Part shown: positions 1-64,000 of the stretch, piece by piece
How positions within the stretch are numbered: position 1 is the first letter of the stretch
How the letters are laid out: every line of letters starts with the position of its first letter
Assembly (NCBI GenBank): GCA_004369045.1
Contig: ML213514.1
Coordinates: forward strand, 46,596-110,595
Length of the DNA stretch: 64,000 nt
Reading direction: 5' to 3'
From: Heliocybe sulcata
Taxonomy: Eukaryota; Basidiomycota; Agaricomycetes; Gloeophyllales; Gloeophyllaceae
Made by a program: the position numbers and the translations under genes
Notes under the pieces: generated by a model
What the model was told of the DNA's origin: nothing
Database searches by the model: none
The model's input: the letters and a program-made list of their open reading frames with translations, nothing else

Positions 1-429
1 ACATCTGCGGGATGTAACCTGGGAGGCCATTTCCTGCCTGCACAACAAAGGGCCTCGCAGGTCATGACGTCACACATCTGGCCCTGCCTGAGGTGCCCTA
101 GTACTGATGTATCTGCACAAAATAGAAAAAGAAAAAGAAGGATCGGGATTGGCTCACAGTCACGTGTCTTCTTCCCAACGCTGAGCGGGATTTGCCGATC
201 CAATGTTTGGTAAATAGACATCCAAATTGCCATAGGTGTGGCTCGCGATCCTCCTTTGTGCCCGAATATTGACGTTGTCGCAGCGTACAGAAAGCAGTAA
301 ATCCAGCAATCTACGCGATACAACCGCACCCAACCACAATTCTATAACACAGAATACGAATACTACAGCGCTCCACATACACAGAAAATAAATCTGACGA
401 CAATCATGATACAGTAGACTTACATCTGT

Positions 430-3400
430 CGACGGACAATCCACTACATCAAATCGCGTTCCTGGTGAGCAGAGACCTGGGAGAATAAGGTCAAAAACAT
501 ACCTGGCGGCCGACGGATTTCCCCACTGCACGGAAGGCAGAGTCAGACCGTGAATGCGATAGTGAAGCGGCCCTACGTACCCAAGCTGGGAAGTCGACAC
601 CGTTGCCGCTCGCGCCAAAGACGGCGAAGTTCAAGATGAAGAAGATGATCTAAGACCTGGTCAGTATGGAAGGTTTGCTATGAGGCAGAGACCAGCTTAC
701 CTGACTACCTCCATCCTGTATCCCGCAATCGCGATTCGTCATGAATAACCCATCCTCATTCGGGAAGAACGCGAGACTCACCAAAGCTGCGCTCATGAGG
801 TAGTTGTACCTGCCGGGAATGGATCAGACCGGCAGCTCGGAGGGTTTACTGTAGTAACTTACTTCTTGAACCAGCGCGGTCTCCTTGTACGAGCCCACCT
901 AGAATAAACGGTCAGCCGGTCAGCTCACATGATGGGGGATTATATTTACCATTGGGAAGCGATTCCGATGACGTAGCATGTCCACCATTGGCCATTCACG
1001 GAGTACGGCAGGTATCCCAAGTAGCTAGAAAAAAAGTTGAATGAGAGAAATACAGTCCAGTTTCGTCTCGTCAACGCACTTGCAAACGACCGGGACGAGG
1101 ATGTACTTGAAAATACCGGTCCTACGCGTCAAGTTAGTACGATGGTACACCAACACAGCATGGCACGTACCTTTTGCCGAAGACCTGATGCAGCCCGAAG
1201 AAGATGAACGGCACAATGAAGCCAATCAGAATAGCCATGGGAACCCAGAAGTACGTCGAGCCAGGTGAGTACATCTGCTTAGCCAGAGCGCCCCAAGTAA
1301 CCGCTTGGGTGTTGAAAGACTGGGCATGCCATCCGGACCACAAACGGGTGCCAATTGGGTCCACCAGGTCTGCCCTGTGCGAGCTAATGATGTTCTTCAT
1401 CATGACGTAGTTCATGATGGAACCAACGACCGTGCCCCCAATTTGAGCAGTGAACGTGGCTCTAGGTGGGATCTGAGCGCAATATACGTCAGGACATGCA
1501 TGACTCTATTCAGTCCGCGCAGACGCTACGTACCTTGCAGTACTGGCCAAGCTTGAGGTCCTGCAGGAGATTAAGCGCCTGGAAGCTAACGAGAGAGAAA
1601 TGTCAATAAGTGCCATGCCGTGCTCTAGCAATATATAATTACCCTGTGCTATAGCCATAAAGCCTGGCGTACATGTTCGCAACGGGCTTGCCGGGATGTA
1701 CGTAGGCAGCAATAAGCTGGACCAACCCTTCCGTTGGCTGCGAGAAACCACTACAAGCCAAGTCAGATGGTTAACAGTACCATGCTCCTTGTATAACTCA
1801 CGTAACAGCGGTGACAAAGCCCAGGAACGTCGTGATAACGAACGCTGATTCTATAGTCAGATTCCGGTAGAAGACGTTATACACAGCGCAGTACGCACAG
1901 ATAATGACGAAGACAAGCATAGACCACCCGGGCAAGTAGTTCGTGTGGGTGTACAAGGTACCGCACCCCACTGCGAAAGAGCCCAAGAGAATGCCGATGT
2001 ACCACAATTGCGGCACTTCGGGGTAGACCTTCATCTCTGTCATGTCGTCAGTGCAATCATCCTGGGCCATGAAGGACCTATGGCGTACTCTCGAAATCTG
2101 TGGCGAACCTGCGTCAGAAGCTGCTTCTAATAGATGACACCGTAGTACCCACGAGGATCATCGACATCCCTGACGTTCGTGAGGAACTTGAAGCCGGAGA
2201 ACGCTGACTGGAGGCAGACATCAGATAACATCGCATGGAACGGCACCGAGATAAAAACCTTAAGCTCGTTCCAGTGCCACAACAGCACATGCGAGAAACT
2301 AGCCCCAACTGCCAAGTTGTAGCACAGGAGGGAAATAGCGTACGTGGTCGTCAACCTGGTTCGCAGGTCATCCATGCAATCCTCAATGTGCAACAGCAAT
2401 TAGTACGGCCTACCATGGCTGGCCAACGTTAGCAAATTTCTCGGGGTCAAACTCTTGCTTGTCGTTGAGAATCGACGTCTGATCGTAAGTAGTACCGTTC
2501 CGATTGAAGAGAGACTGTGACATAAAAGGAAGACCGAGAGACTACAACAAGTCAGTTAGCGGGGGAAATCAACCGCGAAGAAGATAGTTGTCCGTACCCG
2601 GCCCTGCCAGACATCCGAGTACTGGGGCAGATGCTCGAATCAGTAGTTAACATAGATGAACATCAGACTCACATATGCGGAAGTGAGAAGGATGTATCCT
2701 ATGAACATGCCCAGGTAGGAGGACAACTCTGCGTGAAATAAGTGAGACTGAACATGCGAGCTCGAGACGGACAATGACATACGGGTTTGCAGGGGCCAGT
2801 AAAGAGGGTTTCCTTGCGCGATGAGGGTCCTGCCACCGCTAGGTTAATTTCCGCCAGAACGTCAAAGCCGGAGATCCACACACCAGTCAAATCCGAAGGA
2901 GAAGAAACCAATACCCTCGTTGGAAGAGCCTGCACCGAATAAGTTCCTACACAAAGCAATATTGAGTATATGTGCTTGATGCAACGGCCGCCTTTGGGTG
3001 CATACCTGACAAAGTCATGCCTGCCATGGTCTGCAAGGCACACAATGCTGAATGCCGTCAGAAGAGCTGATGGACAGGATCAGTCAAATCGGCAGTAGTC
3101 GATGACGCTGTAGAATACTTACGGAACATCCATGTGCTACATGATTCATCAGCCAGCTGCTAGACATAATTACAGAGGGGAACTCACGGTATGATCTCCC
3201 AGCAGAAGATGGCGGTAAATACGATCCAGAAGAAGCGCATCTTCTTCTTGCTAAGGTAGTTACCGGCGTGCATACTTTGCACTATGACAAGGCATAGGCT
3301 CAGTTACATATTTCTCACCAACTCAAGTACATAGATGGGTGCTTACGCAAGTTGACTTGCGGCACAGTGGCGGGGTACAACGCGTACGTGGGGACTTTAC

Positions 3401-4315
3401 AGAAGAATATCAGTGAAATATACCACGCAACAGAACATAATTCGACTCACAGACTAGCAGAACTCTTAATATTCCTGCGAAACCATAACCCTAGCGACGT
3501 CAAACGCCCATGAGCCATACAAAAGTAGATAATGCGTCATAGCAGACCACTTACTAGCAGTTGACTAGATAGGGTTTGGAAGATCGCCACAGCGGGATTC
3601 AGCGTCACACCGTAGTACAAGTCTAAGGTGGAAATAATGCTAATGGCATCTGCGGTGGTAGACGCCGTGGACGAGAAGATTACAATGCAAGCGTGCTCTT
3701 TGATATTGAACGGTCCCGGGTTGAGGTAGCGGAACAGTCCCTTTCTAGGGATGATTTCTGCATGAGGTGAGAAGACGATGAGGCGAGATAGGGCGGCGGG
3801 TGATGCAAGCACTTACGAGCTATGGCATTCCCAAGGACGTAGGAGATGATCAACTGGAAGAGGGCCGAAACAGTTGCGTTCTGTGGCTTCCACCAGTAGA
3901 TCTCGGACAGGACTGAACCGAACATCGCTAGTCCAATACCCAACTGCACCCACGCATTAGCCAAAGTCAAGGAAGCAGTACGGTGTGTACGTACAAACCA
4001 GAACCGGAACGTCAGGGCGGGCAGGGTTGGATCGTCTTCCACATGCAGGATCTATCGGTGCCAGCATTCAGATCATACTTCGGCACATTGTACAGACATA
4101 CTTGCCTGAGTGGCAATGTCTGCCGCATCTTGAACGACATTGTCTGTCTCCTCAGGCGGTACTTCGATGACCTCGGTCTTCTCAAGGTCGCTGTAAGCAT
4201 CCTTGACATCCTTAACGACGTCGCCGTCCTTGGACGACTTTTTATCATCGTAGGAGTCGTGGTCGCTAGTTTGAGCCAGGGCGAGCGTAGGGACGTCAGC
4301 CATTCCGAAGAGCAC
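430..4315 (-). CDS. OPT family oligopeptide transporter
   Basis: Polytopic plasma-membrane transporter of the OPT family, which moves small peptides (tetra/pentapeptides, glutathione-like) by proton symport. Reading the minus strand, an acidic N-terminal tail (MADVPTLALAQ at 4303, with an upstream ATG at 4315) is followed by DPTLPALTFRFWF, then NPGPFNIKEHACIVIFSSTA, which matches the family's hallmark NPGPFN block. Later come a KVYPEVPQLWYIGILLGSFA block, a loop region ending in WVPMAILIGFIVPF, and the canonical LGYLPYSVNGQWWTCYVIGI (around 961-1020). After that are RRPRWFKK, YNYLMSAAL, DGGSQ and FFILNFAVFGASGNGVDFPAW, all typical of the OPT C-terminus. The gene is split by well over a dozen short introns. 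The last exon (about 430-560, WGNPSAA and a VVDCPSTD stretch) is not resolved cleanly, so the stop is approximate. Divergent from the complex I gene downstream. Confidence 0.88.
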
Positions 4316-5077
4316 ACGGGTCGGAGGAGACGAAGCGCCCTTGTTATCAAGTGCGCTTTTTATATCTCCGTGTGGAGAAGCATTTTCGAAGCATATCTAG
4401 GGCACCACGGGAAGCTTCCCAGCTAGGGAGTCCAGATTGCAAGGAGATAAGGGGTAATTGCGGTGTCGGAGTGCAATCGCTTCGATGTCGAGTGCGGCTT
4501 TGATAAGGCGTCGGTCTGCTTCTGTCCCCTGGCGTCAATCAGCCGAGGTTTACGCCTGGACACGAGCTGCCAACACCTTCAATATTGGCGTTGAAAGACC
4601 GCGGCCAAGTCGTATGCAGCGGCAGCGGAACAAGAGAAGCCTAGAGTTCAGACAGTTACGGTCGGCTGAAGCTGATAAGAGGATAAGGGTTCCCTACATC
4701 TGACTGACCGAGCATATTTGGGCGACGTTCGGGCGTGGTGTCTGGGTCAATTTGCGGCAGTGCGATAGGCAGGGAGCCGACTGATAACGTGTCTGCCCGC
4801 CAAGTATGATACTCGGCTGGTTCACTTGCTGGCATTCGTCGGCCGCTCGATCCGTAACGAAGATAATTGTGGTCGGTATTTGAAGTGCAGACAGAGGTAT
4901 TCTATCCAGACCGCGTCTGATATAATAGGGCACATCCGCAAGAGGAGCAGGTCATATCGCTTGAGATAGACGGGCGCAGATCAAGAGCAATATCGGGCGG
5001 CACAAGCCATCGTGGCTGTGCTCGTACAGGAACCAGCCGCAAACAGACGCCAATACACTTCCAGCTAATTGACCGCC
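4316..5077. other. Intergenic region between divergent OPT and NDUFB10-like genes
   Basis: About 760 nt with no coding pattern that resembles a protein family. It must contain the promoters and 5' leaders of the OPT gene (leftward) and of the small complex I gene (rightward). Short open frames on both strands show no homology I recognise. Confidence 0.6.
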
Positions 5078-5442
5078 ATGGCCGTCGACGAGGCCCAGCG
5101 CGCCGAAATCCAAGGTGAATACTGCTTACACTGTTGTAGTCAGACATTGTCGCTGACAGCAACGATGATGCCGACTTGTAGCCAAACTTAAATCTCGAGA
5201 TGAACATATGCGAGAGTCCTGGATCCGAGCCATGGAAGCACGTATCATCCGCGACGAGCTGAAGAAATGTCAAAGGGGCGAGGGCGTGAACCACCTGGAA
5301 AACTGCAGATGGCTCGCAGAAAAGTACGCGACAATGCTCAAGGAGAATAGGGTGCGTCGACCCGTATCTGATTTCCACTTGACTCCGAAACTTAGTACCG
5401 ATTGGCGGGCAGGTCCAGGGCTATAAGATAGTTGATGTTTGA
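5078..5442 (+). CDS. NADH:ubiquinone oxidoreductase (complex I) NDUFB10/12 kDa-type subunit
   Basis: Small accessory subunit of mitochondrial complex I. Three exons join in frame: 5078-5114, 5182-5351 and 5413-5442, giving 78 residues. Introns of 67 and 61 nt have GT-AG ends. The exon 2 product contains ARIIRDELKKCQRGEGVNHL and the following ENCRWLAEKYATMLKEN. This matches the conserved core of the NDUFB10/fungal 12 kDa subunit, including a CX11C cysteine pair (C42 and C54) of the type that forms a disulphide in the intermembrane space. The last exon gives VQGYKIVDV, comparable with the VKGY end of the Neurospora protein. The gene is easily missed because no exon is long. Length is shorter than most homologues, mainly at the N-terminus. 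A 17-nt tandem duplication covers the stop codon. Confidence 0.85.
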
Positions 5443-5459
5443 AGATAGTCGATGTTTGA
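5426..5459. repeat. 17-nt tandem duplication across the NDUFB10-like stop codon
   Basis: Two adjacent copies, agatagttgatgtttga and agatagtcgatgtttga, differ at one base. The first copy contains the last codons and the TGA stop of the complex I subunit gene; the second lies just downstream. Confidence 0.85.
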
Positions 5460-5743
5460 TACAGCGATAACGCTCTGTCTGCCACTGTGCCTGGCGTGGG
5501 GCCCGGCATGGACGCCTCGCCATTCAGCCAGGGCAGCAGCGCCTTGACGCGGCCGGTGCGTCCTACAGAATGCAATCTTGCGAACGATAGCAGCACCGAG
5601 CACCGAACTCTACCCGTCGTCCGACTCATACCACTGACGGAGGTCACAGCAAGTCTTATCCAAGAAACCTTGTCGCGAATAAATATGAGAAACTAAGTTG
5701 CATTCAACTACTTTTGATCGAGATTCGCAGTCGTAATGCAGCC

Positions 5744-6863
5744 TCACTTCCTCCCCTTCCTCCGCCTGCCCTCAGTGCCGCTCGTTTCCCCACCACTCAA
5801 TTCATCCCCGCTGCTCGCAGCACCGCCCTTCCTGGACTTCGACTTCTTCAAATGATGCTCAGGGATCCACTCCTCCTGGTAGCCTCCGGCCCCGGTCGCT
5901 GTGACAGTCCCGACAGGCGCGCTGATCGCTTCTCCTCGCGGCTTCCGCGCCTTCTTGGGGGCAGGTGCGTACGTCTGGTACGCGAACCAGCCCACTGCAC
6001 CGAGGATCCCGGCGACCATGGCGTAAGTAGAAAGCCTGTGAAAGCAGCATGCATCAGCCATCGGCTCTTCAATAACTTGAGAGAGTCCTACATTTTCAGG
6101 TCGAACCACGACATCTCAGGCTCAACGACTGTGACGATCGAATCATACGCCGTTACACGGTAAACCTTGTCCTGTTACACATGTCAGTCTCGTGAGCGGC
6201 AAAGACGGTGTTGTCAATAATTACATCCGCGATGTGTTCCAACCAGATGTTTAACTTCAAGTCCCCCGGCTTGAATCTATACCCACAATATAAAAGCCCA
6301 TTCGAGCGCGCGACAATGCCTAGGATCTCACTCGCTGTAGAATGTGTAGGGTAGCTGGATCTTCGTCCCCTCAAGCAATTTTACGCCGTAAGTCAAAGCA
6401 CTGGTCTTTGTATGATAGTGAGCGAAACGGTAAGGGCTCCATCGCCGAAGATGCTGCAAAGCTGAACGTACGTTCTTGATGAGGGCATTCGTCTCCGCAT
6501 GGTGAACCGAGCCCGCAATGCTCAGCAGCGTGACATTCTTGTCCGAAGTGTTCTCAATAAACACCTCCATCTTGTTCCTCTCTCCATTGACCACATCTAT
6601 CCGCAACAAACCCTCGGTCAGGAGCTAGCATGAAACGAGACACAGCTTCGACGTACGACCGAACACATTGTCCTCCGGGAAGACTGCCATGGCGAGCACA
6701 GGCGGTTCCTCACTGTCACCCAACGGCGCTGCAATATCCAAGAAGTGCACACCCGATCGTGAGTTTGAGCTCTCCCATTTCGATAGAGACCTCACGGACA
6801 TGCATAGACCAACACCGCCGCAAGCTGCAGCAGACCCAGCAGGAAGATATTGCGCAACTGCAT
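5744..6863 (-). CDS. ER membrane protein of the TRAP-alpha/Irc22 family
   Basis: Related to the alpha subunit of the translocon-associated protein complex (SSR1) and the fungal Irc22 proteins, which sit in the ER membrane. ATG at 6863 begins MQLRNIFLLGLLQLAAVLVY, a clear signal peptide. Later exons give LAMAVFPEDNVFG, VVNGERNKMEVFIENTSDK, NVTLLSIAGSVH, KLLEGTKIQLPYTFYSE, FKPGDLKLNIWLEHI and YRVTAYDSIVTVVEPE, which form the luminal immunoglobulin-like domain typical of the family. STYAMVAGILGAVGWFAYQT is the single transmembrane helix. The cytosolic tail is rich in Lys, Arg, Ser and Gly and ends GRRRKGRK. Introns are short, and several junctions were inferred from frame and GT-AG ends. Convergent with the complex I gene; the two stops are about 300 nt apart. 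Confidence 0.82.
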
Positions 6864-6935
6864 TTTTGACCGAGTAACCAATGTCCAGCAGACCGAGTAA
6901 CCAAAACCAAGTACCGGATTAGAATCCGAGGGGAC

Positions 6936-7290
6936 TCACTGTCTTGCCACGTCGGGCACACCGACTTTAGGGCAAGGCGGAGAAGAAGGCACGTGATCGA
7001 GACGCGTCCTCATTAGACTTTCGTGCCACAGACAGGTACCGATGGTAGGAAGACCATTATGCAGGACATTCGAAGCTAGATTTAGGTCAGTATCAGAGTG
7101 CGATCAGGACGGTACTGACTACGAGCACGCTGCCAAGGGTCCTCAGCCATTTCGTATCCATGTTGACCGATGACATCCCAGGCATCATCCCTTGGAACGG
7201 GCACGTTGCGGTTCGACGAGATGATCATGCTCCGCAGAGTCTCATACTTACGAACAAGTGCGAACGGTCCGGAAGAAGATAAGGTATGAT
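6936..7290 (-). CDS. Small unknown protein (two C-terminal exons visible)
   Basis: I do not recognise this product. Two minus-strand exons can be read. The upstream one (about 7125-7282) gives a stretch containing ALVRKYETLRSMIISSNR, then DDAWDVIGQHGYEMAEDPWQ. After a short GT-AG intron, the last exon gives SNVLHNGLPTIGTCLWHESL and RLDHVPSSPPCPKVGVPDVA before a TGA at 6936-6938. The upstream exon is preceded by a good acceptor (gtgtag near 7283), so earlier exons should exist toward 7460, but I could not define them or a start codon. It is wedged between the TRAP-alpha-like gene (73 nt away) and Swd2. Could be a small conserved fungal protein or a spurious chain of frames. Confidence 0.4.
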
Positions 7291-7463
7291 TGCTACACCA
7301 GCTTGTCGGGGTTTACGACATCTGTCGCCTCGAGGCGTCAGGGCCAAATCAATTGTTGACCACAGTCGGGTCCAACTTATGAACAACAAGAGCTCACAAA
7401 GCATGTTTATCAGCGCAGTCGACAAAAGCATTTGTCCCATGAAAGATTTTAATTTGCAAACCA

Positions 7464-8852
7464 TCAAATGCCCGACCCACGCTTCTTCAGAAGCTCCTTT
7501 GCAATCTCTTCCGTGTCGCCGGACGGATCCGGCAGCCAAAATGCCTAAAAGTCGTGTCAGCTCCATAAAGCTGCTGCGCAATTCTGACCCTTACGAGCTC
7601 GGATCCGGCGGAACACATCATCGCCAGACGGGGGTTGAACCTGACGCATCGCGACGGCCCTGGATGGCCCTCCAAGGTCGCAAGGGATTGAATCCGCACG
7701 GGAGGGCTCTTGGGATCCACAGCACCGGACTTTTCAGGGAGGTTCTGTACGTCCCACACACATATCTTCCCGTCCAGACTGCCACCGAGTACGAACTTGC
7801 TGTCTGGTGTCCACGATACTTCTTCCCCGCTACAACCTCGCACAGGAGTGATACCTGGCGGAGTATTGAGGTTTCTCCGTTCAAGACCTACGTGTCCCTC
7901 GAGTTTTGCAAGCAGGTGCCCTTCGAACGCATCAACGATGTAATGCGCATCGCCTGAGCAGCCAACCAGAATGTATTTCGCGTTCATAGAGAAAGAAATT
8001 GATGTCATAAATATGGGGCGAGGAGGATAGCTGATCTGGGCAAGGGTCGGATCATCCATAGTTATGACGAGGAATGGTGTCTTGTCGAAGTTGGCTGGAT
8101 CGTAGAGAAGGATCCGCTGATAGTCATTGACTGCAACAGCAAAGACAAGGCCCTCGCAATCGAATGCCACCACGGGTGAAGACGGCAGATTCAACAGGCC
8201 ACGGCAGCTTGGAGTTCTAAGGTCCCAAAGGCGCACTGTTCTGTCCAGGGATCCCGATATGAACCCATCGTCCACCGGTGACATCTCCAGACTGACCACG
8301 CGCTGCGTGTGTCCCCTGAAATACTGCAGATATCTGTTGTCGTGTAGGGAATGGTAGCGGATCGTATCGTCCTCTTTAGTCGACGCGTATATAATCGCAG
8401 TGTTCTTGTGAGTAAACCGCGGTAGATCGACGCCGTATTTCTTCGACTGCAGAGTCTTCAGATGTCTACGGAAGAGGAAACTCATTCAGCCACAAGAGAA
8501 GGTGCAAATACGAATGGGACTCGCTTGCCAGTTTTGCAGCTATACAAACGAAACGATTCATCCTCAGACGCCGTAATCAACTGGTCTCCTCGATCATCAA
8601 AACATATCCCAGTAATATGTCTTGGTCCCATATTCGTGTTGCGTGACGGAAAACTTCCAGGACTTGGAGGTGGGACGTGTTCTACCGCTCCTTTGAAGAT
8701 CTTTGCCGGTTTCAACTTACTCTGCATCTCCTGTCAGTGAGAGCTCCGCTGCATTGCAACTCGATCGTTTTTACCATGAGCGCCGGAGTCAATGTTAATG
8801 AGGTTGGCGTCGGACGAGACGGCCCCGCCTGGGCATCATTATGAGGAGGCAT
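7464..8852 (-). CDS. SWD2: Swd2/WDR82-like WD40 subunit of COMPASS and the 3'-end processing complex
   Basis: WD40 beta-propeller shared by the Set1/COMPASS histone H3K4 methyltransferase and, in yeast, the cleavage and polyadenylation factor. ATG at 8852 starts MPPHNDAQAGPSRPTPTSL; a short intron then leads to EMQSKLKPAKIFKGAVEHV. Repeats follow: ITGICFDDRGDQLITASEDE, GVDLPRFTHKNTAIIYAS, YFRGHTQRVVSLEMSPVDDG (with GSLDRTVRLWDLRTP), and VSWTPDSKFVLGGSLDGKIC. The C-terminal exon gives AFWLPDPSGDTEEIAKELLK and ends RGSGI. The intron at 8466-8524 joins TGK to HLKTLQSKKYGVDL in frame only if the donor is GC (gcgagt), so it is a GC-AG intron. Divergent from Rpb5 with 137 bp between the start codons. 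Confidence 0.9.
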
Positions 8853-8989
8853 TAGAGACAGTCCGCAACCAAGATGACCGTAGACGAGCGCAAACGGTGG
8901 CGCAGATGGGACGCGAAGGGTGACTGCACGACGAAGAAAGACTGCCGCCACAACAAGTCGGAGCTTGAAACACTTCTGCTGCTTCCACT
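8853..8989. promoter_or_regulatory. Compact bidirectional promoter, Swd2 / Rpb5
   Basis: Only 137 bp separate the two start codons, so both genes must be served by this interval and their own 5' exons. No TATA box is evident. Inferred from gene orientation, not from a recognised motif. Confidence 0.6.
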
Positions 8990-9894
8990 ATGGCTGAGCT
9001 AGACGAATCCGCAAAACTATGGAAGGTCAACCGCACTATTCACGAACTCGTCAAGGATAGGGTCAGCATCTCTGTCTCTCGGGCAGTTGGCGACACCGGT
9101 CTTACGCGATTCTGGGGCAGGGGTATCAAGTGTCGGACGAGGAGATACACATGGATCTTACGACGTTCCGGAGTCATTATGCGAACAGCGGAGGGAGCGT
9201 GGAGTGAGTTCAATATCTCATTAATATGTGTATTAGACAGCTTATTGTCTGAGACGGTGCTTAGCCGTAACCAGCTGAACTTCTTCACAAACCACCGTAA
9301 TAACCCTCAAGATCAGATTTTCATCTTCTTCTCAGAGGAGAAAAGCGTTGGTGTCAAGACAATGCGAAAGTACGCGAGAACTTCTAGCATCATGGGCGCA
9401 GCTTTAATGGATCGATTGCGTATTCAGATTACTCGGCATTCTGGAAGAGAAATCCATCCAGCGCGGTATTATTATTTTCCCTGGTAATATGACGCCCTCA
9501 GCCCGGAAAGTACGTGCGCCGTCTTATTGTCCTACTGCTTGCTTATCGGATAGTTAGGTCATCGTGGCTATGACCGATACATACAAGCTGGAGGAATTCT
9601 CCGAATCCGATCTCCTCGTTAATATCACGCATCATACGTTAGTGCCACGACACGAAGTGCTCGCTCCAGAAGACAAGCGAATTCTGCTAGAGAGATAGTG
9701 AGTCATATCTCCTAGCGCAGTAGTTATCGTCTGACTCGGCTCCCTCTAGCCGGCTAAAGGAGACACAGCTACCGCGTATCCAGTTGGCCGACCCAGTTGC
9801 GCGTTATTACGGCCTGAAGCGGGGGCAGGTCGTCAAAATCACAAGACCTAGTGAAACAGCAGGACGTTATGCATCCTATCGAATATGCTTTTAG
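8990..9894 (+). CDS. RPB5: DNA-directed RNA polymerases I, II and III subunit Rpb5 (ABC1/ABC27)
   Basis: Common subunit of all three nuclear RNA polymerases. Exons starting at 8990 give [20 protein letters not shown], then [20 protein letters not shown], then [20 protein letters not shown] with [15 protein letters not shown]. These are followed by [59 protein letters not shown] and a final exon with [20 protein letters not shown], then [19 protein letters not shown] and ICF before TAG at 9892. The N-terminal jaw and the highly conserved C-terminal assembly domain ([33 protein letters not shown]) are complete. Length is about 210 residues, normal for the family. Five introns with GT-AG ends keep frame. 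Confidence 0.95.
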
Positions 9895-12800
9895 TCTCGC
9901 GTTCGCAATCGTCCTTGATGCATCTCATCATCTCTTTGCTTTGCAGTCGGGTTATTATAATTTGCACTCGTGTATTGTCTAAATTTCTTTTGCTATGTGA
10001 TGCGGTCATCGTGAACTTCAGGTCATATGTGCCCATTCTACCATACCAGAACGGGTAAGGCTTTATTAGCCGAATAGGCGCGCTGTGCGCTAACTGCAGC
10101 ACCCGCACGGCTCGGACCATACGCTAGAGCGCTAAACTGAGCGGAATCTTTGGGTAGCCGGGATGAGTCCGCGGCCGATCTTAAGACTATCAGTCCCCAT
10201 TAGCGAAAAGCATTAGAAAACTTTGCTTTGTCAGACGGAGCTTAAGACCGTCCCAGTGATGGTAGACTAACAACTCCGTGGTGGCCGTATAGGCACCGCT
10301 AAAAGGCAGGCTACGACTCCCCTTCTGGTAATTCACGGACCTATCGCGCAAGTGATGAGAGATGTCTTACTGCGTATTGCCCGACTACGCAGAGAGCTCA
10401 TCTGAACTTGCGGGCCGATGTGGGCGGTACATGTAGATTGGTCAGGATGTCCGACGCAGTGGTGAAGACCGCGATCCAAACATGTTCCATCAGAGTGGAT
10501 AGGGAGCGTCTCCAGTCAGTGCAAGGCACCGCCCGTTAACACTCGACGTGGCCAGCGCTTGTCCAAGATGTTTCGCTTCATAAAGCAAGTCATCAAGGGA
10601 CATCCACATGGCACTCGTCGCTGCTCGTTTCTAATCAGACTGGTTACCGTGTCAGATATATGGTTTCTGGGTTGGAGGGGAACAGCACCTACATCATGAC
10701 ACTGGCTAAGGAGGCCCAGATAGGTCATCTGTTTGGTTTGCCGATGGATACTTGATCATGCTGGATGTAGATGATTCCTCCGTGAAGCTGCGCCAAACCT
10801 GGCCACTTGGTTGCTGGATTGATAGGTCCATCCCATCTGCGGCGACTAGAGTCCAGCGATCAAGCGAATTGAGGGATCGTTTGTTCACCCGCTTGCGTAG
10901 CAATGCAAGGCTCAGGGATAGAGCCATTCCTCACACTGCAAGAAACCCTTAACCGGCACTGGATGTTAGCCGAATGCTGTACCCAGAGTGGAGTCGGGAT
11001 GGTCAGCGTCAGACTCACAGCCTGAGGAGCAGGTCCCTGGCCATGATTTCAGGACGAACAGATGTAACTCGCCGTGAAACATGATGATGTTGGATCATCC
11101 CATGCTGCTGGGGGGAGAAGGAATAACGATGAATGGCATACACCAGAGCTGACCACGCCCATTTTCATCCGGTAGGGTGGAGGCTACAGAAGATATCCTA
11201 TTGGAATCTCCGGCACCGAGAGTCACCTGTGACCATGTACCTGTAACAGACATCGTTCACAGCTTGCGTCAGAAAGAATGATGCGAAGTGGAACCCATAC
11301 CAAATCACCGAATGGTGTTGATTGCCAATCAACTCCGAGTGCGCCCGAGCGGCGAGTCTGACCGTAATTGCAGGGCTGTTGCAATGACAAATTTGCAGCC
11401 ATCCGAGCGGAACTCATCCCCACCGAGATCTGTCAGATTGGATAGATACCTCTGAGGATAATGTATCTGGTCGCGCAGTGCCTGATCCAGCTGGCGATAA
11501 GGAGTCAATCCGTGCAGATCGGATTGCGCTAGTGTTCTATAGGCTGCAATTGATGGTCCGGGAATGTCGATCTTATAGAGTCGCAAGTGTTTAAGCCGTC
11601 GACTATAGATATTCGCCAAATTCAGAATGGATGAGCACTGGCGTCCTTTCGGCTGAGATGGATGCCCACTGCTAGTAACTGGGTGCTGTGCAAAGCCAGT
11701 GCCGTCATTCTTTCGTTGAGGACTCATCGAATCCCCATACGAGTCGGAAGTTGTTGCCATGCAGATACTAGTGACCCATCAATTCTACGGCGAACTCTTG
11801 ACGAGACGTAAGTTGGGAAACCGGTGTCCAGAAGAGATATTCTGTTATTGTTTCTGGCAAGAGCGGAGCCGATAACACGAGAAGAAAAGCTCCGGATAGC
11901 GGAGGCTGACACGTCTGTAGAGCACCGCAAGACAGTCCGCCGTCTAAGCCAGCCGGTGCTAGTGTCTGATCAAGTCACTTGATGCTGCAGATGGCGTTGA
12001 TTAGGGTCGGCGCATTACGGCAGCAATCAGGATACCACACTGAGCGCAGGCGTAGCTTCTGGAGGAAGACGCGATTTCTCGAGACGTCATGACTTGCAGC
12101 TTGGAAGGACTGTTGGCCCGAGCTTTGCTATAGCGGTTAGTACACCAGCACAGAACCGGATAGGCTCACCTATCTGCCCCCCGCAGCCCAATGTCTCCAA
12201 CCTTGCTTAATTTTCGGACCGAGAGATGTTAGAGATTATCGATTTCAGCGTCGGCCCTCGTTGTAGTTTTCCTAACATTTTTTGTAATCGTGTACAGCCC
12301 AGGCATAGAACGAAATCCAGTGGAGAAGCCCCGGCGTTTGAGGATGTTGGCTTGCCGCATGGATTAAAGGAGCCATAAGAGAACGGATCAACTAAAAGAA
12401 GCGTGCGTACACAGATGGCAATCCCAAGAAGGCACTCAAATGCTTCCGCTTTATCGGCCGCGTTGGATCTCAGCTTGTGACCACGTCCAATAACCTGGCT
12501 ATTGCATTCGGCATGCCACTCATAACGGAAATTGAACAGGCAAAGACAACAAGGAACACGACGATATACCCTCCGGCAGTCATATCCAAATGTAAAGGGA
12601 TCATTCAAACGGACCTCGTCGAAATTGACTTGTCATGGACAGGCGCCCATGGCTATGGCCGTCACAGTGATTTACCCACACTCGCCTTGCCCCCCTCCAC
12701 GACGCCGCAAATTGTCGTTATTCCCCTGGCTGCAGGAAAACATGTTTCGGGAAGTACTAGTCGGTATCTATCGGCACGCTCGCAACGGACCATCGTACAG

Positions 12801-13073
12801 CTTACCGGCAGCGCACACGGCCTCTCGCGCGACGCTACCCTGCGCTTAACACATACGCGCCAGAAGCACGCTCATAATCGAGCTGGCCAATATCCCGGTT
12901 CATTTCGGGGATCTCGATGAATTTCCACCTCAGATTCATCTACTCACTCTCCGTCAGATCAATTTTATCTCTGTGGCAGGGTCACTTTCGGACGAAGACG
13001 CGACCGGCGTATAAAGAGCCATGCCATGCTCTCCTGACAGAGCATTCTGTCCTGTCTCCGGATCCATACCACA
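9895..13073. other. Gene-poor block upstream of terpene synthase 1
   Basis: About 3.2 kb without a gene I can support. Open frames such as 11329-11760 (-) and 12207-12608 (-) show no family motif and no neighbouring exons that extend them. I saw no transposase, terminal repeat or tRNA. The last 60 nt hold the likely core promoter of the terpene synthase. Base composition is not clearly AT-rich, so decayed coding or duplicated DNA is possible. Confidence 0.5.
13010..13016 (+). promoter_or_regulatory. Probable TATA box of terpene synthase 1
   Basis: tataaag lies 64 nt before the ATG at 13074. The second terpene synthase has a TATA-like element at a similar distance from its start. Spacing and motif fit a core promoter; not proven. 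Confidence 0.45.
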
Positions 13074-14190
13074 ATGTCTCCTGCAGCTCCTCCTAAGCAG
13101 TTCTACATTCCCGATCTCCTTGCTGTCTGCCCCCTTGAGGGTAGCACCAATCCCCACTACGACAAAGTCCATGTCGAGTCCTCGGCATGGGTCAGCAGCT
13201 ACAAACTCTTCACAAATCGCAAGCGCCTCTACTTCATCTTGGGCAGCAACGAGCTTCTCGTGTCGCACACATATCCGTATGCCGATCGTGACCAATTCCG
13301 GACATGCTGTGACTTCGTCAACCTCCTGTTCGTTATCGACGAAGTCAGCGACGAGCAAAGCGGTTCAGATGCCCGTCAAACCGGACTCACCTATGTGAAC
13401 GTTATGAAAGATCCCAGCTGGGACGACGGCTCCGCATTGGCGAAAATGACGCGAGAGTAGGTCCCATCGACCCTGACACACGAGTTACGATTGACGTGAT
13501 CCGCTGATAGTTTCCGAGAACGCTTGCTGCGGCACGCTGGCCCTGGCTGCTTTCGGAGGTTCCTGAAACATTCAGAGGACTATGTTGAAGCAGTTGCAAA
13601 GGAGGCCGAGTACAGGGAGCGCGGCGAGGTCCTTGGTAGGGATGCGTTCCGCGACCTCCGGAGGGAGAACAGCGCGGTCCGCCTCTGCTTTGGTCTTTTC
13701 GAGTTCTGCCTCGGTGTCGATCTGCCCGACGAGGTCTTCGAAGACCATACATTCATGAGCCTGTACTGGGCTGCATGCGACATGGTTTGCTGGTCCAACG
13801 TAAGTTGCTGGCCCGCTTAGCTTCCGCGTCTCGATGCTAATCTTGCGTATGCAGGATGTCTACTCTTACAACATGGAGCAAGCCAAGGGCATTGGTGGAA
13901 ACAACATCGTTACCGTCCTCATGCAAGCAAAGAACCTCACCCTCCAGGAAGCTTGCGATTATATTGGCAAGTACTTCAAGCATCTAATGGATCGGTTTGA
14001 GGCGGACAAAAGACGCCTTCCCTCTTGGGGACCCGAAGTTGACGAGGCCGTCGCGGGTTACGTGAGGGGAATGGAGAACTGGATCATCGGCAACTTGGAA
14101 TGGAGTTTTGAGACGCAGAGATACTTTGGCGCTAATCATGCCGAGGTCAAACGCTCACGTTTGATCACTCTGCTTCCCGCGGAAGACTAA
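13074..14190 (+). CDS. Class I terpene cyclase (sesquiterpene synthase), copy 1
   Basis: Cyclises a prenyl diphosphate, probably farnesyl diphosphate, to a sesquiterpene hydrocarbon. Three exons, 13074-13456, 13511-13799 and 13855-14190, join in frame to 335 residues, the usual size of basidiomycete sesquiterpene synthases. The metal-binding aspartate-rich motif DEVSD is at residues 89-93. The NSE triad NDVYSYNME starts at 224, and the conserved RY pair is at 313-314. The N-terminus ([19 protein letters not shown]) and [13 protein letters not shown] block are typical of fungal protoilludene-type cyclases, but the product cannot be read from sequence. A close paralogue lies inverted at 23005-24184; the two genes face each other across the cystathionine beta-lyase-mevalonate kinase gene. 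All active-site motifs are intact. Confidence 0.93.
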
Positions 14191-17100
14191 TATAACCTTT
14201 AATGCTCTGTGAGTGATGACCTCATCTTTCAGTCTGCTCGGTTCTAATTCCGTCGGACGTTCCTCCAGCACATCTCTACTCTACAATCTTGCTATTGTCT
14301 TGTATTACCGCTTGCTTATTTCTCATTAATGTATCTCGTAGACTAACCTAGCAGCCATGTATCTTATGCATCGTATCAGAATTTTATTATAATGGAACGC
14401 ATTTGCCTTGTGACAACCGTCTTGCGACTGCGTCGTATTCAATAGCTAGTGAAGCTCGTGCCCCACTACAAGGGTCGACTATTCACACCAAGCAGGCGCG
14501 TGCCGGACTAACTAACGGGCCCGAGTCCTGCTCCCGAGGAATGGCAACGTACATCATACAGGTCGCATACCCGCATCTGCTACAATCGCCGCGTGTTCGG
14601 CCGGAGAGTTCACGCCGTGTCCATGTTTCATCTGGCTGCGTTCCCAATGATCCCGAACGTAACCACGGCCTAGTGCAAGGATCTCACGGGAGCACTATCA
14701 TTACTTCAAGATCCAGCCCTGCTTGGCACGTCTGTGTTCACGATACGTACGATCAGGTAGGGACAATAAACTCCGTATAGGCGACGCCCTGCTCGGAAGG
14801 ATGCCACACCATATGCCCGTGAGTCAAACCGGCACTTTTCATCGTTCTACAGAATGCCGCCTTTTGCGGCCACGATAAACTGACAGCCCAGGTCAGGTAC
14901 TCCTCGCTCGTCCGGACAAAGAGGGGCATCCGCGTGCTAGACCATATAGATCGGTGCAAATTTTGTTCGCCTTGTTCGCGCGCAATCTTGCGAAGGCTCC
15001 AGCGACTTGGGCGAGTATGCCCATCCGCAGGGAAAGTGTAGATGTTAATCGTAGCACCGCCCAGATGTCCGCGAGATCGAGCTTAGAGCACTGCTTATCG
15101 TGGAGGATCGGTGCTGCGGCATGTATCCTTGTACACGTCATCCAGCATGCGCAAGATCGAACCACACATAGAGCCGACGGGATATTAGGAAACCTGGCTG
15201 CGAGTCGTCAAGATCCGAGAGCATCTTGTGGCACGGGCCTCGGTGCTGGCAGAGACTAGCTTAAAGTTCATCCTTCAACAGGACTAGAACCACCGGCGTT
15301 CATTGACCACTTCAAACTTCAACCGAGCGTAGGAACAAAGCGACAATTGATACAGTAGGCTTGAGCTTGGGCAGATCGAGTTGACGTCCAAACCCTCAAT
15401 CTAACGCGACACCAGCGCCATCTTGGTATGTAGCGCGTCATACGGCGGAATTACTCCTCGAAGGGAGTTGGTAGAGCACCTGCTATTGAGGATATCTCGT
15501 CAGATAATGCTGACGAGGGCACAACCATACGGAGATCTCGGCCTCTGTTTCCGGCCTTTATTCAGTCCCGTTGCAGTTGCGCCCCGAAACAAAGTCGTGG
15601 ACCGTAAGGCGCAGAAAATAGGGTGCCACCAGGTATCACGAAAAGTTGGCCCATGGGGTAATACCAGCCTGCACGCGACAAGTGCATTCAGGGGCGGCAG
15701 CAATGAGGAAGCAGCCACACATCCCTGCGCGATGCCTTTGCGAGGATGACCCTTGCGGGGTGAATGAATTGTGGTCGGAACGCTCCAATAACGTACCGAA
15801 TGGTTCTTCACAATGCCGAAGGCAGATGACTCAACTCAACCTTTAAAATATCTTGAGAGATGCCCCATTTAATCATCCGAGCCACACGGACAACCGAGAG
15901 ATTAAATGGCAGCTCCCATATCTCTACCGCGGCTCACCGTGCACTCGAGAAATCAGCAGCTAGTGTACCATCTGTCGCATGGCAAACACACAGTACGCGA
16001 GTGTTTGGCATCAGACTCCGAAGCTTTGCGTCCCACTCTCGAGTGCATCGAGGATAGATCCGCGGGCAATCCTGCGGTCGAGAGCGTACGAAGGAAGATA
16101 CGTCGCGCTTCGTTGCGATGTTCGATTCTTGATCGACATCGACAGCAATAGATCATGAGCCAGTTAGAGCGAGAATAGCTGCACCTCCGAGGAGGATGTT
16201 GAGACTAGATAGGCAATTCAAGTGCAGTTTGACGACAAGCATGTCCATCCATACCAGGCCCGATTCACTGCCAGTGCAGACGGCAAGATTCCTGATAATT
16301 AGTCCCAAACGTCTTTCGGGAGCGCACGTAGTGCGAGCTGGTCTGGCCACCGAGATCCGTCCTCGTCGGTGGTGGCAGAAAGCTACGTGGAAGACCAGCT
16401 CAGGGTACTGTGTCGAGGTGATGGTCCGGTTGAAGTTCGTGTCAGCGGCGACTCCGTGCCATCGGTCGGCAAAGCCCGCTCACTTTTTGTGGAATTCCTT
16501 CGCCTGGAAAGGAAATCGGTGGCTGCTCCTCTATTGCGGTTCAGGAATATACGCCCAGCATCGTCGTCTTATGACATTTCGACGCATTTGCGCCTTTTCT
16601 ACCACCCAAGATGATTGTGTTAGGGCTAACACAATGCCGCCGTATTCGCAGTGGCTTAATCCAGTGCTACGTATCTCCATTCAGTGGCACGACTTACAGG
16701 TCTATTGTCGCTTCCTCTGATCAGATCGTGAAAATGAACAAACGGGGCTCATAACTCCACCAATAGTATCACAGCAAATGCGATCCATCCATACAATCGC
16801 GGAGGAAGTACAAGCCAATGTTCGCTACTTTCTATTACTTCAAGTCGAAAGTCAGAGTTCGCACCGGCGCTGAGTTTCTTGAATGCGAACTCAGTTCCTG
16901 TGCGAAGTTGCCTCCCTTCCTGGACAGCCTTCGGGCGCACTTCCACATGCGTGTATCACACCCAAGGCTTGCCTGATCAGGGCAACCAAGAGGCTCATAT
17001 CAATTTCATTGACATCACACTTGCGCTCCCGGGTCCCCAACAAGCTCCCTGTAATCCACGGATGAGCCCAGCCTAGGGATAGCGGAGGCCTGGCCCGGGG

Positions 17101-18013
17101 TCTGATTAACCACTAACTCGTGTTAGTCACGATCTGAGGAGAACAGACGAATTTCCCGAGAACAGACGAATTTCCCGTTGGGTATGATATGTTTTGGGTT
17201 GCCTTCAGCCTTCCCTTAGAAATTTTTGGTTCCTTCACGTTTGAAGGTCGAGCGAAATCTGGCCTCTCTTCCGTATGGGGAGCCAAAAGTCTCAAGCACT
17301 TTCAGAAAGGCATTACGACTTTGGGGCCACCTAGACCGTCCACCGGGGTAACCCCGGTAACGAGGGCAGACGAAGCTAACCTCCTACAATTGATAGGTAA
17401 GCACGGTGTAACACGGACATAAGACGCGCGTGTCTCACCGTCGAATCACCGAGCTACTTATAGTAGCGTACAGTGTTCTCGGAGCACGCACAGGAACGTC
17501 GTCATTCACGAAGAACGGTAAAATTAGATCCGAACCATCCACACGGAGCCCTCGAAGATCCCGGTACCGGGAGAGCTGATCTCGAGTCAAAAGGAGCTGC
17601 AGTAGGTACATTCGGAGTTCATAGCCGTATTTGCCTTTTCGCATCACAATTCTGCGCAAATCCCCAGCGTCTCCGGTTCGCAGGAAGAAAGTTCCGGCGT
17701 CGGTTAGCCTCAACCTCCAATTATTGCTGGACACAGCTTCGAACAGTGAATGGACCAAGCCTATGCGGGATCGACCGTCATATAGAGCCGGACCCGCACC
17801 TTGTGCGCCGCCATGACCATGTGAATCTCTTCGGAATCTCGTCTGTATAGTCGCAAGATATGCTTTAGGGGCTGTGTGGCGCTAGGCAAATCCTGCGTAG
17901 AAGCGTTCATTGAACTCTGTATTTGTGGCGAAGACACAAATATGCAGAGATGCGACGTACGAATGATAGCAACGCAATGAAGAGGAGCCGCAAAGCCAGA
18001 TCACATGCGTTGG
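14191..18013. other. Gene-poor block between terpene synthase 1 and Swc6
   Basis: About 3.8 kb in which no frame matches a family I know on either strand. Frames such as 16196-16720 (+), 15500-15811 (-) and 17435-17758 (-) lack recognisable motifs or matching exons. I found no transposase or reverse transcriptase motif, no long terminal repeats and no tRNA. The only obvious structure is a perfect 19-nt tandem repeat at 17139-17176. A tailoring gene too decayed or too intron-rich to see by eye cannot be excluded. Confidence 0.5.
17139..17176. repeat. Perfect 19-nt tandem repeat, two copies
   Basis: gagaacagacgaatttccc occurs twice head to tail with no mismatch in otherwise unannotated DNA. 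Confidence 0.9.
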
Positions 18014-18678
18014 CTAGAGAACCCGCCTCTCGCAGCGCGTCTCATCATGCACCGCCTCGCAATTGAGGTCGCAGTAGGGCATACCGCACCTTTTGCACTT
18101 GTATTTGCCCCAGTAGCTGCAGACGCTGCAGATTAGACGCGGAGGTTCCTTGGGAGGGGGTACAGCTGCTGTTAGATAAGTAGGGCCAGATGATTCAGCT
18201 ATGCCCTGTTCGACGACCTGAGTTTTGAGTACGACGAAGTGGGTATTAGATGTACGCACAGACTCTTGTATCAGCGTGGCCAGGTTTTTCCGATACAGAA
18301 TGGCAGTACGAACGTTCATAGACGACTTCTTCTGTCTGCCGCGGTCACGTTTATCGGAAATGGTCTGACGAGCGCGTCCTCGAGCTGTTGTTCCTGTGTC
18401 CGGGTCTTCGTCATCTACGCCCGCAAATGATGTGGAGGGTTCACTGTAGTTGGAACGCTGCAGTGTACTTAATGAGTATCTCCGTCGTGGGAGGTACCTG
18501 TCTGGTTACCTCTAGCTCGTCGAGGTGACGCTTAGTGCGCTTTGCGATGAGGTCAGGGTCGATGTGGACGCGAGCCGCAGCTGCCTCAACCCGGACTTGG
18601 CGTCGAGCTGAGACTCTTGTCAGACACGCCAGAGGAGGAGAAGGAAGGAGATGTACGTCGACCGCGTTTCGGAGGCAT
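18014..18678 (-). CDS. VPS71: Swc6/Vps71 (ZNHIT1), zf-HIT subunit of the SWR1 chromatin remodeller
   Basis: Subunit of the SWR1 complex, which places histone H2A.Z. ATG at 18678 gives MPPKR; a short intron then joins to VSARRQVRVEAAAARVHIDP and LIAKRTKRHLDELE, the conserved N-terminal segment. After another intron come YSEPSTSFAGVDDEDPDTG and a basic stretch, then MNVRTAILYRKNLATLIQES and NTHFVVLKTQV. The C-terminus is a complete zf-HIT domain: ICSVCSYWGKYKCKRCGMPY followed by CDLNCEAVHDETRCERRVL, with the eight metal ligands (Cys/His) present. All junctions have GT-AG ends and keep frame. Lies between gene-poor DNA and the fusion gene; divergent from the latter with about 570 nt between start codons. 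Confidence 0.88.
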
Positions 18679-19250
18679 TTTCGTCTGCCACAGTGGCCAC
18701 GCAGCGAGAACAAGCTGAGGGACGTGTGACCAAACGACTCGTGTGGCAGGATGTGGCTTAAAGACCCCGGACACAGAACGTGAGTGTCTCAGGCGCCCCT
18801 TTGTCCGGGTATGCCACTTTCTAGAAACTAAAACCTTTAATAGCCACTTGTTTCTCTTGGTTCTTGGCTTTAAAAATACGAATCTGAGGTTGCAAAATGG
18901 CTGCATCTGTTTCAAGCAATTCTTGATCTACGCGTTCCCAATATAGCTATGTCAGCGGTACGTATTAAATGACCCAAATATTGCGAGGTACATATCGTTT
19001 GGCAGCCTTGTATCAAAAGCTTGGATCAGTATCAACGCAGCAGATCTGTCTTGTATTGTGCCCATGCTGGAAACTCTTGACGGTTTGCCTTGCTTCAATA
19101 ACATGGAGTACACCGGGTCCTTGAACCCAAAGGTAGCCCGATAAATCCGAATCAAGGAAGCGGCCGCTCGCGTTACGAGCACGCCATGACTGGAGCGTTT
19201 GTACCGTCAACTCAGGCCAGTTCCTCGTTCTGCTTTGCACCACCAACAAG
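18679..19250. other. Divergent intergenic region, Swc6 / fusion gene
   Basis: About 570 nt upstream of both Swc6 (leftward) and the cystathionine beta-lyase-mevalonate kinase gene (rightward). Contains their promoters by position; no TATA box or clear operator was seen, and no coding pattern. Confidence 0.5.
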
Positions 19251-22200
19251 ATGGCGGCCCCCAGCAAACTGACCGACCTGCACGACCTTCCGACTCCCGA
19301 CCCAGAGTCTCCTTACCGCTCTCGCAAGCCCTACCGCTTCTCCACCTTATGTGCGACAGTGGACAACCCGTTCGCGAAGGACCAGTATGGATCGAGCTCA
19401 GTGCCCATCTATCAGACTGCCACGTTCAAAGGAGTCGCGGGCGAGTATGACTACAGCAGGAGCGGCAATCCCACTAGAAGTCACCTAGGTGAGTCCTCGC
19501 TTCGCTGCCCGTAGTTCTGTGGGTATCGGTGCACGCTCAAACACCGCTAGCTGCGGATGGAGAGCGATCCTGCCATACCTCTCATCTTCCTAACAGTCTG
19601 GCTCATTGAATTCCTGCGTAGAACACCACATTGCAAAGATCTCCTCTGCCGGTCACGCATTCGCCGTCTCGTCGGGCATGGCTGCCCTGGATATCATTAC
19701 CCGCCTACTCAAGCCGGGCGATGAAGTAATCGCAGGTGACGACCTCTACGGAGGCACGAACCGTCTCCTCACCTACCTGAAAACGAACGGCGGAGTGACC
19801 GTCCACCACGTCGACACTACTGTTCCCGAAAATGTACTGCCCCATGTTAAACCCGGCAAGACCGCGATGGTGCTCCTCGAGAGCCCTACGAACCCGCTTC
19901 TTAAGATTGTCGACTTGGCAAAAATCGCAGCTGATGTGAAGGAACGCGCTCCGGATGCAGTTATTGTTGTGGATAATACCATGATGAGCCCGTATTGTCA
20001 GCGGCCTCTGGAGTATGGTGCGGATATCGTTTATGACAGCGCGACTAAATACCTGAGCGGCCACCATGACTTGATGGCGGGTATCATCACCTGTAACAGG
20101 GACGACCTTGGAAAGGTGCGTCCCCAAGGTTTCCTGTTCCCCTGCAAACTCTTAAGTCAGTGACTTCTGTAGCAAATGGCGTTCATCATCAACTCCGTCG
20201 GGAATGCCCTGACACCGTTTGACTCCTTCCTTCTTCTAAGGGGCTGCAAGACTCTTGCGATCCGCATGGACCGGCAACAATCAACGGCGATGCATGTTGC
20301 GACCATGCTCGACCGCCTCGGGTTCAAAGTGAATTACCCCGGGCTGCCGAACCATCCGGGACGTGCCATACACGAACGCATCGCAAATGGATACGGCGCT
20401 GTATTGAGTTTTACCACTGGAGACAAGGCGTTGAGCGAGAGAATCGTGGGCGCGACGCGATTGTGGGGTATCAGCGTAAGTTTCGGCGCCGTGAACTCGC
20501 TGATTAGTATGCCCTGTGTAATGTCGTGAGTATCATCACTGCTTTCTATCTTTTCAGATCACGCTGAGCATTCCACAGACATGCCTCGATCGATGCTGCG
20601 ACTCGTGCAGCACGTGGCCTGCCCGAAGACCTCATCCGACTTTGCGTGGGTATTGAGGATCCGGAGGATCTGCTTGACGACCTTGAGCATGCTCTCCTCG
20701 AAGCTGGTGCCATCACGGTGTCTGCAAATGCAGATGAGCACCAGTATGTGCGCGCGACGACGTCGACGTCTATCAGCCGCGCGGTCGAGAAGCTTGCGAT
20801 CAGCGAGGCTCCGCAGAGGCCGAGGGAGAGGAGGGAGTGGTTCGTGAGTGCTCCAGGGAAGGTCATTCTGTTCGGCGAGCATGCAGTCGTGCATGGCGTG
20901 GTAAGTTGATTGTCTAGTCGGTTTCCGCTTGATGGATCCACTGATCTGGGTCTGCAAAGACCGCTGTTGCGGCTTCAGTTGATTTACGCTGTTACGGCCT
21001 GACAACACCCCGCCATGATGGGAAGCTCTCCGTGCAGTTCTGCGACATCGACGACTTTTATGCCGAATGGGACGTCGATCAGTTGCCGTGGGACGCGGTG
21101 ACTCCTGTTTCCGTCGGCGAGGAGCATCCGGAGGCACTGGACCAAAGGCTCATCGACGCGATCAACAATAGGGCTATGCCTGCGGATGTGGACAAGTCTT
21201 CCAAGGCGAGAGGTGCGGCCCTTGCGTTTTTGTACTTGTATATGGTGATGGCCCATGGAGGCGAGAGGTAGGCTCTCGACGCAGTGCACTGGCGAGTTGG
21301 CGCTGACTACTTGGCATACAGGCCTTCGTTCAACTTCACCGCGCGCTCGACATTACCGATCGGCGCTGGTCTTGGGTCGTCTGCGTCCTTCTCCGTGTGT
21401 GTTGCGACGGCGCTGCTCCTTTTGCACCAGCGAATTGAGATACCACCCTTGCCTGCGCCGACGCGGGAAGCGGGCGGCGGGGACCCGGGTCACTTGCATG
21501 TGTCGCACCAGGGAAGGAGGGCGATTCCACCGAGTGTGGCGGAGGAGGCGAACCGCTGGGCGTTTGTGGGCGAGAAAATATTGCATGGAAATCCGAGCGG
21601 GGTGGATAACTCGGTGTCGGTGTATGGTGGTGCGTTGGCGTATACGAGGGCGGGCTTTGCGAGGAAGAGTGGGATGGAGCAGATTTCCGGGTGAGTGTGG
21701 GTTTGTCTTGGGGTATGGGGTGGGATACTGATTGTGAAGGACAGATTCAAGAGTCTCAGGTTTTTGCTTACGGACTCGAAGGTGCCGCGAGACACGAAGA
21801 AGCTTGTGGCGGGCGTTTCTGAGATGAAGGAGCGGGTAAGTGAACGCAGAGTGGTGTTTGAAAGTAATGATTAATCAATTCCTTACAGGAACCTGAGGTT
21901 GTTAATGCAATTCTCGAGGCAATCCAAAGTATCAGTGACGAGGCGAGACGTGCGCTTGCGGATCCTGAGCTCTCCCGCGAGGCGTTGCTCTCGGCCATAT
22001 CCGTGAGTAGAAGAAGCTCCTGCACTATACAGATAGCTAAACGAGGTTACTTTTATAGGCATTGATTAACGAGAACCACGCGCACTTGGTTTCCTTGGGC
22101 GTCTCTCATGCGTCTTTGGAGGCTATCAGAGCCAAGACTGCACAGAGCGCGTACAAACTGAGTACGAAGCTCACTGGCGCCGGTGGCGGCGGATGTGCCG

Positions 22201-22533
22201 TCACTCTCGTGCCTGATGGTTAGCGCTTTGTTTGTTTCGACCAATCACGCCTTCTGACCCTAACCCTTCGCAGACATTCGGGAGGAGCTACTACAACAGC
22301 TTATTGCCGAGCTTCTCGCGGATAACTTCCAGCCGTACCTGACGTCGGTCGGTGGTAGCGGGTTGGGTGTCTTGTCGCCTTACGGTCAGGATGAGCCGTC
22401 CACGCCGCCGGCAGAGGCAGACGAGGGCGACAGCTATATGACTCGCGAGCCGCTGCGTGCTACTTTCCAGGAGAAAGCTGTACGGGAGTTGTCGGAGTGG
22501 GCTGAGTCGCGTGGGAGGTGGCTGTATGTCTGA
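19251..22533 (+). CDS. Cystathionine beta-lyase-mevalonate kinase fusion protein
   Basis: Ten exons (19251-19488, 19622-20115, 20173-20525, 20579-20900, 20960-21267, 21322-21690, 21745-21835, 21889-22002, 22059-22218, 22274-22533) join in one frame to 902 residues; every intron is GT-AG and every phase fits. Residues 1 to about 405 are a fungal cystathionine beta-lyase, which cleaves cystathionine to homocysteine using PLP. They include SSVPIYQTATFKG, DYSRSGNPTRSHLE, the PLP lysine K222 in SATKYLSGHHDLMAG, and SFGAVNSLISMPCVMSHASI. Residues 451-902 are mevalonate kinase, which makes phosphomevalonate. They include GHMP motif 1 VSAPGKVILFGEHAVVHG, motif 2 PIGAGLGSSAS (584-594), catalytic D667 in NPSGVDNSVS, and motif 3 KLTGAGGGGCAVT (from 800). 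The 45-residue polar linker and both domain edges lie inside exon 4, which has no stop and no in-frame ATG. Two chains made by unseen processing remain possible. Confidence 0.9.
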
Positions 22534-23004
22534 ACGGTTTAGAGATACGATTGCGTTTGATCTATGGAGTCGGTACGGAGGATGGAATCGTCGTGATGCG
22601 TAGACGTGTATGTTTGGTTGTATTCTTGTAATAGTCTGTATTATGGAGTGCGCTGGAATCCAACTTCCAGTCCCTACGAGGGTAGATATGTCCGATGCAG
22701 AACGTTTTAAGTTACACGGCCGTGCCTGATTTCTCGGAAAATGGTCTAGGAGTATGGGGAGGTCGCTATAAGGCTGGATGACGACGCCGCGAGTTTATTT
22801 AGTATAGCAGACTCAATCAAATAAGTACTGCGACGACAGGATACACACTACACTATCTGAGACTACATAACGAATTATGGCGTACTTGTACGTTGACAGG
22901 AAGAAGTAATGTAAAATATAGACTCGTGAGGGTTACGAAGTAGATTAGGTTGAGAGAGAAATTATTGAAAGTCTGGTTCTCCAGGAGACTACGAAACCTG
23001 TGGC
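22534..23004. other. Convergent intergenic region, fusion gene / terpene synthase 2
   Basis: About 470 nt holding the two 3' ends. No gene, long hairpin or repeat was noticed. Confidence 0.5.
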
Positions 23005-24184
23005 CTAGTAAACTGTAGCATCTTGAGCGATCAGCAGCACGAGTGACTTGGTAAGGCACGTACTTTTGGGACCCTCATCCTCCTCTTCCCGCGGACGCAG
23101 CTTGACAAGACGTGTCCTCTTGACCTCCTCAACCTCAGCTCCGAAGTACCTTTGCGTCACCAGACTCCATTCGACGTTTCCTATGATCCAGTTCTCCATG
23201 CCCACCATATACAAGGCAACGTCCCTGTCGACAGCGGGACCCCATGAGCGAAGCCTCCGCTTGTTGGCCATGAATGTGTCGACGAGATTCTTGAAGTGCA
23301 CTCCGGTGTAGTCGGATGCTTCTTGAAGGGTGCACTTCTTTTCGTTCATGAGGACGGTCATGACATTATTGCCGGTCAGGCCCTTGGCTTGCTCCATGTT
23401 GTACGAGTAGAGGTCCTGAAACGACATCCATCAGCTTATTGTCATTAGCGGCTGCCAGAGTCACGTACATTTGACCAGCAGACTGTATCAACTGCTGCGA
23501 GATACATTTCCTTGAACACCGGGTCTTCAAATACTTCGTCAGGCAAGTCGACGCCCATGGCATATTCAATCAGACCGAAACAAGTTCGGACGGCGCTGTT
23601 CTCCCGCCTCAGAGGAATGTATGCTTCTAGGCCAAGAACCTCATTTCGGGAGCGTAGTTCAGCCTCGTAAGCGACGGCATGGATATAGTCGCCAAATATC
23701 TTGATAAAACGCCTGAGAGAATTGGGTCCTGCGCGACGGGTCAGTCGTTCCCGGAACCTGAGCGAGAAAAGTCAGTAAAGGCCACTACAACATCATTAAA
23801 TAACACGCACTCCCTAGCCATTTGCGCAAGGACGGAGCCGTTGTCCCATTTGGGATCCTTGAAGACGCTGAGGACTGAGAGACCGGTCTGCAGTGCGTCA
23901 TGACCCGACTGCTCGTCGCTTATTTCGTCAACGACAAACAACAGGTTGACAAAATCGCACACGGTGCGAAATTCGTCGTAACCGGCATAGGGATAGGTGT
24001 GGGAGACGAGCAGTTCATTGCTCCCAAGTACGAAGAAGAGACGCTTGCGGTTGGTGAAGACTTTGTATTTACTGACCCAGTTGGACGATTCGGCGCCAGC
24101 CTTGTCGTAGTGAGGGTTGGTAGAGCCTACAAGTGGGCAGACAGCAAGCAGGTCGGGGATATAAAACTGCTTGGAGGGAACCAT
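23005..24184 (-). CDS. Class I terpene cyclase (sesquiterpene synthase), copy 2
   Basis: Paralogue of the cyclase at 13074-14190, sharing long identical blocks such as [44 protein letters not shown] and [14 protein letters not shown] at 24184 gives [13 protein letters not shown]. The aspartate-rich motif is DEISD, the NSE motif is [13 protein letters not shown], and the RY pair is in [17 protein letters not shown], so the active site looks complete. Introns interrupt the gene at the same places as in copy 1 (after MARE and after CWSN), supporting duplication after the intron pattern was set. The C-terminus is longer than in copy 1, with an acidic [10 protein letters not shown] tail; a possible 42-nt intron there does not change the stop at 23005-23007. 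Substrate is probably farnesyl diphosphate; product unknown. Confidence 0.93.
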
Positions 24185-27100
24185 AGTCGAGGACGAAAGG
24201 TGGTATGTCTAGGGGATGTGAATTCTGGGTTGGAGATATACGGAAAAAACAGAGATCTTTTAAACCGCTGCGTTGGCGCTATTCTCGGGCTAGCGCCAGG
24301 ACTTTGGCGTAGGTTGACGACATATCACAGCACCCAGACTGCACCAGATATGCCGATGAGACAACTTTAGCTGCATGGATAATAATTAATGGCCGATCAA
24401 AATGCAGACCTCATTCCATTGCGGTTGCAACGGCGACCATGGGTCAGCGCTTCCTGAGAGCGCTAATCGCGTCCAGTCATGATCCTAGCATGAGAATTCA
24501 ATCATCAGCTTGAAGTGCTCGCGGAGATAGGAATACAGTGACGAAACTCCGGTATGCCGACATGAGCGATATACCTGCGGCTCCCAAGTTTGCCTACCTT
24601 AGTCCCAGCATCGATAATACGAACGAGTCTCGTTTATTGCGCGTAACTTCCGTTTTGTAGGGAAAGAAGAAGTGCTTCTTGCTCATTACACAGAAGCACG
24701 GCGGGGGACCCTCGACACCGGGCCGCTTCAACCATGCATGCATGCAGCTGGCCATAGAAAAAACATCCATGCACTGGCTCTAGCTGGGAACTGTATATCG
24801 CGCATTCTGGTAGAGATTGAGCAGGTATCGAGCGCTAAGTACATACTCCCGGACTCCAAGCGCCTGAGGCCCGAGGTTTCGATATCCAGGGGTCGCTGTC
24901 ATGAGCTCTTTGTTCCGCTCTTGTCGTCGGGTTGTTCGTCCCAGGTTCGTTCAATGTAGCATCATGCCGGTCTTCAAGCACACGGCAGGTTGATCTTTTG
25001 TACGGTCCGTTTGAGAACGTTGTTCCTCGAATGGCTCAGGACGATACGCTCTGATCGTTCCTCAGTCGAGTTGCTGCTTCGTTGTGGCTCGAGAGCGGCC
25101 TCGCGTCAATCGCCGACACTCGCGCTACCTATAGCTATGCAGTCACCAATTCGGATCATGTGTACGTGTCTCAGTCTTCCGATGGGTTCGCCAGTCTGAT
25201 TGGGATTTCTTCCCGTAGAAATCAGTCATAACCCAAGAGTCTAACTTGTCGGTTGGTGTGCGATTCCTTTCGTATGAACCCCGAGAATCTAGCGCTTCAG
25301 CACAGGATGACCCTTAGGGAGCTGAGGTCCAAGAGGAAGGCGCTATCCATCTAATGATGGAAAGACGTTTCTGCCCTGCCTCACTGTTGCTAAGACCAAT
25401 GGAGGCCTTGACACGCAGAAACCTGCTTGAAGACATCACGGACGGATCATCATCCTCAGACATAAGACATTGCCGCCGAAAGGCGCACCGAAGCGCTCCA
25501 CGTATTCCTTCCTGAATTGCCACCGACTTGAGCTGTATATCGGCTATAGGGCATCAGCCTCCAGGTAAGTCGATACGGCGATCCTCAAACGATGTCTCCC
25601 TACTTTCGGAAGATTCTATCTATAGAAGAAAGAAGGCGCAAGGTATATGATTGCCAAGGCACTAGACGAGAGTATAATTATCGGTGCATTTGGATCCCTC
25701 GCAGGCCGCAAAAATAGATTCCACCCGCATATCTCGTCTCGATCCCGCCGGCACTGGAGACTAGGATCGGATATGAAACGCGGCTGCGTCAGATTGGGCA
25801 CAGCAGGGTGATCATCTCTACTACCTTCGTTACATATGTTGATTCTGAGAGCTACAGCGTAGTGCCATGGTCCGGTACGCACGGTATTCCTGCCTTTCTG
25901 CGTCCGTCATGCTTCTCTTCCTCATCCCCTCACTTCTCGGTTCCACTCTACCACATTCCACCGTGCACATTCGTCACTTCAGAATCAAGTATTGCCTTCA
26001 GTCTTCGTGTCGTCCTGGAAGTTCGCAGTATCCTACATATCCGATCTCTCCATGGTCGCGACGACGCCTCGTGTTCAGTGTCCAAGACACTGCTTCGTAG
26101 TGAGACCTATCCTCCTCGGGCACTGCATCATCAGGCATAACTCGCTCCCACGACGCGGGCGATGTTTGCCGTTACTCTAATCCATGTCTCAAGCATTGGG
26201 AGTACCAACTAACGCCACGTGAGTGTCATTCCGGTGTCGTCTCCAGAATCTTACTCCGCCGGATTCCGCAGATGCTTACTACTGCTGACCTCTTTGATAA
26301 TTCTCTGTGAGCTGGGTCATGGCCTGCCGGTGATCCATGTGCACTGAAATATCGACATCGATCTATATTGCATGATCTCTGCTCCGCCAATGGCTGACTC
26401 ACCAGTTGTCTACCAAAGTCCGCGGTCATACCGCACAACAGCTCATCATCGGTACTAACTATTCATATCGAGCTGCACTCGCTGATATACGGTAGTCCAT
26501 CTGCGCTCTTCTGTAAAAGGTTTCGTCAGCGAGGCCCGGTACATTGAAACAACTCTGTAAGACTGACTTGGTTAATGTCACTGACGATAGTAATTAGATT
26601 AACCCTTCCAGCTTCAAAGGCGCGGGTTCCATCTCAAGCCTTGAACGTCCGTACGTATCCGAGTTCAGGTTACAAGGGCCCTTATGCCGAACAAGGGACA
26701 TCATCTACCAAAGGCGGCTGATAACGGATGTGTCAACTTTACCAGCTTAATGGAAGAAGGCTCATACGGTCCAGTGGCGGTTACTGTGTGGCGTTCTCAG
26801 TATGACTGTTTTTCCTCGGCGACTTCGTCCTCCGCGGAGCTGTTGACCCTATTAAAGAGGCCTTGGGCTTGAGCAGGCGAATCTTGCCCCCCCCTCCTCG
26901 AGTAGGTGCCAGCAGTCGCCCCCTCATGGCCGTCTACGAACTAAGCTCACGCCTATGAACATTCGTTGCCATCATGGATGCTCTACTCAAATGGAATACT
27001 GAGCGCCAATTTCAGTACTTTCCGGCTCGGACCTGCTCGTGTCTCTTCTTGCTTTGCCATACTCATGGTCTGGAGGACATCCATCTTGATCTCCGTGAGG

Positions 27101-27692
27101 GACGGTCCGGCCTAAACTCTTCACTGCGGCTTGGTCAGGAATGTACTGCGAAAGGTGCACCGGAGCGTAGCTTCTGCTTATCCAACTTGCGGACATTCAC
27201 TGGCCCTTATCTCGCATCCGCTCTCTTCAGTACCCTGCCACGCGTAAAACGCTCACCACAAACAAGGTTTGTCTGCATGTTCGATTGCCTGATACATGCC
27301 TACTGTGTCTCGTCTTCCTAAAGCTCCGCATATACCAAGGTCTGTCTTCCGTAACCCACGCTATTCAAATTGCCTAGGGCTGACATTACGATGATGATGC
27401 CCAGCTGTCATACTTCCAGTCTCACAGAGAGATAGAGACCTCTTTTCCAGTATTAGAAACCTTATCAGTGCGACAGGAACTCCATGGCAGCTTTCTTGGC
27501 CGGATACAATCCGTGGCTGGACAGAGCGGAAGATGCCGACGTCGTCACTGGCGGGCACGTTCCTTGGTTCATTAGCCGGCATCCATTTCACAGGTCAAAT
27601 GTAGGTGTCAAGCTTGTATATAACGCCCGTCCAAGGCCCGCTATGCAGGAAAACCGCGTCTCCATCTCCATTCACACTCTCTGCGTCGTTCA
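24185..27692. other. Gene-poor block between terpene synthase 2 and the TPR gene
   Basis: About 3.5 kb with no gene I can support. A hydrophobic frame near 25867 (MVRYARYSCLSASVMLLFLI, + strand) could be a signal peptide but leads nowhere recognisable; frames at 25808-26140 and 26974-27321 are likewise without family motifs. No transposon ends or RNA genes were seen. Confidence 0.5.
24257..24264 (-). promoter_or_regulatory. Probable TATA-like element of terpene synthase 2
   Basis: On the minus strand tttaaaag lies about 75 nt before the ATG at 24184, comparable with the tataaag at 64 nt in front of copy 1. Suggestive only. Confidence 0.35.
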
Positions 27693-29857
27693 ATGTCGCT
27701 GTACAAGTCTGGATCTCGGCTAAAGAACGAAGGAAACCTACTGTATGCAAGAGGCGAGTACGAGAAGGCGTATCACAAATACACCGAAGCCATTGAAAAG
27801 AATGGGGAGGTTGCCGTCTACTATTCCAACCGTGCTGCGTGCTCGTTAGCTCTGAAGAGGTACGCACCGTGCTCAAAGCACTTTCCATGCCTCGAGTTGA
27901 ACGCGGCGACCTTCTTTAGATACATCGACGCGGCGAATGACGCAAGAAAGGTTGAGCAGATATATTTTTAGCAGCGTGAATGGAACTCTAAAGCCCGTAT
28001 GGCCAGGCGACCCAGATTGATCCTGAGCTTCTTGATGGTTGGACCCGCCTCTCGGCCGCCTTGATTGTGAGTTCAACGGTGTCGGAAACAGTCAGTCCAG
28101 TTCCTCATACAGTCATATTAGACTCTGTCCAAATTTCCTGGTAGCCGGAATTCTTGGAGAAAGGCCGTTGCCGTGTTGAACAAGGACAATTTGAACTCGC
28201 AACAGAAAGAAGATTACAAGACATGGCTGGATGGCGCGAAGCCGGTATGGGACGAAATTCTCGGAAAACGGAAGGCAGTTCTATCTCGCTTAAACGTACC
28301 TAAAGGCGGTTTTCCTTGGGATAGAGCATCCGCGGTGCAGCCGGAGCTTGCGAGAGTAGGTTCTGAGCGGTACCAGAGCAGCGTATGTGAATATCTGCCC
28401 TTTGTGATCGCGCTGGAGGTTCATATTATTGTAGGCTTGGGTTATCAGTGCCGCGAACAATGTGAGTCTTCAGGTGTTTCTTGCAAGAGTCTGCCCTCAC
28501 TTCGGCCTCCAAGGAATTTTCCGAAGGCGTGGCGATTGTGAGAACTCTGCCCCGGGTAGCTTCTGAAGGAACGTCTGCTTACCTAGGGACACCAAACGTA
28601 CGTTACCCATGGTCTGCGTTTGGTGTTTATTCCTGATATAAGAAACTAGGCGCTCGACTGTCTCGTTGGTGGCATCTTGCGAGACGACCGCGTCTTTCAC
28701 ATTGATGATTCCAGCTGGCTTGTCGACTTCAACCAACTAGGTGCGGAGCCATGACCGGCGCGATGCGCTTCACTGATTGACCGTGTTTTGCAGTGACCTT
28801 CGAGACGGAGTTATACCACGCGCAATCCTCCGAAACTGCGTTTACCGTCATAGAAAGCGCTCAGAAGCGCCTTCGATTATTAGGATGGGACGCTGTTCGT
28901 CCATCTCTGGCAAAAACCATTCGGTAAGTGTGGACCGCGCGATGAGGAATATTGTCACTTATGACACTGGGATTTCCAGGCTCTGGATTATGCGAGCCTT
29001 TGTAGAGGGTGTTATGCATGAGGATTACAGTCTTGCCGCTGAGTTCATTGGCCGTGCCCTGGACGTTCTAGACTGGGGGCATAGCGCCTGGCTGGATGTT
29101 CCTGAAGCAGACAAAGGCGTAGTCTTCGCCCCCACCTTCGTCAGAGGCGTACGTTCTGTGTATATTGGGATTTTGATGAAGGTATGCTATCAGGCACAGT
29201 TCGTATTTGAGTTCCCCTGACGAGAACCCAGGCATTCTCTGACTATGATGGCGAGTACGGTACAGAAGACCTTGCAGCTATTTACGAGACTGCGGAGGAG
29301 ATACTTCGTGATCTGGACACTCGACCTCTGATCACGGACAAGACCAGGAACATTGACTACGGCTTTGAGTCTTCATTCGCGACATACCCACGCGGTCGTG
29401 CTCTTCAGTAGGCCGGCTTTCCTTACCATCGTGACCATCTGACGGAGTTTCTGTAGTGCAAAGGCGTTCTACCACGGACAGCTGGCTGTTATATTGCCGA
29501 ATGTGTCGTTCAAGGAGCGAGAAAACCAACACCATCAAGCCGCAAAACTGTACATTGAGGCCGCAGATTGTTATCCTGTGGATGAAGAGCTGCACGTCTG
29601 TAAGTCAGACATCATTGATGATGATGACGCCCGCCATGCACACGCAGCTGACGTGGGCTGTTCATGCAGTGATGTTGCAATTCGCGGTGGACGAACTACG
29701 TCAATGCATTAACGAGCACAAGCAAATGGCTGCCTTAATCAAACGGATCAAGAGCGCCACGCCGAAGATGCGGCGAATCTGGGAATATTCCTTACTGGGG
29801 CTTCATGGCCGAGATGCTTCCATCTGTCGTGTATTAGAGTTGGAGAGAACTTGCTGA
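27693..29857 (+). CDS. TPR-repeat protein of unknown function
   Basis: ATG at 27693 starts MSLYKSGSRLKNEGNLLYAR, then GEYEKAYHKYTEAIEKNGEV, AVYYSNRAACSLALKR, and after introns YIDAANDARK and ATQIDPELLDGWTRL. These are TPR helices like those of Hsp90/Hsp70 co-chaperones. The remainder is a large domain I cannot name: VLNKDNLNSQQKEDYKTWLD, DEILGKRKAVLSRLN, FETELYHAQSSETAFTVIES, FVEGVMHEDYSLAAEFIGRA, LDVLDWGHSAWLDV, then further TPR-like helices (AFYHGQLAVILPNVSFKERE, AAKLYIEAADCYPVDEELHV). It ends with FAVDELRQCINEHKQM and the final exon stop at 29857. At least eight short introns; several junctions are inferred. Likely a protein-interaction scaffold. I know similar TPR proteins occur in basidiomycetes but no function is assigned. 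Confidence 0.7.
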
Positions 29858-30342
29858 ACTCGCACTTCGACATCTCACCGGATGTTGGATCTTGAATATC
29901 TCTTGTTGATACCCGTTCGCGCATAGCTCCCTGACCTAATAAGCGTTCATTTGTTATGTCTTCGACGCTCTGCTATCTCGAAAACCCAGGTCTGTTTCTG
30001 ATCCGGATAGCCGTCCTTCCGTGTGTGCCATGATTAATATATCATGAGTGACATCTTCAAATAAGCACAGTATTAGGTACTGGAGCATTTCGAACAATTG
30101 TACATGGATGTGGCGACAAGGTGGGGAGGCCGGTGCCAAACAACGTCAAATTCACCATTGGCAGCTTCTGAATCACTAGAAAGCTTAGGGACTTATTCAC
30201 CTGCCGCTCGTCCGCCGCGTATCTAATGTAGGAGTTCCGGCCACCTCTCTCGAGGCGTGAAGCTTGATCCGCACTTTTCTAGCCTGGTCGCAATCCAGTT
30301 CTGTGTATACGACCAGCGTTGCTCTGGAACACGAGAGATCTC
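29858..30342. other. Intergenic region, TPR gene / NPR3
   Basis: About 485 nt between two rightward genes. Holds the 3' end of the TPR gene and the promoter of NPR3; nothing else seen. Confidence 0.5.
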
Positions 30343-32848
30343 ATGGCGGAAACACTCTTGGCCTTACTGCTTGTGACGTCCTCTGCGAAAGGTTCGAGCT
30401 TGGTATACCATTGGCCTGAGAGTCCGAGATCACTACCAAGACTTGCCAGACCCAGGCCAACCGGAGGGACAGCTCTGCTGGCCCAGCTAGATAACCCTTG
30501 CAGGGCGATTGAACTGGATGCGTCTGAGCGACGAGCGAGGTTGCCGAAGGTTAGGGCTTACTCAGCTGAGGATAATGACTACGAATGGAAGCGGCCTCGC
30601 TCCTCCCGCAGACGATCCACGTCCTTTTCGCGGGCAGGTTCCGTTCCGGCTTCCGGTCGGAATTCGCCCGTGAAAGAGTGCGGTTATGACCTAGACGGCC
30701 AAGGGAACCTTGCTATTGCAGAAGAGTATGATGATCTCCTAGGCTACTCTGCTGAATTTTTGGCTGGCATTCTGTGCCCCCAACGCTCGCTGTGCCATCA
30801 GAAGTTTGAACTTATTGTCGATGACTTGGCCTTCATAGGGCATCCTGTCTGCACAGAGGATGATGGGGTGTGGAGATTCAAGTCAGAGACGAAGCCGAGG
30901 TTTGGCGCAAGAGGGAGGGATCCTCGAACAAAGGATGCATCCCCGAGACTAGACTCCCCAACGAGTTCCCCAAGAGTCGGTCCCCTACAGGACGAGCAGG
31001 TTTCCGGAGAAAGTTCGTGGCTTCAAACATTCCATTTCGTTATTGTCCTTGATCTGCCGGACCCCTCATCTTCGGCGTCTGGCAACGTCCTCAAATATTT
31101 TCACATAATATACGAACAGATCGCATTCGCAGTGACAGCTGTCCTGTTCCAGCAGCAAGTCGCTGTGAACTTTGTGGAGAAGGAGTGCGATAAACTGGGC
31201 TCTTTGAAAGATGAATACAGTGCAAAGGGTACGTCACTCGAACTGTGAATCGACCGAGTCTAGCTGAGGAGAAGTAGGTGAACCTTATTCAAAGTATATG
31301 AAAGACGCGCTTGAGATCTCCTCTATCGGACCCGCAATGAAAAGTATCTTTGAAGCTATCAAGAACTCGAGCATCGCGCAGATAGCTATTGACGCTATCC
31401 CACTGGAGCTACAGCTCCCTCCATACCTGGATAGACTGCTTCATAGTCAGGAAGAAGCCGACCTGGACTACATAGATCGCGACGATGAAGAAGTTGAGGG
31501 ATCGTGGGGCAAGGATATGTCATTCGCATGGCGATTGCCGCCCCTGTCCCCGTGGAAAGCCTTACTCCTGCTTGGCGAGGATGACTCCGGGCTTGATTTC
31601 TATGGCAATCTGCAAGGTCCTCATCAGAGCTCGGAAGAGCGTAGACTGGCGCAGACTCTGATGAAATTTCTGGACTTGGCGTCTATAAGGCTTCAGTAAG
31701 GCAATGGTCACCGCATGGTACGATAGCCGGCTGACAACCTATCTATTTCTGTAGATTAGCAGACATGGCCATCGAGCTGGACTGGGACCTAGAAAATCAG
31801 GTCTACCCGGTAGTACGTTGGCTTATTTATCACAGGAGGGCCAAAATCGTCGATGTGATCCATGAAGGTTTGAAAACTGTCTTCACTGTTTCTCCCCAAT
31901 TCAAGACTCCGTGAGTCATCTAGCCTCCCGACTCCATTACCATACCCAATTTCTTGCAGCCTGCCCGTGTTAAGCCAAGAATTCTCCGCAAAGTTTCCCC
32001 CGAGCATACCTCCCCTTCCCGTCATCCTCGCCCTCGTGTCCGGCTCTACATCGCAGCAGACGGACAACACCTTCTTCGCGGCTGTGGTGCGAAACAAAGA
32101 GCTGGTACCAGCATATCACGACGTTGTTGAGTGGATGCTGAAGAAAGAGCTTCTGGTTACGATGCACCTACGCATCCGTGTCATTGCACCCGCCGCCTTG
32201 AAGAAGAAAGTTCGTGGGATCTGGCTCAGCCGCAGGCGAAATTTAGGTCAGAACATTGTAGGCACTGGCCGCGGGTCTATCGGAGGCTCGGGGCCGATCC
32301 ACGTCGAGCTGGACGCGATCGCGCAGGCGTCTCCTCCTCCGACGTTCCTGTCGATGTCGCCCAGGAGCGTCAGGCGACGTGTCCTGAATTCGGCTGACTT
32401 GGACGGGTCCGCGATTGACGACGACGACGAGAGCAAGGACGAGGAAGATAGCGGCTGTGCGGGGGATATGGAGTTCCCTGAGGATTATGGCGCCTTTAGC
32501 GACGAGCAGCCGTCGCTGATAGATGATCCTGGCACTGCGAAACCCATTGAGCGGTGCTGGTTAGCAGCCATGTCGGAGGGCAAGGATCTTCTTATCCAGA
32601 GGAGATTTGAACAGTGCGTCAGTCTTGTTTGGTCTTGACCTCTTGGACTTACCGGCAGACTACCAGGATTAATCAGTTCTTTGATGGCAAAAAGACGGAC
32701 AATGAGATGTTGTTCCGTGCCGATATATCTAGAAAGCAGCTGCGAGAGGTCCTGCACCATTACGATGAATATGTGGGTCCTCCGTTCATTAGAATATTGG
32801 GCACGCTGACCGTCGCTGTAGCTGCAAACATTTTTGCATCCGTCGTGA
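30343..32848 (+). CDS. NPR3: Nitrogen permease regulator 3 (Npr3/NPRL3), GATOR1/SEACIT subunit
   Basis: Acts with Npr2 and Iml1 at the vacuole to inhibit TORC1 when amino acids are scarce. ATG at 30343 (an in-frame ATG also lies at 30319) gives MAETLLALLLVTSSAKGSSL, VYHWPESPRS, the canonical NPRL3 N-terminus. Further family blocks are LLGYSAEFLAGILCPQRSLC, HQKFELIVDDLAFIGHPVC, SWLQTFHFVIVLDLPDP, KYFHIIYEQIAFAVTAVLFQ, and VNFVEKECDKLGSLKDEY. Next are SIAQIAIDAIPLELQLPPYL, MSFAWRLPPLSPWKALLLL, LADMAIELDWDLENQVYPVV and RWLIYHRRAKIVDVI. The C-terminal exons give IERCWLAAMSEGKDLLIQRR, RINQFFDGKKTDNEMLFRAD, SRKQLREVLHHYDEY and, after an 89-nt class intron, LQTFLHPS with stop at 32846-32848. A low-complexity acidic insert (near 32400-32470) separates the last blocks. 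Complete. Confidence 0.92.
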
Positions 32849-33227
32849 ACCTACGTTTCTCTACAGTCTGACTGTCTCGTATCGCTACGTGTTTCGATGG
32901 AAAGCGTGTCTCAGGCAGCATAAGCCTTCGTAGTGTCATTAACCGGCGCTCGATCGCCCGCTTTCTAGTAAGTGCAACGGTATTTTGAACAGTGCTTCTC
33001 AAGGACAGATACCGGCGCTCGGAAATGGTCGCTCTGACGTTATTATAAGCCCGTCCGCCCTGTGTGTAGCACAGCCCAAGATCACCGTTTAACGTAGGAC
33101 TGTACTTCACTTCGACTGATTCGATTAAAAGTATCGCTGATCTGTTGCAGAAATTCGTATTGCACTTGTGGGCAACCTATTGACCATGATACATGAAATG
33201 GGCTCTGAAGTTTGTTGCAACCTACGC
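32849..33227. other. Convergent intergenic region, NPR3 / epimerase
   Basis: About 380 nt between two 3' ends. Nothing recognisable. Confidence 0.5.
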
Positions 33228-34273
33228 TTACCCATGCTTCCATCCAAGCAACCTTGCCGCCTTGCTACAATCAAAGAAGCCCCCTTTCCCCTCCGGCTTC
33301 CATCCCTCCCTACAGGGTACATCTGGCCACCACTCCTCCTTCAGCGCTGCGGAATCCTTCGCCTCCCGCATTCCCCTGGTCTCCGATGCGACGATAAAAA
33401 AAATCTCGTGCCCCGACCAATTTTGATCATTCTCGGGCGAGATTGCGAGCAGGAATGCGCGTGCGCCTTCGTCTTCCTGGACGTAACCCCACAGGTCTGC
33501 TGCGGTGCGCGCTGGGTTTGAGGTGAATTGGATCGGGTATTCGCGCGTCGGGATTGACCAGTGAAGCCGGAGGGAGGCGACGCGGATTGAGGGGTGCCGG
33601 CGGACGAGTGCGTCTGCTTGCATTTCGCATATTCTAATGAGGGGCTTTAATACAGCTTTTTTTTGCAGGAGTACGAGGGCAGCTTACAATTTTGACAACC
33701 CGTACTGCTCGTCGGGTTCGCATGGGTGAGACTCGTCTATAGGGAACTGGCGGAACCGATGGCTCGAGTTGAAGACAAAGCCAATTGCGTTGACCGAGGA
33801 TGCTTGAGCTATCCGTTTGATTCCAAGCTACGAAAGAGAGGATAATGAACTCTCTCCATTGCAGAGCCACGAGTATTGTCGTACCTCAGCAGCTGCTTGC
33901 AGGATGTTCCAAGTTATAACGACGTTTCTGGTTAAGCCTCGCTGTCAATCAGAGGTGGTGATATGCATCCTTGCTCGGTGACTAACGTATTGTGCGTTAC
34001 TACAGGATTGTCTTTGCTTGGACCTGGTTGGCCAGCAAGTTGGATGACTGCATCACAACCCCTCAGGGCGCCGACGACCTGGTCATAGTCCCGCACATCA
34101 ACGTTATGGAAGGTGAAAGCCGGATTTGCTGTAAAGTCTAGTTCCGGTTCTTCTGGTGGCGCCGCGGTTAGGCCTGCACTATCCACGCCTATGATCGTGT
34201 GGCCCTCTTTCAGCGCAGCGAGGACGACGCGCCGACCGATACGACCGCAGCAGCCTGTGACAGCTATCTTCAT
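33228..34273 (-). CDS. NAD(P)-dependent epimerase/dehydratase (extended SDR)
   Basis: ATG at 34273 gives MKIAVTGCCGRIGRRVVLAA, an N-terminal Rossmann strand with a TGxxGxxG-type cofactor loop (here TGCCGRIG). It continues TIIGVDSAGLTA, FHNVDVRDYDQVVGALRGCD, AVIQLAGQPGPSKDN, then NVVITWNILQAAAE, GIKRIAQASSVNAIGFVFNS, PIDESHPCEPDEQYGLSKLM, SIRVASLRLHWSIP and GHEIFFIVASETRG, ending in CSKAARLLGWKHG. The YGLSK segment carries the catalytic YxxxK. This matches the sugar-epimerase-like extended SDR group common in fungi; substrate cannot be assigned. An in-frame upstream ATG at 34345 would add a hydrophobic leader. It is divergent from another NAD(P)-binding gene at 35054. Confidence 0.85.
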
Positions 34274-35053
34274 GGCTGAAGCGAGAAAGGCGAGTCCAAA
34301 GCTTGCGAGTTGGCTTAACGGAACGATAGCATACCTCGACGTCATATATGGTGTCTGAAGTTAGCGAACACTACATAGGAGGGTGCTATCGATCCGGTGA
34401 CCAGAAGTGCCCGATTATTGTCCGCTGATAGATGATTTTCGACAACTCAGTCTCGTCCGTTCCGGTATAGACAGTGAAGAGGCGGGTGTGTGCTTCGAGC
34501 TTCAATATTAATGCGCATGGAGAAGTCAGTCTTGTGAGCAAGAAAAGTTCCAGTCCTCGCAACCATAGCACACGGGTCAAGAGTACGCCGTGCAGCACAG
34601 CCACTACTCTGAGATGAGAAGAACCTGGTCATTGTAACTGCTTCACCATGGCCACGCCGTCGCTGCCCGTCTTGCTGGGCGAAAGGCAGTAAACTAGCCA
34701 CAGAATGCACGGCGCAACTGCCACCACCCGGCGTACTACGGGGTTCTCCATCCCATGTCAGCTCTGTCGGCTAATCCCGCCATCAGACCGGCGTGATACG
34801 GTGACTTGGTATGCCAAGCTGCAGTCTTCATTGTCATCTCAATATCCCCTATCGACTCGTCCTTTGTTCACTCATGTTCCACGCACTGTCCCATTGGTCA
34901 AAGGCACCATCTGCATGTATAATCACGATCGCCGGAGAGTCGTGTTTACTAACACGGCCAGGACATCGTCCTCTATAAATGCTCCGCTTGCATTGCAAGG
35001 ACGACATAACCTCCCAAATCACATAACCTTCCAGATCAGCGATGACTTCTGCA
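34274..35053. other. Divergent intergenic region between two NAD(P)-binding genes
   Basis: About 780 nt. Contains the promoters of both epimerase-like genes and one copy of a short dispersed repeat (34619-34659). No gene is supported here. Confidence 0.5.
34619..34659. repeat. Dispersed repeat, copy A
   Basis: A 41-nt block beginning agaacctggtcattgtaact matches a block at 37113-37153 at 34 of 41 positions by my reading; all seven differences are transitions. A second short match (cagtaaac.agccaca/gagaa) follows each block at different spacing. Confidence 0.55.
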
Positions 35054-36467
35054 ATGACTCGTATCTTCATTACTGGTGCTACCGGTGGGTCTACATATTA
35101 CTTTGGTCAGACGTGTCGCTGACGGTATCCCAGGCTACATCGGAGGAACCATCCTCAAGCGTCTCCTCCAACATGAGAATGCAGCCTCTTTTCATATATC
35201 CGTGCTTGTCCGCTCGGCGGACAAAGCTGAGAAGTTCAGGGCCCTGGGTGTAAACGCCGTCATAGGGGCATACTCTGATCAAGACCTGCTTGCCGAATGT
35301 GCGCGGAATGCCGACATTGTCTTTCAGAACGTGGGTGGCATGTCTTATACATATTTACAAATCAAGTGACACTTTTAAATGCAGGTCGAGATCGCGGACG
35401 TAGTCCCAGTCAAGGCGATCCTGAGAGGGTTGAAGAAAAGATTCGAAGAGACAGGCACCCGACCTATCGTCATCCATACTGTACGTATCCTCAGTCTCAT
35501 TCCACTCTCGATAGTTCACCTTCTAACGTATCTTCTCAACAGTCTGGAACAGGTTTGCCCAATATACCGCTAATTGTGGACTAAACTGATAAAGCCACCT
35601 TTCCCAGCTGCCATTAACGACAGTGCCAACGGCATGTATGACTCGGACACCATATACTCGGACATGGACCCAGACCGAGTTCTATCGGACGACTTCATCC
35701 TTCCGCACCGTTTTGTGAACGCTGAACTCTTAAAGGCCGATCAAGAAGGTGCGTCCAACTCTACCCGAGGCGCCAATCCTGTACTGACAAGAACAGGCTA
35801 TGTCCGTTCCCATATAATATACCCTTCTACCGTCTGGGGCCTCGCGACAGGCCCTCTGGTCGACGCGGGCTTACAGAACCCCCATTCTATCCAGATCCCC
35901 ACATGGATCAGGATAAGTGTTGCGAGAGGCAAGGCTTTCAAGATCGGAGAAGGCCGGAATATTTGGCCCAACACTCACATTGAAGACCGTGAGCATTAGA
36001 GCGAGTCTTGGGTGTCTCCCAGGCTTATCATGTTTTTATTTACAGTGGCGGATCTTTACGTGCTGGTCTTCAACAAGGTTCTCTCCAATCCCGCAGCTCC
36101 CCATGGGCGGGAGGGCTTGTACTTTGCTGGCGCGGATGAGCACCGACTGATCGACGTCTACTCGGCTATTGCGAAATCCCTCTATGAGCTTGGCAAAGTA
36201 GACAGCGCGGAGCCTACGCGTCTAGAAGACGACGAGGCGATCAAGTACTTTGGCAACGCGTTATTTGTGGTGAGTTTTCTGGTGCTGCTCTGTCTTCGTT
36301 ACCAGTGGTTGACTGATTTGATCACTTAGACGTCTGCTCATGGCGGGAACTCGCGGGTACGTTCGGATCGGTCTTTCGCGATAGGATGGAAGCCTACAAG
36401 AGGCACAAAGGCTATGATGAATAGCATTAAGCCGGAGTGCGAGGTGATCGTCCGTGGGACGGCGTAG
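35054..36467 (+). CDS. NAD(P)-binding NmrA/epimerase-like protein
   Basis: ATG at 35054 gives MTRIFITGATG; a short intron interrupts the cofactor loop and the frame continues YIGGTILKRLLQHENAASFH, completing a TGATGYIG Rossmann motif. Further exons give ISVLVRSADKAEKFRALGVN, YSDQDLLAECARNADIVFQN, ADVVPVKAILRGLKKRFEET, PIVIHTSGT, SHIIYPSTVWGLATGPLVDA, GLQNPHSIQIPTWIRISVAR and KAFKIGEGRNIWPNTHIED. The last ones give VADLYVLVFNKVL, YFAGADEHRLIDVYSAIAKS, IKYFGNALF and NSRVRSDRSFAIGWKP, ending in TAG at 36465. This pattern is that of fungal NAD-dependent epimerase/NmrA-like oxidoreductases acting on unknown small substrates. Neighbour of the divergent SDR gene at 33228-34273. Confidence 0.8.
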
Positions 36468-37112
36468 GGAGAGTGGACGCTGCGTTGTATCATTAGCTCT
36501 TTATTGCATAATTATCCCTGTTGCAGATGTTATTGTCCTTGTAATTTCATTTTCAGCCACAGTTCAGTCTGTATTCTTCCTCTTGGCCACATACTCGGAG
36601 AAATTGCGCCTCCCTCGACGAGAGCTAGATCCCCTGCCCCTCCACCGAGGAAGTCGCCTCTAAAGGTGTACCCATCCTCGAAGGCGTAATCAATGAATGC
36701 ATGACGCCCCAGGAAGGCGCTGCCATCGCGGGGTCCACGGTACTGACTTACGCACTGCATCGAGGTGAGTGAGGACGTCATTGACAGACTTGGGTTCGCA
36801 AAGGGATTCGAGGGATACCGGCGGTAACACCCCGATTGATTAGACTTCGTTGGAAGATCCGCGGTGCTTCCCCGACCCGATGAGTGCATACCGGAGAGGT
36901 CGTCGTCCGAGCCTGAGCTTGCGCTTGCGCGTTCCATCCTAGGTGAGTGGGATTTGCTGATATATGGTGGGACGTTGCTAAAACATGAGGATTAGGGTAT
37001 GCTCGTGCGTAGGGAGACAGCTGGCGGTGCTGGAGCTGCGGACGGTCGGGATGGTCAAGAAATTCGACGTGCGCGTAGTGGATCCTGTCGAAGGTACGAT
37101 CGTGTTCGCTCA

Positions 37113-37153
37113 AGAATCTGGTCATCGTGACTGCTTTGCCACGGCCACACCGT
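37113..37153. repeat. Dispersed repeat, copy B
   Basis: agaatctggtcatcgtgact and the following 21 nt match copy A at 34619-34659 with only transition differences. The two copies flank the NmrA-like gene in the same orientation. Confidence 0.55.
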
Positions 37154-37180
37154 ACAGTAAACCAGCCAGAGAACGAATAA

Positions 37181-37206
37181 TGAACGTTGAACGTTGAACG
37201 TTGAAC
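37181..37206. repeat. Heptanucleotide tandem repeat
   Basis: tgaacgt repeated about 3.7 times without mismatch. Confidence 0.85.
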
Positions 37207-38828
37207 ACCAGACATTCCTCCGACTTCCCATCTCTCTTCCACCGACGAAGGCCTGACGGGGTACGTGCTCGTTACCATCCAAGTAGATGCATCCCAGGAT
37301 AAATGACGTCTGGGACCCGTATTACAGCGAAGATCGCGCGATTCCTCCGAGGTTGCGGTCGACAGCTGCCGTAACCTTATACGGCATGCATGTATTCCGG
37401 AAGGCAGCGATACGCTCGGTCTCCCGAAGGAGTCGCCGAGTGAAGGACCTGCGAGCGATGGAGAGCCTTGTCCGATGCTGGTTGTGTTATTGGGATGTAT
37501 TGGAGCTCGATGTTCGGAGGCCGAGGGGCACTGGCCTCACGATCGTAGAGTGCTACGAATTTCAAAGGCGTAGCCACGCTGAGAGCGCAGTGCATGGCGA
37601 CCCGCTTTTGCTTTCTTATACGCTTGGAAACCCGCCCAGGTGACTGCAACCGGTGCGTACAAGCCAGCTCGCTCTTTCAGCGTCAGAGATGCACGCCATG
37701 TACATATTCCCACCAGATCCGAGGTGGACGGGTAGGAGATTGAAATAGACGGGATATGGGAATGTGTTTGCGTGCGGCGACGTTGGGCGGGGTTCTGGCG
37801 ATAGACTTTCGAAGCCGTCGCTGATTTGACCGGTACCGGTGGCGTTCTTGATTTGCAGTAAAGGGACTTCGCCGACGCCGACGCTGTATACAGTCGACCA
37901 TCTCATAATGCATAGGGTCGGGAGCGCTTTGTATTACTGTAATCCTGTCTTCAAGCTTCAGGGCAGGAAAGGGGCAGGGCAGGGAACAGCGATGGAAGGA
38001 GAATTGCAATTGCGCGACACAGGATCTTTCCGCCGTCATGCAGCACATCGCGGTTGAGATGTCTTGTGTGGCATGAGTGCGAAATTAGAAGAACAGCTTG
38101 GGCGGGTCTATCTGCGCATGTTTCTAGATGCAGTTGGCGACCTTTTTCTAAGCACCGCAAGGCTTTGCGAGACGCAGCTTCTACGTTGCTCAGGTACGTG
38201 CACCAGTTGACTTGGGTCTAGCCAATCACCGGTAAATCAGAGTAGTCGGTACCCAAGCTTCGTTCGGAACGCAATCAAAGATGCGTCGCTAGCCTACGTT
38301 CGCGGCAGGCAGTATACGCTAAACAGCCGTCTGGCGCGAAACCCTGAGCGAAGACGACATCGGCTAGGTTATATTCTTCAAAACGCACCCTCGTCGAATT
38401 ATCATGGGTCGACGCTGCGGCACACAACGTCGAAGAGAGGGAGGTGAAACGTGGGAAAGCAGGGCAGGCGGGCGTCAAGTGACCAGGCGGACATGCGCGA
38501 CGCTGATTCGGACACTCACGAGTTCCATACTCTGCTACCAGTCTTATTGCATTTTTCGTTGCTTCCTATGCGGCTGCTATATAACCTGCTCCTCCCAGGG
38601 CCCTGCGCCATCGCGACGGCACGCCCTGTTGCTATATGCGCCGGTGGGTAACAGAATCACAGTCTCGAGGCACATCCAATTATATCATCGACTCTCCACC
38701 TGCTGCTTTCCCATCCATATATACGCTTTCTCGCCTGCTTTTCTGCAGTTTCTCACCAGTCGCGACACTACCGACGCTCGACCGTAAGAGCAGCCCGACC
38801 ACCTCTGTCTGCCGCGGCTTGAATCGCA

Positions 38829-41038
38829 ATGGCCAGGCTATATGATCGACCTCGATCAGCTGTCGCGGACGCAAATGTGAATGCTGCACCCAGTGGCAGT
38901 GGGAGTGCGCCACCAGTCAGCTTCCCTAAACGCTTCGGCTTCCGTTCTCGAAGCAGGAGTCGCACTCGCGGCGCAGAGCAGGCGGCAGTCCCCGACGTTA
39001 TACCCTCTAAGCTCGACCAAGCCCATAGGTCACAAGATCAAGCTGTGGTAGCTGTATCTGGCCGTCGGAGCACGGAAGCGGATAGGGCAGAGCGTCAAGA
39101 GAGGGGCAGAACCAATAGGAATGATGCTCAGCGCGGAACAGGGTCGGATAATGCGTCACCTGCACTTCATTCTTCCAGGTCAGTCCTTCTCGGCCCTGGT
39201 GCTGTGGTGTAAGAGGGGGCTGGGGACTTTGTTGCTTTTGATCCCCCCATCATGATGCTCGCATTGAGGCTCCGAAGCCAGGCTGACGGTTTTGTCTATA
39301 GCAGAGCACGAAGTCGCAATGCTAGTAGAGAGCCTGGGGCATCCGTATCCGACACGTGAGTACTGTGGACAGTTCGTTTTCTCTGAACGAGATTTTTGCC
39401 TCCGCTGGACGATCTTCCATATCACTGCCCTATCACCACCACTCAGCGTTCAGCATTCTCTTTGCACATGCGAATATGCTGACTCTACTGCCAGTGAGGG
39501 AAGCGGCGTGTTCAAGCGCGTAACCACTCAGTTCCGCCGTCGAATGTCTGGCGCACTACCACAACACAGCAGTACCCAGAACCGTCAAAGTTCATACGGC
39601 CCTCCAATGCCCAGCGATTTCACCAATAAAGAACAGCGAGAGCAAGCCCTCCGCGAGCGTGGTCTGATCCCAGCGAGCCGTCGTGATCTGTCAGCCCTAG
39701 AAGCATCCCGAGACCTACACAAGACCTACGTCAAGCCTCTGTCGGACGAAGAGGCTGGGAGAGGAGGGAAAACCGCCGCCATGTTGATCCGGGAGCAATA
39801 CGAGGCCAGGGAGCGCCAGCTCGCACAAGGGCAACAGTCACGGTCAGTTCCAGCCTCCAACAACGAATCCACGACGTCTCGAATGGTCCTTGTTTCAGGG
39901 CCACGTAGTGCCGAGGATCATAAGGACGACCTTAGCGGGACTCTTGTGGTTACCCCTGGGACCGAGAGTGTCTCGGAACTTCAAGCTTTATCATCAACTT
40001 CGTCTTCTAGCCGCGTTCCATCTTTGCCTTTACCTGCTTTACCGACTACTAGCGGCTCTTTTGCTGAGAGGTTTGCGCGCATGCCGCCTGCACCTTCCAG
40101 GAAACCACCATCAACGCCTATTCAAACTAGCTTACCTACGACTACTACTGATTCCACTTCCAAGGATCTTCCCGCTTTACCGCCAACCAATCGCAATATC
40201 CCTTCGCCTTCTTCCCCGACACAGCCAGCTTTGAACAAGAGCAACAGTACAAGCACTCGCCATACCTCCTCCGACGAAGTCCCCTCTCTCACGCGCTCCA
40301 GCTCCGATGCGCCTTCCTCCTCCAGCCTCCGGTCGCCCACGTCGCCGATACAGTCCAAGGACGTCGAAATGCGCGACGTGCGGCGGAGGTCCTCCACGCG
40401 ATCGTCTACCGGACATGTTTACGGACCGATTGACGGGGCGATTGCGACCAGCCCTCAGGAGGCGCCGTTCTCGCCGCTGAAGCGCATTGCGGAGATGGAG
40501 ATGAGGTCGGGGTATGATGAGCATGGTGTTGCTCGGGGGCGGCAGGAGCGGCCTGAGAAGAGTAAGACGCTGCCTGCGCCGCCTGTAACGGCCAGGTCTT
40601 CGAGCGTGACGCCTTCGGAGTCGTCGCGCAAGTCGTTCTCGTTATTCGGAAAGAAGGTGAGTGTCCGCCTTGTTTCTAATTCCGATAGTGTCAGACCAAG
40701 CTAGTTTACAGTCAATATCAGGCGCTTCATCGGATTCGGAGGGCTTGTCCCTCAAATCCTCCTTCACCAGTCTTCGGCGGACCTTTAACAGTGCGGACAA
40801 GCACAAGAGACCGAAGACGGAGCATGGCCCGCCTCCATCTAGCTTTGGCGGCAAGGCCAAGGCTGCTGCTCGACCGCAGTCTGCGTATGCCGACCAGTCG
40901 AATAGCAGGCGCCCGGGGGTGGGGCCGAGGGCTCCGCTGAATCCTACTATTCATAGTAGGGGGAGCATAGTGTCGGAGATGAGGGGCATTGAGAATGATG
41001 AGAGTAGGAGGTTGAGTGAGATGGCGTTCTTGGACTAA
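38829..41038 (+). CDS. Large disordered Ser/Pro-rich protein, unknown function
   Basis: ATG at 38829 gives MARLYDRPRSAVADANVNAA, followed by a basic RS-rich stretch (RFGFRSRSRSRTRG). Two introns lead through SRARSRNASRE and SVSDTEGSG into the long main exon, which starts VFKRVTTQFRRRMSGALPQ. One ordered-looking segment is NKEQREQALRERGLIPASRR, DLSALEASRDLHKTYVKPLS, DEEAGRGGKTAAMLIREQYE. Most of the rest is low-complexity Ser, Thr and Pro with many possible SP/TP phosphorylation sites. After a last intron near 40657 it continues SISGASSDSEGLSLKSSFTS, LRRTFNSADKHK and ends SRRLSEMAFLD at 41038. No enzyme domain is present. The overall design resembles fungal polarity or signalling scaffold proteins, but that is a guess. 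Confidence 0.75.
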
Positions 41039-41493
41039 TTGAGGTTTTCGACGAGGACTGCTGACTGGACTGTCGGTCATGACGTATGCTTTTGTTCGTT
41101 TCTTTTCGTTCGCTCGTGTGTATTTTTGGACTATGCTTTCGGTCGTTTACGTTTAACGTCTAATGCTTAACGAGATCCTACAGCTGCACGATTGGAACAG
41201 GGAAGGGAACATTTATTGGAATCGCTGGTTCATTCGGGGCATGCATCGCGATGCACAAGGATCAGCTTGAGAACGTGTAGAATGATTGGCGGTGTGATTG
41301 GGTGTTCGCATCATCGATGCATCTCTCAAGCTTTAACTCTGCGCCACCGGCATCATGCGCAGGCCTTCCTGGGGGAAGACGACCGTATGGGGCCCGTGCA
41401 ACGGTGTGAGTACTTGAGCGACAATGGGAAACCATGACATCGACTTGGCGGAGGTTGGCATAGTGCTCCCATATATAAGAGATTTTGCGCGTG
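41039..41493. other. Intergenic region, Ser/Pro-rich gene / SurE-like gene
   Basis: About 455 nt between two rightward genes; a possible TATA (catatataag, near 41470) lies about 20 nt before the SurE-like ATG. Nothing else seen. Confidence 0.45.
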
Positions 41494-42705
41494 ATGTCCC
41501 CGAGAACGCCAGCGTCCATGGTCGTCCTTTCCCCTTGCTTCGCCGCCGCCGGCCTTTGCGTCTTGTCCGCAGTAGAGACAGTGACTGCAACGCCAGTGGC
41601 TCGGCAATCTGGATTCAGTCTCCTCTTGAGCAATGATGACGGTTGTGAGTAAACCGTGCTAAGCCTGGAATCAATCAGGACTGATGTGATTATTGTCAGG
41701 GGCGGAGGCGAATATACGGGCTTTGTATGAAGAGGCGACTACGGCTGGGTATGAGGTTCGTGCAAAGGCTCTCTCTAGGCGGGGGTGTAGGAGTTGTTGA
41801 CGTTAATGCTCGTTTAGGTGCTGCTGTCCGCTCCAGCGGAGAACCAGTCGGGGACAGGGTCGACTTCGGTAGAACCTACACCTCTGACTGAGCCCGGGGA
41901 ATTCGATAGTATTCCGGCGGGGTCCCCTGCGGAAGGGCATAACACGACTGACGGTAATTGCACATTCTCTGTAGTACCGGTTAGCTGTAGTAATTTTGAT
42001 CTGTTGACAGATCATATATGGTACGTCAATGCCCATCCAGTGGACGCAGTCCAATACGGCGTCCAGAATCTCTCTTCGACGTATCTGGGCGGTGCACCTT
42101 CGCTCATCTTGACTGGTCCCAATGTCGGCAGTGAGTGTATCCGTCTCCAAGCAGAATTCACACAGGACTTGACTGGCTATATTCTCCTGTTTCTAGGCAA
42201 CTTGGGGATTGTGACTCAATTCTCTGGGACTGTGGGGGCTGCCTCCGAAGGAGTGAAGCTCGGCATTCCCGCGATAGCTTTCAGTGGCTCTGGCGGGTCG
42301 GAACGGTCCTACACCGAGCTGGCAGCGGGTGACTACAGTTTCATCTACGCTCAAGCGTCTTTGCGTCTCGCGGATGCCCTTGTCAACTCTGGGGCGTCTC
42401 CATTGCTTCCCTCGGGCACGGCCTTGAACGTCAACTACCCAGACGCAGGAGCGGGGACCGACTGTGCCAGCGCGGACGACTTCAAGTTCGTGCTGTCAAG
42501 AGTATATAGTGTTTTGGGTCTGCCGGTGGATGTGACGACCTGCGGATCTTCTTCTCTTCCCACTGAGTCGAGTGTTGTGGGGACGGACGGATGCTATGCT
42601 AGCGTCAGTGTCTTCAACGCGGATTCGAAGCTCGATGCTGGGAAGAGTGCCCAGCAGGCAGTATTGGATAGCTTGAGTGGAATCTTGACCTGTTTACCAT
42701 CGTAG
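41494..42705 (+). CDS. Secreted SurE-type nucleotidase/acid phosphatase
   Basis: SurE proteins are metal-dependent phosphatases acting on nucleoside monophosphates and other phosphate esters. ATG at 41494 gives MSPRTPASMVVLSPCFAAAG followed by LCVLSAVETVTA, a plausible signal peptide. Next comes SGFSLLLSNDDG, the metal-binding NDDG motif. After introns the frame continues WAEANIRALYEEATTAGYE, VLLSAPAENQSGTGS, HPVDAVQYGVQNL (the PVD motif), APSLILTGPNVGSNLGIVTQ and FSGTVGAASEGVKLGIPAIA, FSGSGGSERSY. These are the standard SurE blocks. The C-terminus is Cys-containing (TTCGSSSLP, VGTDGCYASVSVFNAD) and ends CLPS, as in fungal extracellular members. Complete; all junctions keep frame. Confidence 0.87.
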
Positions 42706-42873
42706 TTAGACTTCTCAGACGGTTTGTAGCTCCCACAAACGAGTCGAGCATTCATATGGTAGTGAAGTGTTTTCATAACATGCGAGTCTTAATGTCCCTT
42801 TTAGGATATATCTTTCCTTTCAGGGTTAGCAGCACAGCCTCGCACACTCATCCTTGCTGCGAACGAACCAGAG

Positions 42874-43729
42874 ATGTCCTCGAGCACGTCGGAACCGTTC
42901 AGAGACCAGCTCATAACGCTTCCTTCTGGTACTACTTTGCATGCCGATGCTGCAAGTCCCACTTGCGCTGCTGGCTCCAGCGACGGTCCTCGCAAGCTCG
43001 CCGTCTGCCTGCATCCCTGGTCCTGGCTGGGCGGCAGCAAGGACGATCCGTGCGTTGTTGTGCTACTCTAAGTTCAGCTCGACCGACTCTGAGGCTTTCT
43101 GGCGTGCTGTGTGATTGGGCTTGCAGCGTTCTTGGCTCTTTGCAAAACGTTTTGCTGGGCGCCGGATACTACGTCTTGAGATACAATTCTCGGGGAGTGG
43201 GCAAGTCCTCTGGCTGGCCTTCCTTCACTGGCTCGAGTGAGGCTCAGGATTTGAGAGACTTGGTTCAATGGCTAGTTGGAAAGTCACCGAGCATTGAGCA
43301 CGTTCTGATTGCTGTAAGTCCTTATCTGCTCTACAGGCGATGCGTTAAGCTCGCCGATGTTGATAGGGTTATTCGCATGGGTCGCTTATTGCGTCGCTGC
43401 ATCCAACACTCCCCTCTTCGATTAAGACACATCACCTCATCCTGTCTTATCCACTCGGACCAAGGGGTTGGTTGACCGCTTTCAGGACGGGCACGTATAC
43501 CAAGGCTCTCACAACCCTACTACACGACCCCGCGGCGAACGTCCTGGTGGTCTACGGCACCAAGGATGAATTCACTAGCGTCAGCAAATATGATGCGTGG
43601 GCTAAAGAACTCAATGAGGCTCGTGGTGCTGCGACTCTGAGAATCGAAAAGGTTGAAGGAGCCACACATTTCTGGTTCAATCACGAGCCTGAGCTGCAGA
43701 ATATTGTCCGGACCTGGCTAGCGTCGTAA
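42874..43729 (+). CDS. Alpha/beta hydrolase
   Basis: ATG at 42874 starts MSSSTSEPFRDQLITLPSGT and TLHADAASPTC, then LAVCLHPWSWLGGSKDDP (oxyanion-hole HPW region). After an intron comes VLGSLQNVLLGAGYYVLRYN, SRGVGKSSGWPSFTGSSEAQ, DLRDLVQWLVGKSP and IEHVLIA. The nucleophile elbow GYSHGS lies just after the next intron (about 43371-43390), followed by LIASLHPTLPSSIKTHHLIL and SYPLGPRGWLTAFRTG. NVLVVYGTKDEFTS carries the acidic residue and EGATHFWFNHE the catalytic His. It is the small cytosolic hydrolase type seen in many fungi; substrate unknown. Follows the SurE-like gene in the same direction. Confidence 0.82.
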
Positions 43730-44273
43730 CTGCCGGTGAGCCGTCCGCACACTATGATCTCCGCTTTCAGGAGCGTAGGAGGCTGCATGCATATCTTCCA
43801 CCATATACCCGTATAGTATTGTTCTATTTCCGGGAAGCCCCGCTCTTCGTTTGAGAGGTGTAATGACATTTCAAACCCATGAACTACATGAGTGGTTTGC
43901 AGTAGTTGTTGAAGCTTCCTGGTCCATTGCAGAGGCAGCATATTTCGTCTATGTTTACTCTGCCTGATATGCTCATGTTCTGGAAATCAGCAGTGGACAG
44001 CCACGACGCTAAAGCTTGGATCAAACTGCTGCATTGCTCTCTGGACCGAGCCAGGCACCCTCATCGAAACATTATCGGGAGTACTTGATGCGATGCTTGT
44101 TAACCCCTGCTCCGAGGCTATAGTTCTCGTCATCCCGCCCCCAAGTGTGCTATGTTAGGACCGAATCGTAAATCCCCTTGTAGTGTCGAGACTCTAAGTC
44201 CCGCTATAAAGACAGGCCACTATGGCTCTACGGCCGGTTCTATCTCCTCTGCCCCGTACCGCCTAACCTTGCG
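43730..44273. other. Intergenic region, hydrolase / DUF6533 gene
   Basis: About 545 nt. Contains tataaag at 44204-44210, about 65 nt before the next ATG, a plausible TATA box. No gene. Confidence 0.45.
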
Positions 44274-46304
44274 ATGTCTTCTGACTCGGACGCTGCTGTG
44301 GCAGCCTACGTGCAACTTGTCCAAGATAATTTTATGATCAATCTTTCTGCTGGTGAGCATTTCCTTCTATGCCTTGGCACTTGCACACTGAGAATGTCGT
44401 AGCTGCTGCGACAACCTGGCTCGTTTATGACATTGTTATTACTTTGGATCAGGAGGTGCGCTATTCCTATGCCTCTCAGCTCTCGTTTCTGCAGCCTGCT
44501 AATGCATATATATGCCTGCCACAGATCAAATTCACATGGAGGCGAGAGCCCATATCTGAGATGCTCTGGATTAAGCTGTTCACCTTGGACTTCGTATCCC
44601 AGATCCCGGTGGACGATCCCGAAATCACTGTACATCATTGTACGGTACTTTACGCTAGCCAATATGCTGTGTGTATCTTACATTTCTACTGTTGTATCGT
44701 AACTCTAAATATTAACACCTTTCAGACTGTATCTTATAGGTCGGTACCTGTGGTCGCTGACGACGCCCGCATCGTATTGACTGCTGTCACGGAAGTTAAT
44801 ACAAACACGAACGCTCCCTTAGCGGTGGGTTCAGTTAAAATGTGTCACTTTTGGAAGTCGTTTGTGACGCCGAATACATTAGCTGTCAGTGCAGTCCGCA
44901 GTCATGGGCTACGGTACTCATATTATCTAAATCAGGTGCAAACACTGGCGATTTTATTGGTTTTTGTTAGTTCTCGTCGTAGTTCATCCTATCCCTACAG
45001 AGTTGTCTAACCTTTTGCTGCTTGACAGTTCCGGCCCGGTGTTGACGACTCTTTTCGCTGAGGCCTTGCTTGTCATTCGATTATATGCCCTTTATTATGG
45101 TAGATGGAAAGGTACGCAGTCACCTTCACATTGGAGACCTCCATTTGATTGCTCGCACTCTACGTGCGCGCATTCCCAGCTATCTTTTTAGTAGGAACGC
45201 TGTATCTCGGTAAGAGTACATATATCGATGATAACAGGAGTTCTATATAACGACATCGTATGCTCAAATGCAGCTGAATCCACCGTACGAGTCCACATTA
45301 TGTCTACCTTTTCTAATATCCCTGACCTTTTGCATAGATGAATATCGTGTCTGCTGTCTTGACACTAAGGCCTCTTCCACTGTCACCTAATACACTCGGT
45401 CTTCCAGGTTGCTCGTACTCGCACGAGGCGGTCGATCCAGAGATGCTCAAGCTAGCCATCGGATCATGGTGCGCATGATATCGTTCTGAGTCCGCAGCTG
45501 TTGTAATTTACCTCAAACCTTCCAGGGGTTTGGTGGCATTTGTAACATGTAAGTCTTGCTTTCCATACTACTTTCCCGAGCGCCAAGTCTCGGAACCGTA
45601 TTTATACTGACTCTTGTCCTAAAAGTCATGTATTTCCTCCTCATACTCATCAATGTCATCACTACAATCTATCCAAGAGGATTGCCTGGTGAACGCTTGG
45701 AATTACTCAGCTTGGCGAAGTTCGCTCCGATAGTGTATCTCTTCATGAGAGATGGAACTGTCTACTTCTTCATGTGCGTCAAGTGTCCGCTGGATCTTCG
45801 TCATCTAATGCTCGTGCCGTTCTCGGCGTTCTACAGAGTCTTTGGTGAGCCGCTTTTTATCGATACACGCCTTTCTTTGTCTGATCCTCGGGTGTCTCAT
45901 GTAGTCGCAGCATTGTTGACGATCTCCATGACTGTGGCATTTCCCAGTAGAGCCATCAGTGCCATGGGCTACCTGTACGTACATATTGCTGTTGTTTCCC
46001 GTTACTCGGGAATATGAGTCTCTGCTAATGGCGCAAGTTCACACAGATGGCTGACGGTCACATATTCAGTCATGGTAAGCAAATCCTCGCCTCGGCCTCT
46101 TAAGCAGAGACTGACGAATGAGCATCTTGTAATTAGTCAGCCCGACTCTATCTCAATCTGCGGGGTGCAATGGCAGGAAATCAGAGGACAATTGGATCGC
46201 CAGAGTCCGTAGAGCTACATGTGCGCGACCGCACCACTGCCGGCGATATAGCTTTTGCACCTGTTACAACGCAAACCATGTCCACGGTATCGGAGGCAGT
46301 GTAA
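44274..46304 (+). CDS. DUF6533 seven-helix membrane protein
   Basis: Basidiomycete-expanded family of seven-helix proteins of unknown function. ATG at 44274 gives MSSDSDAAVAAYVQLVQDNF and MINLSA. After an intron comes VAATTWLVYDIVITLDQEVR with a following IKFTWRR, the family's YD..ITLD.EV..IW.R signature. Later exons give GPVLTTLFAEALLVIRLYAL and YYGRWK, then GCSYSHEAVDPEMLKLAIG, LLILINVITTIYPRGLPGER, LELLSLAKFAPIVYLFMRDG and TVYFF, which match the middle and C-terminal helices. The last exon reads SARLYLNLRGAMAGNQRTIG and ends TMSTVSEAV. Exon boundaries are numerous and partly uncertain; some introns between 44650 and 45020 could not be fixed, so disruption cannot be excluded. Confidence 0.65.
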
Positions 46305-46809
46305 TGGCTGGACTGTTCACCACGGCCTCTGCTCTTGATCCGTGCTGTGTTGTACGTGTGCGCACAGGTGACAGGAAGAGAGGCGCTGTATAGACGTAAT
46401 ATTGGGCATAACAGTTATCGAAGGGCATATACTGGGTTTGTCAGCGGTCGAACAGTGCTGCAAAGTACAGTTTAAACAGGTTCTCTACTGAGGATGACAT
46501 CCAGCTCTGTCTTCAACTCAGTGGGCAAGAAATGGATTATTTGCAGATTGTTGCTAAATAGCATTCGGCACCGACGACTTGAAACTATTTCAGTAAATAA
46601 TTGTGTATCTGCCTAAAGTGGATTGGATATCGTGCACGGTTACTTTAGTAAAGCGTAACACGTTCTCCTCGTCCTCGACCGCGTATCCTCGCCTTTCGAA
46701 CCGTTTCTAGGAAGACTGAGCCGTACTGGAGTTACTGGGGCATGTATGTTTCCATAGTCTGATATCTCTGAATCGTGACTTGTTGTATTCATCGCTGTAA
46801 ATCGCCCAG
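46305..46809. other. Intergenic region / unresolved first exon of the next gene
   Basis: About 500 nt. Should contain the promoter and the first exon(s) of the disordered His/Glu-rich protein, whose visible frame opens at an acceptor-like cgcccag (ending 46809), but I could not identify the start codon. Confidence 0.4.
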
Positions 46810-48505
46810 GCCGCTGCCGGACGAGCGACCACGCCAAAGCGTCGCGAATCTCATCGGACGGTTTGAGCAGCAAACCAAGCGTCAATCGGTAGTCTTAGGC
46901 CCGTCAAGAAGCTCTAGTGTGCAGTCTCAGAACGGTGGAGATGCAGCGATTGCTGAGATCAAGGAGAAGAGGGAATGGCCTCCCAGGTCTACTGTTAAGG
47001 AATCGTCACCCCTCTCGCCGCCATTGAACGCTGTTCGTTCGCCTCCAAAGAGTCCAGAGACTGACAATCCCATCTCTCTACCACCCCCTGCTTCGCCGCC
47101 TCCTAAGGCTACCAGCCCGCCGCCTGCCAAAGCTCCTGAGAAGAAGCCCGCGAGTGGTGGAAGACCAAGTACTGCACCGTCTGCCTCGAAGGCTCCTGTC
47201 AAGCCCCCGAGGACATCTGAGATCAAGCCAGCAGCCGGTACTACGAAGTCTGCGTCTACTAGAACATCGACCGTCCGTTCGCCACCTCCTACATCTCACC
47301 GGCCGGTCAAGGCACAGCATACTGGCGGGACAAGCGCTGCTGTACCTCCGCGTACACCCTCTCGTACCGGAAACGTTCGCTCGACTTCCGCAGCGACCCC
47401 CGTCACCCGACCAAAGACGCCCTCCTCGGGCCTGTACGCGCCTACCGCTGCCTCCCTGGCCAAGTCCAAAAGCGCGTCAGACATACCCAAGTCTCCTCCG
47501 ACGAGAAAGTCTGCGCTAAGCACGTCGGAAAGGCTCACCAAACCCACCGCGGCTTCCGTGGCGAAGGCTCGCAGTCCTCCGCCTGCGACAGGCTCGCCTA
47601 AGAAGCCCACGGCAAGCGCGACGAGAGGTGCGGCGTCCGCACCACGGGGTACGACGAAGATGCGGGTTGGTCTCGCTCCTGCTAGGGAGAAGGCGCAGAA
47701 GACTCAGGCAACGGCTCAAGCAACGGATGCACCGGCAGCGGAGCAGTCCGAGAATGGGCATCAGATCGACCATCCACAAGACTTGTCAGGATCGACTCAA
47801 GTTGAAGATGTTGTTGAGGCAAGTAAAGACGCAGAGGAGGTTGAAGACATGTCGGCGCATAAGGAGCCGGTCGAAGAGCCTGCGCACGAGGAAGAGTCTC
47901 AAGAGTCGGCGCATGAGGAAGTTGCAGAAGAGCCCGCGCATGAGGAGCATGTTCAGGATGAGTCGGCCCAGGATGCACCAATGCCTGAGCCTACGCCTGC
48001 CATCGGAGGCGAGTATCGCGAGGAACCGAGCGAGGCTGTGGAGGAAACTCGTTTGGTGACGGACGAAGCTCACGGGGCGGAGCATGAGCCAGAGCAAGAG
48101 GACGAGGGGCATGAACCTGCGCACGAACAGACCGCTCCTGCAGCTGAAGAACATGGGCCTGCTGTCGCAGAGCACGCTGCACCTGAGACTGAGGCGGATG
48201 CGTCCACTGAGCCCGCTGGTGTTCACGGGCACTCCGATGATGAGCTGGAGGCGACCGTTGATCCCGCCAGCGCTCACGAGCACTCGGACGATGCTACCAC
48301 TGACCCCGATGATGCTCACGAGGACCACGGTCATGAGGCGTCTGCTCATGAGCAGGAATCTTCTGTCGAGCAACCTTTCACCGGTGCGAAGACCTCTGTG
48401 GGAGGCAGTGACATCGAGGAAATTGTGAACATGCTAGAGTTCAAGCCTGTCAGCAGCAGTGTCCTCCACGACGCTCCCGAGATCCCTGACATGGACGACG
48501 AGTAA
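46810..48505 (+). CDS. Disordered Pro-rich and His/Glu-repeat protein
   Basis: The visible frame begins RPLPDERPRQSVANLIGRFE, QQTKRQS, a short conserved-looking helix that probably anchors the family. It then runs into about 230 residues of Pro/Ser/Lys-rich low complexity (SPPLNAVRSPPKSPET, PPPASPPPKATSPPPAKAP), then a second basic segment (APRGTTKMRVGLAPAREKA). The C-terminal 230 residues are very acidic with repeated AHEE/AHE units (EEPAHEEESQESAHEE, EEPAHEEHV, GHEPAHEQT, SAHEHSDDATTDPDDAHEDH). It ends EIVNMLEFKPVSSSVL and APEIPDMDDE, which look like short linear motifs. The 5' end is incomplete; no in-frame ATG precedes the helix. No function can be named; a cytoskeletal or scaffold role is a guess. 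Confidence 0.7.
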
Positions 48506-49237
48506 TCGTGCCGTGGATATATTAACTCCTGGACAACATCGCTGCCCTGGAGCTGGCCTAACGTAGAGTGAAGAAGACTATTGAACCTTGTATACACTTA
48601 ACGGTGCGTCCAATCTCTTCAGTCCTCTGGGTATTGCCTGATTATCCGGCTAGATTGCAGAATGATACCTGTCTTTACTTTACCCGATCAATGGTCCAAC
48701 TCATGTTTGATATCTGACTCGTTATGTTCATGCTTTACGAACCTCGTTGCAATGCTGACTACGATCCCCGATGCCTAGCTTGCTGTACACTCCTGGTTTC
48801 CCGACTGCTCTGTGCACTTCAGCGAATATCGGAACTGCATTTACCTCTACTATTTCGCTATCGAATTTACGAGTGCATCTGATATCATGCTGTTCGATGT
48901 TGACAGCTCTTCCAGTTATTATTCTCTATCCACCTTGGTAATTGATCTGATTGAAGTCTTGATTCTGTCCCCTGTGTATTTAATTCCTCTATATCTCATT
49001 TCCACGCGTCGGTCTCGGATTAAGCTGGAAATTCTGCGCCTGTCCCTCTACCTGCAGGACTGACCGGTACCCGTCAATTGCTTTCACTTCGGCCCCAATG
49101 TATCAGCCCAGGCTACTTATTGCCGGCATGGGCGCTTTGCCGCCTCACGAGTTTGATGAACACGATATAAACCTGTGCTCTGGAAACCCCTGTTGCACTT
49201 GTAGCGCCGGTCTGCTGCTCTTATTGACATCGCCGGA
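48506..49237. other. Intergenic region, disordered-protein gene / coiled-coil gene
   Basis: About 730 nt. An 83-codon frame at 48812-49063 is hydrophobic but has no support. The last 150 nt may contain an additional N-terminal exon of the next gene (an acceptor ttgtag ends near 49203). Confidence 0.4.
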
Positions 49238-50496
49238 ATGGTCTGGTCCCTCCGGAGCTCCTCCTCCAAGACTCAACCTCAAGAAGATAGTATGGAGTTC
49301 GGACATCCACAGCAGCACATGCAGCACGATATCGTCTCAGGAGAGCAGTACCGTTATGCATTGACGAATTTTGTACGTTTGATTCTACGTCCGTTTAGGC
49401 ACGAGTAGTGACCCAAGGTTGTAGCGTATAGCACACGAGAAGGTCGAAGAGCAGAGACGACAGCTGGAGGAGCAAGAGAAACAGGTTGCGTTACTCAGAG
49501 CACGCATCGCCACCCTAGAAGGTGGAACCGGACGCGAAGCTGCTGTTAGGTCTAACCAAGGAGGCAGCTCTGTCGATGACTTCTCAATCAAGGTAGGCAA
49601 AATGCCTCTGTCCACTTCGATTTATTGACCGCCTCGCTCAGAACTCAGCCTCAAAACTCGAAAGGCTAATAAACCGTTGGGCGGCGGATATCGTTCGTGC
49701 GCCCCCAGCGCACATGGACCACCTTCGCGATCTCATACTGTCTGACCTTATGCAAGGGGAGGCTCCCCCCATGACCACCCCAGCTACGCCAATGCAAGTC
49801 CAAAATATCCTGCGGCACGCTATGTCAGAAGCAATATCCGAAGGAATAATAAACTGCCTCATCGTCACAGACTCCAGTGAGGCTAATATCCAGCTTACCC
49901 GCATCCACGAACACCTCTTCTCAAGTGAGTGCTTTTATTACGTCGGGCACCCCTCGATCTCATGTTGGATTACGCCAGAGGACCCGACGGTTGCAAGCGT
50001 CTGGCGCCGACAGACATTCTCGGCAGCGGTCGAAGCTTGTTCGCCACAGCTGCTCACGAATATCTTCAGCGAACAAATGCCGGGACTGGCAGAACTCCTA
50101 TGCTCGAATAACGCGACATCGGCAGCCGCGTTCTTACCAGTGCTTGAGGCAGGGTACCAATTCTCCCGCATGCTCCATGGCTCAAACTCGAGCGCGGGCG
50201 GAACAATCGATGCTTTCTACCGTTCCTTCATCCCTGAAATTGGAAGCGGGCTCTATCCGCGTCAGATCGAGCTGATCAAGAGGTGTCTGAAGAGTGAAGG
50301 AGGCGAGGCAGACAGAGTGGGCGCGACCATTTTCCCGGGTTTAGTCAAGGTCAACAGAGGTCCAATGACGCCGGGAGGTAAGCAAACGGAGAACGTGCAA
50401 ACGGTGGTCAGAAGAGCACAGGTTGTTTGCGAATGTGCCTTGGCAGCTGCCAACACGAACGGCACACCAAGGAATGGCACGCCGCTGCCCGGTTAA
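49238..50496 (+). CDS. Coiled-coil protein of unknown function
   Basis: Exons read in order: MVWSLRSSSSKTQPQEDSME, FGHPQQHMQHDIVSGEQYRY, ALTNF, then after a 53-nt intron RIAHEKVEEQRRQLEEQEKQ and VALLRARIATLEGG, a clear coiled coil. A second intron leads to NSASKLERLINRWAADIVRA, PPAHMDHLRDLILSDLM, VQNILRHAMSEAISEGIINC and LIVTDSSEANIQLTRIHEHL. After a short intron the frame continues DPTVASVWRRQTFSAAVEAC, GYQFSRMLHGSNSS, FYRSFIPEIGSGLYPRQIEL and VRRAQVVCECALAAANTN, with a stop at 50496. The helical C-terminal domain looks conserved and ordered, but I do not recognise it. The true start may be upstream, because the frame is open to an acceptor near 49203. Confidence 0.68.
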
Positions 50497-50703
50497 CAAG
50501 ATTGCGGGTCACATATTATTTATTCTTGCGTGTGGGCTTACCGTGATTACGTCTCTGGGACTCTGTTATCTTGCCTAGTGTAGCACTGATCGTCCGTTGT
50601 CAATTCTATTTATGATGGAATTTTTAGACAACAAGCAACGATGCTAACGTTGCCTCCGTCCCCGCAACCTGGCGAAGACATGGTCAATATCAACACTAAT
50701 CAG

Positions 50704-52775
50704 TTATGCCGTGGCACGCACCTCCAGAGCCTGCTGGACTTCTAATCTGCGCCGTGCAGCTGCCAGCCAGTCCTGCACAAGAATTTTGGGCGTGCCCTTG
50801 AGCTGGTTCACCTCACGGGCAGCGCTGTCCAGATCCTTCTCGTTCAAGTAATACTCAGCTCTTGCAAGAACGCTGAGTACATCGTCGCCCTGTACCAGAC
50901 CAGTCCTCTTGAACGTGAAATTCGATAGGAAATGCGAGGCAAGGTGAGCGAGGAGACCGGGTGTGTTTTGGTCAGGCACGAGTGCTACAGAGGTCACCCG
51001 AGGTGCAACGGAGGTTGTGAACCACGTCACAAGATCCGCTAGCGGCTCGACGCCGACGTCAGGAGTATCCGTGCGTTCGATAATATCCAGTGCGGTGGTA
51101 ATTACGTCATCCTCCTTCGCAGCAGCGACATGTCTGAGGACTCGCAGCTCCTCCCGGAAAGGTTTCCGCACCGGCGACTCCAGGACGTGATTTACAGCGC
51201 GGAGGGCTGACCAGAGGGCATGCACGCGCAAGTTCTCATCAAGATATGCGGTGTTGTCGAGGGCGACGCGTTCGAGCTGCTTGAGGTTGGCGGCAAGGGT
51301 GTCAAGTTTGGCGAGCCGGCCACCCCTCTCTTGCTCGACGCGAACCTTGATGTCTCGGATCCATCGCCGTTGGAGCTCAATGCCCTGAGCAATGACTTCC
51401 TCCTTGAGGCTGAGAAGAGTGTCGTGATAAAAATGACCGCGTGTAAGGATTGGCCTGCATACTCACCGCTCATTGATCAGTTCACTCTGGGTCTGCAACT
51501 CCGTCTCGAGCTTTTCCCGGTAAGCCTTTACGAACTTCTGCCGCTCCTGCTCGAACCATTGCTTGAAACCCTGCTCCTGGTTGTCCAGCTTGTCCTGAGC
51601 CTCCATCTCCATCTCCAGCAGCTTCAATGAGTACTCCCGAGTCTGCTCATCAAGCTTCGCCTCCAGCTGTGTGCGCTCCTGCTCCTTGATCTTCTCCATA
51701 TGGCTGACGAGCTGGGTCAGATCTGTCTTGGCATTATCGAGGACGTCACGAGCTTCGTTCGCCGCGGTGGGGTTGGCGTTCAGGTAGGAGGCGAGATCGT
51801 CGATTGTGGAGGCGAGGTGGGTTATGATTGGCTCCGATACCTGGAGCTCGGCAACAGCAGGGGCGACGAGAGGGAGAGGAGGAGGAGCAGGTTTGGCTTC
51901 AGGTTCACGCGTGGGTTCAGGTCGCTTGGGCGGTGGTGGTCTGGAGAAACCAGGTGGTGGTTCAAAGCCCAGAGGAAGAGGTGCCTCGTAGATCGTCGTC
52001 GCGCCCGAGGAAGGAACGTTGTCTGGCGGGGAGACCCCAGGCTGGTTGGGTGTCGTAGTGGACTCTGGTAACGATTCGACCGGCTTGCCCGCCAGTGCAG
52101 CTTCGGCCTTGCGAACGAGTTCCTCTACCTCAGACGAGAACTGGAGTGCTTGGTGCTTCGCTGCCGCCGCCGCACTCCGACTACCTTGCGCGACTTTCTC
52201 CTCGCTCTTCTTGACACTCGTCTTGAGTGATTCTGCGACGGACTTGATGCGCGTCTCAGCTACGTCCCTCGTAGACTGGATGACAGCCTTCGCCTTGTCA
52301 GCGGTGACAGTCTCCCTCGCCTTCTCCACGCGCTGCTCAGCCTCCTTCGCTGCACCCGAGACCCTCTTCTGCAGACTATCGACCCAGCCCTTTCCACTGT
52401 CAATAATCTGCTGTACCGTCAGAGAGTCCCAGTCGTGGTCTTCGGCATATTCGATGAAGGAAGCCCCGAACGGAACGCGTTCCGAGAAAAGGTCGTAGTA
52501 TCGCTCGTTCTTGAACGCAACGAAGACGCTTCCAATGTAAAATGTCGCGGCTGCTGTAGTCGAATAGAAGACTAGTCGTCGAACAATGCCCTTCTTTTTC
52601 TTTGGTATCGGAGGTTGTGGTGCGGCCTCTGCTTCGGTCGCAAGTCGCTAAGATGTATTCCGTCAGTGACCCACTGGATATCAGACTAGGACATACTCAC
52701 CCTGCGAGCAACCTTCACACAACCGGCCCCATTGCGTGCTACGACCTGCCTGGAAGCAGGCAAGGCGCGGTACAT
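50704..52775 (-). CDS. MIC60: MICOS complex subunit MIC60 (mitofilin)
   Basis: Inner-membrane protein that forms crista junctions. ATG at 52775 gives MYRALPASRQVVARNGAGC, a mitochondrial presequence. After an intron the frame passes through KKKKGIVRRLVFYSTTAATF and YIGSVFVAFKNERYYDLFSE, the single transmembrane helix and the conserved segment after it, then VPFGASFIEYAEDHDWDSLT. A long middle part is coiled coil with a Pro-rich insert (PPPGFSRPPPPKRPEPTREP). The C-terminal mitofilin domain is intact: ERVALDNTAYLDENLRVHAL, WSALRAVNHVLESPVRKPFR, EELRVLRHVAAAKEDDVITT, SHFLSNFTFKRTGLVQGDDV, LSVLARAEYYLNEKDLDSAA, REVNQLKGTPKILVQDWLAA. Stop at 50704. Divergent from the Atg22-like gene with about 300 nt between starts. 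Confidence 0.93.
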
Positions 52776-53079
52776 CCGAGCTCGCTGTCGTCTGCGATGT
52801 CCACGACGTGAATTGCAGTTTAAGATGCCTGTCGGGTATTGCCGGGTACTACTCTTGCACGTCATTTCAGAAATTAATTATGTAAAATATATATTATCAA
52901 GTAAATAATTTGTTGTCGCTTACCGTCAAGTCCCTATCTTATCTTTTAGCATCATTTTTGAGCCTGATGCACGTCCTTGAGAGCGATGGAGACGTCAGAC
53001 AGGATGGCCCGACGGTGCCTCCGGCGCCAAACTTCTCGGGGTTTTCTCCCTCTGCTGTCTTGCGCGACGACACGCTGCT
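52776..53079. other. Divergent intergenic region, MIC60 / Atg22-like gene
   Basis: About 300 nt, with a strikingly AT-rich centre (around 52870-52910). Serves both genes by position. Confidence 0.45.
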
Positions 53080-55526
53080 ATGACTGAAGACGTCGCAGAG
53101 ATGGCCGACTCGAAAAGCCCGGAGGTCGTCGAAGAGACCGGAAGCATCGCATCTCTGGGTAGTCGTCACGGCAGCGACTGGACCACCACCCGGCTGGAAT
53201 TGTGGTCATTTTATGTCTACTACATTGTATGTCTTTCTCAATTGAAAGGGATGCAAAATGTTACACTGTAAGATAGGGCAACAATGGACTTTCAGGTTTC
53301 AACTTTGGACCTTCTCAGTTCCAAAACCTGCTGTATCTCGCCGGTTATGACCCCACCCAGGCTCCTTTCACTACTGCCTGTGGAGATGGTGGTTGCGTGC
53401 TACCTTTCATGGGAAAGGTCCGGGATAGTCAGTGCTTCCATTGTTCTCCAGACCTACCATTTAACTCGTCCTGCTGCCTCAGTTAATTCGATTGTTCTCC
53501 TTACCAATGGCATCAGTTTCGCTATCCAAGCAGTCCTGATCATTGCCATTGGAGCTTGGGCAGATTATGGACGGTGGAGGGATGTCTCCATTGCTTGGCC
53601 TAAGGGACCACATAACTGTACTTACGCAATATCTCAAATAGACCCAATATCCTCATATTTTGGACTATCGTCGCAGTCGCGGTATCCTTTGCCTGGCTAG
53701 GCGTCGAAGATCCGTCAAAATGGAAGGCTGGTACTGCATTATATATTCTTGGTCGTAAGTTGGATTTGAGCAAGCTGTAATGTGACAGAGTTGACGAATG
53801 CCGGATACAGTAATAACATATCAGGTATGCCGTATTATTCCACTCGGACAGGCTCATCCTCATTCATATCGCCAGATGACCCTCACATTTTGGACTGCCG
53901 CCTTCCCTGGACTCGCTCGAGATCTTCCCGAAGTCCGCACTTCCGCTCTGCAAGTCGCAGAGGACACAAAAACGTTCGTCCCCGTACCAGCGTCTCCAAT
54001 CCGCCCAGTTAATCGCAGGATATCAATGAAGCCAGGACCAACACGCGGACTTTGAGTCCATGTCCCGGAACCGCATCTCCAACGTCGCCTTCGCGGTCTG
54101 CTCTGTGGGCGAAGTCATCATCCTCGCCATCATGGTCGGCATCCTCAAGGGTATCAAGTCCGACGCCAGCACAGAAAACAACACCAGAGCGTTCAGTGTT
54201 CTTGTGGCCTTCTCAGGAGGAGTATGGCGTGAGCAGCTCAGTATCCACTCTCCGTCCAGCGACTTATTTGGCTGCATAATGCATGGCGAATCGTAGTATT
54301 ATGTGCCATTCCGTGGTTTCTCTTCGAAAAGCGGAGGCCGGGGCTGGCGCTTCCCCCGGGAGCGTCTCTCTTGACTGTGGGCTTTAGGCAAACGTGGATC
54401 GCACTGAGGGAGTGCATGCGCCTCAAGCAGACATTCTTGTATCTGATATTCTATTTCCTGATGTTCGTCGGCTCTTCTTCGTGAACCAAATTGACCTGTA
54501 CTGATTATTGGCTAAAGGGGAGATGTCTTGAATACCACCGTGTCAGCATATGTCTTCTTATCCTCAAGCGCGGCGAGATTAAAGTCTTTCTTAGAACCGT
54601 GATTGGAACATTGCAGAATAGGTGAGCATCTTGTGAATTCCCCCCTTTAGATGTCTAACTGCTGCCAGTGTCGTGTCGTACTCAACATTTCAACTGACGC
54701 TGCTGTTAATCGTCGGTATAGTAGCGCAAGGCCTAGGAATCTAGTCAGCTCTCTACCACTCCTCACACGAGACTTGATAGCTAACGTTTCCTCTAAGTCT
54801 GTTCTGGGTTGTTCAAAAACGATTCAACATCTCTACGAAAGCAGTACGTCTGAACCATAGCTGAGAGTCCCTGCCATTCGGGAACTGAGATGTTATTGCT
54901 AAAGATGCTGTCGTTCAATGTTTTCTGGATCATCGTAGGTCTCGGAATTCTACAGTAACTTGCTTAGTCACCCTGACGTCTCGCGTAGATTCTAACGATA
55001 TGGGGCCTCATCGGCGTGCACACTGACAAGTTCGGATTCAAACACGTCTGGGAAATCTGGTATACCCCATCTTTGCACCTGCGTCTCTTTCACCCTAGAC
55101 TTATTTCTCATTGATATTTGATCTAGGGCATACCAAGTCTTTTACGGCCTGATGGTCTGCCCATGGTATGCATACAGTCAAACGATGATAAGCGAGGTCT
55201 CCCCGCTCGCGCAGATGTTCCTCTTCTTCTCGCTGTTCTCCGTCATCGGCAAGACGTCGGCATTCATCGGACCCTTCGTGTCCTCTGCCATCATTACTGC
55301 ATCCAACGACAATGATAATATGCCATTCGCATTCCTCTTTGGGTTGTAAGTCATATTTACTTCTGAGCGAAAAGCGTCTGAGCGCTGATAATCCATTCTT
55401 GAATGCAGGGGTACGCTCAGTACTGTTTTCTTGGCGCTTGTGGACGTCAAGAAGAGTCGAAAAGAGTGTGAAGAGTTCGTGCTGGCGGAGACTAAGAGGG
55501 ATGCATTCAGGACGGATGTGATATAG
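53080..55526 (+). CDS. Atg22-like vacuolar amino-acid permease (MFS)
   Basis: Atg22-type proteins export amino acids from the vacuole after autophagy. ATG at 53080 starts MTEDVAEMADSKSPEVVEET and GSIASLGSRHGSDWTTTRLE, LWSFYVYYI. After an intron come GFNFGPSQFQNLLYLAGYDP, then VNSIVLLTNGISFAIQAVLI with IAIGAWADYGRWR (the Atg22 second helix pair), ILIFWTIVAVAVSFAWLGVE and TLTFWTAAFPGLARDLPEVR. Later exons give RISNVAFAVCSVGEVIILAI, MVGILKGIKSDASTENNTRA, TIWGLIGVHTDKFGFK, FYGLMVCPWYAYSQTMISEV, SPLAQMFLFFSLFSVIGKTS, AFIGPFVSSAIITASNDN and the C-terminal AFRTDVI. Many short introns; those between 54300 and 55000 were not all resolved. Several paralogues are usual in basidiomycetes, so it need not be the orthologue of yeast Atg22. 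Confidence 0.82.
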
Positions 55527-55926
55527 ATGTGGCTCCCGCTACAGCAATATCTGCTCGCGGGCATACCAGTTGTCCTATTGAAGAATATGGTGTAGACGGG
55601 ACGAGGGACCAGTCTCTGAAGATGTCATTTACGAATGAGTCTGCACCTTGAAGACTTCAGGTTTTCCATGCAATGACTGCTTCCCATCAACTCCCGGAAT
55701 GATTTCTCATTGTCGAATAACGAGACTAGGCTCAGCGTACGCACCCTCGTACCTCATGGATTCAAGGAGCATACGCCACTACTTTGCACAAACAGGGACA
55801 AATAAGTGTGGGGGACTTCGACTTGGAACATTAATTCTCTAACGCGTCGCAACACTCTAACGCGTCGCAACACACAGCAACAACTGCAAATTATCGAGCG
55901 AAGGTCAAAACATCGTAACGCTTTCC
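55527..55926. other. Intergenic region with tandem repeat
   Basis: About 400 nt between two rightward genes; holds a perfect 18-nt duplication just before the next start codon and nothing else notable. Confidence 0.5.
55838..55873. repeat. Perfect 18-nt tandem repeat, two copies
   Basis: tctaacgcgtcgcaacac occurs twice head to tail, 54 nt before the start codon at 55927, so it lies in the promoter or 5' leader. Confidence 0.9.
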
Positions 55927-57134
55927 ATGGACGGAGCAGCTTGGCGCGCGGATACTGAGGACCTCGTCCGCTTTGCGTTGTCTGTCTATCGACGTTCTCG
56001 GGTTTCATTTGCCTTGCATCTTCACGAGCGGCTTGTACCTTTAGTTGTCCTGCTTTTCTCAGTATTCTCTATTGCTCTGCTCTCTGCACCGCTTCGGAGG
56101 AAGACTCCCGTCGAGGGTTCGAAGGAGGCTATCCACAGCGCTCTCCCTGCATTACTTCGGTTCATCTGCCCATCCGGTCGCTCAGTCTGGCCGCCCTCAT
56201 ATGCCGCGCTCGCCAAACGCGCCAGCAAATCCAAGAAGAAATTATTTGTTCTTCCCGTTGACCTTCTTCTGCACGACATACTCTTAAGCAACGTGGAGTT
56301 GAGAAACGCACCCGAAGTCCTTCCGGCTCTCTTCCGCGCCCCCCTGGCGGTAGGACACTACCAACTCAGTCTCCAAGTCAGCAAAGGGCTCAGGGCTGCT
56401 GCTGTTCGCTGGTTCCTATCCAGCCAGATGCTCAACGTCTTTTATCAGGTGAGTATTACGCCGCATACAACCACTTACTCCGGTTCTGACACCCTTAGAG
56501 CCTGCACCCTTGTCAGGTTGGTGGGCTTACATTGAGGATAGACAATTGATCAATGGGCTTCTCGTGACCAGCCAGGATTTTTGAGCCGGAGAAACATCTG
56601 CCTCCTCCAACTCCCAGTCGCCATCCTTCGCTTGAGCTAACTCTCGACTCTGTACGCTCTGCTCACGTCGAGTCCTGGATTCGCGCTCTGAAAAACACTT
56701 GCGAAAAGGGCGAGACTGTCGCTATCCACTTCACAACCTTAAATCCCTCCGTGCATCTATGGAGTAAAGAACTCGTCCTGTGCGCTGTCCCGTTCCTCCC
56801 TCGTCGCTATCAAGGGAAAGACAAGAAGCGGACGTCGAACGCGGCGACACGGACTTCGGCCCCTCTGGCGACTCCAGTGCACAGGATCCTCGAGCTACTG
56901 ACTTCCGGCAACTCTGGTCTCGACGTCATCTCCCTGAACAACATCTCCGCTGATTATTTGGCCGGTCTCAATCACCATGCTCAAAATGTGGAAGACAATA
57001 GAAACCTGAGAACCACAATGATAGACGATATCGGTTTGGAAGGCTGGCGGGAGGAAAGATTGATGTTCTCCTGGGAAGCTGGACTATACGCTGCTAACTT
57101 ATTGACTAGATGGGTCATCATGCTCCGAAAATAG
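55927..57134 (+). CDS. Unknown protein with one N-terminal membrane segment
   Basis: ATG at 55927 gives MDGAAWRADTEDLVRFALSV, followed by LVPLVVLLFSVFSIALLSAP, a likely transmembrane helix. Then come IHSALPALLRFICPSGRSVW, KKKLFVLPVDLLLHDILLSN and VGHYQLSLQVSKGLRAAAVR, WFLSSQMLNVFYQ. The frame resumes with RIFEPEKHLPPPTPSRHPSL, ELTLDSVRSAHVESWIRALK, TVAIHFTTLNPSVHLWSKEL and ends YAANLLTRWVIMLRK at 57134. The two halves can be joined in frame only through a very short exon (about 22 nt or less, near 56501-56522), because a single intron between 56448 and 56574 gives the wrong phase. I do not recognise the family; the sequence looks like a constrained protein rather than chance. Confidence 0.6.
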
Positions 57135-57390
57135 GGTTTACTGTTTGCTGGTGCTTTTCCTGTGTTTGTACCGCTATCCTCGTAATGCCAGAATTAAAAA
57201 TGAATAGGCTTGAAACGTGATGTACATTGCTCTAAAAATTGCTATCTAAAAAGAAAATGCGAGAGGTCGATAACAAGGGACGTCTATATACAAAGCGGAG
57301 GATTCGCATTATATCACCAGGCTACTAGCGGGACATGATGGGAGTATAGTAGAATTCAAGAGGTCATTTCGCCAGATCTCCGGGCGCAGT

Positions 57391-60061
57391 CTAGAGCTGA
57401 GGCGACGACAGACGCAAACTCTCCATGGCGAGACCAAGTGGATCTTGAGCAGCACTGGACTGGATGGCGATGGCCGAGTCCGGTCCAATACCGGCACCTT
57501 CGCCTCTGAAGAAGACTTCAGGGCTCGTGCAAGCGGCCACCGCACGCCTCATGTGCGTCGTCAAGAATGACAGGCCGACTTGGTAGGCGGCGTTCATCCA
57601 ACCAAAACCTTCCCGGGGCACCATCTTGAAGTCGATACCCTGGTTTCCGTACTCGGCATCTACCAAATGGGACAGCTTGACTGCATCGAACTGGAGGAAA
57701 CGTCAATAAGCGTCCGCAAGGCGAGAACGAACGAACCACGTACCTTCTCGGGCACGACTCCGTTGAAGTCAACAAAGGCAGTTGTCATCCTAGGTATTCA
57801 TAAGTAAGCTACAACAGCCGTCAAAGCATGCATTGATCACTAACATGTAGAGGAACCTGTACGCCAGGCGCTGCGCCTCATCCAGATACCCATAGCGTTC
57901 CAAGCCGACCCAGGCCATAATCTGATGCGGTGGCCACGCGTAGGGGTAATCCCACTGACGGTTAGGCCGGTCCAAAGAAATCTTTCCTCGCGACTCCTCG
58001 GTACCAGAGACGAGCCCGCCCAGCACCTCGAACTTCTTCAAGGACTCCGTGCTGCAGACACCATTAAGCTGATAGGTCCATATAAAGAAGACAGTGGGCA
58101 CTTACACAAGCTTCCACGCCTGCTCCTCGCTCGCGCAGCCCGCCCACAGAGCCCAGAGCGCTGTAACACTCTCGTACAAGCTCTGCTTCTCCTGGGCCGT
58201 GTCATAGTCGAAGTACAGACCCTTGCTCTCGTTCCACAGATACTTGTCAATGATGCCCCGCCTCCACTCTGCCCGGTCGAACCACTCCTGACTCCTCTGC
58301 GCGCGGCTCTTTGAGCTCTCCCTGCGTGGGTTCGCATATGTCTCCGGCGTCACCGGCCACGGTGCCAAATCAAAATCCTCCTCCAAATCCAACTCATCAT
58401 CAAACACTTCCCGAATCGCCGTCCCAATATCGACCTCGTATTTGTACAGCAGCGCCTGCAAATCAATCGTCCCTAGATTTGCACAGCGCTTTTCGAACCG
58501 GTACGTGGTATCATGGCCCGACTCTCGCACCGCTCGGTCGTGCAAGAAGTACTCGTCCAGTTCCGGCTCCTTGAGCACGCCGTCGTTGTACTTCTCGCTG
58601 AACTCGAGCACCGAAAGCCCGTGCTTGCGCGCGTACGGCTCAAGGATGTGCGTAAAGTGCGTCGCCTCCGTCTCCGGTGGAATGCCCAGCCCGTCCGGCC
58701 TGAACCGCGATAGCCCCGTTTTCGGGTCCATCCGCGGCTCAGAGACCCACATAGTGTGGTATTCTTTGATGGCCGCCTGGATAGCCCGCTTGAGCCACTG
58801 CCGGTTCGCGTCCATGTCGGAGCGGTCGAGCTGGTTGTAGATTTGGAGGGCCATGTCGGTGAGGAAGGGAGGCTGGGTGCGGCAGAGGTAGTACGAGCGA
58901 GAGCCGTTGAGGATTTTGTTATAGTGTCTGATCTCGAAGATGAAGTGGTCGACCATACCCTTCGCCATGTTCACGTAGCCGTCGACTAAAAGACCCAGAC
59001 TGATGAAGTAGGAGTCCCAGTTGTAGAGCTACTCGTGACTTAGTGACTAAGCCTGGACATGAGATAGAATGTGGACTGACCTCATTGAACCGAGCTCCGG
59101 GGACAACGAATGGAATGCCCTTCAAGGTCTTTCCGCCCTTCCCGTCGTCGACCTCATTCATGGCCAAAGCCAGAATGCCAGGCTTCGAGTTCAGGCTCTT
59201 CACGAACACGGGATCGTCCGGTTTGGGTGGCAATACTTGCACGTCCAAGTTCAAGTGGGCCTTATCCCTGGCGACCTGCCGGTAATATTCAGCCATGGCG
59301 GGCTCCTTGTGTGGCACATAGATGCGAGGCTGAATACGCCCAGTCCGGTTTTTGGGGTCGGCGCAAATGATCTCGAGACCGTCGCCGTCGATCCGGCGGG
59401 TAAGCGAATGCCAGAAGGAGTTCTTGATCATGCGAGAAAGACGATCGACGGGGTTTTCGGTCAGACGGGCTTCGTCTAGGACAATACGCTTGCGGTTGTG
59501 GTCTCGTGCCAGCGCGAGCTCTTGAAGCAGATTAGAAAGCATGTAAGTACCCTTTGTGGCAAATGTGCGTTAGTCTGTCTGAAGCACAAAGTAAGGTGTG
59601 GCGCACTCTAATATCAAAGCTCTTATACCCATTACTCGTCGCGGTGCCCAGTGCCATAAGCTTCGGTCCAGCATCGGTGATGCTGATTTGGAAATCACCA
59701 TCGGTGTCTTCCTGCTCGAGGATGACACGGATGGTCTCCTCTACATCGATCAGAAACTTGCGGGGCGCTGTCGGCTTCTCGTCGTGGGACATTCTCCGTC
59801 TCCTCATATGCCAGTCTTCTTGGAAAGCAGGTCGACGCTTGGGGTTGTGGCCCACGTCAGACTGCGAAGGCTGTGTTAGACGGAGCACAGAGACCAGGAA
59901 AGAGGGACACGTACATGACTGAAAGTCCTTGCCCGAGTACCCGTATGGTAGTCATTGTCCCCATAGTACGTCGCAGCATCTACATTAGTCGGTTTGATGA
60001 TATGGTCGTCGAGTCCTTCGAGTGCCCCTGCTGGGTGCGCCGTGACGGAATGGTGACTCAT
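57391..60061 (-). CDS. NTH1: Neutral (regulatory) trehalase, glycoside hydrolase family 37
   Basis: Cytosolic enzyme that splits trehalose to two glucose molecules. Start taken at 60061 ([20 protein letters not shown]); the frame is open to another ATG at 60172. The N-terminal regulatory part includes [10 protein letters not shown], a protein kinase A-type site, and a Ca-binding loop [12 protein letters not shown], as in fungal neutral trehalases. The catalytic domain carries [40 protein letters not shown], trehalase signature 1 (VPGARFNE then, across an intron, [20 protein letters not shown]), FFLTD-region [40 protein letters not shown], and signature 2 [20 protein letters not shown]. It ends [13 protein letters not shown]. 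Introns are short and in frame. Complete and apparently functional. Confidence 0.94.
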
Positions 60062-61148
60062 TGCGGTCGCTTGCGATAGCGTCGAGAATTGAAGAGAGTC
60101 GTCGCTCGGGGTGTCGAGTGCTGGCAGTATACAGGAATAGTTGAAGCCAGATAACCGCGCTGAGACGGGCAATTTATAGTTTACTGCAGCTCGGACCTAG
60201 ACAGCAGCATGGCAGCGGCCTCTGTTAATCGCGAGAACACCGGTACATGAAATGGAGGCACTTACGAGCTGTATATGCGTTGTCGGCTACTGCACGCTCG
60301 GAGGAGATAATGGTATGAAAGAAAGAAGAAGATTTATTATATGAGGCTCGGTCTCGGTGGCTCATTCAACGTCACTAAATGGAAAGTCGCTTCGGCGCCC
60401 CGATTAGGCAGCAGCCTCAACACTCGGCCCAAGACAATTCTTTCTGCGCAGTTATCCTAAGTATACTACGCTCTTATGTTCCCGTCTCGAGTGGTGCATA
60501 TGAAAGGTTGTTCGCCCCGAATCGGTGGACCAGAAGACTGTGTTTACATCGTTAAAAGGTTATCTAAGTTTGCTTCAATTCAGTAGACATACACCGTGCC
60601 ACTTCGGCGGTTATCATCTCTCCCAGGTAATCACGGAACCCCACCTGCGGACCTTACGGGGATTATGTCAGTAGTACACCTTCTTTGACTCTGATAGTGT
60701 TCTGGCGCGGCGTTCCAGCATCGTCTCGGACGCTCAGCAAAGTATGTCTGCACCATCAAGCACGCTCCTCCGACGTAAACAGGCACGTAAAATCACCACA
60801 TCTTGCGATTCCGACTGACGTCAGATCCATCGAGAGTGCTGTGCAGCTCGCATGGATCAGTAAATCTGCGCAGAGCATGTCCACACCGGCGCGGTTCATG
60901 TATAATGCGCTGTCTGATCGGAAACGAGGGTCTGTGGCAGATAGATGTCCGGTCCTTGAGAATTGCAAGGGTACTGAGCCCGCATATCGACTTTCGCTGC
61001 TGGAGCACCGAGTCCACATTATCGTTCAGTAACTATTCATAGCAACAAGGTAAAGTTCGGTTACTAAAAGATAAGAGTATATCAGTCACAAGTGTACACC
61101 GAATGTCGAGATCCACTCACAGTATGTACAATCAACGAGTCGACGAGA
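60062..61148. other. Intergenic region, trehalase / carrier
   Basis: About 1.1 kb upstream of the trehalase gene. The 60062-60172 part may be extra N-terminal trehalase coding sequence or leader. Frames at 60685-61032 have no recognisable content. No STRE-type cluster was noted by eye. Confidence 0.45.
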
Positions 61149-62519
61149 TTATGATGAACTCGTAAGCCGGTACAAAAAGACCATAATCGCGAGCGCCCAC
61201 TGCTCAAACTGGTCTTTCGACATAAACAAAAGCGCTTGCGACAAGACGGCCTTGGTGATCTGGGCGCTCATTCCCTGCGCAAGCAATCAGCGGCCGTAGT
61301 GCTCTCAGCGGAGGGATCTCTCACCTGATACCAGCCAACAAAGCCCCGATGCCGGTATACTCGGAGAAGAACGTCCCAAGCACCGGCGTGCTTGTCTTTG
61401 ATGTGGTGCGGCTTGTTATGAGGCGGCGGCAGATGGTGCTCCTCCAGAGCGGTTTCATCGTCTGCCGTTCGGGCTTGAATACGGACTTTGGCCATGATGT
61501 ATGGGTATGTCACCTGCCCGAAGCATTGAGCATATCTTGAGAGAACGGGACGGAGTTACTCACGACTGTCGCCAATGTCTTGCTCAGGGCACCGACGATG
61601 AAACTCAGACCAGGCGTCATTTTCGCCTGGCCACCAGCTTTCTCCCGGGCAAGCAGCACAGCGCTCTTGATCCGCTCAAAGACACCATACGTGATAGCGG
61701 GATTGACAGTGAGCACTAAGCCAGGTCGCAGACCGAGCCACAGCCCAGTAACACCCTCCTCCCGCACAATCTCCTTCCCGATCCCGAAGAAAGAATCGTC
61801 ATAGTCATCCTCCGAAGTCTTCTTTTCCGATGGCAAGGACGTCAAGGGCTCCGAGGGCGCAGAGGCGGGCGCCTGCGACTGGAATGACCGCCCTATTTGT
61901 TGTCGGGTCGCAATGACGGAGACAGGGATAGTAAAGATCTGTGCGAGCGCGCCAGCCAATGCGCCGAGGATCAGCTCGGCGGCGGTTGAGAGCTGGGGAG
62001 CCTTTGACCCCTTCGGGAGCTTGGCTGTTAGTCGCTTGATGTACGAGCTTCGTACCAGGGAGTAGAAGAAGAAGTATGCGTATTCTGCAGAAACAGCAAG
62101 TACAGGTCAGCGCAGCTGGGAGACGGTAGAGGGGTGGGACGAACGCATGGAAAAGGTATTGATCATAGTCGCCGTGAATCCCTTGTAGTACCCCCATATC
62201 CCCTCCTCCTTCAGGACACGAAGCAACACTGAGTACATGGATAGGTCATCGCGCTTGCCCTTGCCCTTCGCGTCTTGGTTAGTAGCCTGTATGCGGGTCT
62301 TTGCTCTACAAAGTCGGCGTCAGCGGTCCAAGCATTCATACTCATGCGAACGAGTACCCACACATCTAACGGGTAAACAACACTTCACCCAAGTTAGAAC
62401 GAGCATGCCGAGCTGACTAGATAAGACACTCACGCCGTACTAAAACACCCTCCCAGAGCCCCCGCCAAAGCGTACCCAAACGGCGTCAGTTGTTGTACAG
62501 GCTTAGACTGCGTCGGCAT
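61149..62519 (-). CDS. Peroxisomal-type adenine nucleotide carrier (mitochondrial carrier family)
   Basis: Six-helix solute carrier. ATG at 62519 gives MPTQSKPVQQLTPFGYALAG, ALGGCFSTA. The first PxD signature is rebuilt across two short introns as VVYPLDVAKTRIQATNQD. Further blocks: SVLLRVLKEEGIWGYYKGFT, EYAYFFFYSLVRSSYIKRLT, AELILGALAGALAQIFTIPV with SVIATRQQIGR (second signature, with Pro-x-Ser replacing Pro-x-Asp/Glu), EIVREEGVTGLWLGLRPGLV, NPAITYGVFERIKSAVLLAR, FIVGALSKTLATVVTYPYIM with AKVRIQAR (third signature), VYRHRGFVGWYQGMSAQITK and AVLSQALLFMSKDQFEQWAL. The pattern fits PMP34/PMP47/Ant1, which exchange ATP for AMP across the peroxisomal membrane in support of beta-oxidation. Ends at 61149. 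No intact peroxisomal signal can be judged from sequence alone. Confidence 0.85.
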
Positions 62520-62788
62520 GGTATTCTGCTAGTTGGGCTCAAGGTCCATGCAAGTTCCTCTTGAATAGCCCGCAACGATGGGGAGCGGGAGCGGTGACCG
62601 GTGAGTATCCGCCTCGGAGTCCATTAGTGCAGTCGTGGGGTAGCCGGACCCGTGTCGTCCAAAAGTATCGATATCACATGAGCGGATGTACAGTACGGCC
62701 GTCGCTGTCGGCGGCGATGACCGCGCGCTTCTGACTGTTGCTTGCGTTCACAGACTTGGCTTAGAATCTCAGCATCAGAGAAGGGAGG

Positions 62789-63867
62789 ATGCGGCAAGAA
62801 ACTTGCAATCCGAATTTTCCTGAAAACCTCGATATCAGTCCATCAAGCAGGCCAGATGGTGTCGACGTTGAATCTGGGCTCGGCTCCGTTCTGGATGCGC
62901 ACTCTCAGAGGGATGCGATCGAGAAATACGGTATTGCAGGACGAGTCTGGTGAATACTCTCTACTGGAATTTGCGGTCGTGCATGCAGCCTCTCTTACGA
63001 AAAGATGCCAGGGAGGCTGCTTATCTTCTGCTGTCCTATATTGAAGGCTCGTCAAGGCTGGAGTTTGACCCTCCCTTCCTCGATGAAACGGCAGAAGAGC
63101 ATGTTATGCTAGAGCTGGGATCGGGAACTGGTATTCTGGGAATAAAGCTGGCTCAGGTCCTGTCTCCGAAAGGTCTGGTCATTCTGACTGATCTACCCGA
63201 CGTCTGTCCTCTCCTACGCGAGACTCTGGAAAAGCATGGGTACAAGGAGACTGTTGATCCCGCATCTGGAGGCTTGATGGTCCGACCTTTGCCATGGGGA
63301 AGTATTGAGTTTGCTTCCAGCGTCGGGGCGGACCTGCGATTGCCTTCTGGCGATCGTCCCCGCTACCTCACGCGGATAATATGCAGTGACTTGGTACGGA
63401 GGCCCAAACTCTGATGTCGAGATCCCAGTGAGGCTCACATATCTCAGGTATATTTTCCAGAATTACTGGCACCGCTACTGCGAAGCCTCATCCAACTGTC
63501 TTCAACTCCATTTGTCCCTGCCTCAACGGCACATCAGCTCGACATCGTAATCTCATACAGAATACGAAGCCTATCCAAAGAGACTCCTTTCTGGAATGCG
63601 TTTGGTGTATGGTTCACTTTCTACCCCGTTATGGTCAGAAGTAGGACTGCAGATGATTCGGGCACTTGGCGTCGCTTTGGCTCTTCTGCAGCGGAAGACC
63701 GTTCATTCGTGTTTAGTGCGCGACGAAGACCCGAGTCATTCTCCTGGGCCATTCCCGAGAGTGACAGTGATCTGATGAATGGGGTGGGTACACCGTGGAG
63801 CAGCGATGCCCAATTTGAAACTCTCCTTCTGACCGCTTTCGACGACGATGAGGAAGATCATTCATAA
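62789..63867 (+). CDS. METTL21-type S-adenosylmethionine methyltransferase
   Basis: Family of seven-beta-strand lysine methyltransferases acting on elongation factors and chaperones. ATG at 62789 gives MRQETCNPNFPENLDISPSS, then VDVESGLGSVLDAHSQRDAI and EKYGIAGRVWEAAYLLLSYI; the RVW|EAAYLL junction is formed over a 66-nt class intron with the W codon split. SAM motif I is MLELGSGTGILGIKLAQVLS, followed by LVILTDLPDVCPLLRETLEK, LPWGS and ICSDLVYFPELLAPLLRSLI, the last across a second intron. The C-terminus carries VISYRIRSLSKETPFWNAFG, VWFTFYPV, and an acidic end FDDDEEDHS. The order of blocks (W..A..L, LELGSGTG, TDL, SDLVY.PEL) matches PF10294 proteins such as fungal Efm6; exact substrate unknown. 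Divergent from the carrier gene. Confidence 0.82.
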
Positions 63868-64000
63868 CGCTTACAAAGTCCTGGCGTATAGCATTGGAAC
63901 GGCTGTCTAGGCCGTGCGTTGCCCACCATCACGAATCCAAACGCTTGCTGGAGGAATCATCGAGCAGCCCCACATCGATCTCACATTTCGAGATACCTTA

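Follow-up and report, generated by a model that had tools for sequence, protein, structure and literature searches.

The window analysed here, a stretch of 64,000 nucleotides of the Heliocybe sulcata genome (assembly GCA_004369045.1, contig ML213514.1, positions 46,596 to 110,595), carries on its plus strand a ten-exon gene that encodes a predicted cystathionine beta-lyase (CBL) and a predicted mevalonate kinase (MVK) as one polypeptide. The gene and its neighbours are listed below, with positions counted from the first nucleotide of the window.

7490-8485, minus strand: WD40 protein, neighbour
13038-14190, plus strand: sesquiterpene synthase (Terpene_syn_C_2), upstream of the fusion; extent of the open-frame pieces rather than of a complete gene model
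18017-18505, minus strand: HIT zinc-finger protein, neighbour
19251-22533, plus strand: the CBL-MVK fusion gene as a whole; ten exons, with a spliced frame of 902 aa and a stop
19251-19488, 19622-20115, 20173-20525, 20579-20900 and 20960-21267, plus strand: exons 1-5 of the fusion
21322-21690, 21745-21835, 21889-22002, 22059-22218 and 22274-22533, plus strand: exons 6-10 of the fusion
19251-20708, plus strand: CBL half, running from exon 1 into the first part of exon 4; domain at residues ~32-405; PLP Lys222
20579-20900, plus strand: exon 4, in which the CBL end, the linker and the first kinase motif lie together; frame without stop and without Met
20709-20843, plus strand: linker of 45 aa (residues 406-450), variable and predicted with low confidence
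20844-22533, plus strand: MVK half (residues 451-902), with three GHMP motifs and the catalytic residues Lys456, Glu462, Glu656 and Asp667
21485-21529, plus strand: insertion in the kinase, residues 627-641, PGHLHVSHQGRRAIP
23005-24208, minus strand: second sesquiterpene synthase, paralogue of the first; downstream of the fusion and convergent with it; extent of the open-frame pieces
30283-32635, plus strand: pieces of NPR3 (nitrogen permease regulator), neighbour

All nine introns of the fusion gene have GT-AG borders (53-133 nt), and their removal yields the single frame of 902 residues that had been proposed from the nucleotide sequence, with a computed mass of 97.3 kDa. This spliced product is an exact match to a public H. 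sulcata protein (P0001). The original prediction also held that exon 4 contains neither a stop codon nor an in-frame ATG from which a separate kinase could start, that 45 residues link the lyase to the kinase, and that both halves retain their catalytic residues (PLP K222 in the lyase; D667 and three GHMP motifs in the kinase), and all of this was recovered in the coding frame. On either side of exon 4, the nearest in-frame Met is at position 361 and at position 542, and Met542 already lies past kinase motif 1. It should be noted that 147 of 5000 first-order Markov resamplings of exon 4 also left a frame free of stops, so that an open frame of this length is, by itself, weak evidence; the case for a fusion rests on the domain matches and on the exact identity to P0001 rather than on the open frame.

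In a Pfam scan of the whole protein, PF01053 spanned residues 42-401, and the kinase half matched both PF00288 and PF08544. Both halves passed the equivalog thresholds of the corresponding NCBIfam models, namely TIGR01329 for eukaryotic CBL (527.3 bits against a cut-off of 487.5; residues 32-405) and TIGR00549 for MVK (221.8 bits against a cut-off of 163.05). Residue invariance was assessed in 40 full-length fusions that were hand-picked as a sample across the basidiomycete subphyla. In the lyase half, D67, R70, Y122, D197, S219, K222, and R382 were invariant in all 40; going by the roles assigned in the CBL family, we take R70, Y122, D197, K222, and R382 to be the PLP lysine and the residues that contact cofactor or substrate. 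In the kinase half, K456, E462, S591, S592, E656, and D667, as well as the stretch GAGGGGC at residues 803-809, were likewise invariant in 40 of 40, and the GHMP motifs and catalytic Lys, Glu, and Asp align with those of rat MVK; K456, E462, S591, E656, and D667 are presumably the catalytic positions, given their roles in that family. Both halves are predicted to be active. Judged by its sequence, the Heliocybe gene is a real and apparently working bifunctional gene, and a further instance of a published fusion.

The kinase insertion PGHLHVSHQGRRAIP was found in 24/24 Agaricomycotina and 0/9 Ustilaginomycotina among the 40 sampled fusions, with a partial GRR motif in 3/7 Pucciniomycotina. We equate it with the insertion of 16 aa reported in PMC3342255, a match made to the description in that paper and not to its letters. 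In a larger set of 176 fusions, which remained after strict motif filters had removed 25 of 201 fusion-length proteins, the strict pattern SHxGR was present in 105, absent from 50, and unmeasured in 21. Nine of the 50 negatives are close homologues (P0005, P0037, P0042, P0045, P0059, P0061, P0062, P0067, and P0091), and nine spacings of 63-70 residues suggest that they have the insertion in the form of another motif. At the other end of the kinase half, the C-terminus (22450-22530, residues 876-902, including GRWLYV) is conserved, with LYV as the last three residues in 86 of the 176 filtered fusions and comparable triplets in many of the rest; the tail extends past the GHMP domain, and residues 881-902 have a pLDDT of 87-90 in the predicted structure. 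A peroxisomal PTS1-like C-terminus was considered and rejected, being found in 0/176 of these fusions.

The fusion gene seems to be the only source of either enzyme in this genome. An exon-wise six-frame search of 31.6 Mb in 51 contigs, the counts from which are lower bounds, recognised no second MVK, and the strongest genome match to the CBL model was the fusion gene itself. The four remaining GHMP loci correspond to homoserine kinase, galactokinase, diphosphomevalonate decarboxylase, and phosphomevalonate kinase. One kinase exon, on contig C13, was nearly tied between galactokinase and MVK (38.0 vs 36.1 bits) and was rejected as MVK because the next exon matches galactokinase only. Elsewhere, PF01053 was matched on C21 (best scores to cystathionine gamma-synthase/lyase models), on C15 and C2 (diverged), and on C25 (a fragment); among the PF01053 pieces scanned genome-wide, which include one of the two on C15, no other gene had CBL as its best score. 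The suggested check for another MVK or CBL in the genome thus came back empty at the resolution of this search. The piece on C25 (360551-360754) resembles the cystathionine gamma-lyase/synthase-type gene on C21 and is perhaps a decayed copy of it.

The original prediction named CBL-MVK as a combination not familiar from the literature; its novelty is not supported. The fusion has been known in basidiomycetes since 2012, when it was described twice, independently, in May (PMC3342255) and in October (PMC3468542), and it was repeated in two papers of 2013 and one of 2014. In the accessible part of PMC3342255, a "metC-MVK" fusion averaging ~886 aa is reported from 12 of 13 basidiomycetes examined, L. 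bicolor (Laccaria bicolor) being the exception; the fusion is described as the sole MVK homologue in the genome, with an insertion in the kinase, and its origin is placed in the basidiomycete ancestor. According to PMC3468542, the STR3 orthologue carries a C-terminal MVK in every basidiomycete studied there except Postia placenta, and no stand-alone MVK was found in basidiomycetes. Excerpts of later papers mention a fused transcript in Pleurocybella (PMC3720577), a fused transcript in Pycnoporus, the biological relevance of which was called unknown (PMC3846667), and a 918-aa fusion copy in Lignosus (PMC4129116). A functional test or enzyme assay of the fusion was not found in searches of open-licence PMC papers.

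A fusion private to the genus Heliocybe is rejected by homologue searches. A total of 927 whole-protein homologues were recovered; the best 120 each cover at least 91% of the fusion, and K222, K456, and D667 are present in the alignment of all 120. For nine of these 120, the fusion frame sits on a contig 2.9-3.2 kb long, a length that, on size alone, matches a spliced mRNA. In a broader search, the matches listed (best 120 of 4869) include fusions from Ustilaginomycotina (Ustilago, Sporisorium, Malassezia, Tilletia, and Exobasidium), from Pucciniomycotina (Puccinia, Phakopsora, Microbotryum, Rhodotorula, Sporobolomyces, and Mixia), and from further Agaricomycotina (Dacryopinax, Calocera, Tulasnella, Clavulina, and Auricularia); no Tremellomycetes were noticed by name among the matches listed. 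The fusion, as read from these database proteins, is present in all three large basidiomycete subphyla. Among the best 120 of 5716 matches to the kinase half, none that bears a basidiomycete name is a complete kinase standing alone; each basidiomycete-named match is a fusion, a piece that keeps a CBL tail, or a partial model (e.g., P0143, P0157, and P0197), and P0203 and P0235, which are among those beginning just before the kinase motif, fall outside the basidiomycete-named set. Additionally, Postia placenta MAD-698-R-SB12 has a fused protein of 909 aa (P0030), so the Postia exception, as it appears in the part of PMC3468542 consulted, is probably a matter of annotation.

Pairwise distances in the CBL and MVK halves are correlated (r = 0.88; 0/999 permutations as high), and the three subphyla were recovered in the trees of both halves, with weak support for Pucciniomycotina (0.65 and 0.67), which is lost as a group when MVK outgroups join the tree. 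Outgroups were included in the MVK tree only, where the 40 basidiomycete MVKs grouped as a single clade, apart from the 10 MVKs of other fungi (support 0.93); the tree of the CBL half is unrooted. The congruent distances and trees therefore fit a single history for the two halves, in which they would have been fused once, anciently, and inherited vertically.

Between the two halves, the linker has mean pLDDT values of 62, 45, and 39 at residues 411-420, 421-430, and 431-440 of the predicted structure. Its length ranges from 36 to 55 aa in the best 120 of 927 homologues and from 39 to 88 aa in the 40 fusions sampled across the phylum. A stretch like "AVEKLA" recurs in the linkers of many Agaricomycetes, and the linker sequence is unconserved between subphyla in the same 40 fusions. 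A Met occurs anywhere in the linker in just 26 of the best 120 homologues, at differing positions, and a conserved internal start was rejected on this ground, with three partial exceptions. These are P0003 of Gloeophyllum trabeum (88% identical), with a Met immediately ahead of the kinase motif, and P0081 and P0098, with a Met at most five residues ahead of it, so that a few relatives, unlike the Heliocybe gene, might conceivably start a kinase internally.

These observations bear on whether one mRNA might give rise to two working proteins, either because a protease cuts the linker or because translation also begins internally to give the kinase. Relatives of CBL are usually tetramers and MVK is usually a dimer, and separation of the subunits would ease assembly; a weakly ordered linker of variable length, and the three homologues just named, one of them a close relative, point the same way. 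Such a division nonetheless appears very unlikely, given that the Heliocybe frame lacks a Met between residues 361 and 542 and that linker Mets among the homologues are few and scattered. In our reading, the fusion protein would also stay uncleaved. Far less credible still, to the point of being nearly negligible, is that a gene model has wrongly joined two neighbouring genes. Many public records do name the lyase alone, and a stop-free stretch as long as exon 4 arises in about 3% of composition-matched sequences. Against this, the junction sits within a single exon, the kinase has no ATG for a separate start, fused frames recur across three subphyla, and fused transcripts are reported from two other species in the sections seen of PMC3720577 and PMC3846667. 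The position of the junction and the recurrence of the fusion led us to reject an artefact of the gene model.

The genes on either side of the fusion raise a different question. The flanking sesquiterpene synthases (PF19086) are 61% identical over 392 alignment columns, as compared from unspliced pieces. Positions no more than 5 kb from a terpene synthase match make up about 0.35% of the genome, a figure to be read with the fact that the proximity was noticed post hoc. An enoyl-CoA hydratase match (E 2e-8) lies on the minus strand of the same contig (C12:43279-43515), ~22 kb from the fusion and about 3 kb before the window start. No P450 gene was matched in the window among 109 matches listed, with 92 of 262 candidates scored. 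PMC7227769 describes a gene cluster, conserved in three Russulales, in which mevalonate kinase is accompanied by terpene cyclases, enoyl-CoA hydratase, and a protein kinase. By gene families, the Heliocybe neighbourhood resembles that cluster, with two terpene synthases flanking the fusion and the enoyl-CoA hydratase match farther off; since Heliocybe belongs to another order (Gloeophyllales), the terpene neighbourhood may be older than Russulales.

Taken together, we consider it highly probable (roughly 0.93) that the gene is the Heliocybe copy of the metC-MVK (STR3-ERG12) fusion, which would trace back to a single event in an ancestor of the main basidiomycete subphyla and would be made as one bifunctional polypeptide of ~97 kDa. 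In the proposed mechanism, the N-terminal PLP half is predicted to convert cystathionine to homocysteine, pyruvate, and ammonia, and the C-terminal GHMP half, tethered to it by a flexible linker, is predicted to phosphorylate mevalonate with ATP. Channelling is not expected because the two reactions share no intermediate. The most likely effect of the fusion would be fixed co-expression of two housekeeping enzymes at 1:1 dosage. The merger would have become irreversible once separate copies of both enzymes were gone, neither enzyme having one.

An adaptive coupling of the two activities is the main competitor to this account, tying the supply of methionine (S-adenosylmethionine) to isoprenoid flux or serving sesquiterpene production at the locus. 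It is proposed because ergosterol and ubiquinone synthesis need both supplies: the methylations of sterol C24 and of ubiquinone use S-adenosylmethionine. The two sesquiterpene synthases that flank the fusion, and the conservation of a mevalonate kinase/terpene cyclase cluster in three Russulales as excerpted from PMC7227769, would also be in keeping with such a role. However, yeasts and rusts also keep the fusion, no metabolite is common to both reactions, and the linker is unconserved between subphyla, so that we regard this explanation as doubtful. A stronger version, in which CBL oligomers scaffold MVK, so that the fusion is functionally locked and methionine/S-adenosylmethionine is tied to isoprenoid flux, and in which the fusion of Agaricomycetes is also a precursor-supply member of a sesquiterpene cluster conserved beyond Russulales, is quite improbable. 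Coupling of the two supplies, fixed stoichiometry and a tolerated merger had all been offered as possibilities in the original prediction; a tolerated and irreversible merger that gives fixed co-expression is favoured here over adaptive coupling.

The fusion poses the question of why so many basidiomycetes tether MVK to an enzyme of the methionine pathway. Its listing from each of the three large subphyla makes it a possible shared-derived marker. The many public records that name only the lyase also call for caution in annotation. In Ustilago maydis, MVK is given, in a published account available in part, as the one pathway enzyme without a KEGG prediction, and we infer that the fusion is the cause of that missing prediction.

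Among solved structures, the top sequence match is Arabidopsis CBL (PDB 1ibj; E 9e-108, residues 25-400), which is alike in fold to the Heliocybe lyase half and is a stand-alone enzyme. The rat and human MVKs (PDB 1kvk, 2r42, and 2r3v) are also stand-alone and have a gap at the place of the PGHLHVSHQGRRAIP insertion. The metC-MVK of Ganoderma lucidum and other basidiomycetes, so far as the available text of PMC3342255 describes it, shares with the Heliocybe gene the order of its parts (CBL N-terminal, MVK C-terminal), its status as sole MVK homologue, and an insertion in the kinase, with an average of ~886 aa against 902 aa. The Heliocybe fusion is 73% identical to Ganoderma P0038 and P0045, and sequence divergence is the sole difference seen. 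The STR3-MVK of PMC3468542, as partly seen, is the same fusion, apart from the P. placenta exception made there, where P0030 is fused. Finally, a fusion of spermidine synthase and saccharopine reductase, described in PMC10051792, likewise unites housekeeping enzymes from two separate pathways and occurs in basidiomycetes but not ascomycetes; the enzymes differ from the CBL-MVK pair.
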